Source: Megasphaera sp. MJR8396C (GTDB lineage: Bacteria > Bacillota > Negativicutes > Veillonellales > Megasphaeraceae). From it: a DNA stretch of 64,000 bases. This document shows positions 1 through 64,000 of this stretch, piece by piece. The first letter of the stretch is position 1. Each line of letters starts with the position of its first letter. Location of the stretch: contig NZ_KQ958206.1 in assembly GCF_001546855.1 (NCBI RefSeq), positions 64,104-128,103 on the forward strand, written 5' to 3'. The position numbers and the translations under genes were made by a program. Under the pieces are notes generated by a model. The model was given only the letters and a program-made list of their open reading frames with translations. It searched no databases and was not told the DNA's origin.

Positions 1-453
1 CAGTTCGGCTAGGGTTTTCGATGTCGACGGATCTTCGCTGTCGGAGAAGTGAAGGGGACCTTTTTCCCCCAGCAGCAGTTCGCAGGCGGCTTCACAGGCA
101 AGGCCCAGGCCGCCAAGTTCTTGTTCTCGACCGTCTTTATCGGTGATGACTTCAAAGAAGCGGGGATGGAGGCTGCAGATGTCGCAGAGGATATCTTCTC
201 CTCCTTCTAAAATGAGCCGGCAGAGTCCGTCGGGACGAAGGAAGGGACAGGCTTCGTCTTTGGTCAGGACGAAGTGCCAGGCATCAGGCCCTTTTTCGAT
301 ATGGTTTCGGATGGATTCACCTAAAGGGCCTGGCAGTTCTTGGTAGTAAGCGGCCGTGTCCTTGTCGATGTCGATTTCCCAGCCCTTACAGCACGTGTGC
401 TGGCAATCACCGGCCTTACAGCGGAAATGGGGATAAAAATCAGGTATGATCAA
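1..453 (-). CDS. FliB-like CxxCxxCC-type protein, partial (C-terminus off window)
   Basis: The reading frame is open for 151 codons from a TTG at 453 to the left edge, so the C-terminus lies outside. The N-terminus reads MIIPDFYPHF, followed by a cysteine cluster of the type C-x(4)-C-x(3)-CC-KGW, then a second cysteine group (ACPFL, GLCRL, ILCDICSLHPRFF). This pattern belongs to the CxxCxxCC (PF03692) proteins, including those annotated as flagellin lysine-N-methylase (FliB), and the clustered cysteines suggest an Fe-S centre. The TTG start is chosen because AAAGGA lies 8 bases upstream and no ATG lies in frame before the conserved start. No flagellar gene is in the window, so the substrate is unknown. 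Confidence 0.7.
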   Translation of the reverse strand, partial: MIIPDFYPHFRCKAGDCQHTCCKGWEIDIDKDTAAYYQELPGPLGESIRNHIEKGPDAWHFVLTKDEACPFLRPDGLCRLILEGGEDILCDICSLHPRFFEVITDKDGREQELGGLGLACEAACELLLGEKGPLHFSDSEDPSTSKTLAEL

Positions 454-485
454 AAGAAGCGTCCTTTCTGGGATACATAGGGAAC

Positions 486-516
486 AAAAAAGGAGCTGCC
501 GCAACAGCTCCTTTTT
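486..516. terminator. Bidirectional intrinsic terminator
   Basis: The stem AGGAGCTG/CAGCTCCT has a 6-base loop, A-rich sequence before it and T-rich sequence after it. It stands directly downstream of the UPF0173 gene on the minus strand and upstream of the FliB-like gene, so it separates the two. Confidence 0.85.
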
Positions 517-521
517 GAAAG

Positions 522-1187
522 CTAGAATTCATATGTCGTTCCCGGCTCTACGACCTGTACGGGAATATTGTACTTCGTTTCCGTCAGTTTTTTGTATTCC
601 TGCGGGTCGGCTTCGATGATCGGCCAGGTCTTGTAATGGATGGGGATGACGAAATGGGGCTGCACCCATAAGGCTGCCAGAGCCGCATCTTCCATGCCCA
701 TGGTGAAGTTGTCGCCAATGGGCAAAATGGCACAATCGATTTGACCGAAGCGGTCGAGAATTTTCATATCTGAGAAGAGGCCTGTATCACCGGCAAAGTA
801 AACGCGCTTGCCGCCGAACTCGACGATGACACCACAGGCCAGTCCGCCTGCAATGCCCGAGCCGTGGAAGGCCGGAGTCAGACGCACCCTGCCAAAGGGG
901 AAAGCGGCACTGCCGCCGACGTGCATGGCGTGGGCCTTACAGCCGGCATTTCCTGCTTTTCCCGCGATTTCTGCCGTGCTGATAATCGTTGCGTCATTGG
1001 CTTTGGCAATCGCTTCAGCATCGCCGTAGTGGTCGCCGTGACCGTGGGTGATGATGATGTATTGACAGGCAATATCCGTCGGACAGACGTCTGTCCAGGG
1101 GTTGTCTGTAATGAACGGATCAAAGAGAATCGTCGTAACGTCATCAGAAAGGGTGAATGCGGAATGACCATAGTAGTTAAATTTCAT
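522..1187 (-). CDS. UPF0173 metal-dependent hydrolase (metallo-beta-lactamase fold)
   Basis: This 221-residue protein starts MKFNYYGHSAF and carries the metallo-beta-lactamase zinc motif THGHGDHYGDA (about residues 48-58), a later YFAGDTG and a C-terminal PIHYKTWP. This layout is typical of the UPF0173/YtkL family, small predicted metal-dependent hydrolases of unknown physiological substrate. Length matches the family. It lies 25 bases downstream of the small cysteine-rich gene on the same strand, so the two probably share a transcript that ends at the terminator at 486-516. The family call is firm; substrate and pathway cannot be read from the sequence. Confidence 0.9.
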   Translation of the reverse strand: MKFNYYGHSAFTLSDDVTTILFDPFITDNPWTDVCPTDIACQYIIITHGHGDHYGDAEAIAKANDATIISTAEIAGKAGNAGCKAHAMHVGGSAAFPFGRVRLTPAFHGSGIAGGLACGVIVEFGGKRVYFAGDTGLFSDMKILDRFGQIDCAILPIGDNFTMGMEDAALAALWVQPHFVIPIHYKTWPIIEADPQEYKKLTETKYNIPVQVVEPGTTYEF

Positions 1188-1212
1188 GATAGCCTCTGCT
1201 CCTAAAGACGAA

Positions 1213-1641
1213 TCAGTCTTTTTCTGTACTGTTCAAGCTCCATTTCTTCCATTCTTCGAGCCAGTCTTTGACGTGTTTCTGCGGGAGCGAGCCACAGAAG
1301 GTGTTCTTTAAGGTCTGGCGGAGTTCGGCTTCTTTGGCACCGAGGGGATAGACGTCTTTGTATTCGTCATAGACGTTCCAGAAGTCGCGCATATGCAGGT
1401 TTGCATAGGTTTCGCCATAGATTTTGAAACAGGTATCGCATAAGGTGATGAAGACGGCTTCATCGTTGTGCTGATTGGCGTCGTCGAGGAAACAGCAGCG
1501 GGTATAGAGATGCATGTTGCTGCCGAAGAGCTGACGCAGGTAATCGTAGACTTCGGAAACCATCTGGGGCTGCAGCTGCAGCAGTCGACAGCCGGGAGCG
1601 AAATACATAGGATACTGAGCAATGTTGTCAAAATTGTCCAT
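1213..1641 (-). CDS. Small cysteine-rich protein, CCG-domain-like
   Basis: I choose the ATG at 1641 (142 residues, MDNFDNIAQYP) because AAAGAGGTG stands just upstream; a longer frame to 1710 has no ribosome site. No family is recognised with certainty. The cysteines are ordered PGC (C18), RCC (C49-C50) and CDTC (C68, C71). That order resembles one half of the CCG domain of heterodisulfide-reductase subunit B and related Fe-S/thiol redox proteins, but the spacing between CC and CxxC is only 17 residues, shorter than in the usual domain. A metal or Fe-S site is therefore plausible but inferred. It is the upstream partner of the UPF0173 gene. Confidence 0.6.
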   Translation of the reverse strand: MDNFDNIAQYPMYFAPGCRLLQLQPQMVSEVYDYLRQLFGSNMHLYTRCCFLDDANQHNDEAVFITLCDTCFKIYGETYANLHMRDFWNVYDEYKDVYPLGAKEAELRQTLKNTFCGSLPQKHVKDWLEEWKKWSLNSTEKD

Positions 1642-1748
1642 AAAAAGACACCTCTTTCTAAGAAATTTACAGAAAAACTGCATTTCTATTAAATAATAAC
1701 TATTATTCATAAGTGTACCATAAAAAAGTCATAAACGCAATGTTCCTC

Positions 1749-1777
1749 TTGTACTTCCTGTATAAATCCTGTACAAT
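1749..1777 (+). promoter_or_regulatory. Predicted sigma-A promoter for trmL-ylbF-murB
   Basis: TTGTAC at 1749-1754 and TACAAT at 1772-1777 are separated by 17 bases, 23 bases before the trmL start codon. Confidence 0.65.
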
Positions 1778-1799
1778 ATCCATTGGAGAGTGATATAAC

Positions 1800-2288
1800 A
1801 TGCATATCGTAATGGTAGAGCCGGAAATTCCCGGCAATACGGGCAACGTTGCCCGCTTGTGTGCGGCCAATCACATGTCACTGCACTTGGTAAAACCCCT
1901 GGGTTTTTCCATTGATGATAAGCACTTAAAACGGGCAGGACTCGATTACTGGTCCCTCGTCGATGTCCAGGTCCATGAAAATTTTCAGGAAGTCCTGGAT
2001 GCATATAAGGAGCATCGCTTTTTTTATTTAACGACGAAATCGGAACAGTGTTACGCCGATATCCAGTTCCAAGAAGACGATTTTCTCGTATTTGGCAAGG
2101 AGACGAAGGGCCTTCCGGAAGACTTGTTAAAAGCCAATCCCGAACGCTGTTTCCGCGTCCCCATGATAGAAGATGCGCGGAGTCTCAACCTGTCGAATAC
2201 GGTTGCCATCGTATCCTATGAAGCCATGCGTCAGCTTGGTTTCCCGGGTCTGGCCAAGGGCGGCATTGGCATCCAGAATCTCAAGTAG
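1800..2288 (+). CDS. trmL: tRNA (cytidine(34)-2'-O)-methyltransferase TrmL
   Basis: This 162-residue SPOUT-class enzyme methylates the 2'-O of the wobble nucleotide in tRNA-Leu isoacceptors using S-adenosylmethionine. Hallmarks are the N-terminal VEPEIPGNTGNVARLC, the middle FGKETKGLPEDLL, and the C-terminal knot segment RSLNLSNTVAIVSYEA that forms the cofactor site. Length agrees with the TrmL/YibK/CspR family. GGAGAG precedes the ATG. It begins a three-gene run with ylbF and murB. Confidence 0.93.
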   Translation: MHIVMVEPEIPGNTGNVARLCAANHMSLHLVKPLGFSIDDKHLKRAGLDYWSLVDVQVHENFQEVLDAYKEHRFFYLTTKSEQCYADIQFQEDDFLVFGKETKGLPEDLLKANPERCFRVPMIEDARSLNLSNTVAIVSYEAMRQLGFPGLAKGGIGIQNLK

Positions 2289-2326
2289 CCAAGGCCCTTT
2301 AAATTAAGAATAATGAGGTGTAAAAC

Positions 2327-2671
2327 GTGGAAATTTATGATAAGGCCCATGAACTGGCCGGCGTCATTCAGGATTGTGAAGAATACAAGGCCCTCCTGGC
2401 CGCCGGTGAGAAGCTCAACAGCGATGAAAAGACCAAAAAATTGGTCCGCGATTTTCTGATGCTCCAGGCTCAATTAGCCTATGCCCAGTCGATGGGTGAT
2501 AAACCGATTCGCAAGAAAATCGAACTGTTGAACCAAAAAGCAGAACTGGTTAAAAAGAATGAAACGGCGGTAGAATATTTGTCCCATTACAATAAATGGC
2601 AGACTATGGCCGGTGAAGTATTTCAGATTATTCAAAATGCAATGGCAGAAGGAATGAGCATCCTTGATTAA
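2327..2671 (+). CDS. YlbF family protein
   Basis: A 114-residue, mostly helical, charged protein starting at GTG 2327 behind TGAGGTG. The pattern of an N-terminal AHELAGVIQDCEEYK helix and a central LVRDFLMLQAQLAYAQ helix fits the YlbF/YmcA (com_ylbF) family. In Bacillus, members form a complex with YaaT that affects competence, sporulation and RNase Y-dependent RNA processing. Whether this homologue does the same is unknown. It overlaps murB by 8 bases, so the two are probably translationally coupled. Confidence 0.75.
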   Translation: MEIYDKAHELAGVIQDCEEYKALLAAGEKLNSDEKTKKLVRDFLMLQAQLAYAQSMGDKPIRKKIELLNQKAELVKKNETAVEYLSHYNKWQTMAGEVFQIIQNAMAEGMSILD

Positions 2672-3590
2672 TAAATATGCACTGACGACTTTTGTCTCAG
2701 AATTAAGTAAATCCATTCCCACAGGACGAATTCTGCTGAACGAACCGATGAGCGAACATACGACATTTGCCGTCGGCGGTCCGGCGGATGTATTAGTGCT
2801 GCCCGAATCGGTCAAGGAAATGTCCTTGGCTATCCGGGCCGCCCGCCGCTTGGATTTGGTCGTTACCGTCCTCGGCGGCGGATCGAATGTCCTCGTCCGC
2901 GACGGCGGTATCCGCGGCGTCGTCATTCAGCTGCAGTCTTTGAAAAAGACCTTGGCCTGCCATGATCGCAAGATTTTGGCCAGTGCCGGCTATATGCTAA
3001 AAGACGTCTGCCAGTTCGCCCAGGAAAACGGCCTGACAGGGATGGAATTTGCCTGCGGCATCCCGGGAACCCTCGGCGGGGCCGTCTTTATGAACGCCGG
3101 CGCCTATGACGGTGAAATGAGTCATGTCGTGTCCAGGGTCCGCGTCGTAGACCGCAAGGGCAGCGTCCGCACGTATGAAGCGCCGGACTTCGGCTTTTCC
3201 TATCGTCAGAGCCGATTCCAGAAGTCCCAGGAATTTGTCGTCGAAGTCGAAATGACGTTGCGCAGCGGTAAGAGCGACGAGATCCAGGCCAAGATGGACG
3301 ATCTTATGAATCGCCGCCGCAGCAAACAGCCCTTGGAAATGCACAGTGCCGGCAGTACCTTTAAGCGGCCGCCGGGATATTTTGCCGGGACCCTCATCGA
3401 CCAGACCGGCTTAAAAGGCTTGTCCTGCGGCGATGCCCAGGTATCGGTGAAACACGCCGGCTTCGTCGTCAATACGGGGCACGCGTCGGCACGGGATGTC
3501 CTCAACGTCATCCATGAAGTGCAGGCCCGGGTCGAACAGGCTCACGGCGTCCATTTGGAACCGGAAGTCCGCATCATCGGCGAAGACTGA
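2664..3590 (+). CDS. murB: UDP-N-acetylenolpyruvoylglucosamine reductase MurB
   Basis: This 308-residue flavoenzyme reduces the enolpyruvyl ether to UDP-N-acetylmuramate with NADPH in cytoplasmic peptidoglycan precursor synthesis. Seen are the FAD-binding TTFAVGGPADVLVLPES and LGGGSNVLVRDGG, the GIPGTLGGAVFMNAGAYDGEM segment, the catalytic serine region SAGSTFKRP, and the terminal EPEVRII glutamate. The start is a TTG inside the end of ylbF. Length and motifs match the Firmicutes-type MurB. The gene is intact. Confidence 0.95.
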   Translation: MINKYALTTFVSELSKSIPTGRILLNEPMSEHTTFAVGGPADVLVLPESVKEMSLAIRAARRLDLVVTVLGGGSNVLVRDGGIRGVVIQLQSLKKTLACHDRKILASAGYMLKDVCQFAQENGLTGMEFACGIPGTLGGAVFMNAGAYDGEMSHVVSRVRVVDRKGSVRTYEAPDFGFSYRQSRFQKSQEFVVEVEMTLRSGKSDEIQAKMDDLMNRRRSKQPLEMHSAGSTFKRPPGYFAGTLIDQTGLKGLSCGDAQVSVKHAGFVVNTGHASARDVLNVIHEVQARVEQAHGVHLEPEVRIIGED

Positions 3591-3597
3591 AGCGGTG

Positions 3598-3702
3598 GTT
3601 TTCAGCCGTTTTAGGCCTGAAAAAAGTATATCGAAAGGCAGCTTACCCTCAGTTGTCATGCCAGATTCATCGGCATAACGGTTGGCGGGAGGCTGCCTTT
3701 TT
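3598..3702 (+). terminator. Terminator-like double hairpin after murB
   Basis: A first hairpin (TTTTCAGCC pairing with GGCCTGAAAA around 3601-3626) is followed by a wider one in which AAAGGCAGC (3634-3642) pairs with GCTGCCTTT (3692-3700) and ends in T residues. The second loop is about 49 bases and holds its own small ATGCC/GGCAT stem, so this is larger than a plain terminator. Confidence 0.55.
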
Positions 3703-3749
3703 GTGCTTTCCGTAGCCTTTGACGGTACCTCGATTTCTATCGTACTATG

Positions 3750-3778
3750 TTGTATGAGCATGAATAAAATGTTATTAT
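3750..3778 (+). promoter_or_regulatory. Predicted sigma-A promoter for cyuA
   Basis: TTGTAT and TATTAT are separated by 17 bases, with an alternative TATAAT at 3776. It lies 53 bases before the ATG. Confidence 0.55.
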
Positions 3779-3831
3779 AATATTATAAAGACGGGGTGCG
3801 GGGAAATCTATAAAAAAGGCAGGTTAGTACC

Positions 3832-5139
3832 ATGGATAAGATGGCTGTGTGGAAGCAAATGATCGATATCATAAAAACGGATGTAACGCCGGCGACGGGC
3901 TGTACTGAGCCCATTGCCCTGGCTTATGCGGCAGCGGTGGCAGCTCGTGAATTGGGAGAGCCCGTGCGCTTTATTGACGGCTTAGTGTCGGCCAATTTGA
4001 TGAAAAACGGCATGGGCGTCACCGTGCCGGGAACGGGGATGCCCGGCCTTTCCATTGCGGCTGCCGTCGGGGCTCTCGGCGGCGATGCTGATGCCGGACT
4101 TCAGGTGCTGCAGCATCTGAATCCGGACGTCGTGGCACTCGGGAAACAATACGTCGCTGACGGTAAGATCACCGTTTCTGTGAAAGACAATACACCTCAT
4201 GTCCTCTATGCCGAAGCCGTCGTCTACGGCGGAAATCATCGAGTCCAGGTGGTCATCGTCGACGACCATACGAACATCGTGTACATCGAAAAAGACGGTC
4301 GGCCGATTCTCGATGAACGCGTCGAAGCCGGCAGCGAAGAAGACCCGAAAATTGCTTTCCTCAATGACCTTACCTTAGCCGATATCGTCGAATTTGCCGA
4401 ACAGGTACCGTATGAAGATATCGCGTTCTTAATAGAAGCGGAACGCCTCAACGATCATTTGTCGAAAGAAGGCCTGACCGGGAATTACGGCCTCAAAGTA
4501 GGCTATAACCTGCAGCAGATGATCGAAAAAGGCCTCTTGGCCGATGACTTGATGCAGTCCATACGCATTCGCTCCGTCGCCGCCTCCGATGCCCGCATGG
4601 GCGGGGCCGCCTTTCCGGCTATGACCAATTCCGGATCGGGCAATCAGGGGATTGCGGCGACCGAACCGGTTACTGTCGTGGCAGACTTTTTAAAAGTCGA
4701 TGAAGAAAGAAGGGTCCGGGCCCTGGCCTTGTCCAGCATGGTCGCTATCTATGCCCACAGTTTCCTGCCTAAGCTCTCGGCTTTCTGTGCCACCGTTACG
4801 GCAGCCATGGGAGCGGCGGCCGCTATGGCCTGGCTCCTGGCCGAGGATAATCCCTTAGGCGTCATTGAAAAGGCCATCGCCACCATGTCCGGTTCCGTCG
4901 TCGGCATGGTCTGTGATGGGGCGGCCAACAGCTGCGGCATGAAGGTCCTGGCCTCGGTTACCAGTGCCTATGAAGCGGTCCTCCTGGCCTTAAGTGACGT
5001 GCGGGTAGCCGGCTCCGACGGCCTCGTCGCCAATTCCGCCGATGAATGCTTGCGAAACGTCGGATTCCTGGCCTCGAAGGGGATGCAGCAGACCGACGAC
5101 GAAGTCCTTCAAATCATGCTTAACAAGAATCAGGTTTAA
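3832..5139 (+). CDS. cyuA: L-cysteine desulfidase CyuA/YhaM family (UPF0597)
   Basis: The 435-residue product belongs to the UPF0597 family, which includes Fe-S dependent L-cysteine desulfidases that split cysteine to pyruvate, ammonia and sulfide and are related to the catalytic part of serine dehydratase. The signature PATGCTEPIALAYA near residue 20 carries the first cluster cysteine; others occur in AFCATVTAAMG and VCDGAANSCGMK. The glycine-rich AAFPAMTNSGSGNQGI stretch is also typical. It is flanked by its own promoter and a strong terminator, so it looks monocistronic. Family is firm; the exact substrate (cysteine or another 2-amino acid) is inferred. Confidence 0.85.
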   Translation: MDKMAVWKQMIDIIKTDVTPATGCTEPIALAYAAAVAARELGEPVRFIDGLVSANLMKNGMGVTVPGTGMPGLSIAAAVGALGGDADAGLQVLQHLNPDVVALGKQYVADGKITVSVKDNTPHVLYAEAVVYGGNHRVQVVIVDDHTNIVYIEKDGRPILDERVEAGSEEDPKIAFLNDLTLADIVEFAEQVPYEDIAFLIEAERLNDHLSKEGLTGNYGLKVGYNLQQMIEKGLLADDLMQSIRIRSVAASDARMGGAAFPAMTNSGSGNQGIAATEPVTVVADFLKVDEERRVRALALSSMVAIYAHSFLPKLSAFCATVTAAMGAAAAMAWLLAEDNPLGVIEKAIATMSGSVVGMVCDGAANSCGMKVLASVTSAYEAVLLALSDVRVAGSDGLVANSADECLRNVGFLASKGMQQTDDEVLQIMLNKNQV

Positions 5140-5159
5140 GCTATAACTCGATAACTAAA

Positions 5160-5202
5160 CAGCACGAAAGACAAGATAAAGACTGCCTTTCGTGCTGTTT
5201 TG
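5160..5202 (+). terminator. Intrinsic terminator of cyuA
   Basis: CAGCACGAAAG pairs perfectly with CTTTCGTGCTG, followed by TTTT. Confidence 0.9.
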
Positions 5203-5260
5203 CGTTTCTTAATTAAAATTTTGGTAAAGATGTAAAATTAATGCCGGCGCCTTGAAAACA

Positions 5261-5289
5261 TGGACAATTTTTTATATTCGTGCTATACT
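5261..5289 (+). promoter_or_regulatory. Promoter of the typA leader RNA
   Basis: TGGACA (5261-5266), a 17-base spacer, and TATACT (5284-5289) with an extended-minus-10 TGC just before it. The expected transcript start is near 5296, about 370 bases upstream of the typA ATG. Confidence 0.65.
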
Positions 5290-5295
5290 AACCTA

Positions 5296-5660
5296 GTTTA
5301 TCGAAGTATCTATCAGAAGACCACCATCTCTAAGATGATGGATGAATGGTCGCAGTTAGTCTTCTGCGTAACCAAAAACGATAACAAAACCATAGCCTTA
5401 GCGCTATCCCGGGCAATACTTGCCTTGGCCGCAGCGTGACACAACGTGGATCATGACGGGTACAAAGAAAAGTAAGCGGAAATTTTTTAACGACCGTGTA
5501 GCGGGCTTTTGGACAGCCCCTTAAGAATAAGGGTATCCTGATAGTGAATTCCCTCGGGATAAATCTATCAGGCGTTAGTCCGTGTATCAAACTTCTTAAG
5601 AATCTTTCACTTCTATTAAGTGATAGAAGTCCAAAACTATGTTGTTATATGAGAGAGAGG
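5296..5660 (+). ncRNA. Long structured RNA or leader upstream of typA
   Basis: This 365-base stretch has no open frame of note but dense potential structure. AGAAGAC (about 5314) can pair with GTCTTCT, while the overlapping CGCAG/CTGCG stem is a mutually exclusive alternative. GGCAA-tac-TTGCC forms a tight hairpin near 5420. A closed junction follows: GGAC and GTCC bracket a perfect CCCTTA/TAAGGG hairpin and a long CCTGATAG/CTATCAGG hairpin with an inner TCCC/GGGA. ACTTCTAT/ATAGAAGT stands near 5609-5630. No T-run follows, so it may be the 5' leader of typA or an RNA processed from it. I could not match it to tmRNA, RNase P RNA, 6S RNA, SRP RNA, T-box or a known riboswitch by eye. Confidence 0.45.
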
Positions 5661-5667
5661 ATATTAG

Positions 5668-7479
5668 ATGGAACGCACAGATATTAGAAACATTGCCATT
5701 ATCGCTCACGTTGACCATGGTAAGACGACCCTCGTCGATGCCATGCTCAAACAGAGCCATGTATTCCGTTCGAATGAAAAGGTAGAAGAACGTGTCATGG
5801 ACTCGGGGGACATCGAACGTGAACGCGGCATTACAATCTTATCCAAAAATACATCGGTCATGCATGAAGGCGTCAAGATCAACATCGTCGACACGCCGGG
5901 GCATGCTGACTTTGGCGGCGAAGTTGAACGCGTACTGAACATGGTTGACGGCGTCCTCCTTTTGGTTGACGCTTTTGAAGGTCCTATGCCGCAGACCAAA
6001 TACGTTTTGCGCAAGGCCTTGGAACAGCAGCTTAAGCCGATTGTCGTCATCAATAAGATCGACAAACCCGGTGCTCGTGTATCGGAAGTCGAAGACGAAG
6101 TCCTGGAACTGTTCATGGAACTCGACGCCAGCGACGAACAGCTCGATTTCCCCGTTGTCTACGCTAATGGCCGTGACGGCATTGCCAAAACGTCCATGGA
6201 TGAAGAAAGCGACAACCTTGAACCCTTGTTCAAGACGATTATTAAATACTGCCCGGCTCCGAATGGTGACCTCGAAGGCCCGCTCCAGTTCATGGTTACG
6301 ACCCTCGACTATGACGACTATGTCGGTAAAATCGCTATCGGCCGTATCGTCCGCGGCAAGATGCGTGCCAACCAGAACGTCGTCGTCACCGACGGTGAAA
6401 GCCAGCGCAAGGCTAAGATTGGCCGCGTCTACACCTATGAAGGCTTAAAGCGCGTCGAACAGGAAGAAGCCGGTATGGGCGAAATCGCCTGCATCGTCGG
6501 CATTCCCGACCTCAAGATCGGTGAAACCGTTACCGACCCGCAGAATCCGGAAGCCTTGCCGCGCATCGACATCGACGAACCGACCTTGTCCATGATTTTC
6601 TACGTCAACGACAGTCCTTTCGCCGGTCAGGAAGGGGACTACGTCACCAGCCGTCACCTCCGCGACCGCCTGTTCCGCGAAATCCAGACCAACGTATCGC
6701 TCCGCGTCGAAGAAACGGACAGCGCCGATGCTTTCAAAGTATCGGGCCGTGGTGAACTCCACATCGCCGTCCTCATCGAAGAAATGCGCCGTGAAGGCTA
6801 CGAACTCCAGATCGGTAAACCCAGCGTCATTACCAAAGAAATCAACGGCCAGCGCTGCGAACCGTTGGAAGCACTGACCATCGACGTTCCGCCTGAATTC
6901 ATGGGCGCTGTCATGGAAAAACTCGGTACCCGTAAAGCCGAAATGGTCAACATGACCGATATTTCCGGTTATACCCGCCTGGAATTCATCATTCCGGCCC
7001 GCGGCCTCATCGGTTTCCGCAGTGAATTCCTGACGGCTACCAAGGGCAACGGCATCATGTACCACGTCTTCCAGGGCTATGCTCCTTGGAAGGGCGATAT
7101 CCCAGGCCGTACGCGCGGCAGCCTGGTAGCCTTTGAATCGGGTACGACGACGGGCTACGGTATCTTCAACCTCCAGGACCGCGGCACGATGTTCATCAAA
7201 CCGGGCCAGGAAATCTACCTCGGCCAGGTCGTCGGTGAAAGCAACCGCGACGTCGACATCGATGTCAACCCCTGCAAGAAGAAACACTTGACCAACACTC
7301 GTTCCTCGGCATCGGACGAAGCACTTCGCTTGACGCCGCCTCAGGATATGGGTCTTGAAAAATCTTTGGAATGGATCAATGACGACGAACTCGTCGAAGT
7401 TACGCCGCAGAGCATCCGTATCCGCAAAGCTATCCTCGACAAACACGACCGTAAAAAGGCTATGCGCCGCGGTCAGTAA
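5668..7479 (+). CDS. typA: Ribosome-binding translational GTPase TypA/BipA
   Basis: This 603-residue translation-factor GTPase acts on the ribosome, assisting 50S assembly and growth under stress or cold. G-domain motifs are [10 protein letters not shown] (G1), DTPGHADF (G3) and NKIDKP (G4); EF-G-like domains follow and the TypA-specific C-terminal domain ([39 protein letters not shown]) completes it. Length is normal. GAGAGAGG precedes the ATG. It sits behind a 370-base structured leader, which suggests post-transcriptional control, and ends at a strong terminator. Confidence 0.97.
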
Positions 7480-7492
7480 TACAAAGATGAAG

Positions 7493-7529
7493 AGAAGGTT
7501 TGCTGCCTTGGCAGCAGGCCTTCTTTTTT
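7493..7529 (+). terminator. Intrinsic terminator of typA
   Basis: AGAAGG-ttt-GCTGCC pairs with GGCAGC-agg-CCTTCT, followed by seven T-rich bases. Confidence 0.92.
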
Positions 7530-7530
7530 C

Positions 7531-7561
7531 TTGACTTTGAGTGCGCTTCAAGTCGTATAAT
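7531..7561 (+). promoter_or_regulatory. Predicted promoter of the DUF362 gene
   Basis: TTGACT and TATAAT with a 19-base spacer (slightly long), 44 bases before the ATG. Confidence 0.55.
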
Positions 7562-7604
7562 AGAAGGGAACCGTTTAAGGTCATTTATGGTAGGAGGTAA
7601 GGTT

Positions 7605-8729
7605 ATGGAAAAATCAAAAGTATTTTTTACGGATTTTCGGTGTCATCCGGGGACGAACAATTTACAGAAGCTGCAGAAGCTCTGTAAGAAGGCCGGCATC
7701 GGAAATATCAACTTTGAAGGCAAATTCGTTGCCATCAAACTCCATTTCGGGGAACTGGGCTGTCTGGCCTCGCTGCGTCCGCAGTATGTCAAAGCCGTTG
7801 CCGACGTCGTTAAAGAATTGGGCGGCCGCCCCTTCTTGACGGACTGCAACACCCTTTATCCGGGCAGCCGTAAACATGCCCTGGAACACATGGACTGTGC
7901 CAACCTTAATGGCTACAACACGGTGACGACAGGCTGTCAGATCATCATTGGCGACGGCCTTCGGGGCACGGATGAAGTCGAAATCCCCGTCAAAAACGGC
8001 GAATATGTCGAAACGGCTAAAATCGGCCGGGCCATCATGGATGCCGACGTCTTCATCAGCCTGGCTCACTTCAAGGGTCACGAATCGACGGGTTTTGGCG
8101 GAGCCATTAAAAACATAGGCATGGGCTGCGGCAGCCGTGCCGGCAAGATGGAACAGCATTCGTCGGGCAAACCTGTCGTCGATGAAAACCTGTGCCGCAA
8201 CTGTCATCGCTGCGCGAAAGAATGCGGCTCTGACGCCATCATTTATGAAAACAACGTAGCTCACATCGTCCAGGAACTGTGTAAGGGCTGCGGCCGCTGC
8301 ATCGGTGCCTGTGCGTTTGATGCTATCCAGACCGTCGAATGGGATGCCAATGAAAAGCTCGACCGCAAAATGGCCGAATATGCTCAGGCTGTCTGTCAGG
8401 ACCGTCCGTGCTTCCATATCAACATGGTCATGGATATTTCACCGAACTGCGACTGTCATGCCGAAAACGACGCGCCTATCCTGCCGAACATCGGCATGTT
8501 CGCTTCCTTTGACCCGGTAGCCCTCGATCAGGCCTGTGTCGATGCCTGTCAGAAGGCGACGCCCATGGCCAACAGCCAGTTGTCGGATCATTTGGCACAG
8601 CCCGATTGGCACCATCATCACGACCATTTCCTCGACAGCAACCCCAACGTCGACTGGAAGACGACCTTGGAACATGCTGAAAAGATCGGTTTGGGTACGC
8701 GGGAATATGAATTAGTCACCATTCACTAA
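7605..8729 (+). CDS. DUF362 domain protein with two 4Fe-4S clusters
   Basis: The ATG at 7605 follows a near-perfect TAGGAGGT; the frame stays open further upstream but through the terminator and promoter. The 374-residue protein has an N-terminal DUF362 domain (VAIKLHFGELG, ISLAHFKGHESTGFGGAIKNIGMGC) with a bacterial ferredoxin domain inserted after about residue 190. Two full cluster motifs are visible: CRNCHRCAKEC and CKGCGRCIGAC. Such proteins are predicted electron carriers of unknown partner in anaerobes. It is transcribed alone, between two terminators. Confidence 0.88.
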   Translation: MEKSKVFFTDFRCHPGTNNLQKLQKLCKKAGIGNINFEGKFVAIKLHFGELGCLASLRPQYVKAVADVVKELGGRPFLTDCNTLYPGSRKHALEHMDCANLNGYNTVTTGCQIIIGDGLRGTDEVEIPVKNGEYVETAKIGRAIMDADVFISLAHFKGHESTGFGGAIKNIGMGCGSRAGKMEQHSSGKPVVDENLCRNCHRCAKECGSDAIIYENNVAHIVQELCKGCGRCIGACAFDAIQTVEWDANEKLDRKMAEYAQAVCQDRPCFHINMVMDISPNCDCHAENDAPILPNIGMFASFDPVALDQACVDACQKATPMANSQLSDHLAQPDWHHHHDHFLDSNPNVDWKTTLEHAEKIGLGTREYELVTIH

Positions 8730-8760
8730 GCCTACATAACCTGTCTCCCAAGGGAATTTG

Positions 8761-8796
8761 CCCCTATAAGTCGCGCCCGGCTTATAGGGGTTTTTT
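8761..8796 (+). terminator. Intrinsic terminator after the DUF362 gene
   Basis: CCCCTATAAG pairs perfectly with CTTATAGGGG across a 10-base loop, followed by TTTTTT. A second, weaker T-tailed hairpin (AGGAAAGGG/CCCTTCCT) stands at 8841-8866. Confidence 0.93.
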
Positions 8797-8866
8797 CGGT
8801 CCTCAGATCGCTTTACGGAGCGGGGAGGCGGCACATCTGGTAGGAAAGGGGGCCCTTCCTTTTTTC

Positions 8867-8896
8867 TTGCCACAGGATACTGATATATGCTATCAT
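8867..8896 (+). promoter_or_regulatory. Predicted promoter of the miaB-rsmA run
   Basis: TTGCCA and TATCAT with an 18-base spacer that ends in TGC, 46 bases before the miaB start. Confidence 0.55.
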
Positions 8897-8942
8897 GTAA
8901 TGTAAACCTAAATTACGATTTTATAAAAATGGAGAGACATAC

Positions 8943-10271
8943 ATGGATTTTCAGCGCAATCAATTTTATCATATTATATCCTACGGCTGTCAGGCCAATG
9001 TGTCTGACAGTGAGCACTATGCAGGACAGCTCGAAGCCTTAGGCTACCACCATACGGAAGACCTCGATATGGCCGACGTCATCTTGGTCAACACCTGTTG
9101 CGTCCGGGAAACGGCAGAAGATAAGACCTTGGGGAAAATCGGTGAATTCAAGCATTTAAAGACCAAAAATCCGGACCTCATCATTGCCATCACCGGTTGC
9201 ATGGCCCAGGAATGGCAGGATAAGCTCTTTAAGCGGGCGCCCCATATCGACTTGGTCATCGGGACCCACAACATCCACAAGCTCATCGAGCTCATTGAAA
9301 AGCGAAACAGCAAAAAGGACCATTACATGGAAGCCGATATGAGCCTGCCGGCCTTTCACGACATGCCCGTCAAGCGCTTTCAAAACTTCTTTGCCTGGAT
9401 CCCCATTATGAACGGCTGCAATAAGTTCTGTACGTACTGCATCGTTCCCTACGTCCGGGGCCGTGAAGTGAGCCGTCCCATCGAAGCCATCGTCGAAGAA
9501 ATCAAGAAGGTCGCCGCCGAAGGCTACAAGGAAATTACCCTTCTCGGGCAGAACGTCAATTCCTACGGCCTCGACTTAAAGGACGGTACGGACTTTTCGA
9601 AACTCGTTCAGGCCGTCGATGACATTGACGGTATCGAACGGGTCCGCTACATGACCAGCCATCCTAAGGACATGACCTTTGCCATGATCGACGCCATTGC
9701 CGACAGCAAAAAGATCGTCAATCACATGCATCTTCCCATCCAGTGTGGATCCGATGAGCTCTTAAAGAAGATGAACCGCGGCTATACGACGGAGCATTAT
9801 TTGGAACTCGTCGACTACGCCAGAAAGCGCATGCCTGATTTGGTCCTGACGACGGATATCATCGTCGGTTTCCCCGGAGAAACGGAAGCCATGTTCCAGG
9901 ATACGCTGAACCTTTTAAAACGGGTCCAGTACGATATGGCTTATACCTTCATCTACTCGCCGCGGACGGGAACGCCGGCAGCGACGATGGATGGCCAGAT
10001 TCCTCAGGAAGAAAAGAGCCGCCGCCTGCAGCGCCTGATGGATGTCCAAAACGTATACAGCTTGCAGAAAAATAAAGAAATGGAGAACCAGGTCTACGAC
10101 GTCATCGTCGAAGGTCCGACGAAAAATGACGCCCATCATTGGTTTGGCCGGACGACGGGCAATAAGATGATTATCTGGGAAAATGACGGAACTGTTGCCA
10201 TCGGCGATACCGTCCCCGTTGCCGTCGATAAAGGACAGACCTGGGTTCTCAAAGGCCACTTAGTACACTAA
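8943..10271 (+). CDS. miaB: tRNA-2-methylthio-N6-dimethylallyladenosine synthase MiaB
   Basis: This 442-residue radical-SAM methylthiotransferase adds the 2-methylthio group to i6A37 of tRNAs, after MiaA has prenylated it. The N-terminal UPF0004 domain supplies three cluster cysteines (YGCQAN, NTCCVRE, TGCMAQE), the radical-SAM cluster motif is NKFCTYCIVPYVRG, and a C-terminal TRAM domain follows (GRTTGNKMIIWE). Length is typical. It opens the run that also holds miaA, so both enzymes of ms2i6A synthesis are probably co-expressed. Confidence 0.96.
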   Translation: MDFQRNQFYHIISYGCQANVSDSEHYAGQLEALGYHHTEDLDMADVILVNTCCVRETAEDKTLGKIGEFKHLKTKNPDLIIAITGCMAQEWQDKLFKRAPHIDLVIGTHNIHKLIELIEKRNSKKDHYMEADMSLPAFHDMPVKRFQNFFAWIPIMNGCNKFCTYCIVPYVRGREVSRPIEAIVEEIKKVAAEGYKEITLLGQNVNSYGLDLKDGTDFSKLVQAVDDIDGIERVRYMTSHPKDMTFAMIDAIADSKKIVNHMHLPIQCGSDELLKKMNRGYTTEHYLELVDYARKRMPDLVLTTDIIVGFPGETEAMFQDTLNLLKRVQYDMAYTFIYSPRTGTPAATMDGQIPQEEKSRRLQRLMDVQNVYSLQKNKEMENQVYDVIVEGPTKNDAHHWFGRTTGNKMIIWENDGTVAIGDTVPVAVDKGQTWVLKGHLVH

Positions 10272-10284
10272 GGAAGGTGAGACT

Positions 10285-12882
10285 TTGGCAGGGAAAAAAT
10301 TAACGCCCATGATGGAGCAGTACATGGAAGTCAAAGAGCAGTGTCAGGACAAGATCCTCTTTTTCCGCCTCGGCGACTTCTATGAAATGTTTTTTGACGA
10401 TGCCTTGACGGCGTCGCGGGAACTCGATTTGACATTGACCGGCAGGGCCGGCGGCAACAAGGAAAAAATTCCGATGTGCGGCGTCCCCTTCCATTCGGCC
10501 GAGTCCTATATCGAGCGCTTGGTCCATAAAGGGTATAAGGTTGCCATTTGTGAGCAAATAGAAGATCCGAAACTCGCTAAGGGCATCGTCAAGCGGAAGA
10601 TCATCAAGGTCATTACGCCGGGGACGATTACCCTTGAAAATGCCGTAGCTTCGAAACAGAACAACTATATCGGCTGCCTGACCGCAAGTGACGGCATCAT
10701 TTCCATTGCCTTGACCGACGTCACGACTGGCGAGTGCCTGTGGGCCGACTGCGCCGCATCTGAGATGGGCGACGTGCTGTTCGATATCCTTGCCGTCTAT
10801 GAACCGAGCGAACTGATCTATGCCAACATGGGTGAGTATATGGAAAAGGTGCAGCAGTACCTGAAGGGGCACCTTAGCCAGTGCACGGTGACGGCTTTTG
10901 TCGTCGATGACAGCGTCGATTATCGAGAACAAGCCAAGCCTTATTTTGCGGCCGAGGCCTTTGCCGCTGCGTCTCGAGCCGGCGCCTGCATCGGCATGCT
11001 CCTGGCTTATGTCAGCGACGTCATGCAGTCCGACATTTCACATATCAATTCGTTAGAACACATCGACAATGAACGGCGATTGGTCATCGACGCTGCCAGT
11101 CTGCGTCATTTGGAAGTCACCCAGAACGTCCGCGACGGCGGCCGAAGGGGAACCCTCCTCGACGTCCTCGACAAGACCAATACGGCCATGGGCGGACGGC
11201 TGCTTCGCAAGTGGCTCGAAGCGCCGCTCATCCGCATCGCCGACATTACAAGGCGCCAAGATGCCGTAGAAGATTTGGTCCTCCACGAAATCATGCGCCA
11301 GGACCTCTCTGACGTCCTCGACCGGATTTACGATTTCGAACGCATTTTGACGCGCATCGAAACGGGGACGGCGACGCCGAAGGATATGGTGGCCCTGCGC
11401 GAATCCTTAGCCGTCATTCCCCAGCTGAAAGACGTCTTAGCGGGTGCTGAGGCCGATTTACTGCACAGCTTGAACGACCGCCTTGAAACCCATGACGACG
11501 TCTACGATCTCTTGTGCCGGGGCATCAAGGACGAACCGGGCCTGGTCATCCGCAACGGCGGCGTTATTCGCGACGGCTTTTCGCCGGACCTCGACGAAAT
11601 CCGTTCCATTGCCGCCAACAGCCATGCCTTTTTGCAGCAGCTCGAAGAAGCGGAAAAAGAAAAGACCGGTATTAAGCTCAAAATCGGCTATACCAAGGTC
11701 TTTGGCTATTACTTTGAAATTTCCCATGCCAACACCAAGCCTATTCCCGACTACTACGTGCGCAAGCAGACCTTGGTCAATGCCGAACGCTACATTACGC
11801 CGGAGTTGAAGGAATTTGAAATCAAAGCCCTGACCAGTCAGGAACGGATGTTAGAATTAGAATATAAATTGTTCGGTGACATCCGCCGTCAGATCCAGGA
11901 GCACATCCCGGCCATGCAGGAAACGGCCCGGGCCATTGCCCGCGTCGACTGCCTGTACAGTTTGGCCTCTGCCGCCTATGACAACCGCTACGTCCGGCCG
12001 GCCCTCAATACCAAGGCCGCCATTCGCATCAAGGACGGCCGCCATCCCATTGTCGAACAGTATCTGAAAGATGAACTCTTCGTCCCCAACGACGTCAACC
12101 TCAATCACGATGACCATGAAATCCTGGTTATCACCGGTCCTAACATGGCCGGTAAATCGACGTATATGCGCCAAGTTGCCGTGTTGGTTCTCATGGCTCA
12201 GGCCGGCTCCTTCATTCCGGCTAAGGAAGCCTCTATCTGCCCGGTGGACCGCATCTTTACCCGTATCGGCGCCAGCGACGACATTTTGACCGGTCAGAGT
12301 ACGTTTATGGTGGAAATGAAAGAAGTGTCTTACATCTTAAAACACGCCACGAACCGCAGCCTGCTCATCCTCGATGAAATCGGCCGCGGGACGAGTACCT
12401 TTGACGGCATGTCCATCGCTCGGGCCGTTATCGAATACTGCCTGAAAAATGTCCATGGCCTGACCTTGTTTGCCACCCATTATCACGAGCTCATCGCCAT
12501 GGCCGATGATTCGCCGAAGATAAAAAATTACACCGTCGCCGTCAAGGAACGGGGGAAACACATCAAGTTCCTGCGGCGCATCATCCCCGGCGGGGCAGAC
12601 CGCAGCTACGGCCTCCATGTCGCACGCCTGGCCGGCCTTCCGGAAAGCCTTTTAAAGAGGGCTGACGTCATCCTCGAAGAACTGGAAACCGAAGGGGGCG
12701 GAACGGTGCCGGCCCAAAGACCGGTCGTGCAGGAACCGTCACCCATGGGGGACAGTCTCTTTTCAAGCCCCGTCATCGATAAACTTTTGGGCGTCGATGT
12801 CAGCAGCATGACGCCTATTGAAGCGATTTCTTTCTTATATAGTCTGCAAAAAGATGCCAAAGAAGGAAGTGGAGTCCATTGA
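10285..12882 (+). CDS. mutS: DNA mismatch repair protein MutS
   Basis: The 865-residue ATPase recognises mismatches and small loops and recruits MutL. The mismatch-binding Phe-x-Glu motif is in GDFYEMFFDDA near residue 32, Walker A is GPNMAGKSTYMRQ, Walker B is LLILDEIGRGTSTFDG, and the helix-turn-helix region with AGLPESLLKRA follows. The C-terminus ends with a PIEAISFLYSLQ segment like that found in long MutS1. The TTG start is supported by AGGAAGGTGAG upstream and the 13-base gap after miaB. mutL overlaps its end by four bases. Confidence 0.97.
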   Translation: MAGKKLTPMMEQYMEVKEQCQDKILFFRLGDFYEMFFDDALTASRELDLTLTGRAGGNKEKIPMCGVPFHSAESYIERLVHKGYKVAICEQIEDPKLAKGIVKRKIIKVITPGTITLENAVASKQNNYIGCLTASDGIISIALTDVTTGECLWADCAASEMGDVLFDILAVYEPSELIYANMGEYMEKVQQYLKGHLSQCTVTAFVVDDSVDYREQAKPYFAAEAFAAASRAGACIGMLLAYVSDVMQSDISHINSLEHIDNERRLVIDAASLRHLEVTQNVRDGGRRGTLLDVLDKTNTAMGGRLLRKWLEAPLIRIADITRRQDAVEDLVLHEIMRQDLSDVLDRIYDFERILTRIETGTATPKDMVALRESLAVIPQLKDVLAGAEADLLHSLNDRLETHDDVYDLLCRGIKDEPGLVIRNGGVIRDGFSPDLDEIRSIAANSHAFLQQLEEAEKEKTGIKLKIGYTKVFGYYFEISHANTKPIPDYYVRKQTLVNAERYITPELKEFEIKALTSQERMLELEYKLFGDIRRQIQEHIPAMQETARAIARVDCLYSLASAAYDNRYVRPALNTKAAIRIKDGRHPIVEQYLKDELFVPNDVNLNHDDHEILVITGPNMAGKSTYMRQVAVLVLMAQAGSFIPAKEASICPVDRIFTRIGASDDILTGQSTFMVEMKEVSYILKHATNRSLLILDEIGRGTSTFDGMSIARAVIEYCLKNVHGLTLFATHYHELIAMADDSPKIKNYTVAVKERGKHIKFLRRIIPGGADRSYGLHVARLAGLPESLLKRADVILEELETEGGGTVPAQRPVVQEPSPMGDSLFSSPVIDKLLGVDVSSMTPIEAISFLYSLQKDAKEGSGVH

Positions 12883-14861
12883 GTTCAATCATTCATGTCT
12901 TAGATGAAGCTACGCGCAATAAAATCGCTGCCGGTGAAGTCGTCGAACGGCCGGCGTCGTGCATCAAAGAACTCGTCGAAAACGCCATCGACGCCGGCGC
13001 CAGTGCCATTGAGGTGGAAATTGCCGACGGCGGCCAGTCCTATATGCGGGTCACCGACGACGGCTGTGGCATGAGCGCCGAAGACGCAAAAAAATGCATC
13101 ATCCGTCACGGGACGAGTAAGATCAGTTCTGTCGAAGATATCTTTTCCATTACGTCCCTGGGCTTTCGCGGAGAAGCCGTGCCCAGCATCGCTGCCGTAT
13201 CGCATATGCAGATCACGACCCGTCAGGAAGGCGACGACTTTGCGACGCACCTCCTCCTCGACGGCGGCGTCATTACGTCAGAAGACCAGGCCGGCGCTCC
13301 GGTCGGGACGACGATGGAAGTCAGCGACCTCTTTTACAACACGCCGGCACGGCGGAAGTTCTTAAAAAGCGAACGGACGGAAAGTTCCAAGATTTCCGAA
13401 ATGGTGACCAAATTGGCCTTAGCCAATCCGTCCATTGCCTTTACCTTTACCAATAACGGCCGGACGACGATGAAGACCGGCGGTACCGGTGATTTGCAGG
13501 AAACGATTGCCAACATCTACGGCGCCCAAGTGGCTCGGGAAGTCTTTGCCGTTACCGGTGAAACTGACGGCATTACCCTTGAAGGCTATGTTGGAAAGCC
13601 GTCGGTCTTAAAGAGCAACCGCGGTTGGCAGACCTGCATCGTCAACCAGCGCATCGTCCACAACCCCTTGATGTTCAAGGCCATCGACAATGCCTATCAC
13701 GCCATGCTGCCCAAATCAGGCTATCCCTTTGCCATGCTCCATCTCCGCGTCGACCCGGCGGCCATTGACGTCAACGTTCATCCGGCCAAGACGGAAATCA
13801 AATTTTCCGACGAACAGGCCGTCTACCGGGCCATCTACCGCAGCATCGTAACGGCCCTCGTCGAGCAGGAAAAGCCGGAAGACATGGCCAAGACGATTGA
13901 ACCGCCGTCAGAAGAAAAGACGGTGGCAGCGCCGGGCGTTCAGGAATTTCACATTGCCGCGCCCCATTCGGCCCCGACCTCAGGAACCTCTTCGCCGGTG
14001 TCGGCAGCACCTTTGCCTGAGGCTGCGACACTGTTTACGGTCGACAAGGGCCCTTCCGCAGCCGAAAGGAATTCCCTGCGGGAAGAACCGAGTCCGGCCG
14101 TTTCTTTTACCAGCCGTCCTGCATCGGCCTCGCTTCGCCAAGAACGGACGTATGAACCACCGGTTCGTTCGAGCGACAGCAGCCGCCTCTTTTCCGAGGC
14201 CCTGGCCCAGCACGGTCAGGGTGGGGGCGCTGTGGATGCACCCGTTGAGATGCCAAATGAAGAAGCACCCAAAATCGTCTTTGAAGGCGATGACGACGTC
14301 TTCATTCCCCTCGGCGTCGTCGCTGACTGCTTCATCGTCGCTAAAAAAGGACAGGACTTATATATCGTCGACCAGCATGCGGCCCACGAACGGATTCGCT
14401 ACGATACCTTCTGCCGCCGCGTCGAACGGATGCCGAGCCAGCAGCTGCTGACGCCGGAATTCATCGAAGTCGACGGCGACGACATGACACTCCTCTTAGA
14501 ACGGCAGGATATCTTTACCGATTTGGGCTATGCCTACTCTGAAGCCGGTCCCTCGACCCTTCGCATCGAAGAAGTGCCCTGCGACTTACAAAATGGCGAT
14601 ATCGCCGATTCCCTGAAGGATATCTGCCAGCTCCTGCACGATCAGAAAGAGCCCGATAAGGCCATGGTTCGCCACCGCTCACTGGCCTACCTTTCGTGCC
14701 ACGGCGCCGTCAAGGCCGGAGACCAGCTCAATATCCGCCAGATGAAGCAGCTCTTAGACGACCTGTTCCACACGGAAAAACCTTATGTCTGCCCCCATGG
14801 CCGGCCGATTATCATCCGCTTTACGCCGAAAGAATTGGCCCATCTCTTTAAACGGACATGA
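12879..14861 (+). CDS. mutL: DNA mismatch repair endonuclease MutL
   Basis: MutL couples mismatch recognition to strand incision. The N-terminal GHKL ATPase motifs are ENAIDAGA, DDGCGM and GTSKI/GFRGEA. A low-complexity linker of about residues 340-460 is rich in Pro, Ser and Glu. The C-terminal domain has DQHAAHERIRYD and the zinc motif CPHGRPIIIRF, so this MutL is an intrinsic endonuclease, as expected for a species lacking MutH. The start is TTG in a TTGA overlap with the mutS stop. Length (660) is normal. Confidence 0.96.
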   Translation: MSSIIHVLDEATRNKIAAGEVVERPASCIKELVENAIDAGASAIEVEIADGGQSYMRVTDDGCGMSAEDAKKCIIRHGTSKISSVEDIFSITSLGFRGEAVPSIAAVSHMQITTRQEGDDFATHLLLDGGVITSEDQAGAPVGTTMEVSDLFYNTPARRKFLKSERTESSKISEMVTKLALANPSIAFTFTNNGRTTMKTGGTGDLQETIANIYGAQVAREVFAVTGETDGITLEGYVGKPSVLKSNRGWQTCIVNQRIVHNPLMFKAIDNAYHAMLPKSGYPFAMLHLRVDPAAIDVNVHPAKTEIKFSDEQAVYRAIYRSIVTALVEQEKPEDMAKTIEPPSEEKTVAAPGVQEFHIAAPHSAPTSGTSSPVSAAPLPEAATLFTVDKGPSAAERNSLREEPSPAVSFTSRPASASLRQERTYEPPVRSSDSSRLFSEALAQHGQGGGAVDAPVEMPNEEAPKIVFEGDDDVFIPLGVVADCFIVAKKGQDLYIVDQHAAHERIRYDTFCRRVERMPSQQLLTPEFIEVDGDDMTLLLERQDIFTDLGYAYSEAGPSTLRIEEVPCDLQNGDIADSLKDICQLLHDQKEPDKAMVRHRSLAYLSCHGAVKAGDQLNIRQMKQLLDDLFHTEKPYVCPHGRPIIIRFTPKELAHLFKRT

Positions 14862-15667
14862 GTAGAAATATCTATGTCGTGCCTTCTTTGAAGGCCAAAG
14901 AAAAACTGCAAAACGAGGGAAGAGCCTGGGCCGAAGGACAGGGCTTTTCCTTTGTGCCGCGGCGCAAGCGGACCATCTCCGATTTGATGGCGGACTATGG
15001 AGAGAATTTCCTCGTCTACTCGTCACGGGGACCGCAGATCGACCGCCCGGAAGGAAGCCATTTTTTCAGCCTCAATATGGCTGAACTCCGGACCCAGCAC
15101 ATCCGAAAAGGACAAGCGGATCACTTGTTGACGGCCCTTCAAGGCGGGGTTCCGTCGAAAGAGCCCTTATCGGTCCTCGACTGCACCTGCGGCTTTGGTG
15201 CCGACTCCATCGTTGCCTCCTTCGGCCTGCCTGAAGGATCGACGGTTCATGCCTTAGAAGTGTCGCCCCTGTTGGCGGCTGTGACCTCCTGGGGATTTTC
15301 CCATTTCGTCCACGACAAAGCCGACGTGACGGCAGCCCTGCGCCGCATTTCTCTTCGCTGCGGCGACTATCGCCAATATCTTAAAGGGGATGACGAGCCT
15401 CGTTACGATGTCCTCTACTTTGACCCCATGTTCCAGCGCCCCGTCGAAGGGAGCTGTCAGTTCCAGCCCGTGCGGGCCATCATGGATCACGGCAGCCTCA
15501 CGCCGGACCTCATTGAACGGGCCCTTTTGAAAGCGCGGCGCCGGGTGGTCATCAAAGAACGGGATTTTCGCCAACTGTGCCGGGATTTTCCGACCGTAAA
15601 GTTGTATGGCGGCAAATACAGTCACATTGGCTATGCCGTATTGGAGTGTGAATCATGGAAAAAGTAA
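14858..15667 (+). CDS. RsmJ-like class I SAM-dependent methyltransferase
   Basis: A 269-residue protein with a Rossmann methyltransferase core. SAM-binding motif I is LDCTCGFGADSIV, and the catalytic-site motif DVLYFDPMFQRP resembles the DPM of RsmJ, the 16S rRNA m2G1516 methyltransferase (PF04445). An N-terminal extension of about 85 residues precedes the core. It overlaps mutL by four bases (ATGA) and miaA by 13, so coupled translation is likely. An rRNA substrate is plausible from family and context but not proven. Confidence 0.75.
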   Translation: MSRNIYVVPSLKAKEKLQNEGRAWAEGQGFSFVPRRKRTISDLMADYGENFLVYSSRGPQIDRPEGSHFFSLNMAELRTQHIRKGQADHLLTALQGGVPSKEPLSVLDCTCGFGADSIVASFGLPEGSTVHALEVSPLLAAVTSWGFSHFVHDKADVTAALRRISLRCGDYRQYLKGDDEPRYDVLYFDPMFQRPVEGSCQFQPVRAIMDHGSLTPDLIERALLKARRRVVIKERDFRQLCRDFPTVKLYGGKYSHIGYAVLECESWKK

Positions 15668-16581
15668 TTGCCATCATCGGCCCGACGGCGGTAGGGAAGA
15701 CGGCCCTTAGCTTTTCCCTGGCCGACCACTACGGGACCGACCTCATTTCCGGCGATGCCTATCAGATTTATCGCCATATGGATATCGGTACGGCTAAGCC
15801 GACGGCCGACGAACTGGCTCAGTACCGCCATTACCTGATTGACATCGCAGGTCCGGACGAACCTTATTCAGCGGCTAAATTCTGCCGCATGGCAGGCGCG
15901 GCCATTACGAAAATAAATGGGGAAGGGAACATCCCCATCCTCGTCGGAGGGACAGGACTCTACGTCCAGTCCCTTCTCGAAGGCTACGATTTTCAGGCCT
16001 CGCGGATGACCGCAGCCGATAAACGGCAGGCCGAGGAGAAGCTGAACTCCCTTGACAGAGAGAATCTCAAAGCCTATATTCGAAAGGAAACGGATTGGGA
16101 GCCGCCTGATTGGCATGAACTCCTGTCCAATACCCACCGCTTGACGCGGCTGGTCAGCGCCATCGAGCAAGGGGAGGGACGGTCTTTCGTCCGCCAGGGC
16201 AAGGCTCATGACCTCGTCTATGACGCCTATGTCATCGGCCTGCGCCTGCCCCGGGAGGTCTTGTACGACCGCATTGAAAAACGGGTCGACATCATGGTAG
16301 AAGCGGGCTGGATCGACGAAGTCCGCCACCTTTTAAGCATTGGCATTTCGCCGGATTCTCAGGCCATGAAAGCCATCGGCTATCAGGAACTGTCCCGGTA
16401 TGTGACCGGCACCATGACCCTTGAGGATGCGGTCTTTCAGATCAAGGCCCGGACGCGGCATTTTGCCAAGCGCCAGCTGACCTGGTTTAAGCGGATGCCT
16501 TATATTCACTGGTATGATAAAGATCACTATGAAAACGAACAAGCATTGATAGCTGCCGTCTTAGCAGATATCGATCTTTAG
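15655..16581 (+). CDS. miaA: tRNA dimethylallyltransferase MiaA
   Basis: This 308-residue enzyme transfers the dimethylallyl group to the N6 of A37 in tRNAs reading UNN codons, the step before MiaB. The P-loop is GPTAVGKTALS, followed by the DLISGDAYQIYRHMDIGTAKP active-site region and LVGGTGLYVQSLLEGY. Length and order fit the family. It lies 27 bases before the next gene. In many Firmicutes hfq follows miaA; it is absent here. Confidence 0.96.
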   Translation: MEKVIAIIGPTAVGKTALSFSLADHYGTDLISGDAYQIYRHMDIGTAKPTADELAQYRHYLIDIAGPDEPYSAAKFCRMAGAAITKINGEGNIPILVGGTGLYVQSLLEGYDFQASRMTAADKRQAEEKLNSLDRENLKAYIRKETDWEPPDWHELLSNTHRLTRLVSAIEQGEGRSFVRQGKAHDLVYDAYVIGLRLPREVLYDRIEKRVDIMVEAGWIDEVRHLLSIGISPDSQAMKAIGYQELSRYVTGTMTLEDAVFQIKARTRHFAKRQLTWFKRMPYIHWYDKDHYENEQALIAAVLADIDL

Positions 16582-16608
16582 CTTATAGATAGAAAGGAAT
16601 CAATTACA

Positions 16609-17865
16609 TTGTCTCTGGATTTAGAAGCATTACGAAAAGAAGCACTGGCACTCTGTGCCCCTCAGTTTGAACGCATTGACACCATTTGTTTGAAAAATAC
16701 GGAAAAGGTATTGAAAGCCTATAAGGAAGCGCAGATTTCTTCCTACCAGTTCGCCGGCACGTCGGGCTACGGCTACAGCGACATGGGCCGGGAAAAACTC
16801 GATGAAGTCTTTGCCCGGGTCTTTAAGGCTGAAAAAGCCTTGGTACGGCCCCACTTCGTATCGGGAACCCATGCCTTGGCGACGGTCTTACTGTCGCTCC
16901 TGCACACGGGCGACCTCATGATGAGCCTCGTCGGCGCCCCATACGACACGATGCAGGGTGTCATCGGCTATGCCCGCCATACGCCGCACTCTTTGAAAGA
17001 AATCGGCGTCGGTTATGAAGAAGTACCCTTGAAGGACAACTCTTACGACCTTTCCGGTATCGAACAGCAGGTAGCGGCCAAGCAGCCGAAACTGGTCCTC
17101 ATCCAGCGTTCTCGCGGCTACAGCACACGGGCATCGCTTACCATTGAAGACCTTGAAAAGATTATCGCCGTCGTCCGCAAGGTCAGCCCCAAGACGATCT
17201 GCTTCGTCGATAATTGCTACGGTGAATTTGCTGCGGAACGGGAACCGATTGAAGCCGGTGCCGATATCATTGCCGGTTCGCTTATCAAGAACCCCGGCGG
17301 CGGCATTGCTCCGACGGGAGGCTATATCGCCGGCAAGGCCGAACTGGTCGAAGCCGCAGCCGATTACCTGACGGCGCCGGGCCTTGGCGATGAACTCGGT
17401 TCTTATGCCGCCGGTTATCGCCTCTTCTTCCAGGGCTTTTTCATGGCTCCCCACGTTACGGCTCAGGCCATCAAAGGGGCTGTCTTTGCAGCAGCGGTCT
17501 TTGAAAAAATGGGTTTCCGCGTGTCGCCGGCCGTTACGACGCCCCGCGTCGATTTGATTCAGACCATCTATTTAGAAAACGAACAGAATATGTGCCTCTT
17601 TTGCCAAGGAATCCAGGGCTTTTCGCCCGTCGATGCCCATGTAACGCCCATTCCGGATGACATGCCGGGCTATGCCGATAAAATCATCATGGCAGCCGGT
17701 GACTTCGTCCAGGGCTCGTCCATTGAGCTTTCGGCCGACGGCCCCATCCGCGACCCTTACATGATTTACCTCCAAGGGGGCATCGTCTTTGAACACAACG
17801 TACTGGCTATCTTGAGCGCTGCCCAGTACATTGCCGAACACCGGGAAGGAGCGGCTCATGATTAA
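16609..17865 (+). CDS. YnbB-like PLP-dependent enzyme (methionine gamma-lyase/aluminium resistance family)
   Basis: A 418-residue fold-type I PLP protein. The cofactor lysine lies in GSLIKNPGGGIAPTGGYIAG, with FVDNCYGEF upstream supplying the aspartate that contacts the ring. The family is annotated either as aluminium resistance protein or as methionine gamma-lyase-like; no activity is certain. In Firmicutes it commonly sits next to miaA and mutL, as here. The start is TTG at 16609 with AGAAAGGAA upstream. The last 8 bases overlap the rnmV start. Confidence 0.85.
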   Translation: MSLDLEALRKEALALCAPQFERIDTICLKNTEKVLKAYKEAQISSYQFAGTSGYGYSDMGREKLDEVFARVFKAEKALVRPHFVSGTHALATVLLSLLHTGDLMMSLVGAPYDTMQGVIGYARHTPHSLKEIGVGYEEVPLKDNSYDLSGIEQQVAAKQPKLVLIQRSRGYSTRASLTIEDLEKIIAVVRKVSPKTICFVDNCYGEFAAEREPIEAGADIIAGSLIKNPGGGIAPTGGYIAGKAELVEAAADYLTAPGLGDELGSYAAGYRLFFQGFFMAPHVTAQAIKGAVFAAAVFEKMGFRVSPAVTTPRVDLIQTIYLENEQNMCLFCQGIQGFSPVDAHVTPIPDDMPGYADKIIMAAGDFVQGSSIELSADGPIRDPYMIYLQGGIVFEHNVLAILSAAQYIAEHREGAAHD

Positions 17866-18403
17866 GGAAGTCCTGGTCGTCGAAGGCCGGTCTGACGTCG
17901 CCCGCATCCGGGCCAGTCAGATCGATGTCGATATGATTACGACCGACGGGTTCAATTTAAAACCCCATACGCTGGAACAGATTCGCTGCGCCTATGAAAA
18001 GCGGGGCATCATCATCCTGACCGACCCCGATCGGGCCGGGGAACAGATCCGAAAGTTTCTGACCGACCGCTTTCCCAACGCCAAGCATGCCTTTATTCCC
18101 CGAAAAGACGCCATCGCCAACGACGACCTCGGCGTCGAACAGGCATCGCCTGAAGCTATCCGATTGGCCTTGTCCAAGGTTCGCTGCGCCGCTTATGAGC
18201 CGCAGGAGACTTTTTCCATGAGCGACCTTACGGGAGCCGGCCTCAACGGCAGTTCTGATGCCAGCGACCGCAGGGCTGAAGTCGGGGCCATTCTCGGCAT
18301 CGGTTACGGCAATGCCAAGCAGTTTTTGAAACGATTGAATCATTACGGTGTTACCCGCCAAGAGTGGGATCAGGCTATCCGCCAGATTGATGAGGTGAAA
18401 TAA
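17858..18403 (+). CDS. rnmV: Ribonuclease M5
   Basis: RNase M5 completes maturation of 5S rRNA by cutting both strands of the precursor helix. The Toprim domain shows VVEGRSDVARI with the catalytic glutamate and ILTDPDRAGEQIR with the metal-binding DxD-like residues; the C-terminal half is helical. I choose ATG 17858 (181 residues, MIKEVLVVEGR) behind GGGAAGGA. The frame stays open upstream but within the preceding gene. It is followed without a gap by rsmA, the usual rnmV-rsmA pair of Firmicutes. Confidence 0.94.
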   Translation: MIKEVLVVEGRSDVARIRASQIDVDMITTDGFNLKPHTLEQIRCAYEKRGIIILTDPDRAGEQIRKFLTDRFPNAKHAFIPRKDAIANDDLGVEQASPEAIRLALSKVRCAAYEPQETFSMSDLTGAGLNGSSDASDRRAEVGAILGIGYGNAKQFLKRLNHYGVTRQEWDQAIRQIDEVK

Positions 18404-19270
18404 ATGAAAGAAGTCGACTTATCGAATCCCGACGTCGTCCGCTACGTCGTCAACCGCTTTGGCCTGCGCATGAATAAAAAATTGGGGCAGAACTTCCTCA
18501 TTCGCCACAGTGTTGTCGACGATATCGCCGATGCGGCTGATCTTGAAGAAGGCGATCCCGTCCTTGAAATCGGTCCAGGTATCGGAACCCTGACCCAGGC
18601 TTTGGCCGAAACGGGGGCCGCCGTAACCGCCGTCGAATTGGACGACCATCTGCTGCCGGTCCTCGACAAGACCTTGGAGCACTACGACAACGTCCGCGTC
18701 GTCCACGGCGATATCATGCGTACGGATATTGAAAGCCTCATGAATCACAAGCCTTTCAAAGTCTGCGCTAATCTCCCGTATTACATTACGACGCCGATCA
18801 TCATGAAGCTCTTAGAGCAGAAGCTGCCCATCGAGCGCATCGTCGTTATGGTCCAAAAAGAGGTTGCCGAACGGATGGTAGCTGTGCCGGGCCATAAAAT
18901 CTACGGGGCCTTGTCGGTGTCGGTTCAATATTATACGGAGCCCAAGATGCTCTTTGAAATCTCACCGAAATGCTTCATGCCGGCGCCGGAAGTGACGTCC
19001 GCCGTCGTCGCCATGGACGTCCGTAAGGAACCGCCCGTCGAATTGACCGACGAAAAACGCTTCTTCAGCGTCGTCAAAGCCGCCTTCCAGCAGCGGCGGA
19101 AAACCTTGTCCAACGCTTTGAAAAATACGGGCATGGCCAAAGAACAGATCGCCAAGGTCCTGGAAGCGGCTAGTATCGACGGCCAGCGCCGCGGTGAAAC
19201 CCTGTCGCTCCAAGAATTTGCTGACATTGCCAACTATTGGGTAAAAACGACGAAGGGTGAAAGTTTCTAA
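18404..19270 (+). CDS. rsmA: 16S rRNA (adenine(1518)-N6/adenine(1519)-N6)-dimethyltransferase RsmA/KsgA
   Basis: This 288-residue methyltransferase dimethylates the two adjacent adenines of helix 45 late in 30S assembly. Seen are KKLGQNFLI at the N-terminus, motif I VLEIGPGIGTLTQ, and the catalytic NLPYYITTPI. Length is normal. It starts one base after the rnmV stop codon and ends the run that began at miaB. Confidence 0.96.
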   Translation: MKEVDLSNPDVVRYVVNRFGLRMNKKLGQNFLIRHSVVDDIADAADLEEGDPVLEIGPGIGTLTQALAETGAAVTAVELDDHLLPVLDKTLEHYDNVRVVHGDIMRTDIESLMNHKPFKVCANLPYYITTPIIMKLLEQKLPIERIVVMVQKEVAERMVAVPGHKIYGALSVSVQYYTEPKMLFEISPKCFMPAPEVTSAVVAMDVRKEPPVELTDEKRFFSVVKAAFQQRRKTLSNALKNTGMAKEQIAKVLEAASIDGQRRGETLSLQEFADIANYWVKTTKGESF

Positions 19271-19289
19271 GGCAAAATTAAAAAAAGGT

Positions 19290-19385
19290 CACGCTGCCAT
19301 AAATTATGGCAGACGGATTCCCCATGAAGGAGCTAAGATAATCTCCTTCATAGGGATCGGACCTCTTCCACCCCAAGGAAGCGTG
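19290..19385 (+). ncRNA. Cloverleaf-like structured element between rsmA and tRNA-Ser
   Basis: CACG at 19290-19293 can pair with CGTG at 19382-19385. Inside this closing stem are three hairpins: CTGCCATA/TATGGCAG (19294-19312, perfect, 3-base loop), CCCATGAAGGAG against CTCCTTCATaGGG (19321-19355, one bulge), and CTTCC/GGAAG (19365-19381). No T-run follows directly, so it is not a plain terminator of rsmA. It matches no RNA family I can recall. Whether it is transcribed as part of the rsmA message or is a DNA element is not visible. Confidence 0.4.
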
Positions 19386-19446
19386 CTGGTAAAGACTCCT
19401 TGCAAGCGCATTTTCTGTCGAAGCGGGGGAATTACCTGAAAATTAC

Positions 19447-19475
19447 TTGACGAATAGTATGTGCCGTGATATACT
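19447..19475 (+). promoter_or_regulatory. Promoter of tRNA-Ser
   Basis: TTGACG, 17 bases, TATACT; the first base of the tRNA lies 16 bases after the minus-10 box. Confidence 0.8.
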
Positions 19476-19490
19476 AATTAAGTCTTTTGT

Positions 19491-19579
19491 GGAGCGGTAT
19501 CGAAGTGGTCATAACGGGGCTGACTCGAAATCAGTTAGGCCGAAAGGTCTCGTGGGTTCGAATCCCACCCGCTCCGCCA
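19491..19579 (+). tRNA. tRNA-Ser(CGA)
   Basis: An 89-base class II tRNA with acceptor stem GGAGCGG/CCGCTCC, anticodon loop CTCGAAA giving anticodon CGA (codon UCG), a long variable arm, a T-arm with GGTTCGAATCC, and an encoded CCA end. It has its own promoter and terminator. Confidence 0.97.
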
Positions 19580-19584
19580 TAACG

Positions 19585-19624
19585 AAGAACCGCATGGATA
19601 CGCTTATCCATGCGGTTCTTTTTT
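19585..19624 (+). terminator. Intrinsic terminator of tRNA-Ser
   Basis: A stem of about 16 base pairs (AAGAACCGCATGGAT and its complement) with a short loop, followed by a T-run. Confidence 0.93.
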
Positions 19625-19747
19625 ATCGTCTCATTGATTGTGATGTGAGGAAATATACCCTTATGCGTTTTTTCCTGCATTTGCCATCGGAGATGCCTTC
19701 TTTAGCGAGATATATATTCATCGTCGAGATTTGGTTACGTATCTCGT

Positions 19748-19827
19748 AATCGCCGTCACTCCATCTGTGACGGCGATTCGATGGTTTCCAGCCGTGAGCC
19801 TTTCTGAGGGACTCGCGGCTTTTTTTG
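19748..19827 (+). other. Two strong hairpins in a gene-free stretch
   Basis: The 290 bases from 19580 to 19869 hold no gene. AATCGCCGTCAC pairs perfectly with GTGACGGCGATT (19748-19778). AGCCGTGAG pairs with CTCGCGGCT (19790-19820) and is followed by seven T, which makes it a plus-strand terminator although no plus-strand gene precedes it apart from the already terminated tRNA. A further GATGGT/ACCATC stem lies near 19839-19856. It may end a small RNA or protect the end of the convergent DUF898 message. Confidence 0.5.
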
Positions 19828-19869
19828 ATGGCCTTTCGATGGTTGCGAGACCATCCTCCTGTCTTCTTA

Positions 19870-20205
19870 TCAGGCGTCGATACCATTTTCTGACGGTACC
19901 ATGTGGGTATGCTTGACACGCCAAGCGGTCATTTTATTGTATAGCCAGAATCCGTAGATGCCAAAGGTAATCAAGGTGAAGAACCACCATTTGATGTAGT
20001 TGCCGAAAAGCTGGGTTCCCGTCCCGTCGAAGTAGAGGCGATGGCCGTCGATAATCGTATTGCGGCAGAGCCAGCTTTGGAACATTACGTATCCCCAAGG
20101 ATAGGCGATGCCAAGGGTGACGATCGTCAAGAGGCTCATTATCAGGTAGTAACCGATAAAACCGAATACCGAGCCTTCGAACTGAGATTCTTTTGAACCA
20201 TTCAT
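19870..20205 (-). CDS. DUF898 family membrane protein
   Basis: A 111-residue protein with two hydrophobic segments: GFIGYYLIMSLLTIVTLGIAYPWGY near residues 15-40 and WWFFTLITFGIYGFWLY near 72-88. The aromatic-rich pattern with repeated TLGIAYPW and TFGIYGFW resembles DUF898/YjgN-type membrane proteins of unknown function. ATG 20205 is preferred because AGGTG lies 6 bases upstream; a GTG three codons earlier overlaps that site. It stands alone, convergent with the tRNA. Confidence 0.6.
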   Translation of the reverse strand: MNGSKESQFEGSVFGFIGYYLIMSLLTIVTLGIAYPWGYVMFQSWLCRNTIIDGHRLYFDGTGTQLFGNYIKWWFFTLITFGIYGFWLYNKMTAWRVKHTHMVPSENGIDA

Positions 20206-20502
20206 AGATAACACCTGCTTTCTTTTTATTTGGCGTCATGAGAGCCATCTGCCCCGGAAGGGGAGGGAAGCTGATTATTCCCTAAACCGGATACATTCAC
20301 TGTTTCTATTATACCAAATTTTTGACTTTATTATACCGTTTATGCAAAATCTTAGTGCGTAGTCAAGGCGGCAGCCATTTCCAATCACCCCTGTACCATA
20401 AGCGAATCACAGCGCTTCGACAAACAATCAATAACAGGTATTATTTGTGTCATATCTACGTAAAAACCTCATGAAAGCCTTCATAGCAGCTACAATTTCG
20501 GC

Positions 20503-20531
20503 TGGACTGACTATATTTTTTATGATATAAT
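20503..20531 (+). promoter_or_regulatory. Promoter of the secreted-protein gene
   Basis: TGGACT, 17 bases, TATAAT, 53 bases before the ATG at 20585. The rest of 20206-20502 is AT-rich with no gene visible; TATAAT boxes on the minus strand near 20313 and 20330 may serve the DUF898 gene. Confidence 0.7.
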
Positions 20532-20584
20532 AACAAAAAGTAATTTTAGTTATCATTTGAAAACTGGAAATGGAGGATGTTACT

Positions 20585-21070
20585 ATGCAGAAAAAAGGAA
20601 TTTTAATTGCTATGTTTTGGGTTTTAGCCGCAGTCTTACTTCCTATGTCGTCGACTTCTTTTGCCGCTACGATCGTTCCTGCCGGTCAATCGTCTTATTC
20701 CGCCGACGCTTTATATGGAACCTATCCGTTTGTCGGCTCCGATGAAGACAGTAACTACTATCTGGATCCTTCCAGCGCTTATTTTGCCAACCGTGAAAGC
20801 AGCGTTCCTGCTTTAGGCGGATTGGTTTATAAAGTTAAAAAAGGCAGCGGCGACGTTGCTGTCAGCCAGCTCGATCCGTACAACGTAACTTTCTCGACCT
20901 ATACGGGCAACTCTGAACGCTATATCTCCGTCGACCGCGTCATGCATAATGGCGTAAACGTCAGACAGGAAATGACGGAAAACAACCAGGCTTTCTTTGA
21001 CAGCTTATTCTGGAAAATCGCTGATGTCACAGGCGCAACGGAATACTGGAGAACCCACGTCAATAACTAA
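20585..21070 (+). CDS. Secreted hypothetical protein, about 161 residues
   Basis: I do not recognise this protein. MQKKGILIAMFWVLAAV with a hydrophobic core and cleavage near SFA-AT (about residue 28) is a clear Sec signal peptide. The mature part of about 133 residues has no cysteine and is rich in Ser, Tyr, Asp and Asn (SSYSADALYG, YFANRESSVPAL, VSVDRVMHNGVNV-like strands), which suggests a small beta-rich extracytoplasmic domain. ATG 20585 is preferred over 20570 because GGAGG lies 8 bases upstream. It has its own promoter and terminator next to the CRISPR module, but nothing links it to immunity. Confidence 0.7.
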   Translation: MQKKGILIAMFWVLAAVLLPMSSTSFAATIVPAGQSSYSADALYGTYPFVGSDEDSNYYLDPSSAYFANRESSVPALGGLVYKVKKGSGDVAVSQLDPYNVTFSTYTGNSERYISVDRVMHNGVNVRQEMTENNQAFFDSLFWKIADVTGATEYWRTHVNN

Positions 21071-21088
21071 TCTCTCATAGCAATCTCA

Positions 21089-21118
21089 AACCCTGCAATG
21101 AACGTTGCAGGGTTTTTT
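21089..21118 (+). terminator. Intrinsic terminator after the secreted protein
   Basis: AACCCTGCAA/TTGCAGGGTT followed by TTTTT; it isolates the cas genes from upstream transcription. Confidence 0.93.
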
Positions 21119-21174
21119 GCTGTCTATGGCGAAGTTATTAAAAAAGCTGTTTTTGTTTTGAAACGGGTGATCGA

Positions 21175-21840
21175 ATGAAAGCTATGCGGTATGAAGAAGA
21201 AGAGTATTTACAGATTGCCGAAATTCAGCACTTTGCTTTCTGTCCGCGGCAGTGGGCTTTGGCCTATCTTGAAGGGCAGTGGCAGGAAAACGTCTTGACC
21301 GTCGACGGCCATGCCCTGCATGATAAGGCCCACGATTCCATGAGTCGGGAAAAGCGGAAGGAGAAGATTATCGTACGGGGCATGCGCGTGTATTCCCCGA
21401 TTTTAGGCATCTCCGGTGATTGTGATATCGTCGAATTTCATCAAAAGAAGGACGGCGTCTTTATCCCTTCCTTTGAGGGAAATTATGAAGTGATTCCCAT
21501 CGAATACAAGCGGGGCCGGCCGAAGGAGGGCGAAGAAGACGTGCTGCAATTAGCCTTGCAGGCCCTTTGTTTGGAAGATATGTTTTGTACGACCATTCCC
21601 TACGGCTATATTTATTACGGGGAAACGAGGCGTCGTCAGAAAACGGTGTTTTCCGAGCAGCAGCGGGAGACGACTCAGCAGCTTTTAAGCAAGATGCGCC
21701 AATATATTAAAAACGGCTATACGCCTAATGTGCGGCGCCGCAAGGGCTGTCGAAAGTGTTCCTTAGCGAATGTTTGCCTGCCGAAATTAAAAGAGGATAC
21801 TTCTGTTCAAGATTATTTAGAAAAGAGGCTGGTAGAATGA
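21175..21840 (+). CDS. cas4: CRISPR-associated exonuclease Cas4 (type I-C-like)
   Basis: This 221-residue RecB-family nuclease trims and PAM-selects prespacers together with Cas1-Cas2. The first cluster cysteine is in FCPRQWALAYLEG (C23), the nuclease residues are in GISGDCDIVEF and VIPIEYKRGRP (D, then E-x-K), and the remaining cysteines are in GCRKCSLANVC near the C-terminus. All expected catalytic and Fe-S residues are present. GGGTGAT lies before the ATG; an alternative ATG is three codons on. It overlaps cas1 by four bases. No cas3, cas5, cas8c or cas7 lies upstream. Confidence 0.93.
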   Translation: MKAMRYEEEEYLQIAEIQHFAFCPRQWALAYLEGQWQENVLTVDGHALHDKAHDSMSREKRKEKIIVRGMRVYSPILGISGDCDIVEFHQKKDGVFIPSFEGNYEVIPIEYKRGRPKEGEEDVLQLALQALCLEDMFCTTIPYGYIYYGETRRRQKTVFSEQQRETTQQLLSKMRQYIKNGYTPNVRRRKGCRKCSLANVCLPKLKEDTSVQDYLEKRLVE

Positions 21841-22868
21841 AGCCTTTATTGAATACACTTTTTGTAACGACGGACGGGGTTTACCTCTCTTTAGATGGGG
21901 AAAACATCGTCGTATTGAAAGATCAGGCCGCCTTGGCTCGATTCCCCCTCCATAATTTTGAGCAAATCACGACTTTCAGCTATTTGGGCGCCAGCCCGGC
22001 CCTCATGAAGAAGTGTGCCGATATGAACATTGCCCTGAATTTTATGTCCCCTCAGGGGCGTTTTCAGGCGCGGGTCATTGGTAAGAGCAACGGCAACGTT
22101 CTCCTTCGAAAAGAGCAGTATCGCTGATCTGACAGCGAAGAAAAGTGTCTGCCTTTGGCGCGGGCCTTTATTTTAGGCAAACTCTATAACGGCCGTTGGG
22201 TATTGGAGCGGATGATGCGCGATCATGAGATGAGGATTCCCTTGGAGGATTTTCAAAAGACATCGTGCCTTATGAAGGATGCTTGCCAGTCCCTGATGTC
22301 GGCTTCTGATTTAGGCGGAATCCGGGGAATTGAAGGCCAGGCCGGAGCGGCTTACTTCTCCGTTTTTGATGCCATGATCCTGAATCAAAAAGACGATTTT
22401 TTCTTTACCGAGCGAAACCGGAGGCCGCCCCTCGATCGAATGAACTGCTTACTGTCCTTTTTATACGCTATGCTGGCCAACGATGCCGGTGCGGCCTTAG
22501 AAGGCGTGGGCCTCGATTCCTACGTAGGATTTTTGCATCGCGACCGGCCGGGACGCCAGTCCCTGGCCTTGGATCTGATGGAAGAACTGCGGCCAGTCAT
22601 GGTGGACCGCACGGCCCTGGCCATGGTCAATACCAAGAAAATCAAGGGCAGTGACTTTTATGAGGAAGACGGGGGTGCCGTTTTGTTGACCGATGAAGGG
22701 CGCCGTAAAGTCCTGTCGTATTGGCACGATCACAAAGAGGAAACGATTCAGCACCCCTTCTTACAGGAAAAGATGAAATGGGGCCTCGTTCCTCATGCAC
22801 AGGCGTTATTATTGGCACGATATCTGCGCGGTGATTTAGACGGATATCCGCCGTTTATGTGGAAGTAG
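21837..22868 (+). pseudogene. cas1: CRISPR integrase Cas1, interrupted by one in-frame TGA
   Basis: Read through, the frame encodes 343 residues, the normal length of type I-C Cas1, the integrase that inserts new spacers. Codon 97 (22125-22127) is TGA, in the otherwise conserved stretch LLRKEQYR-stop-SDSEEK. There is no frameshift and no other stop. Residues 1-96 form the N-terminal beta domain. The catalytic domain lies wholly after the stop: IEGQAGAAYF (E near 166), GFLHRDRPGR (H near 234) and LALDLMEELRP (D near 246). A TTG at 22155 behind a weak GAAGAAAAG could restart the C-terminal part. It may be a recent null mutation, readthrough, or a sequence error. Confidence 0.85.
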
Positions 22869-22876
22869 GGATGATC

Positions 22877-23167
22877 ATGTATGTCTTAATCACGTACGAT
22901 ATCAGTACCGTCGACAGTGCCGGGAAAAGCCGCCTGCGAAAGGTGGCCAAGGTCTGTCAGAATTATGGGCAGCGCGTCCAAAACTCTGTCTTTGAATGTA
23001 AAGTCGATCCGGCTCAGTGCAAAACCTTGGAGTTGAAGTTGATCAAAATCATTGAAGAAGAGACGGACAGCCTGCGGTTCTATTACTTGGGAAAGACGAA
23101 AGAATTGAAGGTAAAACACGTTGGGGCTAAGCCTGCTTATGATATCGAAAGTACACTCATTATATAA
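22877..23167 (+). CDS. cas2: CRISPR-associated endoribonuclease/adaptor Cas2 (type I-C-like)
   Basis: With ATG 22877 the protein has 96 residues (MYVLITYDIST), the common length of type I-C Cas2, the structural dimer between Cas1 dimers. The conserved aspartate in YDIST, the NYGQRVQNSVFEC motif and the ETDSLRFYYLG segment are intact. An ATG two codons earlier (22871) is possible, since GGAAG and AGGG both lie just upstream. It follows cas1 by 8 bases and is followed by the array leader. Confidence 0.93.
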   Translation: MYVLITYDISTVDSAGKSRLRKVAKVCQNYGQRVQNSVFECKVDPAQCKTLELKLIKIIEEETDSLRFYYLGKTKELKVKHVGAKPAYDIESTLII

Positions 23168-23325
23168 GGTGCGAAAGAAGAGCAAACGTGACCTTTTGAC
23201 CTGTTTGTGGCTTTTTCGGGCGTAAGAAAACGAAAGTAGGGTGAGAAGAAAGTATAATTTCGGATATCCGTGGAAGTGCAGTCCAATTTTTCCCGATAAT
23301 AACGGAGAAAATATTGAATGTTGCT
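23168..23325 (+). promoter_or_regulatory. CRISPR leader
   Basis: The 158 bases between the cas2 stop and the first repeat start GGTGCGAAAG, as is usual after type I-C cas2 genes, and are AT-rich with no gene. A possible minus-10 TATAAT lies near 23253. Confidence 0.6.
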
Positions 23326-23485
23326 GTCGCACCCATTCGGGTGTGTGGATTGAAACATGGCGATTCTTTCGCATATTTTCGTCTTATAGAGTTGCACCCC
23401 TTCGGGTGCGTGGATTGAAACTTGTAATGCGTCAAGATTCGTCAATAACGGCACGTCGCACCCCTTCGGGTGTCTGAATGGAAAC
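23326..23485 (+). CRISPR. Short type I-C-like CRISPR array, three 31-base repeats and two spacers
   Basis: Repeats lie at 23326-23356, 23391-23421 and 23455-23485; spacers are 34 and 33 bases (23357-23390, 23422-23454). The middle repeat is closest to the I-C consensus (hairpin GCACCCC-ttc-GGGTGC, then TGGATTGAAAC). The first repeat differs at several hairpin positions, and the third ends TCTGAATGGAAAC, as decayed terminal repeats do. Variation even in the leader-proximal repeat suggests the array no longer gains spacers. Confidence 0.93.
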
Positions 23486-23495
23486 ATCTCCCTTG

Positions 23496-23525
23496 TTGGG
23501 CAAGGATTGTGAAATATGGTATACT
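23496..23525 (+). promoter_or_regulatory. Predicted promoter of the rml operon
   Basis: TTGGGC, 18 bases, TATACT, starting 11 bases after the last CRISPR repeat and 28 bases before the rmlA start. Confidence 0.5.
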
Positions 23526-23552
23526 TAACAGGTATTAGTGAGGAGTGATCTT

Positions 23553-24437
23553 TTGAAAGGTATTGTATTGGCTGGCGGAAGTGGAACCCGGCTGTATCCG
23601 CTGACGACGGTGACGTCGAAACAGTTATTGCCGGTCTATGATAAGCCCATGATTTATTATCCCTTGTCGACGTTGATGTTGGCCGGGATTCGGGATATTT
23701 TGATTATTTCTACGCCGACGGATTTGCCCAACTTTGAACGCCTTCTCGGCGACGGCTCTCATTATGGTATCCACTTGAGCTACAAGGTACAGCCGTCTCC
23801 TGATGGCTTGGCTCAGGCCTTTATTCTTGGTGAAGAATTCATCGACGGCGAACCCTGCGCCATGATTCTCGGCGACAATATTTTCTACGGTGCCGGCCTG
23901 ACCCGCCACTTGCAGCAGGCGGCTAAGATGCATGAAGGGGCTACCGTTTTTGGCTACTACGTCGACGATCCGGAACGCTTCGGCGTCATTGAATTTGACG
24001 GCGAAGGCAAGGCGATTTCTATCGAAGAAAAACCGCAGCAGCCGAAGTCAAACTATGCCGTAACGGGCCTTTATTTCTATGACCACCATGTCTGTGAATA
24101 CGCCAAGCAGGTCAAACCTTCGGCCCGCGGTGAACTGGAAATTACGGACTTGAACAAGATCTATTTGGAAAAGGGAAAACTCGATGTCGTCACCCTCGGT
24201 CGGGGCTATGCCTGGCTCGATACGGGAACCGTCGACAGCCTGAGCGAGGCCTCGTCTTTCGTAAAGGCCGTAGAAAATCGGGCCGGCATTCAAATCGCCG
24301 CCTTAGAAGACATTGCCTATGGTCATGGTTGGATTACCAAGGAAGTCCTCGAAGAAAGTGCTGAAAAATATGGCAAGAGTCCTTACGGGCAGTATTTGAA
24401 AAAAGTCGCCGAAGGCCGCTTCCTGCGCGACGAATAA
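23553..24437 (+). CDS. rmlA: Glucose-1-phosphate thymidylyltransferase RmlA
   Basis: RmlA makes dTDP-glucose from dTTP and glucose-1-phosphate, the first step of dTDP-L-rhamnose synthesis. The nucleotide-binding motif [16 protein letters not shown] opens the protein, followed by [19 protein letters not shown] and LGDNIFYG. At 294 residues it is the normal size. I choose TTG 23553 because GAGGAG lies 7 bases upstream; an in-frame GTG at 23538 overlaps that site. It is first in the order rmlA-rmlB-rmlD-rmlC. Confidence 0.96.
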
Positions 24438-24497
24438 CTGCATGGCACGAGGACGTGCTGTTTACCGAATACATCGAGAAATGGGAGGAACTTTTTC

Positions 24498-25520
24498 ATG
24501 AATATCATCGTCACCGGCGGTGCTGGATTTATTGGCTCTAATTTTGTCTTTCATATGTTAAAAACACATCCTGAAGATCGGATTATTTGCCTCGATAAAT
24601 TGACTTACGCCGGCAATCTGTCTACGCTGCAGCCGGTCATGGACCAGCCGAATTTTCGCTTCGTCAAAGCCGATATCTGCGACCGCAAGGCCGTCTATCA
24701 ACTCTTTGAAGAAGAAAAGCCCGGTATGGTCGTCAATTTTGCCGCTGAATCCCATGTCGACCGCTCGATTGAAAATCCTTCGATTTTCTTAGAAACGAAT
24801 ATCATGGGTACGGCAGTCCTCATGGATGCCTGCCGCAAGTACGGCATCAAGCGTTATCACCAGGTTTCGACGGACGAAGTCTACGGCGATTTGCCCTTAG
24901 ATCGGCCGGACCTGTTCTTTACGGAAACGACGCCGATTCACGCTTCGAGCCCGTACAGCTCGTCGAAGGCGTCGGCTGATTTATTGGTTTTGGCCTATCA
25001 TCGAACCTACGGACTTCCGGTGACCATCAGCCGCTGCTCCAATAACTACGGACCCTACCATTTCCCAGAAAAATTGATTCCCCTTATGATCATCAACGCT
25101 TTGAAGGATAAAGCGCTTCCGGTTTACGGCGACGGCCTCAATGTCCGCGACTGGCTCTATGTCGAAGATCACTGCCGGGCTATCGACCTCATCCTCCAAA
25201 AAGGTCGGGTCGGCGAAGTCTACAACGTCGGCGGCCATAATGAAATGAAGAACATCGACATCGTCACTTTGATCTGCCGGGAACTGGGGAAGGACGAAAG
25301 CCTCATTCAGCACGTGAGCGACCGCAAAGGGCACGATCGCCGCTACGCTATCGATCCGACGAAGATTCATGACGAACTGGGATGGCTGCCGGAAACGAAA
25401 TTTGCCGACGGCATCAAAAAGACCATCGCCTGGTACTTAGACCATAAGGATTGGTGGCAGCCCATCGTATCCGGTGAATACCAGAATTATTATCAAGAGA
25501 TGTACGGTCATCGTGGTTAA
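24498..25520 (+). CDS. rmlB: dTDP-glucose 4,6-dehydratase RmlB
   Basis: This 340-residue extended SDR converts dTDP-glucose to the 4-keto-6-deoxy sugar. The NAD-binding motif is GGAGFIGSNFV; catalytic residues are in STDEVYGDL and the YSSSKASADL (YxxxK) segment. Family-typical SESHVDRSI-like sequence (AAESHVDRSIENP) is present. The ATG follows GGGAGGA. The last step of its fold, DRKGHDRRYAID, is intact. Confidence 0.96.
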   Translation: MNIIVTGGAGFIGSNFVFHMLKTHPEDRIICLDKLTYAGNLSTLQPVMDQPNFRFVKADICDRKAVYQLFEEEKPGMVVNFAAESHVDRSIENPSIFLETNIMGTAVLMDACRKYGIKRYHQVSTDEVYGDLPLDRPDLFFTETTPIHASSPYSSSKASADLLVLAYHRTYGLPVTISRCSNNYGPYHFPEKLIPLMIINALKDKALPVYGDGLNVRDWLYVEDHCRAIDLILQKGRVGEVYNVGGHNEMKNIDIVTLICRELGKDESLIQHVSDRKGHDRRYAIDPTKIHDELGWLPETKFADGIKKTIAWYLDHKDWWQPIVSGEYQNYYQEMYGHRG

Positions 25521-25539
25521 GACCGATGAAGGAGATACT

Positions 25540-26442
25540 ATGAAAATTTTTGTAACCGGGGTCAACGGACAACTGGGACATGACGTAATGAATGAATTAG
25601 CCCGTCGTGGCCACGTCGGAATCGGCAGTGATTTGGCACCTGCCTACAGCGGTATCGCCGACGGCTCGGCTGTCACCAAGGCGCCCTATCGCCCTTTAGA
25701 TATTACGGATAAAGATGCTGTCGCCCAGGTCTTACATGAGGTCCGCCCTGACGCCGTGATTCACTGCGCCGCTTGGACGGCTGTCGATATGGCCGAAGAT
25801 GACGGCTTAGTCGATAAGGTTCGCGCCGTCAATGCCGGCGGGACCCAGCACATTGCCGATGTTTGTAAGGCGTTAGACTGCAAGATGCTCTATCTCAGCA
25901 CGGACTACGTCTTTAATGGCCAGGGAAGTGAGCCCTGGCAGCCGGACTGCCGCGATTACCAGCCCCTTAATGTCTATGGACAGACTAAACTTGAAGGAGA
26001 ATTGGCCGTATCCCAGACTCTTGAAAAATACTTCATCGTCCGCATCGCCTGGGTTTTCGGCAAGAACGGCAAGAATTTCGTCAAGACCATGCTAAATGTC
26101 GGTAAGACCCACGATACGGTCCGCGTCGTCAACGATCAGATCGGGACGCCGACGTATACCTTTGATTTGGCGCGCCTCCTCGTCGATATGATTGAAACCG
26201 ACAAATACGGCTACTACCATGCGACCAATGAAGGGGATTACATTTCGTGGTACGACTTTACCTGCGAAATCTATCGCCAAGCCGGCTATACGACTCAGGT
26301 TGTTCCCGTTACGACGGCCGAATACGGCTTGTCGAAGGCTAAACGGCCCTTCAATTCGCGCCTGGACAGAAAGAAACTCGTCGAAGCCGGGTTTACGCCC
26401 CTTCCCGATTGGAAGGACGCCTTGAAGCGCTATTTACAGTAA
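25540..26442 (+). CDS. rmlD: dTDP-4-dehydrorhamnose reductase RmlD
   Basis: RmlD reduces the 4-keto group to give dTDP-L-rhamnose with NAD(P)H. The N-terminus MKIFVTGVNGQLGHDV is the cofactor site; CAAWTAVDMAEDD, LSTDYVFNG and YGQTKLEGE (YxxxK) follow. ATG 25540 behind GGAGATA gives 300 residues. The frame stays open upstream but overlaps rmlB. It precedes rmlC, so the last two enzymes stand in reversed pathway order. Confidence 0.95.
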   Translation: MKIFVTGVNGQLGHDVMNELARRGHVGIGSDLAPAYSGIADGSAVTKAPYRPLDITDKDAVAQVLHEVRPDAVIHCAAWTAVDMAEDDGLVDKVRAVNAGGTQHIADVCKALDCKMLYLSTDYVFNGQGSEPWQPDCRDYQPLNVYGQTKLEGELAVSQTLEKYFIVRIAWVFGKNGKNFVKTMLNVGKTHDTVRVVNDQIGTPTYTFDLARLLVDMIETDKYGYYHATNEGDYISWYDFTCEIYRQAGYTTQVVPVTTAEYGLSKAKRPFNSRLDRKKLVEAGFTPLPDWKDALKRYLQ

Positions 26443-26487
26443 TGGCCTGATACGGGTTTTACGAGCATACAAAGGAGAGACAGATAC

Positions 26488-27096
26488 ATGGGGCAGATTA
26501 CAGTAGAAAAAAATGTCGGAAATATTGAAGGCCTTTGCATCATTACACCGGCCGTTCACGGAGATGACCGCGGCTTCTTTATGGAAACTTATAATCAGCG
26601 GGATATGGAAGAAGCCGGTTTTCATATCAACTTCGTTCAGGACAACCAGTCCATGTCGACCAAAGGCGTCTTGCGGGGCCTTCACTTTCAAAAACAGTTT
26701 CCCCAGTGCAAATTAGTTCGCGCCGTCCGGGGCAGCGTTTTTGACGTTGCCGTCGACCTTCGCCGCCAATCGAAGACTTACGGTAAATGGTATGGTGTCG
26801 AACTGACGGCAGAGAATAAGAAGCAGTTCCTCATCCCCGAAGGATTTGCTCATGGCTTTTTGGTCCTCAGCGACGTCGCTGAATTTTGCTATAAGGTCAA
26901 TGATTTCTGGCATCCCAACGATGAAGGCGGGATGGCTTGGAACGATCCTGAAATCGGCATTGCCTGGCCCGGCCTGAAGGGCAGCTATCCCGGAAATTCC
27001 GGTGCGGCCGGCTATACCCTGGCTGACGGGACGCCCCTTACGATGAGCGACAAAGACCAGAAATGGTTGGGACTGAAAGACACCTTTTCCTTTTAA
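26488..27096 (+). CDS. rmlC: dTDP-4-dehydrorhamnose 3,5-epimerase RmlC
   Basis: This cupin epimerase acts before RmlD. Family motifs are DDRGFFMETYN, FVQDNQSMSTKGVLRGLHFQ (catalytic His in LRGLHFQ), GSVFDVAVDLR and IPEGFAHGFLVLSD. At 202 residues it is slightly longer than usual at both ends but intact. GGAGAGA lies before the ATG. The operon thus carries all four genes for dTDP-rhamnose, a donor for cell-surface glycans; no glycosyltransferase using it lies next door. Confidence 0.95.
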   Translation: MGQITVEKNVGNIEGLCIITPAVHGDDRGFFMETYNQRDMEEAGFHINFVQDNQSMSTKGVLRGLHFQKQFPQCKLVRAVRGSVFDVAVDLRRQSKTYGKWYGVELTAENKKQFLIPEGFAHGFLVLSDVAEFCYKVNDFWHPNDEGGMAWNDPEIGIAWPGLKGSYPGNSGAAGYTLADGTPLTMSDKDQKWLGLKDTFSF

Positions 27097-27144
27097 TCGA
27101 TTGTAAAGCCCCTTTTTCTTCGAGGCAGCAGCGAGGTGAAGCCT

Positions 27145-28053
27145 ATGCAGAACATCATCGCCGTCATTTGGGACTTCGATAAGACTCTCATCGACGGAAA
27201 TATGCAGGATCCGATTTTTGAAGAATACCATATCGATAAGACCGAGTTTTGGAAAGAAGTCAATGCCCTGCCGGCAAAATACGCCGAAGAGGGCATCCGG
27301 GTCAATGGCGATACGATTTATTTGAATCAGTTCATCAACGAAACGCGCAAAGGAACTTTTAAGGGTCTGAACAACGAAAAGCTCCGCGGTTTTGGCCAAA
27401 AACAGAAGTATTATCCCGGCGTTCCCGATATTTTTAAGAACCTCAAAGCTGTCGTGGAAAACAATCCCCGCTATCAGGAATACAATATCAAGGTAGAACA
27501 CTATATCGTCAGCACGGGGATGTTGGCCATTATCAAAGGGTCGGCCGTCATGCCTTATGTCGAAGCGATTTGGGGCTGTGAATTCATCGAGGACGTCGAC
27601 GAAAATCAGCAGAAGGTCATCAGTGAAATCGGCTACACCATCGACAATACGACCAAGACTCGGGCCCTGTTTGAAATCAACAAAGGCGTTCCCCAGCGTC
27701 CTGATATCGATGTCAACGCCAAGATGTCCGACGCCTATCGCCGCGTGGCTTTCCCCAATATGATTTACATTGCCGACGGACCCAGTGACGTACCGGCCTT
27801 TTCGGTCATCAATAAATTCGGCGGTGCGACCTTTGCCATCTATCCCAAGGGAAATGATACGGCCTTCCAACAAGTCAATCAGCTGCGCGAAGACGGCCGC
27901 ATCGATATGTATGCCGAAGCGGACTATCGCGAAGGGACGACGGCCTATATGTGGCTGACCCATAAAGTCGATGAAATGGCACGACGCATCTACTTTGCTG
28001 AAAAAGAAAGCCTCGAAGGCGCCATCTCGTCGGCACCGAAACACTTAGTTTAA
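27145..28053 (+). CDS. HAD-superfamily phosphatase
   Basis: A 302-residue haloacid dehalogenase-type hydrolase. Motif I is VIWDFDKTLIDG, motif II is probably the serine in HYIVSTGML, and motif IV with the metal-binding aspartates is YIADGPSDVPAF. A large cap of about 100 residues lies between. Substrate is unknown; the layout resembles phosphoserine-phosphatase-like HADs. ATG 27145 behind GAGGTG is preferred over GTG 27136, which lies in the ribosome site. It follows rmlC by 48 bases and ends at a terminator, so it is probably the last gene of the rml transcript. Confidence 0.8.
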   Translation: MQNIIAVIWDFDKTLIDGNMQDPIFEEYHIDKTEFWKEVNALPAKYAEEGIRVNGDTIYLNQFINETRKGTFKGLNNEKLRGFGQKQKYYPGVPDIFKNLKAVVENNPRYQEYNIKVEHYIVSTGMLAIIKGSAVMPYVEAIWGCEFIEDVDENQQKVISEIGYTIDNTTKTRALFEINKGVPQRPDIDVNAKMSDAYRRVAFPNMIYIADGPSDVPAFSVINKFGGATFAIYPKGNDTAFQQVNQLREDGRIDMYAEADYREGTTAYMWLTHKVDEMARRIYFAEKESLEGAISSAPKHLV

Positions 28054-28067
28054 TAAAAGGATGATAG

Positions 28068-28119
28068 TAAAAAGCCCTTCACAGGCAGGTGCGAAGCTTG
28101 CTCATGAAGGACTTTTTTT
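28068..28119 (+). terminator. Intrinsic terminator of the rml operon
   Basis: AAAAAGCCCTTCA pairs, with some G-U, to TGAAGGACTTTTT; a T-run follows. Confidence 0.8.
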
Positions 28120-28164
28120 GGTTCTGTAAAATTGGGTACGGGATAGTATTTTGACGGCAGAGGC

Positions 28165-29121
28165 TCATTCGCCTAAGGCGTAGAGGATGTCGGCCGCGAC
28201 GGCGTTTAGGTTATAGCGGCTGGTGTAGCAGACCATCGTGCCTTGCGAGGCCGCCTGTTGACAGGCTTTTCGGACTAGGGCGTGGCCGGTGTGATTGGTG
28301 TTGATGATCAGGATGTCGGCGCCATGTAGTTTTTGGCCGTCGAAATTCTTGTTTTCCAGAATCGTCCAATCGGGAAAGCGAGTCTTGATTTTTTCATGCC
28401 ACAAATCGTTGCCGCCGGCAACACAGACCGTAAGGGCATCGGCGGCTTTTTCAAGGCGTGCCGTATAGTCATCGGGCAGGGGGAAGGCACCTTGTTCTAA
28501 ATCCTCTTGGGGACAGCGGGCTTCCCATTCTTGGATGGACTGCTCCAAGGTCTTTACATAGCCGTCGTAATTTTCCTGCAAGGCTTGAAAGGCTGCCTTG
28601 GTCTGTATCAATTCGTCGCGCAGGCTGGCGGCTTCATCGTCGGCGACAGGCGGCGTATCGTTATAGACGAGTCGTATCAGTCCCAGCCCCAAGGCGATTT
28701 GACCGGCCGTATCGAGCGCCCCGGCCAGTTTCAAGACTTCGGCTGTATCCGAAGGCACGGCTGTATCGGTAACGGCAATGCGGCCGCGGACCTTGTGGCC
28801 CTTGATTGCTGTCGGCCGGGTGAATTGCTCCATCGTTATTACGGCAATCCGCTTTGCTTCGCCATTGTCGATGCGGTGCAGGGTATACTCGGCCTTGCGC
28901 GGCGTAAAGCTTTCCTGAGTCAGCCGGCACTGACCGGCCATATCGCCTGTCTGGTCGGGAAAGGTTACGACGGGATTATCTTTTACCTTTTGCCATAATC
29001 GAGCCGTCGGGATCGCGCGGCCGGCAAGACAGATGGCTTCGCCGTAAGGCAGGAAACGTTCTTCGCCGCGGCAGGACAGTCCCGAAAATGAATTTGTATA
29101 GAGAATCTGCGTGATTTTCAT
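28165..29121 (-). CDS. DUF2325 domain protein
   Basis: A 318-residue protein starting at ATG 29121 behind GAGGAG. The N-terminal 150 residues are unrecognised. Residues 165-210 are charged and heptad-like (coiled coil likely). The last 90 residues (LTVCVAGGNDLWHEKIK, ADILIINTNHTGHALVRKA) match DUF2325, a small Rossmann-like domain of unknown function common in Firmicutes. It is the only minus-strand gene between the two CRISPR remnants and has its own promoter. No function can be assigned. Confidence 0.7.
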   Translation of the reverse strand: MKITQILYTNSFSGLSCRGEERFLPYGEAICLAGRAIPTARLWQKVKDNPVVTFPDQTGDMAGQCRLTQESFTPRKAEYTLHRIDNGEAKRIAVITMEQFTRPTAIKGHKVRGRIAVTDTAVPSDTAEVLKLAGALDTAGQIALGLGLIRLVYNDTPPVADDEAASLRDELIQTKAAFQALQENYDGYVKTLEQSIQEWEARCPQEDLEQGAFPLPDDYTARLEKAADALTVCVAGGNDLWHEKIKTRFPDWTILENKNFDGQKLHGADILIINTNHTGHALVRKACQQAASQGTMVCYTSRYNLNAVAADILYALGE

Positions 29122-29153
29122 GATGAAACTCCTCGTAATGCTGGAATGTTTCT

Positions 29154-29182
29154 ATTATAAGCCATTCCGCTGAGGAATGTAA
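29154..29182 (-). promoter_or_regulatory. Predicted promoter of the DUF2325 gene
   Basis: On the minus strand TTACAT, 17 bases, TATAAT, about 33 bases before the ATG. Confidence 0.55.
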
Positions 29183-29317
29183 GGCGTAAAATAAAGCGAT
29201 AGGACGGTTTTGATAGAAAAACACAGCTCCTTTCCCGAATAGCTGCCATATAAGGGATGGAAGTGGGAATCATTGGCCTCGATACAAAAGAAAGAAGCGA
29301 AACAATACCTTTTCGAA

Positions 29318-29413
29318 GTCACTCCTTAACAGGTGCGTGGATTGAAACTTGTCCCGGTGAGCGATTTTCGTCCCCCGTTGTAGTCGCACCTTAATGGGGA
29401 GTGAAGTGTGACT
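29318..29413 (+). CRISPR. CRISPR relic: one spacer between two broken repeats
   Basis: Bases 29318-29348 form a 31-base unit whose last 17 bases equal those of the main array (GGTGCGTGGATTGAAAC). A 34-base spacer-like stretch follows (29349-29382), then a 31-base unit starting GTCGCACC whose 3' half is unrelated to the repeat. Orientation is the same as the array at 23.3 kb and the unit lengths match exactly. The 5' half of the first unit (CACTCC) is complementary to GGAGTG in the second, and CGCACCT in the second to AGGTGCG in the first, so the whole also folds as one hairpin. No cas gene adjoins it. The remaining bases of 29122-29496 hold only the promoter and terminator listed. Confidence 0.65.
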
Positions 29414-29433
29414 GATACGGTATTTTTCTGTAC

Positions 29434-29485
29434 AAAAAAAGAGGCTGTACGCCATGAGTTGTTTTCACGGGATACAGCCTTTTTT
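29434..29485. terminator. Bidirectional terminator after the NCS2 permease
   Basis: GAGGCTGTA and TACAGCC(T) pair, with A-rich sequence on the left and T-rich on the right, so it works for the minus-strand permease gene and in the other direction. Confidence 0.8.
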
Positions 29486-29496
29486 CATGTATCTTC

Positions 29497-30891
29497 TTAG
29501 AGGAAGATATATTTTAATACGAAGATGACGGCTAGGATGTACATGAGCAGGGAAATCTTTTCCCGCTTGTTGGTCAAGACGTTGATGAAGACATACGAGA
29601 TGATGCCGAAGGAGATACCTTCTGAAATGCTGTAGCAGAAAGGCATGGCAATGATCGTAATGTATGCCGGAATGGATTCGCTGAAGTCGTCAAAGTCGAT
29701 GCCGACGACGGAGGTCAGCATGAGGAAGCCGACGATGACCAGGGCCGGTGCCGTAGCAAAGGCCGGGATGGCCATGAAGAACGGCGATAAGAAGAGGGAC
29801 AGGGCGAAGAGGATGGCTACGCAGACCGCCGTAAGACCGGTGCGGCCGCCTTCACTGACGCCGGTAGCACTTTCGACGAAGGTCGTCGTCGTGCTGGTGC
29901 CGATGAAGGCACCGACGGTCGTTGCCACAGCGTCGGCTAAGAGGGCGCCTTTGATGCGGGGCAGACGGCCATTTTCGTCGAGCATGTTAGCCTTGGACGA
30001 TACGCCGATGAGGGTTCCCAAGGTGTCGAAGATATCGACGAAGAGGAAGGCGAACATGACGACTAAGAAGTCCAGGCTGAAGACGCGGCTGAAGTCGAGC
30101 TGACCAAAGATCGGGCTCAGGCTGGCCGGGGTAAAGGCAGCGGCACCGCCGGAAAGGTCGGGGATGACGCTGAACATTTTTAATTCCGGATTGGGGACGT
30201 AGAGGCCGGTCAGTTCGCAGATGATGGCCAGAATCCATGTGAAGAGGATACCCCAGAGGATGTTGCCGCGGACCTTTTTGACCATTAAGACACCGGTAAA
30301 CATGATACCGATCATGGCCAAGAGAACCGTGATGCCCACAGTATTGAAGGTGCCCGTAGCAGCGGACTGTTTAAAGGAGAAGAGGGCGATTTTCGTTGCC
30401 GGATTGGCGACGATGATCTGGGCATTCAAAAGGCCGATAAGGGCGATGAAGAGGCCGATACCGGCAGATACTGCCTTTTTCAAGGTCATGGGGATGGCGT
30501 TGAAAATCGCTTCGCGGACATTGGTCAGGGACAAGACGATGAAGATGATCCCTTCTACGAAGACGGCTGCCAAGGCCATTTCCCAGGTGTAGCCCATCTG
30601 CAGTACGACGGTAAAGGCAAAGAAGGCATTGAGCCCCATGCCCGGTGCTAAGGCGAAGGGATAGTTGGCAAAAACGGCCATGCACAAGGTCCCGATGAGG
30701 GAGGCCAGGGCCGTTGCCGTCAAGACGGCGCCTTTATCCATGCCGGCGGCGCTCATGATCGTCGGGTTGACGGCCAGAATGTAAGCCATAGTCATAAACG
30801 TCGTAATCCCAGCTAGGATTTCGGTGCGGACCGTCGTGCCGTTTTCACGAAGGTGAAAAATACGGTCGAGAAAAGACGGTTGGTTTTCCAT
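29497..30891 (-). CDS. NCS2-family purine permease (AzgA/PbuG-like)
   Basis: A 464-residue polytopic membrane protein with about 12-14 hydrophobic segments. Typical AzgA-type motifs are TEILAGITTFMTMAYILAVNP near residue 20, ALAPGMGLNAFFAFTVV, FVDIFDTLGTLIGV and the GTSTTTTFVESATGVSEGGRTGL signature near residue 335. Members import adenine, guanine or hypoxanthine with protons. It is divergent from adenine deaminase, 191 bases away, which fits uptake and use of adenine. Confidence 0.9.
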   Translation of the reverse strand: MENQPSFLDRIFHLRENGTTVRTEILAGITTFMTMAYILAVNPTIMSAAGMDKGAVLTATALASLIGTLCMAVFANYPFALAPGMGLNAFFAFTVVLQMGYTWEMALAAVFVEGIIFIVLSLTNVREAIFNAIPMTLKKAVSAGIGLFIALIGLLNAQIIVANPATKIALFSFKQSAATGTFNTVGITVLLAMIGIMFTGVLMVKKVRGNILWGILFTWILAIICELTGLYVPNPELKMFSVIPDLSGGAAAFTPASLSPIFGQLDFSRVFSLDFLVVMFAFLFVDIFDTLGTLIGVSSKANMLDENGRLPRIKGALLADAVATTVGAFIGTSTTTTFVESATGVSEGGRTGLTAVCVAILFALSLFLSPFFMAIPAFATAPALVIVGFLMLTSVVGIDFDDFSESIPAYITIIAMPFCYSISEGISFGIISYVFINVLTNKREKISLLMYILAVIFVLKYIFL

Positions 30892-30969
30892 AACTTGTTC
30901 ACACTCCTTTTTTTAATTCTGCCATATAATATAATAAATAATGACAAGCAGATATTATGGAATATTATC

Positions 30970-30998
30970 ATTATAGGGGCTTTAGCCTATTTGGGCAA
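30970..30998 (-). promoter_or_regulatory. Predicted promoter of the purine permease
   Basis: On the minus strand TTGCCC, 17 bases, TATAAT, about 79 bases before the ATG. No purine-riboswitch core is visible in the leader. Confidence 0.55.
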
Positions 30999-31003
30999 TA
31001 CTT

Positions 31004-31033
31004 TTGTCAAAAAAAGCCATTGTATGGTACAAT
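31004..31033 (+). promoter_or_regulatory. Predicted promoter of ade
   Basis: TTGTCA, 18 bases, TACAAT, 50 bases before the ade ATG and almost back to back with the permease promoter, so one regulator could act on both. Confidence 0.6.
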
Positions 31034-31082
31034 GAGTCAGAACGATAAAATACATGATATTAATGAAATAAGGGGGTACATT

Positions 31083-32825
31083 ATGACAGTGACGCGGAAT
31101 CAATTAAAGCGGCGTATTGCTGTGGCCCGGGGCCTTGAACCGGGAGACCTTGTCATTAAAGATTGCCATATTGTAGATGTATATACACAGACCACGAGAA
31201 AGGGGGATATCGTCGTTTCCGATGGCGTCATTGCCGGCGTCGGCGGTCCTTATGAGGGGAAGACGGTCATCGATGCCAAAGGGGCCTATGCTGCACCAGG
31301 CCTCATCGAAAGCCATATCCATATCGAGTCCTGTTACGTCAGTCCCGAAGAGTTCGGCCGGCTGGTCGTACCTTTTGGAACGACGACCATCGTTGCCGAC
31401 CCGCATGAAATCGTCAACGTCTGCGGCTTGAAAGGCTTGGATTACATGATGAAGGCTGCGGACGAAACGGCCCTCGACATTCATTTTATGGTGCCGTCCT
31501 GTGTGCCGGCGACGCCTTTTGACCACAGCGGGGCGACCCTCGAAGCGAAGGATATGGAAGCGCCGTTGGCCGATGACCGCATCCTCGGCGTTGGTGAATT
31601 CATGAACTGCCCGGGCATCCTTGAAGGACAGGATGCCGTGCTGGATAAACTGATTACGGCCTATGGCACGGGAAAACCGATTGATGGCCACAGCCCCGGC
31701 GTCCATGGCAAGGACCTGCAGGCTTATATATCGGCTCAGATCCTGACCGACCACGAATGCTTCAGTAAAAGCGATGCCGAAGAACGGGTCCAGTCCGGGA
31801 TGTATGTCCTGCTGCGAAACGGTTCGGCCTGCCACGATTTGCCGAAACTCGTTAAGGCCGTGACACCGGCAAGCCTCAGGCGGTTTCTCCTGTGCTCCGA
31901 CGATCTTCATCCCAAGACGATTTTTGAAAAAGGCCACCTCAATGAACATCTGCGGCTCTGCGTCGCCGCCGGTCTCTCGCCGGAAGCGGCCATCACCATG
32001 GGCACCTTAAACGCGGCTGACTGCTATCACTTCGATGACCGCGGCGCCTTGGCACCGGGGAAACGGGCCGACATCGTCCTCTTTGAAGATCTTAAGGACT
32101 TCAAGGTAAAAGCTACCTTTATCGAAGGGCAGAAGGTCGCTGAAAACGGTGAGTACCTCCGACCCTTTACGCGGGCTGATTATAGTTCTGTCGGCAGTTC
32201 GGTAACGATTGCCGATTTCTCGGAAGAAAAGCTGGTCATGCATTTACAGAGCGACCATGTACGGACTATCGATATCATGCCCGGCGGCGTCGTGACTGGA
32301 AAAGGGGAGGCTCACATTCGCCGCGATGAAAAAGGCGACTTCATCTTCGATGAAAAGGACGATATCATTAAAGTTGCCGTCGTCGAACGCCATCACGGTA
32401 CGGGCAATGTCGGTCTCGGCCTGCTCCGCGGCTATGGCCTTAAAAAAGGAGCCGTTGCCGTTTCTATCGCCCACGACTCGCATAATATCATCGTCACTGG
32501 CGCCAGCAACAAGGACATGGCCGCTGCCGTCGAAGTCTTGGATAAACAGAAGGGCGGCATGGTTGCTATCCTCGACGGCCAGGTATTGGCGGCTATCCCG
32601 CTGCCCATTGCCGGATTGATGAGTGATAAACCGGCGGCTGAAGTCGACGCTGCCATGGATGACCTTTACGATAAGGCCCGCCGTATCTTAGGCGTCAGTG
32701 CCGACGTCGATGTCATCATGACCTTGTGCTTCATGAGCCTGCCGGTCATTCCGAAACTTAAATTACTCGATACGGGATTATTCGACGTCGAGGCTTTTGA
32801 TTTTGTCCCGGTTGAACTGTCCTGA
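31083..32825 (+). CDS. ade: Adenine deaminase
   Basis: This amidohydrolase-fold enzyme turns adenine into hypoxanthine and ammonia for purine salvage. The metal motif is ESHIHIESCYVSP; further metal ligands are in VADPHEIVN, PIDGHSPGV and LLCSDDLHPKT. The Ade-specific C-terminal domain is present (VVERHHGTGNVGLGLL, IAHDSHNIIVTGASN). ATG 31083 with GGGGG upstream gives 580 residues, the usual size. The frame stays open upstream into the promoter. It pairs with the divergent permease. Confidence 0.94.
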   Translation: MTVTRNQLKRRIAVARGLEPGDLVIKDCHIVDVYTQTTRKGDIVVSDGVIAGVGGPYEGKTVIDAKGAYAAPGLIESHIHIESCYVSPEEFGRLVVPFGTTTIVADPHEIVNVCGLKGLDYMMKAADETALDIHFMVPSCVPATPFDHSGATLEAKDMEAPLADDRILGVGEFMNCPGILEGQDAVLDKLITAYGTGKPIDGHSPGVHGKDLQAYISAQILTDHECFSKSDAEERVQSGMYVLLRNGSACHDLPKLVKAVTPASLRRFLLCSDDLHPKTIFEKGHLNEHLRLCVAAGLSPEAAITMGTLNAADCYHFDDRGALAPGKRADIVLFEDLKDFKVKATFIEGQKVAENGEYLRPFTRADYSSVGSSVTIADFSEEKLVMHLQSDHVRTIDIMPGGVVTGKGEAHIRRDEKGDFIFDEKDDIIKVAVVERHHGTGNVGLGLLRGYGLKKGAVAVSIAHDSHNIIVTGASNKDMAAAVEVLDKQKGGMVAILDGQVLAAIPLPIAGLMSDKPAAEVDAAMDDLYDKARRILGVSADVDVIMTLCFMSLPVIPKLKLLDTGLFDVEAFDFVPVELS

Positions 32826-32848
32826 AACTAAATGATGTGTCCTGTCTT

Positions 32849-32878
32849 TGAAAAAACACAGTGGTATATGCTATAATG
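32849..32878 (+). promoter_or_regulatory. Promoter of potABCD
   Basis: TTGAAA, 18 bases ending in TGC, TATAAT. It lies just after the ade stop, about 190 bases before potA. Confidence 0.65.
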
Positions 32879-32884
32879 AAATAA

Positions 32885-33038
32885 AGTATACCCAATGTGA
32901 TAGGAAGCCTGACCGCAGGCTTCCTGCAAAGACGGCGCCTTTTTGAAACGGCGCTTTTCATACGGGGCAGGAAACACATTCCATCATAGAAAGAAGGGAC
33001 CTCGCATAAGGGACAGCTTGTGCGGTATCCCTTTTTTT
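32885..33038 (+). promoter_or_regulatory. Attenuator-like leader of potABCD
   Basis: The leader holds a perfect 10-bp hairpin (AGGAAGCCTG-accg-CAGGCTTCCT, 32902-32925), a GCGCC/GGCGC stem (32935-32954), and then a classical terminator (32995-33038): AGGGA, inner GCATAAG/CTTGTGC, TCCCT and a run of T. The terminator stands between promoter and potA, so full-length transcription needs readthrough or antitermination. No known riboswitch core is recognised. Confidence 0.55.
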
Positions 33039-33070
33039 AGAGTCTTGTTGGAAGAGAAGGAGAAGTGAGA

Positions 33071-34141
33071 ATGGCAAAAGAATTGATTTATTTGGACAAT
33101 GTATCCAAATCCTATGAGGGGCATCTGGTATTAGACGAGCTGAATCTTACGATTTCAGAAAATTCATTTGTCACCCTTCTAGGACCCAGCGGCTGCGGCA
33201 AGACGACGACCTTGCGGCTCCTTGCCGGTTTTGAAACACCTGATAAGGGAAGAATCCTCTTTGATGGGAAGGATATTACCCAGCTGCCGCCCAATCGGCG
33301 TCAGGTCAATACGGTGTTCCAGAATTATTCCCTTTTTTCGCATATGGACGTGGCCGAGAATATCGCCTTCGGGCCCAAGATTCACGGCAAGCCCCGCGAC
33401 TACATCCGCGATAAGATTCGCTATGCCTTGAAACTGGTCAACCTCGACGGCTATGAACACGCCAACATCGTCGACCTCTCCGGCGGTCAGCAGCAGCGCG
33501 TGGCCATTGCCCGAGCCATCGTCAATGAACCGCGGGTCCTGCTTCTCGACGAACCGCTCAGCGCCTTGGACCGCAAGCTGCGCCGCAGTATGCAGCTGGA
33601 ACTCATTAAGATCAAAGAAGAGCTGGGCATTACCTTCGTCTTCGTTACCCACGATCAGGAAGAGGCCCTCAGCATGTCCGACATCGTCGTCGTCATGAAC
33701 CAAGGCTATATCCAGCAGATCGGCACTCCGGAAAGCATCTATAATGAACCGGAAAACGCTTTCGTGGCCGACTTCATCGGCGACAGCAACATCGTCGATG
33801 GCCTCATGGTCCACGACAAATTGGTCCGCATTGCCGACTACGATTTCGAATGCGTCGACGTCGGCTTCGGCACCAATCGTCCCGTCGATGTCCAGATCCG
33901 ACCGGAAGACATGGAACTGCGGCCGGCCCGTGAAGGCGGCTTTAACGGCGTCGTCACCAAAGTCATCTTTGAGGGCATGAACTACAACATCACCATTCAG
34001 GCCCGGAATATTGAATGGCTGGTCAAGTCGACGAAGAACTATGAACCGGGTGACGAAGTCAGCCTGGAAGTCGATCCTTTTAATATCCAAATCATGAATA
34101 AACCGGAATCCGAAGACGAAAGGGCGATGGAAAATGATTAA
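33071..34141 (+). CDS. potA: Spermidine/putrescine ABC transporter ATPase PotA
   Basis: This 356-residue ATPase powers polyamine import. Walker A is GPSGCGKTTTLRLLAG, the signature LSGGQQQRVAIARA, Walker B LLLDEPLSALD, and the switch histidine lies in VTHDQEEAL. A C-terminal TOBE domain follows (VDVQIRPEDMEL). ATG 33071 is taken (MAKELIYL) since AAGGAG stands upstream; GTG 33065 is possible. The end overlaps potB by 8 bases. Confidence 0.94.
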   Translation: MAKELIYLDNVSKSYEGHLVLDELNLTISENSFVTLLGPSGCGKTTTLRLLAGFETPDKGRILFDGKDITQLPPNRRQVNTVFQNYSLFSHMDVAENIAFGPKIHGKPRDYIRDKIRYALKLVNLDGYEHANIVDLSGGQQQRVAIARAIVNEPRVLLLDEPLSALDRKLRRSMQLELIKIKEELGITFVFVTHDQEEALSMSDIVVVMNQGYIQQIGTPESIYNEPENAFVADFIGDSNIVDGLMVHDKLVRIADYDFECVDVGFGTNRPVDVQIRPEDMELRPAREGGFNGVVTKVIFEGMNYNITIQARNIEWLVKSTKNYEPGDEVSLEVDPFNIQIMNKPESEDERAMEND

Positions 34142-34961
34142 TTCGGCAGCGATCCGCAATCTGTTTACGTTGCCCTTTCTCATTTGGGCAATCCTGTTTA
34201 TCTTCTGTCCCCTGGTGGCCATTGCCTGGTACGGCTTGACCGACAGCAGCGGGACCTTTACCCTGGCTAATATCAGCCTCATTGCTCACTGGGAATATTT
34301 GAAATCCCTGGAACTGTCCTTACTCCTGGCCCTGGTCAGTACGGCGGTCTGCCTCCTCGTGGCCTATCCGCTGTGCCTCATCCTGACTGAAGAGAAGCGG
34401 AGTAAGAGTACCCTTTTGTTTCTGTTGTTCGTCCTTCCCATGTGGATGAACTCCATGCTGACGACCATGGCCTGGCAGACGATCCTCGAAAAGAACGGCA
34501 TCCTCAATCAGTTCCTGCGCCTCTTGTCGCTGCCCGACGTCATGCTCATCAATACGCCGTCGGCCATCGTCATCGGCATGATTTATAACTTTCTGCCCTA
34601 TATGATTCTGCCCCTCTACGTATCCTTAAGTAAAATCAACCGCAACGTCATCGCCGCCGCCCGTGACCTGGGAGCCAGCTCCTGGCAGACCTTCACCAAG
34701 GTCATCCTGCCCCTGTCCCTGCCCGGCGCCATCAGCGGCATTACCATGGTCTTTATTCCGTCACTGACGACGTTCTTCATCAGCGGCCTCTTAGGGGGCA
34801 ACAAGGTCCTCCTCATCGGCAACATCGTCGAACAGGAATTTACCATGGCTTACGACTGGCACTTAGGGAGCGGCTTATCCCTGGTGCTGATGCTGTTCAT
34901 CATCGTCAATATGGTCATGACGGCTTACTTTGACCGCAGTGAAGGGCAGGTGAAGAAGTGA
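34134..34961 (+). CDS. potB: Spermidine/putrescine ABC transporter permease PotB
   Basis: A 275-residue inner-membrane permease with six hydrophobic segments; the first is LFTLPFLIWAILFIFCPLVAI near residue 12. The cytoplasmic coupling motif for PotA is AARDLGASSWQTFTKVILPLSLPG near residue 178. It overlaps potA by 8 bases and its stop overlaps the potC start. Confidence 0.93.
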   Translation: MINSAAIRNLFTLPFLIWAILFIFCPLVAIAWYGLTDSSGTFTLANISLIAHWEYLKSLELSLLLALVSTAVCLLVAYPLCLILTEEKRSKSTLLFLLFVLPMWMNSMLTTMAWQTILEKNGILNQFLRLLSLPDVMLINTPSAIVIGMIYNFLPYMILPLYVSLSKINRNVIAAARDLGASSWQTFTKVILPLSLPGAISGITMVFIPSLTTFFISGLLGGNKVLLIGNIVEQEFTMAYDWHLGSGLSLVLMLFIIVNMVMTAYFDRSEGQVKK

Positions 34962-35740
34962 TGGAAAAATGGAAAAAAGGCTACGTTGCCTTAGTCGTTC
35001 TCTTTCTCTACGCGCCCATCGGCGTCCTCATTGCCCAGTCCTTCAACGCCAGCCGTTATCGCGGCCACTGGACGGGGTTCACCTTGCAGTGGTACGGCGA
35101 ACTCTTTGAAAATGAAGGCATCCTCGAAGCCCTGCAGAATACGATTACCATCGGCCTGACGTCGGCAGCCATTGCAACCGTCCTGGGCCTCATTACCTGC
35201 ATGGCCCTGCGCGGCATGGGACGCAAGCAGCGCTCAGTCCTCCTCGGGGTGGCCAGTTTACCTCTTTTAAATGCCGATATCGTCACCGGGATTTCACTGA
35301 TGCTGCTCTTTCTCGGCATGGGGCTGCGCCTTGGCTATGGTTCGATTCTCATGGCCCACGTCGTCTTTAACCTGCCTTATGTCATCTTGTGCATCATGCC
35401 CCAGTTCTTGTCCCTGGACCGCAGCTGCTACGACGCGGCCCGCGACCTCGGGGCCACGCCTTTCGTTGCCTTTCGCCGCGTCGTCCTGCCGGAACTTCGG
35501 CCCAGCCTGTTAGCTGGTTTCATGCTGGCCTTTACCATGTCTGCCGACGATTTCATCATCACCCACTTTACCAAGGGGGCCGGCATCGATACCCTGCCGA
35601 CGGAAATTTACGCCGAATTAAAATTGGGCATCCATCCGGAAATGTATGCCCTGTCGACACTGGTATTCGTCTTTGTCTTGGTCTTTGCGGTCTTGCTTAC
35701 GGTAAACCGCAAGCGATTGGCCTTGGGACGAGATTTGTAA
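34961..35740 (+). CDS. potC: Spermidine/putrescine ABC transporter permease PotC
   Basis: The second permease subunit, 259 residues from ATG 34961 in a TGATG overlap with the potB stop (a GTG one codon earlier is possible). Six hydrophobic segments are visible and the coupling motif is AARDLGATPFVAFRRVVLPELRPSL, as in PotC. The FTMSADDFIITHFTKG stretch is also typical. Start choice is ambiguous by one codon. Confidence 0.93.
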   Translation: MEKWKKGYVALVVLFLYAPIGVLIAQSFNASRYRGHWTGFTLQWYGELFENEGILEALQNTITIGLTSAAIATVLGLITCMALRGMGRKQRSVLLGVASLPLLNADIVTGISLMLLFLGMGLRLGYGSILMAHVVFNLPYVILCIMPQFLSLDRSCYDAARDLGATPFVAFRRVVLPELRPSLLAGFMLAFTMSADDFIITHFTKGAGIDTLPTEIYAELKLGIHPEMYALSTLVFVFVLVFAVLLTVNRKRLALGRDL

Positions 35741-35753
35741 AGGGAGGCCTGTC

Positions 35754-36818
35754 ATGAAATATATTCGACTGCTCCTCATGGGACTCTTGTGTATCCTGGC
35801 CTTATCGGGCTGCGGGTTCCTGGAAGGGGAGGAAGACGGCGATAACGTCGTCTACGTCTATAACTGGGGGGACTATGTCGACCCCGATACGATTACACAG
35901 TTTGAAGAAGAAACGGGTATCCACGTCATCATGGATGAATTCGATACCAACGAAAGCATGTATCCGTTAGTCGCGGCAGGGGCTGAACGCTACGATGTCA
36001 TCTGCCCGTCGGACTATATGATTCAAAAGATGATCCACAATGGATTGCTGCAGCCCATCGATTACTCCAAGCTGCCCAACGCCCGGCAGTACGTCGGCCA
36101 GCAGTTCTGGCAGCAGTCGGAATTCTTCGACCCAGGCAACCGCTATTCCGTGCCTTACTGTTGGGGGACCGTCGGCATCGTCTATAACAAGACCATGGTC
36201 GATGACCCCGTCGACAGCTGGTCGATTTTGTGGAATGAAAAGTATAAGAATGAAATCATCATGCAGGATTCGCCGCGCGATTCCTTCATGGTCGCCTTGA
36301 AACTCCTCGGTTATTCCCTCAATACGACGGATCCCGCGCAAATTGCCCAGGCCAGAGACCTGCTCATTGCCCAGAAACCCCTGGTTCAGGCCTACGGCAT
36401 CGACGATGTCAAAGATAAGCTCGTCTCCGGTGAAGCGGCCATGGGTGTCGTCTTTTCCGGCGAAGCCCTTCGGATGATTTTGGCCAACCGCAATTTGGAA
36501 TACGTCATTCCGAAAGAAGGGACTAACCTTTGGATCGATTCCTGGGTCATTCCTAAGAATGCAGCTCACGTCGAAAACGCTCATAAGTTCATCGACTTCA
36601 TGAGCCGTCCCGACATTGCTTTGAAGAACTTTGAATATCTGACTTATTCGACGCCGAACATTGCCGTTCCGGAAATGGAAGAAGATGAAGATTATAAGGA
36701 TAATCCCGTCGTATTCCCGCCGAGAGAAGCCTATGCCGGTCAGGAAACGTACCGCTATTTGGGCGAACGGGAAGATAAGTATTACAACGATCAGTGGATC
36801 CAGGTAAAAGTCTGGTAG
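35754..36818 (+). CDS. potD: Spermidine/putrescine-binding lipoprotein PotD
   Basis: A 354-residue extracytoplasmic binding protein. The signal LLLMGLLCILALSGCGF contains the lipobox LSGC (Cys near residue 21), so it is anchored as a lipoprotein. The mature part starts with VYVYNWGDYVDPDTI, the hallmark of PotD/PotF, and contains YDVICPSDYMI and PYCWGTVGI. AGGGAGG lies before the ATG, 13 bases after potC. It completes the potABCD set. Confidence 0.94.
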   Translation: MKYIRLLLMGLLCILALSGCGFLEGEEDGDNVVYVYNWGDYVDPDTITQFEEETGIHVIMDEFDTNESMYPLVAAGAERYDVICPSDYMIQKMIHNGLLQPIDYSKLPNARQYVGQQFWQQSEFFDPGNRYSVPYCWGTVGIVYNKTMVDDPVDSWSILWNEKYKNEIIMQDSPRDSFMVALKLLGYSLNTTDPAQIAQARDLLIAQKPLVQAYGIDDVKDKLVSGEAAMGVVFSGEALRMILANRNLEYVIPKEGTNLWIDSWVIPKNAAHVENAHKFIDFMSRPDIALKNFEYLTYSTPNIAVPEMEEDEDYKDNPVVFPPREAYAGQETYRYLGEREDKYYNDQWIQVKVW

Positions 36819-36824
36819 ATAACT

Positions 36825-36859
36825 AAAAAGGACTGACCCGAAAGGGGCAGTCCTTTTTT
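36825..36859 (+). terminator. Intrinsic terminator of potABCD
   Basis: AAAAGGACTG and CAGTCCTTTT with an inner CCC/GGG; T-run. Convergent with purC. Confidence 0.9.
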
Positions 36860-36874
36860 GATGCTTGGTTGAGA

Positions 36875-37744
36875 TTAGATTTTTTTGCCTGTCAGCATTT
36901 CATAGGCTTCTTCGTATTTTTCAATCGTCTTGTCGATGACGTCCTGGGGCAGGAGGTAGTCGCTGTCCGGGTTGGCTTTGAGCCAGTCGCGGACGAACTG
37001 TTTGTCATACGACGGCTGGCTTTGGCCGGCTTTATAGCCTTCGAGAGGCCAGAAGCGGGAGCTGTCCGGCGTAAGCATTTCGTCGCCTAAGACGATGGTG
37101 CCGTTTTCGTCGAGGCCGAATTCGAATTTCGTGTCGGCGATGATGATGCCCTTGGAGAGGGCGTATTCAGCACATTTTTTATAGAGGGCAATGGTGTAAT
37201 CGCGAATCTTTTCGGCGTATTCCATGCCTTTTCCCGGGAAAACTTTGTCGATGTAAGCGGCGCCTACTTCGAGGGAGACGTTTTCATCGTGGTCACCGAG
37301 TTCAGCCTTGGTGCTCGGCGTGAAGATCGGTTCCGGGAGTTTTTCTGATTCTGTGAGGCCTGCCGGTAATTTAATGCCGCAAACCGTACCGTTCTGCTGA
37401 TAGCTTTCCCAGCCGCTGCCGGAGATGTAGCCACGAACGATGCATTCCATGGGGATCATCGTCAGTTTCTGGCATTTCATGCTGTTGCCGACGAACTGTT
37501 CCTGCTGGAAGAATTCCGGCATATCAGCATTGTCGACAGAAATCATGTGGTTCGGGATGATGTCGGACGTCATATCGAACCAAAATTTGGACATCTGCGT
37601 CAGGATGGCGCCCTTTTTGGTGATCTTGTTTTTCAGGATATGGTCGAAAGCGGAAATGCGGTCCGTTGCAACCATGATGATGCTGTCACCTGCGTCATAG
37701 ACTTCACGTACTTTACCGGATTTAAAAGGGGTGTATTCTTTCAT
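36875..37744 (-). CDS. purC: SAICAR synthetase PurC
   Basis: PurC joins aspartate to CAIR in purine synthesis. Seen are FKSGKVREVYDAGD at the N-terminus, MVATDRISAFD, the substrate motif MECIVRGYISGSGWESY, and IADTKFEFG. ATG 37744 (MKEYTPFKS) follows GGAGG, giving 289 residues. The frame stays open upstream for 37 codons, but that part does not look like PurC. Other pur genes are not in the window. Confidence 0.95.
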   Translation of the reverse strand: MKEYTPFKSGKVREVYDAGDSIIMVATDRISAFDHILKNKITKKGAILTQMSKFWFDMTSDIIPNHMISVDNADMPEFFQQEQFVGNSMKCQKLTMIPMECIVRGYISGSGWESYQQNGTVCGIKLPAGLTESEKLPEPIFTPSTKAELGDHDENVSLEVGAAYIDKVFPGKGMEYAEKIRDYTIALYKKCAEYALSKGIIIADTKFEFGLDENGTIVLGDEMLTPDSSRFWPLEGYKAGQSQPSYDKQFVRDWLKANPDSDYLLPQDVIDKTIEKYEEAYEMLTGKKI

Positions 37745-37819
37745 CTTGTCTGGCCTCCATGATTCAGAACTATTCAATTTATTTTTGAACACTAATATCA
37801 TAGCATATTTTAAGGAAAT

Positions 37820-37848
37820 AAAAAAGAAGCCCGAAGGCTCCTTTTTTA
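37820..37848 (-). terminator. Terminator between the SIMPL gene and purC
   Basis: On the minus strand AGGAGCC-ttcg-GGCTTCT with T-rich sequence after it; the four-base loop is the stable TTCG type. Confidence 0.75.
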
Positions 37849-37872
37849 AGCTCATCCCGTAAGGGAAGCGAT

Positions 37873-38589
37873 TTATTTCAGATAATAGGTGATGTTGACC
37901 GTCTGGCTCAGGGTGTTGGTACCCGATTCGATGGGTGCTGCGTCGGCTTCCATCTTGACGGCACGCAGGTTCATACCGCCGTAAGCGCGGCTGTAGGACG
38001 GGCTGGTTCCGGAGATGTTGATTTCTTTTACAGCGCCGAGCTGCGTACCGGAAGCGGCAGCTGCTGCCTGAGCGGCACGCTGGCCGTTGTGGACGGCTTC
38101 TTTAATGAGATTGTCTTTAATCTGATCGGAATGTTCGTTGGTGAAGCGGATGTTGTCGATCTGGTTGGCACCGAGGTTGCCGGCTTTGCCGATGACCTGG
38201 GAGATGAGGCTGAGGTCACTGACTTTGACGGTCAGGCTGTTGGTTACCGTATAGGATACGACTTTAGCGCCTTTTACGTCATAGTTCGGCGACATGTAAA
38301 AGCCGGTAGTCTTCAGGTTGTCGGCCGGGATGCCCATAGCCTTGATGGCATTGGTGACGTTGGTCATGACTTGATTATTCTGAGTACGAGCCTGCTGGGC
38401 GTCAGCAGCGGTGCTGGACGTACCGATCGTGATATAAGCCGTATCCGGGGCGACTTCCTGCTGGGCGTAACCGGTGACGGTGACGACCGACGGCTGAGGG
38501 CCTTCAGCAAGGGCTTGGGGTGCGGTGATAAAGAGAGACGATGCGAGCATAGCGGCCACGACGAGGCCTTTTAAAGATATCTGTTTCAT
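37873..38589 (-). CDS. Secreted SIMPL (DUF541) domain protein
   Basis: A 238-residue protein with a Sec signal peptide (VVAAMLASSLFITAPQALA, cleavage near residue 28) and a SIMPL/DUF541 domain: VTVTGYAQQEVAPDTAYITIG opens it and a long KLTVKVSDLSLIS-like central part follows, ending NTLSQTVNITYYLK. Such proteins are periplasmic or surface-exposed and of unclear function; some oxidative-stress roles are reported for E. coli YggE. It is monocistronic with its own terminator. Confidence 0.85.
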   Translation of the reverse strand: MKQISLKGLVVAAMLASSLFITAPQALAEGPQPSVVTVTGYAQQEVAPDTAYITIGTSSTAADAQQARTQNNQVMTNVTNAIKAMGIPADNLKTTGFYMSPNYDVKGAKVVSYTVTNSLTVKVSDLSLISQVIGKAGNLGANQIDNIRFTNEHSDQIKDNLIKEAVHNGQRAAQAAAAASGTQLGAVKEINISGTSPSYSRAYGGMNLRAVKMEADAAPIESGTNTLSQTVNITYYLK

Positions 38590-38698
38590 AGTAAATACCT
38601 CCTTTATGTAATTGTATCGATTATATCATATTTAATGGGGAATATCAACTCCCAAAAGAAAATCCGGACATTTGTCTACTTCAAATATTACAAAAGTA

Positions 38699-38727
38699 TT
38701 GCATTTTTGGGCCGGCCATACTATAAT
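38699..38727 (+). promoter_or_regulatory. Promoter of thiC
   Basis: TTGCAT, 17 bases, TATAAT, 19 bases before the riboswitch. Confidence 0.75.
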
Positions 38728-38745
38728 ATTTAGAGATACATAATG

Positions 38746-38834
38746 AAAGCTAGGGGAGCCTTCGGGCTGAGAAAAGTGCTGGATTACACTTGACCCTTTA
38801 CCTGATGCGGATAATGCCGCCGGAGGGAAGCTTT
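38746..38834 (+). promoter_or_regulatory. TPP riboswitch (THI box)
   Basis: The thi-box core is clear: GGCTGAGA (P2/P3 side), then ACCCTTTACCTGATGCGGAT, AATGCC and GGAGGGAAG. The P1 stem is AAAGCT (38746-38751) with AGCTTT (38829-38834). The same 3' P1 strand, AGCTTTA, can instead pair with TAAAGCT (38844-38850), which would break the terminator behind it. Bound TPP should therefore favour P1 and termination; without it thiC is read. Confidence 0.96.
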
Positions 38835-38844
38835 ACGGGATTAT

Positions 38845-38882
38845 AAAGCTCACCTGCGGAGGCCGCATGGTGGGCTTTTTTT
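38845..38882 (+). terminator. Riboswitch-controlled terminator before thiC
   Basis: AAGCtCACC-tGCGG pairs with CCGC-aTGGTG-gGCTT and a T-run follows, 36 bases before the thiC start. Its 5' strand is shared with the antiterminator. Confidence 0.9.
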
Positions 38883-38918
38883 ATGGCAATCGTATTTTCT
38901 ATATAGGAGGATTTTATA

Positions 38919-40220
38919 ATGGATTACACAACACAAATGGATGCGGCCCGCAAGGGTATCGTAACGCCGCAGATGAAGGTCGTCGCTGAAAAGGAAAAGA
39001 TGGCCATGGAAAAATTGATGGCTCTCGTCGCCAGCGGCAAGGTCGCCATTCCGGCCAATAAGATGCACGAAAGCCTGTCGGCAGAAGCCGTCGGCCAGGA
39101 CTGCCGCACCAAGATCAACGTCAACTTAGGCGTGTCTCCGGAACACAATAACCATGAAGAAGAACTGCAGAAGGTGCAGAATGCCATCGATATGAAGGCT
39201 GAAGCCATCATGGACTTGTCCAACTTCGGCAAGACCCGCGACTTCCGCCGTAAATTAGTCAAGATGTCGACGGCCATGATTGGGACCGTCCCCATGTACG
39301 ATGCCGTTGGCATGCTCGATAAAGATTTGAAAGACATCAGCGTCGATGAATTTTTCTCCGTCGTCGAACAGCACGCCGAAGACGGTGTCGATTTCATGAC
39401 CATCCACTGCGGCATGAACCGCAAGACGGCACAGCGCATAAAAGACAATCCGCGCCTGACCAACATCGTCTCCCGCGGCGGCTCCCTGCTCTTTGCCTGG
39501 ATGGAAATGAACGACCAGGAAAATCCTTTCTATGAATACTACGATCGCCTCCTCGATATCTGTGAAAAATACGACGTCACCTTGAGCCTCGGCGACGCCT
39601 GCCGTCCGGGCTGTACCCATGATGCCACCGATGCCGCTCAGATTGAAGAACTCATTACCCTCGGCGAATTGACGAAACGGGCTTGGGACCACAACGTTCA
39701 GGTCATGATCGAAGGCCCGGGCCACATGGTACTCAATGAAATCGCAGCCAACATGAAGCTTGAAAAACGCCTCTGCCACGGCGCTCCTTTCTATGTCCTC
39801 GGGCCCTTAGTCACCGATATCGCTCCGGGCTATGACCACATCACCAGTGCCATTGGCGGTGCCATTGCCGCATCGAGCGGTGCCGACTTCCTGTGCTACG
39901 TTACGCCGGCGGAACACCTGCGCCTGCCGACCGTTGAAGACGTAAAAGAAGGCATCATCGCGGCCCGCATCGCAGCCCATGCAGCTGACCTCGTTAAAGG
40001 AATCCCCGGCGCTCAGGAATGGGACGATGCCATGAGCAAGGCCCGCGTCGAAGTCGATTTCGACACCATGATCGCCTTGTCCATCGACCCGGAAAAATCC
40101 CGCCGTTACTATGAATCGAGCAAGCCCGAATGCGAAGGGACCTGCACCATGTGCGGCAAGATGTGCCCGGCTCGTACGATGAAGCGCATCCTGGCCGGTG
40201 AAGACGTATCGATCCGCTAA
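38919..40220 (+). CDS. thiC: Phosphomethylpyrimidine synthase ThiC
   Basis: ThiC is the radical-SAM enzyme that rearranges aminoimidazole ribotide to HMP phosphate for thiamine. The 433-residue short form shows [53 protein letters not shown] and the C-terminal cluster motif [18 protein letters not shown] lies before the ATG. The upstream TPP riboswitch gives feedback control. No other thi gene is nearby. Confidence 0.97.
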
Positions 40221-40242
40221 TTTCATAAATTTGCCCATCATA

Positions 40243-40284
40243 AAGGGACTGTTCGTGACCTGATGTCGCGACAGTCCCTTTTGT
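40243..40284. terminator. Shared terminator of thiC and ppx
   Basis: AAAGGGACTGT/ACAGTCCCTTT with T-rich ends on both strands, between two convergent genes. Confidence 0.88.
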
Positions 40285-40298
40285 CATGCTGTATGTTA

Positions 40299-41834
40299 TT
40301 AGCGCCAGACCAGTAACAAGGAGGCACCGAATTCCTTTTTGAATTGTTTGTTCAGTTGTTTCATTTCATAATCGGCAGCACTGTACGTCGAGTCGGGCTT
40401 GGTCGACAAGATGACGACGGCGACGTTTTCCGCCATGGTGACGTCGACATCAGTGACGATTTGTTCGTACGTCAGATCTGAAGCTTCGGCCAAAGCCAAG
40501 ATGGTCGACAGCTTGCGGATCATGACCCAGTCTTCGGCAGAGGCCATGTGGTCGTAGCGGTAAGCCCGGAGGATCTTGCGGCTGATGCCGTGGTGGAAGC
40601 CGGCGATGAAGCCGGTCAGAATCTGTTCGATTTGCGTGAGCCCGTAAAGGGGAGCCTGGGAAATCATGAAGGCCGAATGGCGGGCGTGGTCGTAAAAGTT
40701 TATGATCTTTCCGACGTCGTGGAGCCGGGCCGCCGTCTGCAGCAGCAGCCGTTCGCGTTCACCGTAGCCGTGGAGGGGTTTTAGTTCGTCGAAGAGCTGG
40801 GTGGCAATGCGCGTGACCTGCTCATAGTGGCCCTTATTTAAAATGAAACCGTTAAGGGTGCCGATAAAGTTCTTGACGCTGAAGTCGAGGATGTCGTCGA
40901 ACCGAGGCGAGGGCAGGTTACAGTACGAGGCATAGTATTCAAAGAATAAGCCTTCGCGCAGACCGCAGCCGCTGACGACCATTTCCGAACTGCCGGTCAG
41001 GTCGAAGATGGACTTGATGACGGCGGCGCCGGCAACGATGAGGTCCGAACGGTCGCTCGACAGGCCGGGGATCTTCTTGCGGTTGGCGCTGGAATGGGTC
41101 GAGAGGGTTTCGAAGATATTTTCAAAGTGATCGAGGGGCATGATGTAATTATGGAGTTTCGACAACTCGTAATTTGTAGCCCGCTGGTCCATTTTAGCGA
41201 TGTTACGTGCCGTACCGCCGATTCCGATAATGGGCAGGTTGATATGGGGGAGCCATTCGACTTCGCTCATCTTTTTGCGGATATATTTCAGGCAGGCTGC
41301 AATCGCTTCTTCGTCGGGATTGCCCTGGGTATTGAATTTTTCCGTCAAGGTGACGGCGCCGATGGGCAGAGAGATGGAATGGATGTTCTCGCCGTCTTGG
41401 ACCAAGGTCATTTCGACACTGGCACCGCCTAAGTCAAAGAGAAGGAAGTCCTTCATGGCAATGGTATTGATGACGCCTAAATAACCGAGGTAGGCTTCTC
41501 GTTCACCGGTGATGATGTTCATGGTGATGCCCGTTTCGTCATTGACGCGCTTTAGGAATTCTTCACCGTTGCTGGCATTGCGGACGGCGGCCGTAGCGAC
41601 GGCGCGACATTCTTTGATGCCGAGAACGGTCATGATATGTTTATAGACATGGAGACAAGTCAAGGCCCGCTGAATTCCATCTTCACTGAGTGCGCCGGTT
41701 TGGTTCAGGCCGTGCCCTAAGCGGATAGCTTCTTTTTCTTGATACAGCAGGGAATAGGACTGGTTGTCTGTGATTTGCATGACGACGAAGCGGATGGAGT
41801 TGGAGCCCAAGTCGATAATGGCTAATTTTTCCAT
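40299..41834 (-). CDS. ppx: Exopolyphosphatase / pppGpp phosphohydrolase (Ppx/GppA)
   Basis: A 511-residue ASKHA-fold phosphatase that trims inorganic polyphosphate or pppGpp. Phosphate-1 motif IIDLGSNSIRFVV, catalytic glutamate region GEREAYLGYLG near residue 120, and LLFDLGGASVEMTLV are intact, as is a C-terminal HD-type domain with ARLHDVGKIINFYDHARHS. ATG 41834 behind GAGGTA is chosen; an ATG four codons earlier overlaps this site. It is divergent from a related but degenerate gene and from ppk1, which makes a polyphosphate locus. Confidence 0.93.
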   Translation of the reverse strand: MEKLAIIDLGSNSIRFVVMQITDNQSYSLLYQEKEAIRLGHGLNQTGALSEDGIQRALTCLHVYKHIMTVLGIKECRAVATAAVRNASNGEEFLKRVNDETGITMNIITGEREAYLGYLGVINTIAMKDFLLFDLGGASVEMTLVQDGENIHSISLPIGAVTLTEKFNTQGNPDEEAIAACLKYIRKKMSEVEWLPHINLPIIGIGGTARNIAKMDQRATNYELSKLHNYIMPLDHFENIFETLSTHSSANRKKIPGLSSDRSDLIVAGAAVIKSIFDLTGSSEMVVSGCGLREGLFFEYYASYCNLPSPRFDDILDFSVKNFIGTLNGFILNKGHYEQVTRIATQLFDELKPLHGYGERERLLLQTAARLHDVGKIINFYDHARHSAFMISQAPLYGLTQIEQILTGFIAGFHHGISRKILRAYRYDHMASAEDWVMIRKLSTILALAEASDLTYEQIVTDVDVTMAENVAVVILSTKPDSTYSAADYEMKQLNKQFKKEFGASLLLVWR

Positions 41835-42252
41835 GGTATACCTCATTTCTCTATATGTTTACCGGAATCGGTTATCCGTTCTATTATACTACAAATGAGT
41901 AAAAAAACGAAAAAATCTTTTATACGGCCCTTTCCGCCATTTCTTGTCCGTACCATAAGGATATCGGATTTTTTTAGGAAATGGCCACCGTTTATAACGA
42001 AGCGTTTGCAACCGGGGCGATGCCGGTGGAAAAATGAGATAAATACAGGATAAACCGGGATTTTAATGCCGGCAGGGAAACCTTGAAAACAGATGTCATG
42101 ACATGTCCTGTAACAGGGAACAGTGAAATAAAAATGTAAAATTTTAGGACGATTTTTTACAGAAATTATACATAACAGGCCGGACTTTCATGTATAATAG
42201 AAGTGGCCTCCGCTGAACAGCGGGGATATTGTTTAGAAAAGTGGGGAGAATA

Positions 42253-43797
42253 ATGGAAAAACAGACCCGGAATGTTTTAGGCATCATCCATCTCGGCACG
42301 GTCAATATGACGATGAAAATCATCGCTTATTCATCGCTCGACGACATGGAGATCATCGAAAACGTAGCTCAAGAAGTAAAATATGGCGAAATGGTGTTTC
42401 AGAGCCGCCACGTCAGCTTTCAATCACTGAATGAAATTTGCCAGGTCTTACTGGGGTTCCGACAGCTGCTTCGCGACTATGATGTAAAGGACGTCCGCGT
42501 CTTATCGACGACAGCTATCAGTGAAGCCGATAATTTGATCAATGTTCTCGATCAGATTCGCATCCGTACGGGGTTCCACGTGGAAGTAACCCACATGACC
42601 AAGGAGATTTTCTATAAATTCTTTGGTCTTTATTATAATGTGCTGAAGGGAAAATTCAATTTTGCCGACAAGGCAGTCATGCTGCTCGACATCACGTCCG
42701 GCGGCGTCGGCCTGACAGGTTGGAAGAAAGACTGTTTATTGTTCCAGCAGAATATCAATATCGGATCCCTACGCATCTTGGAAAACTTCACGGAGAAGCA
42801 GCGCAATGAGCTGACCTTCCCGACGGCAGTCCGCGAATACATTTACGGCACCTTGTACCCCTTATGGAAGGGCGTCCAACAGTATGATATCAAATATATT
42901 GTCCTGTCCGGCCGCGGCGGCAGCCTCATCGCGCGGATCATGGGCAAAACCAGTGAGGAGGGCTTGTTCCTCATTACGGCCAAAGAACTGCGCCAGTTTA
43001 TTTATTCTTTAAAGGGTGTTACGCCCTTTAAGCTCATGAAGCGCTTTGGCCTGTCGCAGAACCTGGCCAACGTCATCATGCCGACGATCCTCTTGTATTA
43101 CGAACTGCTTCGATTGGTGGACATCGACATGCTGGTCGTCATGCCGACGACCTTTACCGAAGGCTATACGATGTACTATGTAGCCCAAAAGACGAAGCAT
43201 CCTTATATGGAACAATTACAGGCCCTGCGCCTCGATATGATGCGCCGCATGGCAAATAAATACTTGTACGATTCCATTCATTCGACACGAATCGAAGGCT
43301 ACTGCAACGTCCTCTTTGAGGCCCTGTACAAGTTCATCGGCCTTCGTTATGAAGCCAAGTATTTATTGCAGATGGCTGCGATTTTCCATGAAACGGGTAA
43401 ATTTATCAATATCCGCAAACACAACCTCTGTACGTACAATCTCATCGGAGAAACGGACATCTTTGGCCTGGCCGACGACGAAAAACAGATCCTGGCCGCC
43501 GTCTTGTACTACGCCTTCGATGGGACCCTGCAGGAGTCGTCTGTCGTCTATCACGAGCTGACGCCTCGTCAGAAAGTCATTACCGCAAAATTAACGGCTA
43601 TTTTCCGACTGGCCGACTCTTTGGATAAGAGCCATTTAGGTAAAATCAGTGACCTTCGGGCCGAACTGGGCGAAGATGAATTGATCGTCTATTATACGGC
43701 CGATTCCGATATTTCCTTGGAACGCTGGACCTATATGAAGATGGCCGTCAACTTCTCCGAAGTCTTTGGCATTTCGACGAAATTAGTGAAAGGATAA
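42253..43797 (+). CDS. Ppx/GppA-like protein with degenerate active-site motifs
   Basis: A 514-residue protein with the same two-domain layout as the neighbouring Ppx, from ATG 42253 behind GGGGAGA. The key motifs have changed: the phosphate loop reads IIHLGTVNMTM instead of IIDLGSNSIRF, the glycine-rich loop reads LLDITSGGVGLTG instead of FDLGGASVEMT, and the HD motif reads FHETGKFINIRKHN instead of LHDVGKIINFYDHA. A glutamate near the catalytic position (THMTKEIFYKF) may remain. It is therefore probably a non-catalytic or altered paralogue. It stands 7 bases before ppk1 and is surely co-transcribed with it, which suggests a regulatory or binding role in polyphosphate metabolism. Confidence 0.8.
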   Translation: MEKQTRNVLGIIHLGTVNMTMKIIAYSSLDDMEIIENVAQEVKYGEMVFQSRHVSFQSLNEICQVLLGFRQLLRDYDVKDVRVLSTTAISEADNLINVLDQIRIRTGFHVEVTHMTKEIFYKFFGLYYNVLKGKFNFADKAVMLLDITSGGVGLTGWKKDCLLFQQNINIGSLRILENFTEKQRNELTFPTAVREYIYGTLYPLWKGVQQYDIKYIVLSGRGGSLIARIMGKTSEEGLFLITAKELRQFIYSLKGVTPFKLMKRFGLSQNLANVIMPTILLYYELLRLVDIDMLVVMPTTFTEGYTMYYVAQKTKHPYMEQLQALRLDMMRRMANKYLYDSIHSTRIEGYCNVLFEALYKFIGLRYEAKYLLQMAAIFHETGKFINIRKHNLCTYNLIGETDIFGLADDEKQILAAVLYYAFDGTLQESSVVYHELTPRQKVITAKLTAIFRLADSLDKSHLGKISDLRAELGEDELIVYYTADSDISLERWTYMKMAVNFSEVFGISTKLVKG

Positions 43798-43804
43798 GAT
43801 AATT

Positions 43805-45973
43805 ATGCCAGATTTTACAGATGCTCAATATTATTTAAATCGCGAATGCACGTGGATCAAATTCAACGAACGGGTTTTGCGCGAAGCCATCGTTCCTTCG
43901 AACCCTTTGTTGGAACAGCTGCAGTTCATTGCCATTGCGTCTTCGAACTTGGATGAATTCTTCATGATCCGCGTCGCCGGCGTCAAACACCTCGTCGAAA
44001 GCGGTGTCAAACATATCGATATTGCCGGCATGACTCCGCCGGAACAGTTCGATGCCATCCAGTCCATGGTCCACGAGCTCGTCGCCGACCAGTACCGCTA
44101 TTACGATGGTATTCAGCAGAAATTGCAGGATCACGGCATTCATTTTATCGGCGTCGACGACCTCAACGAAGACCAGCACATGTGGCTCGACGAGTTCTTC
44201 GGCCGTGAAATCTATCCCGTCGTTACGCCCATGGCTGTCGACTCCAGCCATCCGTTCCCGTTCCTGTCCAGCCTCAACCTGGACCTGGCCGTCCTCCTTC
44301 GCCGCAAGCACGGCGACCCGTCGGTCAAGACGGCCATTTTGCCGGTGCCGTCGTCGGTCATCGACCGCATCATCGAAGTCCCGCAGAGCGTATCGCCCGT
44401 AGGCGAGCAGGCCGAAGGTCATCAGTTCCTCTTTTTGGAAGATATCATCGCTGCCTATGCGGACCGCTTCTTCCTCGGCTGTGATATCTTAGAAGTAGCG
44501 CCGTTCCGAATCACCCGCGACGCCGACCTTGCTATCGACGACGATGTAGAGGACCTTCTGGTCGAAGTCGAAAAGAGCCTGAAGAAACGCCGCAAGGGGG
44601 CCGCCGTCCGCTTGGAACTGGCCGCTTCCTCGAGCCGCATGATCCGCGAACTCCTGCGCGATGAGCTGCAGCTTGAAGAACGGGATATCTACTATATCCC
44701 CGGACCGCTCGACTGCAAGGTGTTCTTCTCCTTTGTCGGCATCGAAGGCTTCGACGAGCTGCGCTATCCGCCGGTGAAGCCCCAGCCTTCGTCGGAACTG
44801 GCGGCTATGGGCAGTACCGATATCTGGTCGGCCATTGCCGAACGGGATATCATGGTGCACCATCCGTATGAAACCTTTGAAACGGTAGAATACTTCATTC
44901 ACCAGGCCGCCATCGACCCGGACGTCCTGGCCATCAAACAGACCTTATACCGCGTCAGCAGCCAGTCGCCGATCATCGCAGCCCTGGCTCAGGCCGCTGA
45001 AAACGGCAAGCAGGTTACGGTCCTGATGGAAGTCAAGGCCCGCTTTGATGAAGAAAACAACATCCTCATGGCCCGCAAGCTGGAAAAAGCCGGCTGCCAC
45101 GTCATTTATGGCATCATGGGCCTCAAAACGCACTCTAAAATCACCCTCGTCGTCCGCCGGGAAGAAGACGGCATCCGCCGCTACGTCCACTTGGCGACGG
45201 GCAACTATAACGGCAAGACGGCCCGCATCTATACCGACGTCGGTATCTTGACGTCCAATACTCTCATCGGTGTCGACGCCTCGGCTTTCTTTAACCTCTT
45301 GTCGGGCTACTCCGATCCTCCGGAATGGAATAAACTGGCCGTAGCGCCCCTGAACCTGCGGGAAACGATCTATCAGGAAATCGACCAGGAAATCGCCTGG
45401 GCTAAAGCCGGAAAGAAAGCCCTCATCGTGGCTAAGATGAACTCCCTCTTAGACAAAGAAGTCATCGCCAAACTGTATGGAGCCTCGGCAGCTGGCGTCA
45501 AGATCCGCCTTATCGTTCGCGGCATCTGCGTCCTTCGTCCGGGCCTTCCTGGTATCAGTGACAACATCGAAGTTCACAGCATCGTCGGCCGCTTCCTGGA
45601 ACACAGCCGCTTATTCTACTTCTATAACGGCGGCAGTGAAGACGTCTTCATTTCCTCGGCAGACTGGATGCCGCGAAACCTCAATGAACGCGTCGAATTG
45701 ATGACACCTGTCGAATTTGCGCCTCATAAAGAACAAATCAAGCACATCCTGAAACTGTATTTTGACGACAACGTCAAGGCCTACGCCATGAATCAGGATG
45801 GGTCGTACCGTTATCTGGCCGATGAACGGACGGGTAAAGCGGTTAACGCCCAGGATACGTGCCAGCGCGAAGCGGAAAAGCTGCCAGCGCACCGCAAGCG
45901 TAAAGTGCGGCAGCTGCGCAATATCGTCCTTCGCCCGCGTCCGACGGATCCGACGGAACAGGGAGACGACTAA
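43805..45973 (+). CDS. ppk1: Polyphosphate kinase Ppk1
   Basis: Ppk1 builds polyphosphate from ATP. The 722-residue protein has the N-terminal YLNRECTWIKFNERVL, the middle SNLDEFFMIRVAG, and two PLD-like catalytic domains with autophosphorylated histidine in GLKTHSKITLVVRRE and with HLATGNYNGKTARIYTD; the C-terminal domain holds GRFLEHSRLFYFYNGG. All conserved residues are present. It is the second gene of the operon with the degenerate Ppx-like protein. Confidence 0.96.
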   Translation: MPDFTDAQYYLNRECTWIKFNERVLREAIVPSNPLLEQLQFIAIASSNLDEFFMIRVAGVKHLVESGVKHIDIAGMTPPEQFDAIQSMVHELVADQYRYYDGIQQKLQDHGIHFIGVDDLNEDQHMWLDEFFGREIYPVVTPMAVDSSHPFPFLSSLNLDLAVLLRRKHGDPSVKTAILPVPSSVIDRIIEVPQSVSPVGEQAEGHQFLFLEDIIAAYADRFFLGCDILEVAPFRITRDADLAIDDDVEDLLVEVEKSLKKRRKGAAVRLELAASSSRMIRELLRDELQLEERDIYYIPGPLDCKVFFSFVGIEGFDELRYPPVKPQPSSELAAMGSTDIWSAIAERDIMVHHPYETFETVEYFIHQAAIDPDVLAIKQTLYRVSSQSPIIAALAQAAENGKQVTVLMEVKARFDEENNILMARKLEKAGCHVIYGIMGLKTHSKITLVVRREEDGIRRYVHLATGNYNGKTARIYTDVGILTSNTLIGVDASAFFNLLSGYSDPPEWNKLAVAPLNLRETIYQEIDQEIAWAKAGKKALIVAKMNSLLDKEVIAKLYGASAAGVKIRLIVRGICVLRPGLPGISDNIEVHSIVGRFLEHSRLFYFYNGGSEDVFISSADWMPRNLNERVELMTPVEFAPHKEQIKHILKLYFDDNVKAYAMNQDGSYRYLADERTGKAVNAQDTCQREAEKLPAHRKRKVRQLRNIVLRPRPTDPTEQGDD

Positions 45974-45974
45974 A

Positions 45975-46003
45975 TTGACAATGCCTGCGGCCTTTGCTAA
46001 AAT
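45975..46003 (+). promoter_or_regulatory. Strong promoter of the G5/3D protein gene
   Basis: A consensus TTGACA, 17 bases, TAAAAT. The minus-35 begins two bases after the ppk1 stop codon. Confidence 0.75.
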
Positions 46004-46030
46004 GGTAGGAAACGTTTTAGGAGGCATGGC

Positions 46031-47032
46031 ATGGACTGGAAAAAATTCAGTATACTGAGCTGGAAGCGAAAAGGGCCGATCACGCAGATGTATGCGACGA
46101 TGATCGCCCTCTTGATCCTCGTTTCGCTGACCGGTTTCATCGATAAAGGCAAATCCGTAACCCTTGTCGCCGACGGGACGACCCGCCAGGTGTATACCCA
46201 CGCCGTCAATGCCGAGGCCTTGCTGCGTGAGTATAACATCGACATGGGGGATAATGATGAAGTCACCTTGTCGACGCCGGAACTCGATGACGGCAGTTAC
46301 GTCAAGGTGCGCCGCGCCATTCCCGTGACCCTCGTCTATCGGGGTCAGTCGCAGACCGTATATACGGCCAAGCGAAACACTCAGGAAGTCGCTGAACAAT
46401 ACGGCTATTCGAAGGAAAAATACCGCCCTTACGGCGATATTCAAAAGCCGCTGCAGGCAGGGCAACAGATCGTTATCGGCAACGTGTCGCGTAAGACGAT
46501 CACCGAAGACGATGTCGTGCCCTATGCCGTAGAAAGCATCCCTGACGAATCCTTAGGGCAGGGAGAAGAACAAATCGTCCAAGAGGGCCAGAACGGCCGC
46601 AAGCGGGTTAAATTGAACATCGTCAGTGTCGACGGCCAGGTCGCCGATAAAGAAACGATTTCGACGGAGCTCATTTCAGAAATGCAGCCCATGGTCCGCA
46701 AAGTAGGCACCAAGGCCACGGTTGAAATCAACACCGGCTCCATTTCGCACTACCAAAAAGTCATCGCCATGGAAGCGACGGCGTATTTGCCAACTGATGG
46801 AGACGGTCTGGGCATTACCCGTATGGGGACTCGGGCCCGCTATGGCGTCGTCGCTGTCGATCCCAACGTCATTCCCTTAGGTTCGACGGTCTACATCCCC
46901 GGCTACGGCGTAGCCCGCGCCGAAGATACGGGCGGAGCCATCCTCGGCAACCGCATTGACCTCTGTATGGAAGATTACGATACGTGCATGGCCTTTGGCC
47001 GCCGCATGGTACCGGTCTATATTTTACAATAA
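46031..47032 (+). CDS. G5 and 3D domain protein (YabE/YuiC-like)
   Basis: A 333-residue membrane-anchored or secreted protein: cytoplasmic basic start, one hydrophobic helix near residues 20-40, a DUF348 (ubiquitin-like) repeat around 45-95 with DGTTRQVYTHAVNAEALL, a second DUF348/G5 region around 95-225, and a C-terminal 3D domain near 245-333 with ATAYLPTDGDG, YGVVAVDPNVIPLG and EDTGGAILGNRIDLCM. The three conserved aspartates of the 3D fold are present, so lytic transglycosylase activity on peptidoglycan is likely, as in Rpf/YabE-related proteins. TAGGAGG precedes the ATG. Confidence 0.88.
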   Translation: MDWKKFSILSWKRKGPITQMYATMIALLILVSLTGFIDKGKSVTLVADGTTRQVYTHAVNAEALLREYNIDMGDNDEVTLSTPELDDGSYVKVRRAIPVTLVYRGQSQTVYTAKRNTQEVAEQYGYSKEKYRPYGDIQKPLQAGQQIVIGNVSRKTITEDDVVPYAVESIPDESLGQGEEQIVQEGQNGRKRVKLNIVSVDGQVADKETISTELISEMQPMVRKVGTKATVEINTGSISHYQKVIAMEATAYLPTDGDGLGITRMGTRARYGVVAVDPNVIPLGSTVYIPGYGVARAEDTGGAILGNRIDLCMEDYDTCMAFGRRMVPVYILQ

Positions 47033-47044
47033 TATATGCCAGGA

Positions 47045-47074
47045 AAGAGGCCTGCTGCGGCAGGTCTCTTTTTG
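47045..47074 (+). terminator. Intrinsic terminator after the G5/3D gene
   Basis: AAGAG-gCCTGC pairs with GCAGG-tCTCTT, tetraloop-like loop, T-run. Confidence 0.9.
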
Positions 47075-47109
47075 TGCTTTGGGCTGGGCGGAGCGCGGTA
47101 TTTCACCTC

Positions 47110-47138
47110 TTGCCCTCGCTGTAGAGATGTGATATAAT
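47110..47138 (+). promoter_or_regulatory. Promoter of rpsB-tsf
   Basis: TTGCCC, 17 bases, TATAAT. Confidence 0.75.
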
Positions 47139-47144
47139 ATTCAA

Positions 47145-47262
47145 GGTTTGAATACCAAGATTCAAAATACACACGCTTGGCGAGTCCAGCACTGTGCCCG
47201 TTTTCGTAAGAGACGGGTGAAGATGGGCGATGACCGGGCGGAGGAAAAAACAGGAGGAATCA
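47145..47262 (+). promoter_or_regulatory. Putative S2-type autoregulatory leader
   Basis: About 120 bases of leader hold a CCCGT/ACGGG hairpin (near 47198-47218), a TTCAA/TTGAA stem, and GC-rich sequence that can pair around it. A ribosomal protein S2 leader often represses rpsB in bacteria. I cannot confirm the match to a known S2 leader family by eye. Confidence 0.4.
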
Positions 47263-47268
47263 CACATT

Positions 47269-48006
47269 ATGGCAGTAGTATCTATGAAACAATTATTGGA
47301 AGCCGGCGTTCATTTTGGTCACCAGACCCGCCGTTGGAACCCGAAGATGGCTCGTTTCATCTTCACCGAACGTAACGGTATCTACATCATCGACTTGCAG
47401 AAAACCGTTAAGAAAATGGACGAAGCTTACAATTTTGTCCGCGATTTGGCAGCTGAAGGCGGCAAAATCGTATTCGTAGGCACGAAAAAACAGGCTCAGG
47501 AATCGATCAAGAGCGAAGCAGAACGCTGCAACCAGTACTTCGTCAACGAACGTTGGCTCGGCGGTATGCTCACCAACTTCCAGACGATCGAAAAACGCGT
47601 AAAACGCTTGAAAACGTTGGAAAAACAGGCTGAAGACGGCACTTTCGAAGTATTGCCGAAGAAAGAAGTTACGCTCCTCAAACATGAAATGGAAAAACTT
47701 CAGAAATACCTCGGCGGTATTAAAGATATGAAAAAGCTCCCCGATGCTTTGTTCATCATCGACCCGAAAAAAGAAGAAATCGCTGTTGCTGAAGCTCGTA
47801 AACTCAACATCCCTATCATCGCTACGGTTGACACCAACTGCGATCCCGACGTTATCGACTATCCGATTCCGGCCAACGATGACGCTATCCGCGCCGTAAA
47901 ACTCTTGACTGGCAAAATCGCTGACGCTGTCCTCGAAGGCAACCAGGGCAACCAGACCGAAGCCGGTGCAGCTGAAGAAACGACGGAAGAAGCAGCTGCA
48001 GAATAA
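47269..48006 (+). CDS. rpsB: 30S ribosomal protein S2
   Basis: S2 binds late to the 30S head-body junction. The 245-residue protein starts [27 protein letters not shown] and has [29 protein letters not shown] and [12 protein letters not shown], as expected. Its C-terminal tail of about 20 residues is Ala/Glu-rich. ATG 47269 follows AGGAGGA. tsf follows after a hairpin. Confidence 0.97.
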
Positions 48007-48043
48007 GATTCACTTATTCTCAGAGAATTGAATGGTTATCTAT

Positions 48044-48074
48044 AAAGGTAAGGAGCCTTCGCTTCTTACCTTTA
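48044..48074 (+). terminator. Partial terminator or processing hairpin between rpsB and tsf
   Basis: AAAGGTAAG-gAG pairs with CT-tCTTACCTTT and only TAT follows. A weak terminator here would lower tsf relative to rpsB. Confidence 0.6.
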
Positions 48075-48114
48075 TTCAAACGGTATATTAAACTTATTTT
48101 TAGGAGGAATACTC

Positions 48115-48762
48115 ATGGCTATTACAGCAGCAATGGTAAAAGAATTGAGAGAAAAAACAGGGGCAGGCATGATGGACTGCAAAAAAGCACTGACCGAAAG
48201 CAACGGCGATATGGAAAAAGCTGTCGACTTGCTTCGTGAACACGGCTTAGCTGCAGCTGCTAAAAAAGCAGACCGCATCGCTGCTGAAGGTTTGGTTTAC
48301 TCTTACATCCATGGCAACGGCCGCATCGGTGTTCTCGTCGAAGTTAACTGCGAAACGGACTTCGTTGCTCAGACCGACAACTTCAAAGCACTCTGCAAAG
48401 ATATTGCCATGCAGATCGCTGCTGCAAAACCGGCATACCTCAAACGTGAAGAAGTTCCGGCTGACGTTTTGGAACATGAAAAAGACGTTCTCCGCCAGCA
48501 GGCTCTGAACGAAGGCAAACCGGAAAAAATCGTCGAAAAGATGATCGTCGGCCGTATCGAAAAATTCTACAAAGAAAATTGCCTCCTCGATCAGGAATTC
48601 ATCAAAGATTCTGACAAAACGGTTCAGCAGGTTGTTACCGAAGCCGTCGCTAAGATCGGCGAAAAAATCGATATCCGCCGTTACACCCGTTATGAATTAG
48701 GTGAAGGCCTTGAAAAACGGAATGATGATTTCGTTTCTGAAGTAATGGCACAAGCTAAATAA
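48115..48762 (+). CDS. tsf: Elongation factor Ts (short form)
   Basis: EF-Ts exchanges GDP for GTP on EF-Tu. The 215-residue protein has the N-terminal [20 protein letters not shown] and the core [18 protein letters not shown]. It is shorter than E. coli EF-Ts (about 280) and matches the short type with one reduced core subdomain seen in Thermus and many Firmicutes. TAGGAGGA lies before the ATG. Confidence 0.96.
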
Positions 48763-48768
48763 GATTCC

Positions 48769-48802
48769 ATAAGAGAACACCCAACCCGTGTTCTCTTATT
48801 TT
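48769..48802 (+). terminator. Intrinsic terminator after tsf
   Basis: ATAAGAGAACAC and GTGTTCTCTTAT form a 12-bp stem and are followed by TTTTC. No clear separate promoter for pyrH is visible, so some readthrough is likely. Confidence 0.8.
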
Positions 48803-48845
48803 CTAATTGAACTATTTGCCAACATACAGAGGAGGCCCTTCTTTT

Positions 48846-49571
48846 ATGGAACCGAAAAAATATAATCGTATCGTATTGAAATTGAGCGGCGAAGCATTGG
48901 CCGGGAAACAAGGCTACGGCATCGACCCGGAAACGGTAGAAAAGATTGCCAAACAGATCGTCGAAGTCAATAAGCTCAATATCCAAGTCGCCATCGTCGT
49001 CGGCGGCGGCAATATCTGGCGCGGCCTGTCCGGCTCTGCCAAGGGCATGGATCGGGTATCGGCGGACTACATGGGCATGCTGGCCACGGTGATGAACTCC
49101 CTGGCCCTCCAGGATGCCATGGAAAAGAACGGCGTTGCTACCCGCGTTCAAACGGCGATTAATATGCAGCAGGTTGCAGAACCCTATATCCGCCGCAGAG
49201 CGATCCGCCATATGGAAAAAGGCCGGGTCGTCATCTTTGGTGCCGGTACGGGCAATCCTTATTTCTCGACGGATACGACGGCAGCCCTGCGCGCCGCTGA
49301 AATCGAAGCCGATGCCATCCTCATGGCTAAAAACGGCGTAGACGGAGTCTATGACAGCGATCCGAAGCTCAATCCCGATGCCAAGATGTATAAGCACCTG
49401 ACCTATTTGGACGTCATCAACAAGGACCTCAAGGTCATGGATGCTACGGCAACGACGCTGTGCCGCAATAATAATATCCCCATCGTCGTCTTTAATATCG
49501 ATAAACCCGGGAATATTGTCGCCGCTGCCAGCGGAAAAGATTTAGGTACTTTGGTCGACAAAGAAGACTAA
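48846..49571 (+). CDS. pyrH: UMP kinase
   Basis: The hexameric UMP kinase makes UDP. The 241-residue protein starts at ATG 48846 ([18 protein letters not shown]); GGAGG lies upstream. [41 protein letters not shown] and [12 protein letters not shown] are typical. It leads the frr-uppS-cdsA-dxr-rseP-ispG-proS run. Confidence 0.97.
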
Positions 49572-49617
49572 ACGCTGTATGATATACTTATAAAAATAAA
49601 ATAAGGAAGTGATTGAT

Positions 49618-50178
49618 GTGGAAGTAAAAGAACTGCTCGCTCAGCACGAAGCCAAGATGGACAAGACGATTGAAGCGTTGAAACGGGAACTGACCTCCAT
49701 CCGTACGGGCCGTGCCAGCACGTCCCTTTTAGACCGCGTAATGGTCGATTATTACGGGACGCCGACGCCGGTCAACCAGGTTGCCAACGTATCGGCTCCG
49801 GAACCGCGGATGCTGACCATCGTTCCTTGGGAAGTGAAGATGCTCGGTGAAATCGAAAAGGCTATCTTAAAATCCGACTTAGGCCTCAACCCGAATAATG
49901 ATGGGAAAATGATCCGTTTGGAAATCCCTCAGCTGACGGAAGAACGCCGTAAGGAATTGAGCAAGAAAGTCAGCAAGGTTGCCGAAGATTCGAAAGTTGT
50001 CGTCCGCAATATTCGCCGCGACGCCAACGAACTCATCAAGAAGATGGAAAAGAAAAAAGAAATCTCGGAAGATGACAGCAAGGAAGGTCAGGAAAATATC
50101 CAGAAACTGACCGATAAAAAAATCAAGGCCATCGACGAAATCAAAGCAAAAAAAGAAAAAGAAGTCATGGCTGTATGA
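49618..50178 (+). CDS. frr: Ribosome recycling factor
   Basis: RRF splits post-termination ribosomes with EF-G. The 186-residue, all-helical and hinge-containing protein has [32 protein letters not shown] and [19 protein letters not shown] 49618 is chosen since AAGGAAG lies 8 bases before it and the length then equals the family's; GTG 49609 would give three more residues. Its stop overlaps the next start. Confidence 0.96.
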
Positions 50179-50429
50179 TGGATATACGGATTTTTATTGG
50201 CATGCCGTTACGGTATGCCAAATCTGTATTACAGGAGAAAAATATTCCTTACGTCGTAGAACGGACGGTGTCGCGGTCCCACTTTTTCCACTGCGACCCG
50301 GAGCAGACCTATGTCATCCGCGCCAATGCCGGTGATGACGGTGTCATATCGCTTTTGGTCAATGACAGCCTCGAGATGAGTGAATCCGTGGCCGCCGCAC
50401 TGTCCAAAGGAGACATGCAAGATGATTAA
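50175..50429 (+). CDS. Hypothetical protein between frr and uppS
   Basis: This 84-residue protein is unrecognised. It is likely real because it overlaps frr by four bases (ATGA) and uppS by eight, leaving no room for another reading. The sequence alternates strands and helices ([18 protein letters not shown], then [19 protein letters not shown]) with one cysteine and no signal peptide or membrane segment. Conservation in this position in related genomes would confirm it as a gene. A second ATG directly follows the first. Confidence 0.6.
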
Positions 50430-51189
50430 CCTTTTTGGCAATAAAAAAGAACCTGCCCCGACGGCAGGGGAGCAGATCCTCGATAAAAACAACATTCCCC
50501 GCCATGTGGCCATCATCATGGACGGCAACGGCCGCTGGGCCAAGCGCAAGGGAATGCCGCGCAGCTATGGCCATCGTGCCGGTGCCGATACGTTGAAACG
50601 CATCGTCATCGCTGCCGATGAACTGGGCATTAAAGTCCTGACGGTCTATGCTTTTTCGACGGAAAACTGGAAGCGTCCGGAAGAGGAAGTTTCCTATATC
50701 ATGAAGCTGATGAAAAATTATCTCAGCCATAATTTACTCCAGCTCAAGGAACATAACGTGCAGCTGCATATCATCGGTGACCGGACGCGCCTTCACCCGG
50801 AACTGCAGGAAGCCTTTGCGCAGGCTGAAGCCGACATGGCCTCCAATACGGGCCTGGTCCTGAACGTCGCCGTCAATTACGGCGGCCGCTTGGAAATGGT
50901 CCAGGCCGTTCGCCGCCTGGCCGATGATGTCAAAGCCGGCCGCTGTGACGTCGGGGACATTGACGAAGACCGGCTGTCGAGCTATCTCTATACGGCACCG
51001 GACAATGACGTCGATCTGCTCATTCGTCCCGGCGACGATAAACGGGTCAGCAATTTTCTCCTGTGGCAGATGGCTTATGCCGAGTTTTGGTTTACGTCCC
51101 TTTGCTGGCCTGATTTTACGAAAGAAACGCTTGTCGAAGCTATCTCATCCTTTCAAGGCCGAGAACGTCGCTTTGGCGGTTTAAAATAA
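50422..51189 (+). CDS. uppS: Isoprenyl transferase (undecaprenyl diphosphate synthase)
   Basis: UppS condenses isopentenyl diphosphate to the C55 carrier for peptidoglycan. The catalytic aspartate lies in AIIMDGNGRWAKRKG, followed by GHRAGADTLKRIV, TVYAFSTENWKRP and IRPGDDKRVSNFLLWQMAY. ATG 50422 (255 residues) has AAGGAG 9 bases upstream. RPGDDKR replaces the more common RTSGE/RPGGE form, but the arginine and serine ligands remain. Confidence 0.95.
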   Translation: MINLFGNKKEPAPTAGEQILDKNNIPRHVAIIMDGNGRWAKRKGMPRSYGHRAGADTLKRIVIAADELGIKVLTVYAFSTENWKRPEEEVSYIMKLMKNYLSHNLLQLKEHNVQLHIIGDRTRLHPELQEAFAQAEADMASNTGLVLNVAVNYGGRLEMVQAVRRLADDVKAGRCDVGDIDEDRLSSYLYTAPDNDVDLLIRPGDDKRVSNFLLWQMAYAEFWFTSLCWPDFTKETLVEAISSFQGRERRFGGLK

Positions 51190-51209
51190 GGCAGGAAAGG
51201 TAGTTGCAT

Positions 51210-52037
51210 ATGTTGGCAAAACGAATCTTAACGGGCATCATCGGTGGTGCCTTTACCATTTTTGTAGTCTATGAAGGCAATTGGCTGTTCTTTCTGATGA
51301 TGGCCTTACTGGCCGTCGTCGCTTGGTATGAATACGGCAACATGGTCCGCAAGCTGCAGGTCGTTACAGCCGATACGGGCGGAGCCATATGGCTCTTGGC
51401 CATGCTGAGCGCTTACTGGTTCGGCAGTACGAAACTGATGTTTCTCTTGGGACTGGTTCTCTTATGCTGGCTCATGCTGCGGACGGTCTTTTTCCACGAC
51501 AAGGTAAAGCCCGTCGACAGTGCCTATGCCCTGTATGGCCTCTTATACATCGGCAGCGGATTTTTAGCCTTATTGGCCCTGCGAAGCGGGTCTGCCGTCT
51601 CCTTTATGAGCGACCACTTCAGCACGGCCATGGTAGAACCAGCTCGGTTCTTCGTTTTTTTGCTGATTTTCTCGACCTGGGCCAGCGACACGGCAGCCTT
51701 TGCTGTCGGCAAGATGATGGGCAAGGTTAAATTGTGCCCGTCCATCAGTCCCGGCAAGACCCGGGAAGGTGCTATCGGCGGTTTTGTCGGCACCCTGATT
51801 GTGGCTGTCGTATTCTCGCTGATTTTTCAATTTTCCATTCTCCACGCCCTGGCCCTGGGCATTATTATCGGCATCATGGCACCCCTCGGCGATTTGGCAG
51901 AATCCATTTTAAAAAGGGTCTCCGGCGTCAAGGATTCGGGCAACATCATTCCCGGTCACGGCGGCGTCTTGGACCGTTTCGACAGTCTCCTCTTTGCGGC
52001 GCCCGCCATGTATGTCTATTTGATGCTGGTCATTTAA
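51210..52037 (+). CDS. cdsA: Phosphatidate cytidylyltransferase CdsA
   Basis: This membrane enzyme makes CDP-diacylglycerol. The 275-residue protein has about eight hydrophobic segments and the C-terminal signature SILKRVSGVKDSGNIIPGHGGVLDRFDSL with the metal-binding aspartates; the STWASDTAAFAVGK motif precedes it. ATG 51210 is preferred to TTG 51204, which would lie too close to GGAAAGG. Order uppS-cdsA-dxr is classical. Confidence 0.95.
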   Translation: MLAKRILTGIIGGAFTIFVVYEGNWLFFLMMALLAVVAWYEYGNMVRKLQVVTADTGGAIWLLAMLSAYWFGSTKLMFLLGLVLLCWLMLRTVFFHDKVKPVDSAYALYGLLYIGSGFLALLALRSGSAVSFMSDHFSTAMVEPARFFVFLLIFSTWASDTAAFAVGKMMGKVKLCPSISPGKTREGAIGGFVGTLIVAVVFSLIFQFSILHALALGIIIGIMAPLGDLAESILKRVSGVKDSGNIIPGHGGVLDRFDSLLFAAPAMYVYLMLVI

Positions 52038-52050
52038 AAGAAGGGACGAT

Positions 52051-53196
52051 ATGAAGAAAATCTTGATTCTCGGCAGTACCGGGTCCATCGGGACCCAGGC
52101 TGTCGACGTTATCGAAGCGCATCCGGAGGCCTTTGAGCTGGTCGCCGTGGCGGCTTACGATCATTTTAAGGACGTAGCGGCTCAAATACACCGCCATGAC
52201 CTCAAGATGGCTTGTATGGTCGATGAAGGCGCTGCCGAAAAGGTGAGAAACGCTGTCGGTTCCTCGTGCCGCGTCTTTTCCGGAAACGGTGGATTGCTGC
52301 AGCTTATCGATGAATGCGGGGCGGACATGGTCCTCACGTCTCTTGTCGGGGCAGCCGGTATTGAACCGACCTTGCGGGCCATAGCGCGGGGGATGGATAT
52401 CGCCCTGGCCAATAAAGAAACCCTCGTTGCCGCCGGGGAACTGGTCATGAAGGAAGCCGCCCGTAAGGGCGTTCGCATCCTGCCCGTCGACAGCGAACAC
52501 GGCGCCATCTTTCAGTGCCTCGACGGCCGTAAGCCGGAAGAAGTTGAAAAACTGTTGATTACGGCGTCGGGCGGCCCGCATTTTCGCCGGCCCTTGGCGG
52601 ATTTTCCGTCGATTACGGTCGAGCAGTGCTTAAAGCACCCGACGTGGAATATGGGCGGTAAGATTACCATCGATTCGGCGACGATGTTCAACAAGGGCCT
52701 TGAAGTCATCGAGGCTCACTGGCTCTTTGGCATGGACTTTGACAACATTGAAGTCGTCATCCAGCCCCAGAGCATCGTCCACTCCATGATACAGTTCATC
52801 GATGGCTCCGTACTGGCTCAGCTGGGCATGCCCGATATGCGCCTGCCGATTCAGTACGCCTTTACCTATCCGGAGAGACTCCCGGTCCGCGGCGCCAAAG
52901 CCATCGATTGGAAGACCTTGGGCAGCCTGGAATTTTTCCCGCCTGACGACGCTAAATTCCCGTCCATCGGCCTTGCCTATGAAGCCGGTAAGATCGGCGG
53001 GACCATGCCCTGTGTCTTGAACGGGGCCAATGAAGTGGCCGTCTATGCTTTTTTGCGTAAGGAAATTTCTTTTACGCGCATTTTTGAAATTGTCCATACG
53101 GTTATGGAGCGGCACGATGTCACAGGCGAGGTCACCCTGGAAACGGTCCGTCAGGCCGATGCCTGGGCTCGCCGCTGTGCAGCTTCTTTATTATAG
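52051..53196 (+). CDS. dxr: 1-deoxy-D-xylulose-5-phosphate reductoisomerase
   Basis: Dxr makes MEP, the committed step of the non-mevalonate isoprenoid pathway. NADPH motif ILGSTGSIGTQAVDVI opens the 381-residue protein; LANKETLVAAG, PVDSEHGAIFQCL (metal and substrate residues) and TASGGPHF follow; HPTWNMGGKITIDSATMFNKGLE is a long family motif. All catalytic residues are present. Start AGAAGGGACGAT-ATG is 13 bases after cdsA. Confidence 0.97.
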   Translation: MKKILILGSTGSIGTQAVDVIEAHPEAFELVAVAAYDHFKDVAAQIHRHDLKMACMVDEGAAEKVRNAVGSSCRVFSGNGGLLQLIDECGADMVLTSLVGAAGIEPTLRAIARGMDIALANKETLVAAGELVMKEAARKGVRILPVDSEHGAIFQCLDGRKPEEVEKLLITASGGPHFRRPLADFPSITVEQCLKHPTWNMGGKITIDSATMFNKGLEVIEAHWLFGMDFDNIEVVIQPQSIVHSMIQFIDGSVLAQLGMPDMRLPIQYAFTYPERLPVRGAKAIDWKTLGSLEFFPPDDAKFPSIGLAYEAGKIGGTMPCVLNGANEVAVYAFLRKEISFTRIFEIVHTVMERHDVTGEVTLETVRQADAWARRCAASLL

Positions 53197-53210
53197 AAAG
53201 GTGAAATCCT

Positions 53211-54233
53211 GTGGGTATTACTATTTTAGCGACTATTTTTGTATTCAGCCTCATCGTCTTCATCCATGAATTGGGTCATTTTGCGACGGCAAAATGGGCC
53301 GGCATGCAAGTCGATGAATTCGCTATCGGCTTTGGACCGAAACTATACAGTACGCGCCGCGGCGATACGGAATACTCCCTGCGGGTGATTCCCCTCGGCG
53401 GGTTTAACCGCATTGCCGGCATGTCTGAAGAAGAGCCGCTCAATGAAAAATCCTTTTTGAATAAGTCCGTTCCGGCCCGGCTGGTCGTCATCGCTGCCGG
53501 CGGGATCATGAACTTTGTGCTGGCTATCGTCCTCTTTTGGGGCTTGTTCTTTGCCATCGGGACGGTGACCGTATCGCCGGAAGCCGTCGTCGGTTCGACC
53601 ATTTCCGGATCGCCGGCTGAACACTCCGGCCTTACCGAAGGGGACCGCATCGTTCGCATCGGCAATAAAGACATTTCCCAGTGGAGTGATATTTCTGAAG
53701 CCGTGGCTCCTTACAGCCATGCCGTCGTCACCGTTCAAATCGAACGGGACGGTAAGCGTCAGGATGTCGAAATGATCCCGGAAGTCGACAGCGCGTCTCA
53801 AAAGGTCATGCTCGGCGTCATGCCTATGACGACGGAAGAACGCCACGGATTCCTGGATTCGGGCATCATGGCCGTCCAGCGGACGGGAGAGATTTGCCGG
53901 CTCATGCTGGTCGGGATTTATCAGATGATAACCGGTCAGGAAAAGGCGGAAGTAGCAGGTCCCATCGGCGTTGCCCAGCTTGCCGGCCAGGTAGCCGCTT
54001 CGGGCTTTGCGAACCTGCTGATGTTTACGGCCTTCCTCAGCATCAACCTGGGGATTTTAAATCTCCTGCCCGTACCGCTTCTTGACGGTGGCTACATCAT
54101 CTTGCTGATCTTAGAAGGCATCATGCGTCGCCGCATGCCGGGGAAAGCCCTGTACTACATTCAAGTCGTTGGGATGGTACTCTTAGGATCGCTCTTCCTC
54201 TTTGCCATGTTCCAAGATCTTAGCCGGTTTTAG
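53211..54233 (+). CDS. rseP: Site-2 metalloprotease RseP (RIP zinc protease)
   Basis: This intramembrane protease cleaves membrane-bound anti-sigma factors and signal-peptide remnants. The zinc motif is FIHELGHFATAKW in the first transmembrane helix, a PDZ domain lies near residues 115-205 (SGSPAEHSGLTEGDRIVRIG), and the third metal ligand is in NLLPVPLLDGGYI. GTG start behind AAAGGTGA. Its substrate in this organism is not visible. Confidence 0.94.
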   Translation: MGITILATIFVFSLIVFIHELGHFATAKWAGMQVDEFAIGFGPKLYSTRRGDTEYSLRVIPLGGFNRIAGMSEEEPLNEKSFLNKSVPARLVVIAAGGIMNFVLAIVLFWGLFFAIGTVTVSPEAVVGSTISGSPAEHSGLTEGDRIVRIGNKDISQWSDISEAVAPYSHAVVTVQIERDGKRQDVEMIPEVDSASQKVMLGVMPMTTEERHGFLDSGIMAVQRTGEICRLMLVGIYQMITGQEKAEVAGPIGVAQLAGQVAASGFANLLMFTAFLSINLGILNLLPVPLLDGGYIILLILEGIMRRRMPGKALYYIQVVGMVLLGSLFLFAMFQDLSRF

Positions 54234-54248
54234 AAAGGGAGGCCTTTC

Positions 54249-55316
54249 ATGAAACGCAGACAATCGATTCCGGTTCAAGCCGGAAAGGTTACCATTGGCG
54301 GCAGTGCGCCCATTTCCATCCAGACCATGTCGACGGTAAGTCCGGCCCATACCGCAGAAGCTATTGCCGACGCTAAACGGCTGGCCTCGTACGGCGCTGA
54401 AATCCTGCGCTTTGCCGTCCCCGATATGGAAGCGGCCAAAGGACTGTCGGCCGTCGTCTCGGCCGTCGATATTCCCATCGTAGCCGATATCCACTTTGAT
54501 TATCGCCTGGCCTTGGCTGCCGTCGACAGCGGCGTTCAGGCCCTGCGCATCAATCCGGGGAATATCGGCGCCGATGACAACGTCGTCCGCGTCGTTGAAA
54601 AAGTCCGCCCCAAGGGCATTCCCATCCGCATTGGCATCAATACGGGCTCCCTTCCGGCAGATATCCTGAAGGCCCACGGCGGTCACCCGACGGCGGCGGC
54701 CATGGTAGAAGGGGCCCTGCGCCATATCCGTATTTTAGAACGCCTCGATTACCGCAACATGGTCATATCCCTCAAGGCTTCTGACGTTCCGCTCATGATC
54801 GAGTCGTATCAGGAATTGGCCGATAAAGTGCCCTATGCCCTCCATCTGGGCGTTACCGAAGCCGGTCTCGTCCGGGACGGCAGCATTAAGTCGGCCATCG
54901 GTATCGGAACCTTATTATACCAAGGCATCGGCGATACGATCCGCGTATCCCTTACGGATGATCCGGCGGAAGAAATCAAGGTCGGACAGACCATTCTCAG
55001 CTCCCTGGGACTGCGCCGCTTCGGACCGACCCTCATTTCCTGTCCGACCTGCGGCCGTACGCAGGTTCAGCTCATCGAACTTGCCAAAGAAGTCGAGGCG
55101 GCCATTTCTCATTTGACCGTGCCCATTAAGGTTGCCGTCATGGGCTGTGTCGTCAACGGACCGGGAGAGGCGAAAGAAGCCGATTTCGGCATTGCCGGCG
55201 GCAAGGGGAGCGGTATCGTCTTTGCCCATGGCAAGGTCCTTCGTACCGTACCGGAAGCGCAGCTTGTGCCTGCCCTTTTGGAAGAAATAGAAAAATCAAT
55301 CGCAAAGGAGTCTTAA
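54249..55316 (+). CDS. ispG: 4-hydroxy-3-methylbut-2-enyl diphosphate synthase IspG
   Basis: IspG (GcpE) uses a 4Fe-4S cluster to reduce MEcPP to HMBPP in the same pathway as Dxr. The cluster cysteines lie in CPTCGRTQ and MGCVVNGPGEAKEADFG; the TIM-barrel part has PISIQTMSTV, VADIHFDYRLAL and RINPGNIG. Length 355 is normal. It lies between rseP and proS with short gaps. Confidence 0.96.
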   Translation: MKRRQSIPVQAGKVTIGGSAPISIQTMSTVSPAHTAEAIADAKRLASYGAEILRFAVPDMEAAKGLSAVVSAVDIPIVADIHFDYRLALAAVDSGVQALRINPGNIGADDNVVRVVEKVRPKGIPIRIGINTGSLPADILKAHGGHPTAAAMVEGALRHIRILERLDYRNMVISLKASDVPLMIESYQELADKVPYALHLGVTEAGLVRDGSIKSAIGIGTLLYQGIGDTIRVSLTDDPAEEIKVGQTILSSLGLRRFGPTLISCPTCGRTQVQLIELAKEVEAAISHLTVPIKVAVMGCVVNGPGEAKEADFGIAGGKGSGIVFAHGKVLRTVPEAQLVPALLEEIEKSIAKES

Positions 55317-55319
55317 CTC

Positions 55320-57053
55320 ATGTTAGCATCCAAACTGTACAGTCCGACTCTCCGGGAAATCCCCGCCGACGCCGAAATTGCCAGCCATCAGTACATGCTC
55401 AAAGCCGGCCTCATCCGTAAAAACGGGGGCGGTTTATACTCATTCCTGCCTCTCGGCCGAAGAGTTACGCTCAAGATCGAAGCCATCATCCGCGAAGAAA
55501 TGGATGGTATCGGCGCTCAGGAAATCATGATGCCTATCGTCCAGCCGGCTGAAATCTGGCATGAATCAGGACGATGGAATGCCTATGGTCCGGAAATGTT
55601 TAAACTGGAAGACCGTCACGGCGGCCAGTTCTGCCTTGGCCCGACCCATGAAGAATTGATTACAACCTTGGTTCGCAACGAACTCCGTTCGTACAAACAG
55701 ATGCCGGTCACCTTATGGCAGATGCAGAATAAATACCGCGACGAAATCCGCCCGCGCTTCGGTCTCATGCGCAGCCGGGAATTCGTCATGAAGGACGCTT
55801 ATTCTTTCGACGTCGACGAAGAAGGACTGCATAAGAGCTATCAGGATGAGTACGACGCCTATACCCGTATCTTTACTCGCTGCGGCCTGGAATTCAAACA
55901 GGTTGAAGCCGACAGCGGCCAGATCGGCGGCAATCACAGTCATGAATTCATGGCCCTGGCCCAGGCCGGGGAAGCGGAAATCGTATCGTGCTCGCAGTGC
56001 GACTATGCGGCCGATATTGAAAAAGCTGTGGCCCCGACCCTTGACATGGCAGCTGAACCGGCTAAAGATGTCGAATTGATCGAAACGCCGAACTGTGCGA
56101 CTATTGAAGATTTGGCCAAGTTCCTGTCCATTCCTCTCGAAAAGACGATCAAGGCCGTGGCCTTCACAATCGACGGTGAAAAGACCGTCCTCTGCATGGT
56201 ACGCGGCGACCATCAGGTCAACGACGTGGCCGTCCAGAATTTTGTCGGCGGCAACGTCATCGAACCGGCAACGGAAGAAGAATTGAAGGCTCATGGCCTC
56301 CAGCCGGGCTATATGAGTCCTATCGATGCCGACAAACCCGATAATGAAACCTTCTTCATCCTCGTCGATCCGTCGGCTATGGCCGTTCCTAACGGCGTTA
56401 CCGGGGCCAATAAGTCGGGCTATCACTATCAGAACGTCAACCCGTCCCGTGATTTCAAGGACGTTACCGTTACGGCCATCCGCACCATGGTCGAAGGCGA
56501 CGCCTGCCCGCACTGCGGCGCACCGGTTCACGTCGTCCGCGGCATCGAAGTCGGCCAGGTCTTTGAACTGGGGACGAAGTATTCCGAAGCCCTTCATGCG
56601 ACCTTCCTCGACCAGAATGGCAAAGCGAAACCTTACGTCATGGGCTGCTACGGCATCGGCGTTACCCGTACCATTGCCGCAGCCATTGAACAGTTCCACG
56701 ATGAACACGGCATCATGTGGCCTGTCGCCATTGCGCCTTTTGAAGTCGCCGTCGTCCCGGTCAGCAGCAAAGACCAGGATCAGGTTCGCATTGCCGAAGA
56801 ACTCTATCGCGGCCTTCAAGCCACGAAGACCGACGTCCTCCTCGACGATAGAAACGAACGGGCTGGTGTCAAATTTAACGACGCTGACCTCATCGGCTAC
56901 CCCGTACGGGTTACGGTCGGCAAGAAGAGCGCCTCTGACGGAACGGTAGAAATCAAAGTTCGCCGTACCGGCCAGGAAGAAGTCGTTCCCATCGACCAGG
57001 CCATCGCCCGCGTTCAAGCCATCTTAGCTGACTTACGCAGCAAAAATATGTAA
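55320..57053 (+). CDS. proS: Prolyl-tRNA synthetase (bacterial type)
   Basis: This class II enzyme charges tRNA-Pro. Motif 1 to 3 regions are LPLGRRVTLKIEAIIREEMDGIG, KYRDEIRPRFGLMRSREFVMKDAYSFD and GCYGIGVTRTIAA. The insertion between about residues 225 and 400 is the editing (INS) domain that clears Ala-tRNA-Pro, and the anticodon-binding domain ends it. At 577 residues it is of bacterial (not archaeal-like) type. It starts 3 bases after ispG. Confidence 0.96.
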   Translation: MLASKLYSPTLREIPADAEIASHQYMLKAGLIRKNGGGLYSFLPLGRRVTLKIEAIIREEMDGIGAQEIMMPIVQPAEIWHESGRWNAYGPEMFKLEDRHGGQFCLGPTHEELITTLVRNELRSYKQMPVTLWQMQNKYRDEIRPRFGLMRSREFVMKDAYSFDVDEEGLHKSYQDEYDAYTRIFTRCGLEFKQVEADSGQIGGNHSHEFMALAQAGEAEIVSCSQCDYAADIEKAVAPTLDMAAEPAKDVELIETPNCATIEDLAKFLSIPLEKTIKAVAFTIDGEKTVLCMVRGDHQVNDVAVQNFVGGNVIEPATEEELKAHGLQPGYMSPIDADKPDNETFFILVDPSAMAVPNGVTGANKSGYHYQNVNPSRDFKDVTVTAIRTMVEGDACPHCGAPVHVVRGIEVGQVFELGTKYSEALHATFLDQNGKAKPYVMGCYGIGVTRTIAAAIEQFHDEHGIMWPVAIAPFEVAVVPVSSKDQDQVRIAEELYRGLQATKTDVLLDDRNERAGVKFNDADLIGYPVRVTVGKKSASDGTVEIKVRRTGQEEVVPIDQAIARVQAILADLRSKNM

Positions 57054-57071
57054 TTTATTAAAATCGGATGT

Positions 57072-57116
57072 AAAATAAGACGGAGAAAACTTGTATTCCT
57101 CTCCGTTTTATTTTAT
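57072..57116 (+). terminator. Intrinsic terminator of the pyrH-proS run
   Basis: AAATAAGACGGAGA and TCTCCGTTTTATTT pair (G-U allowed), with T-rich tail. The marR promoter's minus-35 lies inside the terminator loop. Confidence 0.85.
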
Positions 57117-57119
57117 ACT
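57091..57119 (+). promoter_or_regulatory. Promoter of the marR-family gene
   Basis: TTGTAT (57091-57096), 17 bases, TATACT (57114-57119). Confidence 0.65.
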
Positions 57120-57122
57120 TTT

Positions 57123-57138
57123 AATTAGTACACTAATT
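57123..57138 (+). promoter_or_regulatory. Putative MarR operator
   Basis: AATTAGT-AC-ACTAATT is a perfect inverted repeat with a two-base centre, placed where transcription should start, 19 bases before the marR ATG. Position and form suit autorepression. Confidence 0.65.
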
Positions 57139-57157
57139 AGAAGAGGAGGGTGAGCTT

Positions 57158-57640
57158 ATGGGTTTTGATGTATTCCCTACGCGGAAAGAATTGGAAAAAT
57201 ATGCACAGAATATTCCTGAAATTGAACCGTCGGCGGTCTTAGCCATGCTTCGCATTTCCCAGGCGGCTGAGTATGTCCGGGCTGCCATCAACGACGTGCT
57301 GGCCAGTCACTACCATTTGTCGCGGGGCAAACTGCGGGTCATGTTCGTCCTGTATCAAATGCCCGAAGGCATTGCGCCGTCTCAGCTCGCCGACCGGGCC
57401 GGTGTCACCCGGGCGACGATTACGACCATGGTCAAACGCATGGTCCGTGACGGACTGACCGAAGTGGCCATCGACCAGACCGATAAAAGAGACAAAAAAG
57501 TTCGCCTGACGGCTCAAGGACGGGAGTTTATGGATGATGTGCTGCCCGATCACTATCTCCGCATTTCAATGCTCATGAGCCGCCTCAGTGAAGCCGAACA
57601 GACGCAGCTTATTTTCTTGCTGACCAAGTTGAGCGGCTGA
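57158..57640 (+). CDS. MarR-family transcriptional regulator
   Basis: A 160-residue winged helix-turn-helix regulator. HTH and wing lie around residues 60-115: GIAPSQLADRAGVTRATITTMVKRMVRDGL, then DKRDKKVRLT in the wing. Flanking helices form the dimer interface. The AATTAGT repeat at its promoter suggests it controls itself. GGAGGGTGA lies before the ATG. No clear target gene stands next to it, since the following mazG has its own promoter after a terminator. Confidence 0.9.
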   Translation: MGFDVFPTRKELEKYAQNIPEIEPSAVLAMLRISQAAEYVRAAINDVLASHYHLSRGKLRVMFVLYQMPEGIAPSQLADRAGVTRATITTMVKRMVRDGLTEVAIDQTDKRDKKVRLTAQGREFMDDVLPDHYLRISMLMSRLSEAEQTQLIFLLTKLSG

Positions 57641-57660
57641 TTCCGATAGGGGGGTATTTG

Positions 57661-57692
57661 AAAGCTGAAAGGGAATCCTTTTCAGCTTTTTT
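57661..57692 (+). terminator. Intrinsic terminator of the marR gene
   Basis: AAAGCTGAAA and TTTTCAGCTTT with a short internal loop and a run of T. Confidence 0.9.
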
Positions 57693-57728
57693 CATGGACT
57701 GCGACCGCAGGCAGGATGTACTGCTAGC

Positions 57729-57757
57729 AGGACAGATGAAGGAGGTCGTGGTATAAT
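57729..57757 (+). promoter_or_regulatory. Predicted promoter of mazG
   Basis: AGGACA, 17 bases, TATAAT; the minus-35 is weak but the minus-10 is consensus and no other candidate lies between the terminator and mazG. Confidence 0.5.
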
Positions 57758-57798
57758 GACAGGCGTAAGCTATTTTGACAGAAATGAGGGACACTTCC

Positions 57799-58815
57799 AT
57801 GGAAATTAAAATCATCGCCTTAGGGACCGATGACCGTCCCCTCGATGCCTATGGGCAGGACGGGAAAAGCTTTGCCGAAACGTATGCACCCATCGTCGAC
57901 CTCTTATTGAAAGAGAGCCGCCTTCATGCCGTCGTCCACACTGTGCCCGGCGGACCGGACATGGCAGAAGCCGTGCGCCGCCTCATCGATCAGAAGCGGC
58001 AGGAAGAGGGACTGACTAAGGAACAGCTTCCCTTTGATATGACGCCCCTTACGGATGTTACGGCCAGACTTCGCCGCGAAGACGGCTGTCCCTGGGACCG
58101 CTCTCAGACGCACCGGACGCTGCGGCGATACCTCATTGAAGAAGTCTACGAAATGCTCGATGCCATTGACAACGAGGACACCGACGGCATCCGTGAAGAG
58201 CTGGGGGATATCCTCTATCAGGTGGCTATCCATGCCAGAATTGCCGAAGAAAAAGGCCTTTTCTCGGCGCAGGATGTTGTAAAAGATATCACAAATAAGA
58301 TGATTCGGCGTCATCCCTATGTTTTTAGCCAAAAAAGCCTTGAAAATATAGGGACGAGTATGTTAAACTGGGATAGATTAAAGCAAGGAGAACAACGCCA
58401 GCAGCACGCTCATCTGCTGGACGGAGTCGTTCCCGGCCTGCCGTCACTCCTGACTGCCGACAAGCTTCAGGAGAAAGCGTCTAAGGTCGGATTCGACTGG
58501 CCGGATGTAGAAGGCGTCTGGGAGAAGTTCCAGGAAGAATGGAATGAATTCCGTCAGGCCCTTGATGAAGGCGATCCTGTCCACGCTGAAGAGGAAGCTG
58601 GGGATGTCTTGTTCGTATTTGCTGATTTATGCCGACGCTATCATATAGAGCCGGAATGTGCGTTACATCGGGCTAATAGTAAATTCCGCCGCCGTTTTGC
58701 TCATGTCGAGGATCGGGTCAACCGGTCGGGCCGGCCATGGGAGGCGTTTTCACTGGATGAGTTGGACTCATTCTGGCAGGAAGCCAAGCGAATAGAACGG
58801 CAGGAAAAACTCTAG
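57799..58815 (+). CDS. mazG: Nucleoside triphosphate pyrophosphohydrolase MazG with shrunken N-terminal methylase-like domain
   Basis: The C-terminal 240 residues hold two MazG domains; the first has REDGCPWDRSQTHRTLRRYLIEEVYEMLDAI with the metal-binding EExxE (EEVYE) and EELGDILYQV, the second EAGDVLFVFADL. It hydrolyses NTPs, including aberrant ones, to NMP and pyrophosphate. The N-terminal 80 residues replace the 200-residue tetrapyrrole-methylase domain of YabN-type proteins; VVHTVPGGPDMAEAVRRL still resembles its VPGHP segment, so this is a reduced relic (338 residues in total against about 480). ATG 57799 follows GAGGG. Confidence 0.88.
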   Translation: MEIKIIALGTDDRPLDAYGQDGKSFAETYAPIVDLLLKESRLHAVVHTVPGGPDMAEAVRRLIDQKRQEEGLTKEQLPFDMTPLTDVTARLRREDGCPWDRSQTHRTLRRYLIEEVYEMLDAIDNEDTDGIREELGDILYQVAIHARIAEEKGLFSAQDVVKDITNKMIRRHPYVFSQKSLENIGTSMLNWDRLKQGEQRQQHAHLLDGVVPGLPSLLTADKLQEKASKVGFDWPDVEGVWEKFQEEWNEFRQALDEGDPVHAEEEAGDVLFVFADLCRRYHIEPECALHRANSKFRRRFAHVEDRVNRSGRPWEAFSLDELDSFWQEAKRIERQEKL

Positions 58816-58863
58816 ACTGTTAGTGTTAGGAAGATGTGACGATCCAAAGGAGGACCTAGTAAC

Positions 58864-59142
58864 ATGAACAAAACAGAATTAATCGCTGCAGTAGCACAGA
58901 AATCCGATTTGACGAAAAAAGACGCTGAAAAGGCTGTAAAGGCCGTATTCGAAGCTATTAGCGACAGCCTCACCCAGGGTGATAAAGTCCAGATCATCGG
59001 TTTCGGTACGTTTGAAGTCCGTCAGCGTAAAGCTCGCGAAGGCCGCAATCCTCGCAACAACGAACCTATCCAGATCGAAGCTTCCAAGACTCCGGCTTTC
59101 AAAGCAGGCAAACAGCTTAAAGATTTGGTTAACAACAAATAA
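58864..59142 (+). CDS. hup: DNA-binding protein HU
   Basis: A 92-residue nucleoid protein that bends DNA as a dimer. It has [25 protein letters not shown], the beta arm [24 protein letters not shown] and the terminal [20 protein letters not shown] lies before the ATG. It follows mazG by 48 bases and ends at a terminator. Confidence 0.97.
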
Positions 59143-59153
59143 GTACGATCCCG

Positions 59154-59182
59154 AAGGGCCGCATGAAAAACGGCCCTTTTCT
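59154..59182 (+). terminator. Intrinsic terminator of hup
   Basis: AGGGCCG and CGGCCCT with T-rich tail. Confidence 0.85.
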
Positions 59183-59252
59183 TTTCATGCAAGTTGTCGT
59201 ACTATATAGTGGAAGGTGCAACGAAGGCTGTTTATAAAAGAAGGGATCCTAT

Positions 59253-60401
59253 ATGACAAAGAAAAAAGTCCTGATCCTGTCGGCCTCGATCGGTACAGGC
59301 CATACACAGGCAGCACGGGCTATAGAAGAATATGTCAAGACCATTCCTGAAGAATGTGATGTCGAACACGTAGATTTTCTGTCCAATGATATCTTGTCCA
59401 TCGACAACATCGTCAAAGAGACGTATATTAAGATTCTCGATGTCTTTCCGCTGTTATACGATTTGATGTACTACTCGTCACAAGGGTATAAGAAAGGCCT
59501 GGCCGTCAAAACCCTCTTTGCTTGGGGACTGAAACGGCGGCTGCTCAAGGTCTTAGCCGACCGGAAGCCCGATGTCCTGGTCTTTACCCATCCGTTTCCG
59601 GCAGGGGCGGCAGCGCTTTTAAAGCGCCAGCATCGCCTGAATATTCCCTTAGTCGGCGTCATTACCGATTTTGCGATCCATCAGCTGTGGGTCTATCCTC
59701 AAATCGACGTCTACTGTGTCGCTGCGACGCAGATTAAAGACCTGCTCATCGAACAGGGCGTAGCTGCCGATAAAATCGTCGTTTCAGGCATTCCCGTGCG
59801 CAAGGCTTTTGACCAGGAACGCTGGCACTGGGATGAGGAACATCGGAATAATAAAAATATCCTTATCATGGGCGGCGGCCTGGGAATGGGCTCTATCCGG
59901 CAATCACTGGCACTCCTGGATCAACTGTCCGTCGTCGACAGCTTTACCGTCGTAACCGGCTACAACGCCGATCTCTACGATGAATTGTCGAAGATGCGCG
60001 GGGAACTGGATCATGACGTAGAAATCCTCGGTTATACCAACCAGATTTCAAAACTCATGTGCCGGGCGTCACTGCTGCTCACCAAACCGGGAGCGCTTAC
60101 TTGTACAGAAGGCGCGGCGGTGCAGGTGCCGATGGTCCTATACAGTCCGATTCCGGGGCAGGAAGAGGCCAATGCCAAGTATATGCAGGCTAAAGGCTGT
60201 GCCGCCTGGGTGAAGAAACAGGAAGAACTGGTCTCCATCGTATCGGAATTATTTACGCATCCTGAAAAATTGGAAGCCATGTCAAAAGCCAGCCTCGACT
60301 GTCACCGCGACGGCGCACGGATTATCGGCAAAGAAATCATCCGCCTCTTACAGCCGGCAACAGATGCTGCCGTGCCGTCATCTTTGATATACGAACACTA
60401 A
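59253..60401 (+). CDS. Diacylglycerol glucosyltransferase-like enzyme (MGDG synthase/UgtP family)
   Basis: A 382-residue GT28-family glycosyltransferase of the UgtP/MurG type. The N-terminal MGDG-synthase domain begins KVLILSASIGTGHTQAARAIEEY; VGVITDFAIHQLWVYPQIDVYCVA follows, as in UgtP. The C-terminal donor domain has IMGGGLGMGSI and LLTKPGALTCTEGAAVQVPMVLYSPIPGQEEANAKY. It likely adds glucose from UDP-glucose to diacylglycerol at the inner membrane face, for glycolipids or a lipid anchor; the exact acceptor is inferred. AAGAAGGGAT lies before the ATG. Confidence 0.82.
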   Translation: MTKKKVLILSASIGTGHTQAARAIEEYVKTIPEECDVEHVDFLSNDILSIDNIVKETYIKILDVFPLLYDLMYYSSQGYKKGLAVKTLFAWGLKRRLLKVLADRKPDVLVFTHPFPAGAAALLKRQHRLNIPLVGVITDFAIHQLWVYPQIDVYCVAATQIKDLLIEQGVAADKIVVSGIPVRKAFDQERWHWDEEHRNNKNILIMGGGLGMGSIRQSLALLDQLSVVDSFTVVTGYNADLYDELSKMRGELDHDVEILGYTNQISKLMCRASLLLTKPGALTCTEGAAVQVPMVLYSPIPGQEEANAKYMQAKGCAAWVKKQEELVSIVSELFTHPEKLEAMSKASLDCHRDGARIIGKEIIRLLQPATDAAVPSSLIYEH

Positions 60402-60410
60402 AGAAAAGGG

Positions 60411-60449
60411 CCTCCTCGGTTTCGCTCTGCGAAACAAGAGGAGTTTTTT
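60411..60449 (+). terminator. Intrinsic terminator after the glycosyltransferase
   Basis: CTCCTC-gg-TTTCG pairs with CGAAA-caa-GAGGAG; run of T. Confidence 0.9.
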
Positions 60450-60468
60450 TCTAAAAGGAGTCTTTTTT

Positions 60469-61257
60469 GTGGAAGTTCAATTTTTTCATGCAAGCCTGTC
60501 TGTGGGTGTCCTGATTTTTATTATGGCCGGCGGTTTTTTAGCCGGTTTTGTCGATTCCATTGCCGGTGGCGGGGGACTCGTTTCGCTTCCCGTCCTGATG
60601 GCTGCCGGCCTGCCGCCTCATTTGGCTCTGGGGACCAATAAGTTTTCGGCAACCTTTGGCGCCGTCATGAGCGCCTGGCAATTCTTTAAGGCCGGTAAAG
60701 TCGATCGGCATTTGATGAAACGGGCCTTACCCTGTACTTTTATAGGGGCTGTGCTCGGCTGCCTGGTCATGCTGCATATGAGTGCGGAATGGCTTCAGCC
60801 GTTGATCATTCTGTCGCTGATGGCAGCGGCCGTCGTCGTCTTTACGCGGCGCAATCTCGGCTCGGTCAATACCTATGCTGGCGAGACCGGAAGAAACCTG
60901 ATTCTCACGGCTCTTTTTGCCGGCGCCATCGGTTTTTATGACGGCTTTGCCGGACCCGGTACGGGGACCTTTCTCATCGTCGCCTTTGCAGCCCTGGGCT
61001 TTGATTTTGTCACCGCCGCCGGGAACGCCAAGATGCTCAATCTCATGAGCAATATAACGGCCTTCGTCATCCTGGTCTGGTCGGGGACGATTCTCTATGT
61101 CTACGGCGTCGTCATGGCCCTGTGCATCTTTACGGGCGCCTTTTTTGGCTCTCGCCTGGCCATTCGCCGGGGGACCGGTTTTGTTCGAGTCGTCATGCTC
61201 GTCGTGACGGCAGCCCTTATTGGAAAGCTGGGCCTTTCCTATTTTGGCATTCTATGA
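60469..61257 (+). CDS. TauE/SafE family permease (YfcA-like)
   Basis: A 262-residue membrane protein with about eight hydrophobic segments. The TauE/SafE signature GFLAGFVDSIAGGGGLVSLPVL stands near residue 25, with LGTNKFSATFGAVMSA after it and the second repeat FYDGFAGPGTGTFLIV near 165. Members export sulfite, sulfoacetate or other organic anions; the substrate here is unknown. GTG start behind AAAGGAG. The next gene starts 10 bases after its stop. Confidence 0.88.
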   Translation: MEVQFFHASLSVGVLIFIMAGGFLAGFVDSIAGGGGLVSLPVLMAAGLPPHLALGTNKFSATFGAVMSAWQFFKAGKVDRHLMKRALPCTFIGAVLGCLVMLHMSAEWLQPLIILSLMAAAVVVFTRRNLGSVNTYAGETGRNLILTALFAGAIGFYDGFAGPGTGTFLIVAFAALGFDFVTAAGNAKMLNLMSNITAFVILVWSGTILYVYGVVMALCIFTGAFFGSRLAIRRGTGFVRVVMLVVTAALIGKLGLSYFGIL

Positions 61258-61267
61258 GGAGATCATG

Positions 61268-62005
61268 ATGAATACAGCACTGATTAGCGGCGGTACGTCG
61301 GGCATCGGCCTTGCGACGGCGGCCGTCCTCCTGGACCGCGGCTGGCAAGTTGCCGTCAGCGGCAGGGACGAGGCCAAAGGGGAGGCGGCTTTACAGCAGT
61401 TGGGACCGGAAAAGGCTGTCTGTTATATAAAAGGGGACGTCAGCCGGGATGAAGACTGCCGGAACATGGTGGATGAGACGGTCCGCCGGTTTGGCAGCCT
61501 CGACGGACTGGTGACGTCGGCCGGGATCTACGAGCAGGGACTCCTTGAAAACGTAACGCCTGACGAGGTACAGCAGCTCTTTGCTGTCAATGTCTACGGG
61601 ACCATTTCTCTTTGTAAATACGCCCTGCCGCACTTACGCCGCCGGCCGGGCAGTATCGTAACCGTCAGCAGTGATGCCGGCCTGCAGGGAAATATTGCCT
61701 GTTCCGTCTATGGGGCGACCAAAGGGGCTGTCGTGGCCTTTACCAAGTCCCTGGCCCTGGAAGCGGCACCGCATCAGATCCGGGTCAACTGCGTCTGCCC
61801 CGGTGACGTCGAAACGCCGATGCTTGAAAAGCAGCTGCGCGATCATCCTGACATGGAGCGAGAGACTATGAAAGAGCAGTATCCCTTGTACCGCCTGGCC
61901 CAGGCCGATGAGGTAGCCAAGGCCATTGCCTTTTTGCTCAGCGAAGATGCGTCCTTTATTACGGCAGCGGCACTTCCTGTTGACGGGGGTTTGACAAGCT
62001 GGTAG
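61268..62005 (+). CDS. SDR-family oxidoreductase
   Basis: A 245-residue classical short-chain dehydrogenase. Cofactor motif SGGTSGIGLATA, then SAGIYEQG (NAG replaced by SAG), catalytic serine in VSSDAGLQG, tyrosine and lysine in YGATKGAV, and NCVCPGDVETPM. It resembles 3-oxoacyl-ACP reductase/FabG-like or sugar dehydrogenases; substrate is not predictable. ATG 61268 has GAGGAG 6 bases upstream; ATG 61265 directly before is possible. It probably shares the transcript of the permease gene. Confidence 0.85.
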   Translation: MNTALISGGTSGIGLATAAVLLDRGWQVAVSGRDEAKGEAALQQLGPEKAVCYIKGDVSRDEDCRNMVDETVRRFGSLDGLVTSAGIYEQGLLENVTPDEVQQLFAVNVYGTISLCKYALPHLRRRPGSIVTVSSDAGLQGNIACSVYGATKGAVVAFTKSLALEAAPHQIRVNCVCPGDVETPMLEKQLRDHPDMERETMKEQYPLYRLAQADEVAKAIAFLLSEDASFITAAALPVDGGLTSW

Positions 62006-62063
62006 AAACATGGGAAAATATAAAATATAGTGTTTATTTCGTCAAAGAATGGGGTGTTAAAGT

Positions 62064-63080
62064 ATGGCAAATGAAGAAAATGCAAAAACCGTAGAGCAGT
62101 TGCAGGAAGAGCTTGCCGCTTTGAAACAGGAATTGGCTGATTTCAAACAGAGTCATTCTAAACCGATCGAAGATGCTGCTAACAGTGTTGTCAAAGCCAT
62201 GGAACAGACGACGGAAGACAAAGATGTCCAAGTCGAAATGCTGTGCCGCTGGGCCGCTGCCCGTGCCGGCGCCATCGTCATTGCGCCGCTTATCGGAACG
62301 GCAGCCCTCATGGCCAATGAAGTGTACCTCGTCAGCCGCATTGCCAAAGTCTACGACGTTAAATTGAGCGAACGGGCTCTGATCGCCTTCTTAGGGGCTG
62401 TCGGCAGCCGCGTAGCCGGCACCTTGCTGACGACGCTTATTCCTTTCAGCATTATCCAGGTCCCCGTCGCCGTCGGGATTACCTACAGCCTCGGCCGGGT
62501 CACTCAGCGCTGGCTCAAAGACGGTATGCCTACCGATATGGGTCCGTACATCGAAATGATGGGCGAATGGAAGGACAAAGCTCGGGAACAGGCCGATAAG
62601 CTTAAGGAAAATCCGCTGAAGAACGTTCCTCTCGGTGACGAAACAATCGATTTCATGAAGAAATGGGGCGGCGTTGCCAAAGACCGTATCCAGGACGTCA
62701 AAGAAAAAGGGGAAGAACTGTATAACTCTGTCGTTCACAAGGATGACCTGGTCGATGAAATCGTCGATGAAAAAGCGGAAGATTTGAAAGATGCCGCTGA
62801 CGACGCCAAAGATGCTTTCAACGATACTGTCGATAAGGTCGTTGACTCTGACGCCATGGACAAGGCTAAGGACGTTGCCAGAGATGCTAAGGATGCAGCG
62901 GAAGACGTTAAAGACGCCGCTAAGGACGCTGTAAAAGACGCTAAGGATGCCGCCAAGGACGTTGCCAAAGATGCTAAAGATACCGCCAAGGATGTATCCG
63001 ACATGGATGCCGACGATGTCGAAGAAAAGGTTAAAGAAGCTGTAGAAGAAGCTAAAAAATCCTTGGAAGACATGAAATAA
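62064..63080 (+). CDS. DUF697-like membrane protein with long Lys/Asp/Ala repeat tail
   Basis: The 338-residue product has three parts. Residues 1-55 are a charged helix (coiled coil likely). Residues 60-150 are hydrophobic, with AGAIVIAPLIGTAALMANEVYLVSRIAKVYDV and AFLGAVGSRVAGTLLTTLIPF, similar in pattern to the DUF697/YcjF membrane domain. Residues 235-338 are almost only Lys, Asp, Ala, Glu and Val in repeats such as AKDAAEDVKDA and VAKDAKDTAKD, an amphipathic helix pattern like LEA or apolipoprotein repeats. No function is known. It is followed 11 bases later by a DUF1232 gene. Confidence 0.75.
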   Translation: MANEENAKTVEQLQEELAALKQELADFKQSHSKPIEDAANSVVKAMEQTTEDKDVQVEMLCRWAAARAGAIVIAPLIGTAALMANEVYLVSRIAKVYDVKLSERALIAFLGAVGSRVAGTLLTTLIPFSIIQVPVAVGITYSLGRVTQRWLKDGMPTDMGPYIEMMGEWKDKAREQADKLKENPLKNVPLGDETIDFMKKWGGVAKDRIQDVKEKGEELYNSVVHKDDLVDEIVDEKAEDLKDAADDAKDAFNDTVDKVVDSDAMDKAKDVARDAKDAAEDVKDAAKDAVKDAKDAAKDVAKDAKDTAKDVSDMDADDVEEKVKEAVEEAKKSLEDMK

Positions 63081-63091
63081 GGTGAAAGCCG

Positions 63092-63433
63092 ATGTGGAAA
63101 ATACTGAGCTTTTTTGCCCAATTTTATACACCGGGCCGATTCATCATGTTCATCCGCACAGCCGGAAGAAAAGTTAAATTTTTACCGAAAATCCTGACAA
63201 TTTTTTATTGCATGCAAGATAAAGACACGCCGAAGTTTATTAAACTGGCTCTGATGGGGGCTATTGGCTATGTCATCTTGCCCTTTGATCTGGTGCCGGA
63301 CGTCTTTGCCGGATTTGGCTGGCTGGACGATGCCGCTGTCGTTGCTGCAGCCTTGCACTTGGCCGGGACTTATGTCAAACCGGAACACCGGGAAAAGGTA
63401 CGCCGCATGTTCCCGTTCCTGAAAAGTTCGTGA
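63092..63433 (+). CDS. DUF1232 (YkvA) domain protein
   Basis: A 113-residue protein with the DUF1232 signature KLALMGAIGYVILPFDLVPDVFAGFGWLDDAAVVAAAL near residues 50-87. These short proteins are membrane-associated and of unknown function. GGTGAAA lies before the ATG, 11 bases after the repeat-tailed gene, so the two form a small operon ending at a terminator. Confidence 0.88.
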   Translation: MWKILSFFAQFYTPGRFIMFIRTAGRKVKFLPKILTIFYCMQDKDTPKFIKLALMGAIGYVILPFDLVPDVFAGFGWLDDAAVVAAALHLAGTYVKPEHREKVRRMFPFLKSS

Positions 63434-63452
63434 GTAACCGGAGCATGATTGA

Positions 63453-63485
63453 TAAAGGGACTGTCGCACGAGGACAGTCCCTTTA
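63453..63485 (+). terminator. Intrinsic terminator after the DUF1232 gene
   Basis: AAAGGGACTGTC/GACAGTCCCTTT; the stem core is the same as that of the terminator at 40243-40284. Confidence 0.88.
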
Positions 63486-63509
63486 TCGTTTGCATTTCAG
63501 ACTTTTCCT

Positions 63510-63538
63510 TTGACAAACATAGGTCATCATCGTAAAAT
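63510..63538 (+). promoter_or_regulatory. Promoter of the thioesterase gene
   Basis: Consensus TTGACA, 17 bases, TAAAAT, 36 bases before the ATG. Confidence 0.75.
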
Positions 63539-63574
63539 AATATGAGCGTGTATAAAGTTAGGAGTTAAGAATTT

Positions 63575-64000
63575 ATGATTACTGTTGTTGAAAAAGTGCG
63601 GTTCTATGAAACGGACATGATGGGCATTGCTCACCATTCCAACCATATCCGCTGGTTTGAATGCGGCCGCTGTGAATATTTTGCCGCCGCCGGCCTCGAC
63701 TTATTCGACCTTCTTGATCAAGGGATTACCTATCCCATTAAGAGTGTATCCTGCGAATATATCAGCCCGATCAACTATGCCGATATCATTGACATCGAGA
63801 CCCGCCTGGTCAAGCTCAGCCGGGCACAGATGGTTTTTTCCTACCGTATCGTCAGTCACGATGATCACCGCCTGTTGGCGACAGGAACGACGCAGAACGT
63901 ATTTGTCCACAAAGCCAGCGGAAAAGTAGCCCGCCTCGCCGATGAAGATTATAAAAAATTACAGGCCATGTACGCTGCCGAACAGGCAGATACAGACGTC
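63575..64000 (+). CDS. YbgC-like acyl-CoA thioesterase, partial (C-terminus off window)
   Basis: The frame is open from ATG 63575 (GGAG upstream) to the right edge, 142 codons without a stop. The hotdog-fold 4HBT motif VRFYETDMMGIAHHSNHIRWFE carries the catalytic aspartate (ETD) near residue 14; the strands ISPINYADIIDIETRLVKLSRAQMVFSYRIV complete the core. YbgC-type enzymes hydrolyse short acyl-CoA or acyl-ACP. Nearly the whole domain is present, and only a short C-terminus is missing. Confidence 0.85.
   Translation, partial: MITVVEKVRFYETDMMGIAHHSNHIRWFECGRCEYFAAAGLDLFDLLDQGITYPIKSVSCEYISPINYADIIDIETRLVKLSRAQMVFSYRIVSHDDHRLLATGTTQNVFVHKASGKVARLADEDYKKLQAMYAAEQADTDV

What the first reader, a model, noticed from the sequence alone, without database searches (positions are those of the whole stretch)
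5261..5667. 370-base structured RNA with alternative folds in front of typA
A good extended minus-10 promoter is followed by a long non-coding stretch full of perfect stems, including a closed junction (GGAC...GTCC around two hairpins) and two mutually exclusive stems at the 5' end (AGAAGAC/GTCTTCT against CGCAG/CTGCG). The length is far beyond a usual leader and no known class fits by eye. It could be a stable ncRNA or a sensing leader, for example for cold or translation stress, which are TypA conditions.
Basis: partly seen in the sequence, partly recalled or inferred. Interest (0 to 1): 0.65.

Follow-up and report, generated by a model that had tools for sequence, protein, structure and literature searches.

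The report
Guide-RNA mini-transposon in typA leader
The "long structured leader" of the typA gene is a 333-base mobile DNA element that jumped in between the gene's promoter and its start; it encodes no protein but carries what looks like a guide RNA for a DNA-cutting enzyme (TnpB) made elsewhere in the genome, plus a second conserved RNA structure that matches no family in the RNA database searched.

Summary
The structured RNA is real, but it is not a typA regulator. Window 5302-5634 is a 333-bp insertion. The two nearest species have the same typA promoter and start without it (TTTAT|AACTATG), and all 14 other genomes of the genus lack it. The nearest two carry 91-93% identical copies in another gene's leader, a site that is empty in this genome. 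The ends (TTTAT target, no target duplication, subterminal hairpins, ...TCAA terminus) and the 3' half match the right end/omegaRNA region of TnpB-type IS200/IS605 elements, one of which, with an open tnpB, lies in this genome. It is therefore a non-autonomous IS200/IS605 element of the PATE kind. The 5' half is new: a structured RNA domain in at least 47 copies across Negativicutes. 21 of 23 of its pairs show compensatory changes. It was absent from every tnpB-bearing element tested and has no Rfam match. Many copies have a sigma-70 promoter ending about 7 nt before the first helix, so these look like mobile, protein-free guide-RNA genes. The window copy lacks that promoter and would be transcribed from typA's. 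That TnpB uses this RNA in trans is inferred, not shown.

The parts
5261..5289 (+). native typA promoter (-35 TGGACA, extended -10 TATACT)
   Evidence: same promoter directly followed by the short leader in L080/L081
5297..5301 (+). TTTAT insertion target / predicted TAM, 5' flank of the element
   Evidence: empty sites L013/L017 read GTTTAT|AACTATG; TTTAT precedes most copies with an intact left end
5302..5634 (+). 333-bp non-autonomous IS200/IS605-type element
   Evidence: boundaries from comparison with empty alleles in G012/G013; 91-93% copies elsewhere in the same genomes
5321..5341 (+). left-end imperfect palindrome (CACCATCTCTAAGATGATGG) followed by GATGAATGG
   Evidence: similar to left ends of TnpB- and TnpA-bearing elements
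5352..5367 (+). 5' RNA domain, helix P1 (GCAG/CTGC)
   Evidence: 4 of 4 pairs with compensatory changes, 100% of cells paired
5392..5407 (+). 5' RNA domain, helix P2 (ATAGC/GCTAT; ACGGT/GCCGT in the sister subfamily)
   Evidence: 5 of 5 pairs with compensatory changes; also seen on the plain MAFFT alignment
5412..5424 (+). 5' RNA domain, small hairpin GGCAA/TTGCC
   Evidence: 3 of 3 pairs with compensatory changes, weaker pairing 89%
5428..5461 (+). 5' RNA domain, long irregular hairpin P3 (CCGCAGCGTGACAC...GTGGATCATGACGGG)
   Evidence: 9 of 11 pairs with compensatory changes; missing in a variant group (L123, L195, L196, L202)
5468..5634 (+). right end with omegaRNA-like scaffold, including a remnant of the tnpB 3' end
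   Evidence: about 78-82% identical to right ends of tnpB-bearing elements, where the tnpB stop lies inside it; 11 of 48 pairs compensatory
5604..5626 (+). subterminal right-end hairpin, 8 nt before the element's end
   Evidence: covaries among relatives (helix 7)
5635..5650 (+). predicted 16-nt guide (AACTATGTTGTTATAT), host sequence just 3' of the element
   Evidence: position by analogy with ISDra2 reRNA (PMC8612924); matches the empty typA allele next to TTTAT; inferred
5651..5660 (+). typA ribosome binding site (GAGAGAGAGG), native leader
   Evidence: identical in L080/L081
5668..7479 (+). typA (BipA) coding sequence, 603 aa

Best explanation
The stretch is a non-autonomous IS200/IS605-type transposon copy that inserted, in sense orientation, just after the predicted start of the typA transcript. 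[quoted passage not shown] In many relatives this RNA has its own promoter and should start at P1. Here that promoter is missing and the typA promoter would make the RNA as part of the typA leader. Inferred mechanism: TnpB encoded elsewhere (for example on contig C58) binds and trims the 3' half, takes the adjoining typA leader bases as guide, and cuts the empty allele TTTAT|AACTATG... left behind when the element excises. Repair from the sister chromosome then restores the element. The 5' domain probably stabilises the RNA or replaces the mRNA context it would have in a tnpB transcript. Shown: the insertion, its ends, kinship with the TnpB element, the conserved RNA structure. Inferred: transcription, TnpB use in trans, retention role, role of the 5' domain.
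For: Reciprocal occupied/empty sites at typA and the S1-domain gene. All 15 typA leaders of the genus compared; only this one carries the insert. The left flank is TTTAT in most copies with an intact left end and there is no target duplication. 3' ends are constant (GGTTCAA, GTGTCAA or TCCAA) where they could be read, followed by unrelated sequence. The right end is shared with tnpB elements, including an open 418-aa TnpB in this genome; its family profile matches Cas12f/TnpB chains in the PDB (E 3e-12). ISDra2 omegaRNA has G at -6, U at -5, C at -3 and A at -2 before the guide (PMC10097598), as in GUUCAA here. The 5' domain: 47 copies, 21 of 23 pairs compensatory, 96.6% of cells paired, 0 of 500 shuffles, slid controls 27-49%. 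Promoter: 16 of 38 distinct upstream regions have TTGAC-N17-19-TAnnWT, with 6-9 nt to P1 in 14 of the 16 (12 nt in two), against 0.045 in shuffles.
Against: No transcript or protein-binding data exist here. The window's right end is only about 80% identical to that of the TnpB in its own genome, so this TnpB may not accept it. That TnpB lacks the usual RuvC-II glutamate at its normal place (alignment). The one Y1 TnpA found in this genome sits in an element with only weakly similar ends. The window copy lacks the internal promoter and could be decaying.
Confidence: 0.68

Rival explanations
1. A passive, decaying PATE: ends kept for transposition, no RNA function. The structure is only end hairpins plus tnpB remnant.
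For: PATEs of this build are known (PMC3119063; PMC7290912); the window subfamily lacks the internal promoter; simple deletion derivatives without the 5' domain exist (L038, L045).
Against: The 5' domain was not found in tnpB elements, yet its helices are kept by compensatory changes over a wide range, and a promoter lies at near-fixed spacing before it. Passive filler would show neither.
Confidence: 0.18
2. The element has been domesticated as a cis-regulatory leader of typA (riboswitch, thermosensor or transcript stabiliser).
For: Sense orientation between promoter and ribosome binding site, no internal promoter of the usual kind, no terminator-like site in the insert; sister copies sit the same way in the S1-domain gene leader.
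Against: Found at typA in 1 of 15 genomes only. The same RNA lies before many unrelated genes and in both orientations (about 23 sense, 12 antisense next genes).
Confidence: 0.08
3. An ORF-less IStron: the 5' half is a group I intron that splices the element out of the typA transcript.
For: Group A IStrons are IS200/IS605 chimeras that insert after TTGAT, ATTAT or TTTAT, and ORF-less copies are known for a group B IStron (PMC4227781).
Against: Group A IStrons end in TCAG; this family ends in TCAA, with no terminal G. No group I match in Rfam scans of three sets of copies. The 5' domain is about 125-200 nt with a few simple helices and no recognisable P3/P7 core. No positive control with a known IStron was run.
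Confidence: 0.04

Closest known systems
PATEs (palindrome-associated transposable elements), Haloquadratum; PATE-like element of Halanaerobium (PMC3119063, PMC7290912)
   Same: No transposase, no terminal inverted repeats, subterminal palindromes, no target duplication; the Halanaerobium one is left end + last 58 nt of tnpB + whole right end, like the outer parts here
   Different: These carry an extra conserved RNA domain, often with its own promoter, that was not found in tnpB-bearing relatives; PATEs were described as degenerate ends
omegaRNA / reRNA of TnpB elements (ISDra2; PMC8612924, PMC10097598, PMC10278001)
   Same: Right end overlapping the tnpB 3' end, subterminal hairpin within 10 nt of the guide, GUUCAA-type 3' end, insertion target in the place of the TAM, guide position at the 3' flank
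   Different: No tnpB in cis; about 125-200 nt 5' domain not seen in the tnpB-bearing relatives; dedicated promoter in many copies
Standalone, trans-acting omegaRNAs reported for IscB (recalled from memory, no paper in the library confirmed it)
   Same: Guide RNA locus apart from the nuclease gene
   Different: Here TnpB type, packaged in a mobile element with left and right ends
IStrons, group A (PMC4227781)
   Same: IS200/IS605 ends, TTTAT-type target, RNA element at the 5' end
   Different: No group I ribozyme signal, element ends TCAA instead of TCAG

Membership tests
IS200/IS605 family, non-autonomous (PATE) | Insertion 3' of a fixed T-rich penta-nucleotide without target duplication | tested here: met
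   TTTAT|AACTATG empty versus TTTAT-[333 bp]-AACTATG filled; TTTAT at most intact left ends
IS200/IS605 family, non-autonomous (PATE) | Subterminal palindromes at both ends, no terminal inverted repeats | tested here: met
   Left-end hairpin 5321-5341, right-end hairpin 5604-5626; similar to ends of TnpA/TnpB elements
IS200/IS605 family, non-autonomous (PATE) | No transposase gene inside; multiple copies at different sites | tested here: met
   No transposase-like ORF in 5302-5634; other copies
IS200/IS605 family, non-autonomous (PATE) | Mobilised by a Y1 TnpA in trans | not testable with these tools
   One Y1 TnpA in this genome, several in relatives, some with similar left ends; activity unknown
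TnpB omegaRNA (reRNA) | Homologous to the right end overlapping a tnpB 3' end | tested here: met
TnpB omegaRNA (reRNA) | 3' stem-loop within 10 nt of the guide | tested here: met
   Hairpin ends at 5626, element ends at 5634; criterion from PMC10278001
TnpB omegaRNA (reRNA) | Conserved RNA secondary structure | tested here: met
   11 of 48 pairs with compensatory changes, 0 of 500 shuffles for four of five measures
TnpB omegaRNA (reRNA) | Expressed, bound and used by TnpB as guide | not testable with these tools
   needs RNA-seq and biochemistry
Group A IStron | 3' terminus TCAG (terminal G of the intron) | tested here: not met
   Ends read ...TCAA or ...TCCAA; criterion from PMC4227781
Group A IStron | Group I intron ribozyme at the 5' end | tested here: not met
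   No group I match in Rfam scans at E<=10 or E<=1; no positive control run
Known cis-regulatory RNA / riboswitch | Match to an Rfam family | tested here: not met
Conserved typA leader element | Present upstream of typA in relatives | tested here: not met
   Absent in 14 of 14 other genomes of the genus

The most novel reading that the evidence does not exclude
A family of transposons that are pure guide-RNA genes: promoter, a new conserved 5' RNA domain and an omegaRNA, with no protein. They spread through Negativicutes with TnpA and are kept by TnpB, both borrowed in trans. The 5' domain is an unknown functional RNA that makes trans use possible or controls it. In this genome one copy has put its guide under a housekeeping promoter.
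Probability: 0.45. Interest if true: 0.75.

Novelty: new variant of a known kind. Interest (0 to 1): 0.6.

Why it matters
Protein-free IS200/IS605 derivatives were seen as decayed ends. If these are transcribed guide-RNA genes with a selected RNA domain, parasites of TnpB elements exist that carry only the guide. It would then become testable whether TnpB serves elements in trans, and what the new RNA domain adds. The domain itself is a structured RNA with strong covariation that is not in Rfam. For annotation, it shows that a "long structured leader" can be a mobile insertion.

Tried and rejected
Known riboswitch or ncRNA: rejected by Rfam scans of the window and of ten other loci. The weak COG3610-DE (E 0.063) and CRISPR-DR9 (E 0.03) matches on L006 are far below their gathering scores. 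typA-specific leader: rejected. IStron: see membership test. Phage or plasmid origin: no plasmid match for the sister element, no phage match for the window element, no viral-contig match to the right-end core; one viral hit to a P3 pattern (L214) lies in unrelated sequence and is taken as chance. A search with a family-f14 copy hit plasmids of Campylobacter, Helicobacter, Bifidobacterium and others over 39-67 bases in the hits listed, starting at its left end: probably end hairpins only. 5' domain as part of tnpB elements: not found in any tnpB-bearing locus tested (L179 holds a separate copy). Strong orientation bias towards downstream genes: only modest, with dependent copies. Single-sequence PDB search of TnpB: nothing at 1e-3, resolved with a profile. 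A library search for standalone TnpB guide RNAs found no direct precedent; the library is incomplete.

Full report
WHAT IS THERE. The typA gene (5668-7479, 603 aa) has a good extended -10 promoter (TGGACA-17-TATACT, 5261-5289). About 370 non-coding bases follow, with no Rfam match at gathering; five weak matches at E<=10 lie far below their gathering scores. The leader folds somewhat better than shuffles (z -1.95).

IT IS AN INSERTION. A search of 100 genomes with the leader gave two telling results. Both genomes hold 91-93% identical copies of the middle part at another place, the leader of an S1-domain gene. Reading the junctions gives empty CCTAGTTTAT|AACTATGTTG and filled CCTAGTTTAT-[5302-5634]-AACTATGTTG. 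The S1 site is the mirror image: filled in G012/G013, empty in this genome (L096, ACGTTTATCAGCTATGCTG). Of 15 typA leaders in the genus, 14 lack the insert. The typA leader proper is about 40 nt.

WHAT KIND OF INSERTION. The 3' half (5468-5634) is about 78-82% identical to the right end of tnpB-bearing elements, in which the tnpB stop codon lies inside the matching stretch. One such element is in this genome on contig C58. Its 418-aa protein matches OrfB_IS605 (E 3e-25) and the Cas12f1-like TNB domain, and a profile of its family finds solved Cas12f/TnpB structures (E 3e-12). It has the NADxN motif of 'derived' TnpBs as defined in PMC10278001; the usual RuvC-II glutamate is not at its normal place in the alignment. 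Left ends share a hairpin with TnpB- and TnpA-bearing elements. The 5' flank is TTTAT, there is no target duplication, and the 3' ends that could be read are ...TCAA or ...TCCAA followed by unrelated sequence. This is the anatomy of a non-autonomous IS200/IS605 element (PATE, PMC3119063; compare the PATE-like element of Halanaerobium, PMC7290912).

THE 5' HALF IS NEW. Seven full-length relatives fall into two subfamilies, A (window, L002, L003) and B (L006, L007, L015, L024), about 71% identical over 314 bases. Already on a plain alignment the 5' half shows compensatory changes, for example ATAGC/GCTAT against ACGGT/GCCGT. A covariance model of this half alone (R1) found copies in 24 of 380 Negativicutes genomes. 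Eighteen of these are in one family (f14) far from the training set, with E down to 5e-16, often several copies per genome, and often at contig ends as expected of repeats. The flanks examined are again tnpB-less elements, with the same kind of ends where both could be read. On 47 copies, 21 of 23 pairs have compensatory changes, 96.6% of cells pair, no shuffle of 500 reaches the observed values, and sliding the partner by 1-3 columns drops pairing to 27-49%. That alignment is fitted to the model, so the size of the signal is somewhat inflated; the same helices on the unfitted alignment are the independent check. The helices are P1 (GCRG...CYGC around UUAG), P2, a small hairpin, and P3 (CCGCAGCG...GACGGG); one variant group lacks P3. 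The 5' domain was not found in any tnpB-bearing locus tested.

A PROMOTER IN FRONT OF IT. Of 38 distinct upstream regions, 16 carry TTGAC-N17-19-TAnnWT with the -10 ending 6-9 nt before P1 in 14 cases and 12 nt in two; mononucleotide shuffles give 0.045. The RNA should therefore start at P1. Subfamily B has TGGTATAAT near this place. Subfamily A, with the window copy, lacks it (alignment gap), so here the only evident promoter is typA's.

HOW IT MOST LIKELY WORKS. In ISDra2 the TnpB guide RNA is the right end plus about 16 nt of 3' flank, the TAM equals the insertion target, and TnpB is proposed to cut the empty donor joint, which would favour restoration of the element (PMC8612924). TnpB trims the 5' side of its omegaRNA (PMC10278001). 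The ISDra2 scaffold has -6G, -5U, -3C and -2A before the guide (PMC10097598), as in GUUCAA here. Applied to this copy, the guide would be AACTATGTTGTTATAT (5635-5650) and the target the empty typA leader next to TTTAT. A TnpB from another element would have to act in trans. Transcription, TnpB binding and the retention role are inferred. The role of the 5' domain is unknown; stabilising the RNA or replacing the tnpB mRNA context is the guess offered.

ALTERNATIVES. A passive PATE does not explain the selected RNA structure and the placed promoter. A domesticated typA leader is possible for this single copy but cannot explain the family. An ORF-less IStron shares the TTTAT target but fails on the 3' end (TCAG in group A, PMC4227781) and shows no group I signal; no positive control for the group I model was run.

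LIMITS. No transcript data were available. Next-gene orientation (about 23 sense, 12 antisense) is only suggestive. The paper library is incomplete, so absence of a precedent is weak evidence.

Noticed in passing
window 38742-38845: TPP riboswitch (67.7 bits) followed at about 38920 by a possible thiC start; ordinary
   Followed up: no
window 5158-5200: Inverted repeat AACAGCACGAAAG...CTTTCGTGCTGTTTT just after the upstream gene, probably its terminator; weak miRNA-model hits there are chance
   Followed up: no
L012, L016, L021, L025-L027, L036, L044, L050, L055: Megasphaera NM10 (and one in G007) carry many tnpB-type right ends in which the second scaffold hairpin is replaced by a stretch like TTTCAGGAGGAAACTTAAACAGCAA, a shorter right-end variant
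   Followed up: partly
L038, L045: Goat-rumen MAG RGIG3558 has mini-elements that keep a tnpB-type leader and lack the new 5' domain: simple core deletions, a natural control group
   Followed up: partly
L123, L192, L195-L197, L200, L202, L204: Variant of the 5' domain without the P3 hairpin but with P1 and P2; most have a segment like GCAAGGCTGCAGTATTGTATAAGTCCGGCAAAG instead
   Followed up: no
L213 (G274), L121 (G253), L125 (G234): Copies of the element lie in sense orientation just upstream of ftsZ-like, rubrerythrin-like and aldo-keto reductase-like genes (read by eye from the sequence)
   Followed up: partly
L009 1593-2849: The TnpB of this genome has NADVN in RuvC-III but no glutamate at the usual RuvC-II place; EQEESYTS about 45 residues further on may supply it
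   Followed up: partly
L032-L035 (G000 contigs C47, C13, C43, C46): A second, different tnpB family in this genome, mostly at contig ends, flanked by CGACTCCCTCTTATAGAAG...GAGCTTGTAAGTCAG ends; several copies with runs of N
   Followed up: no
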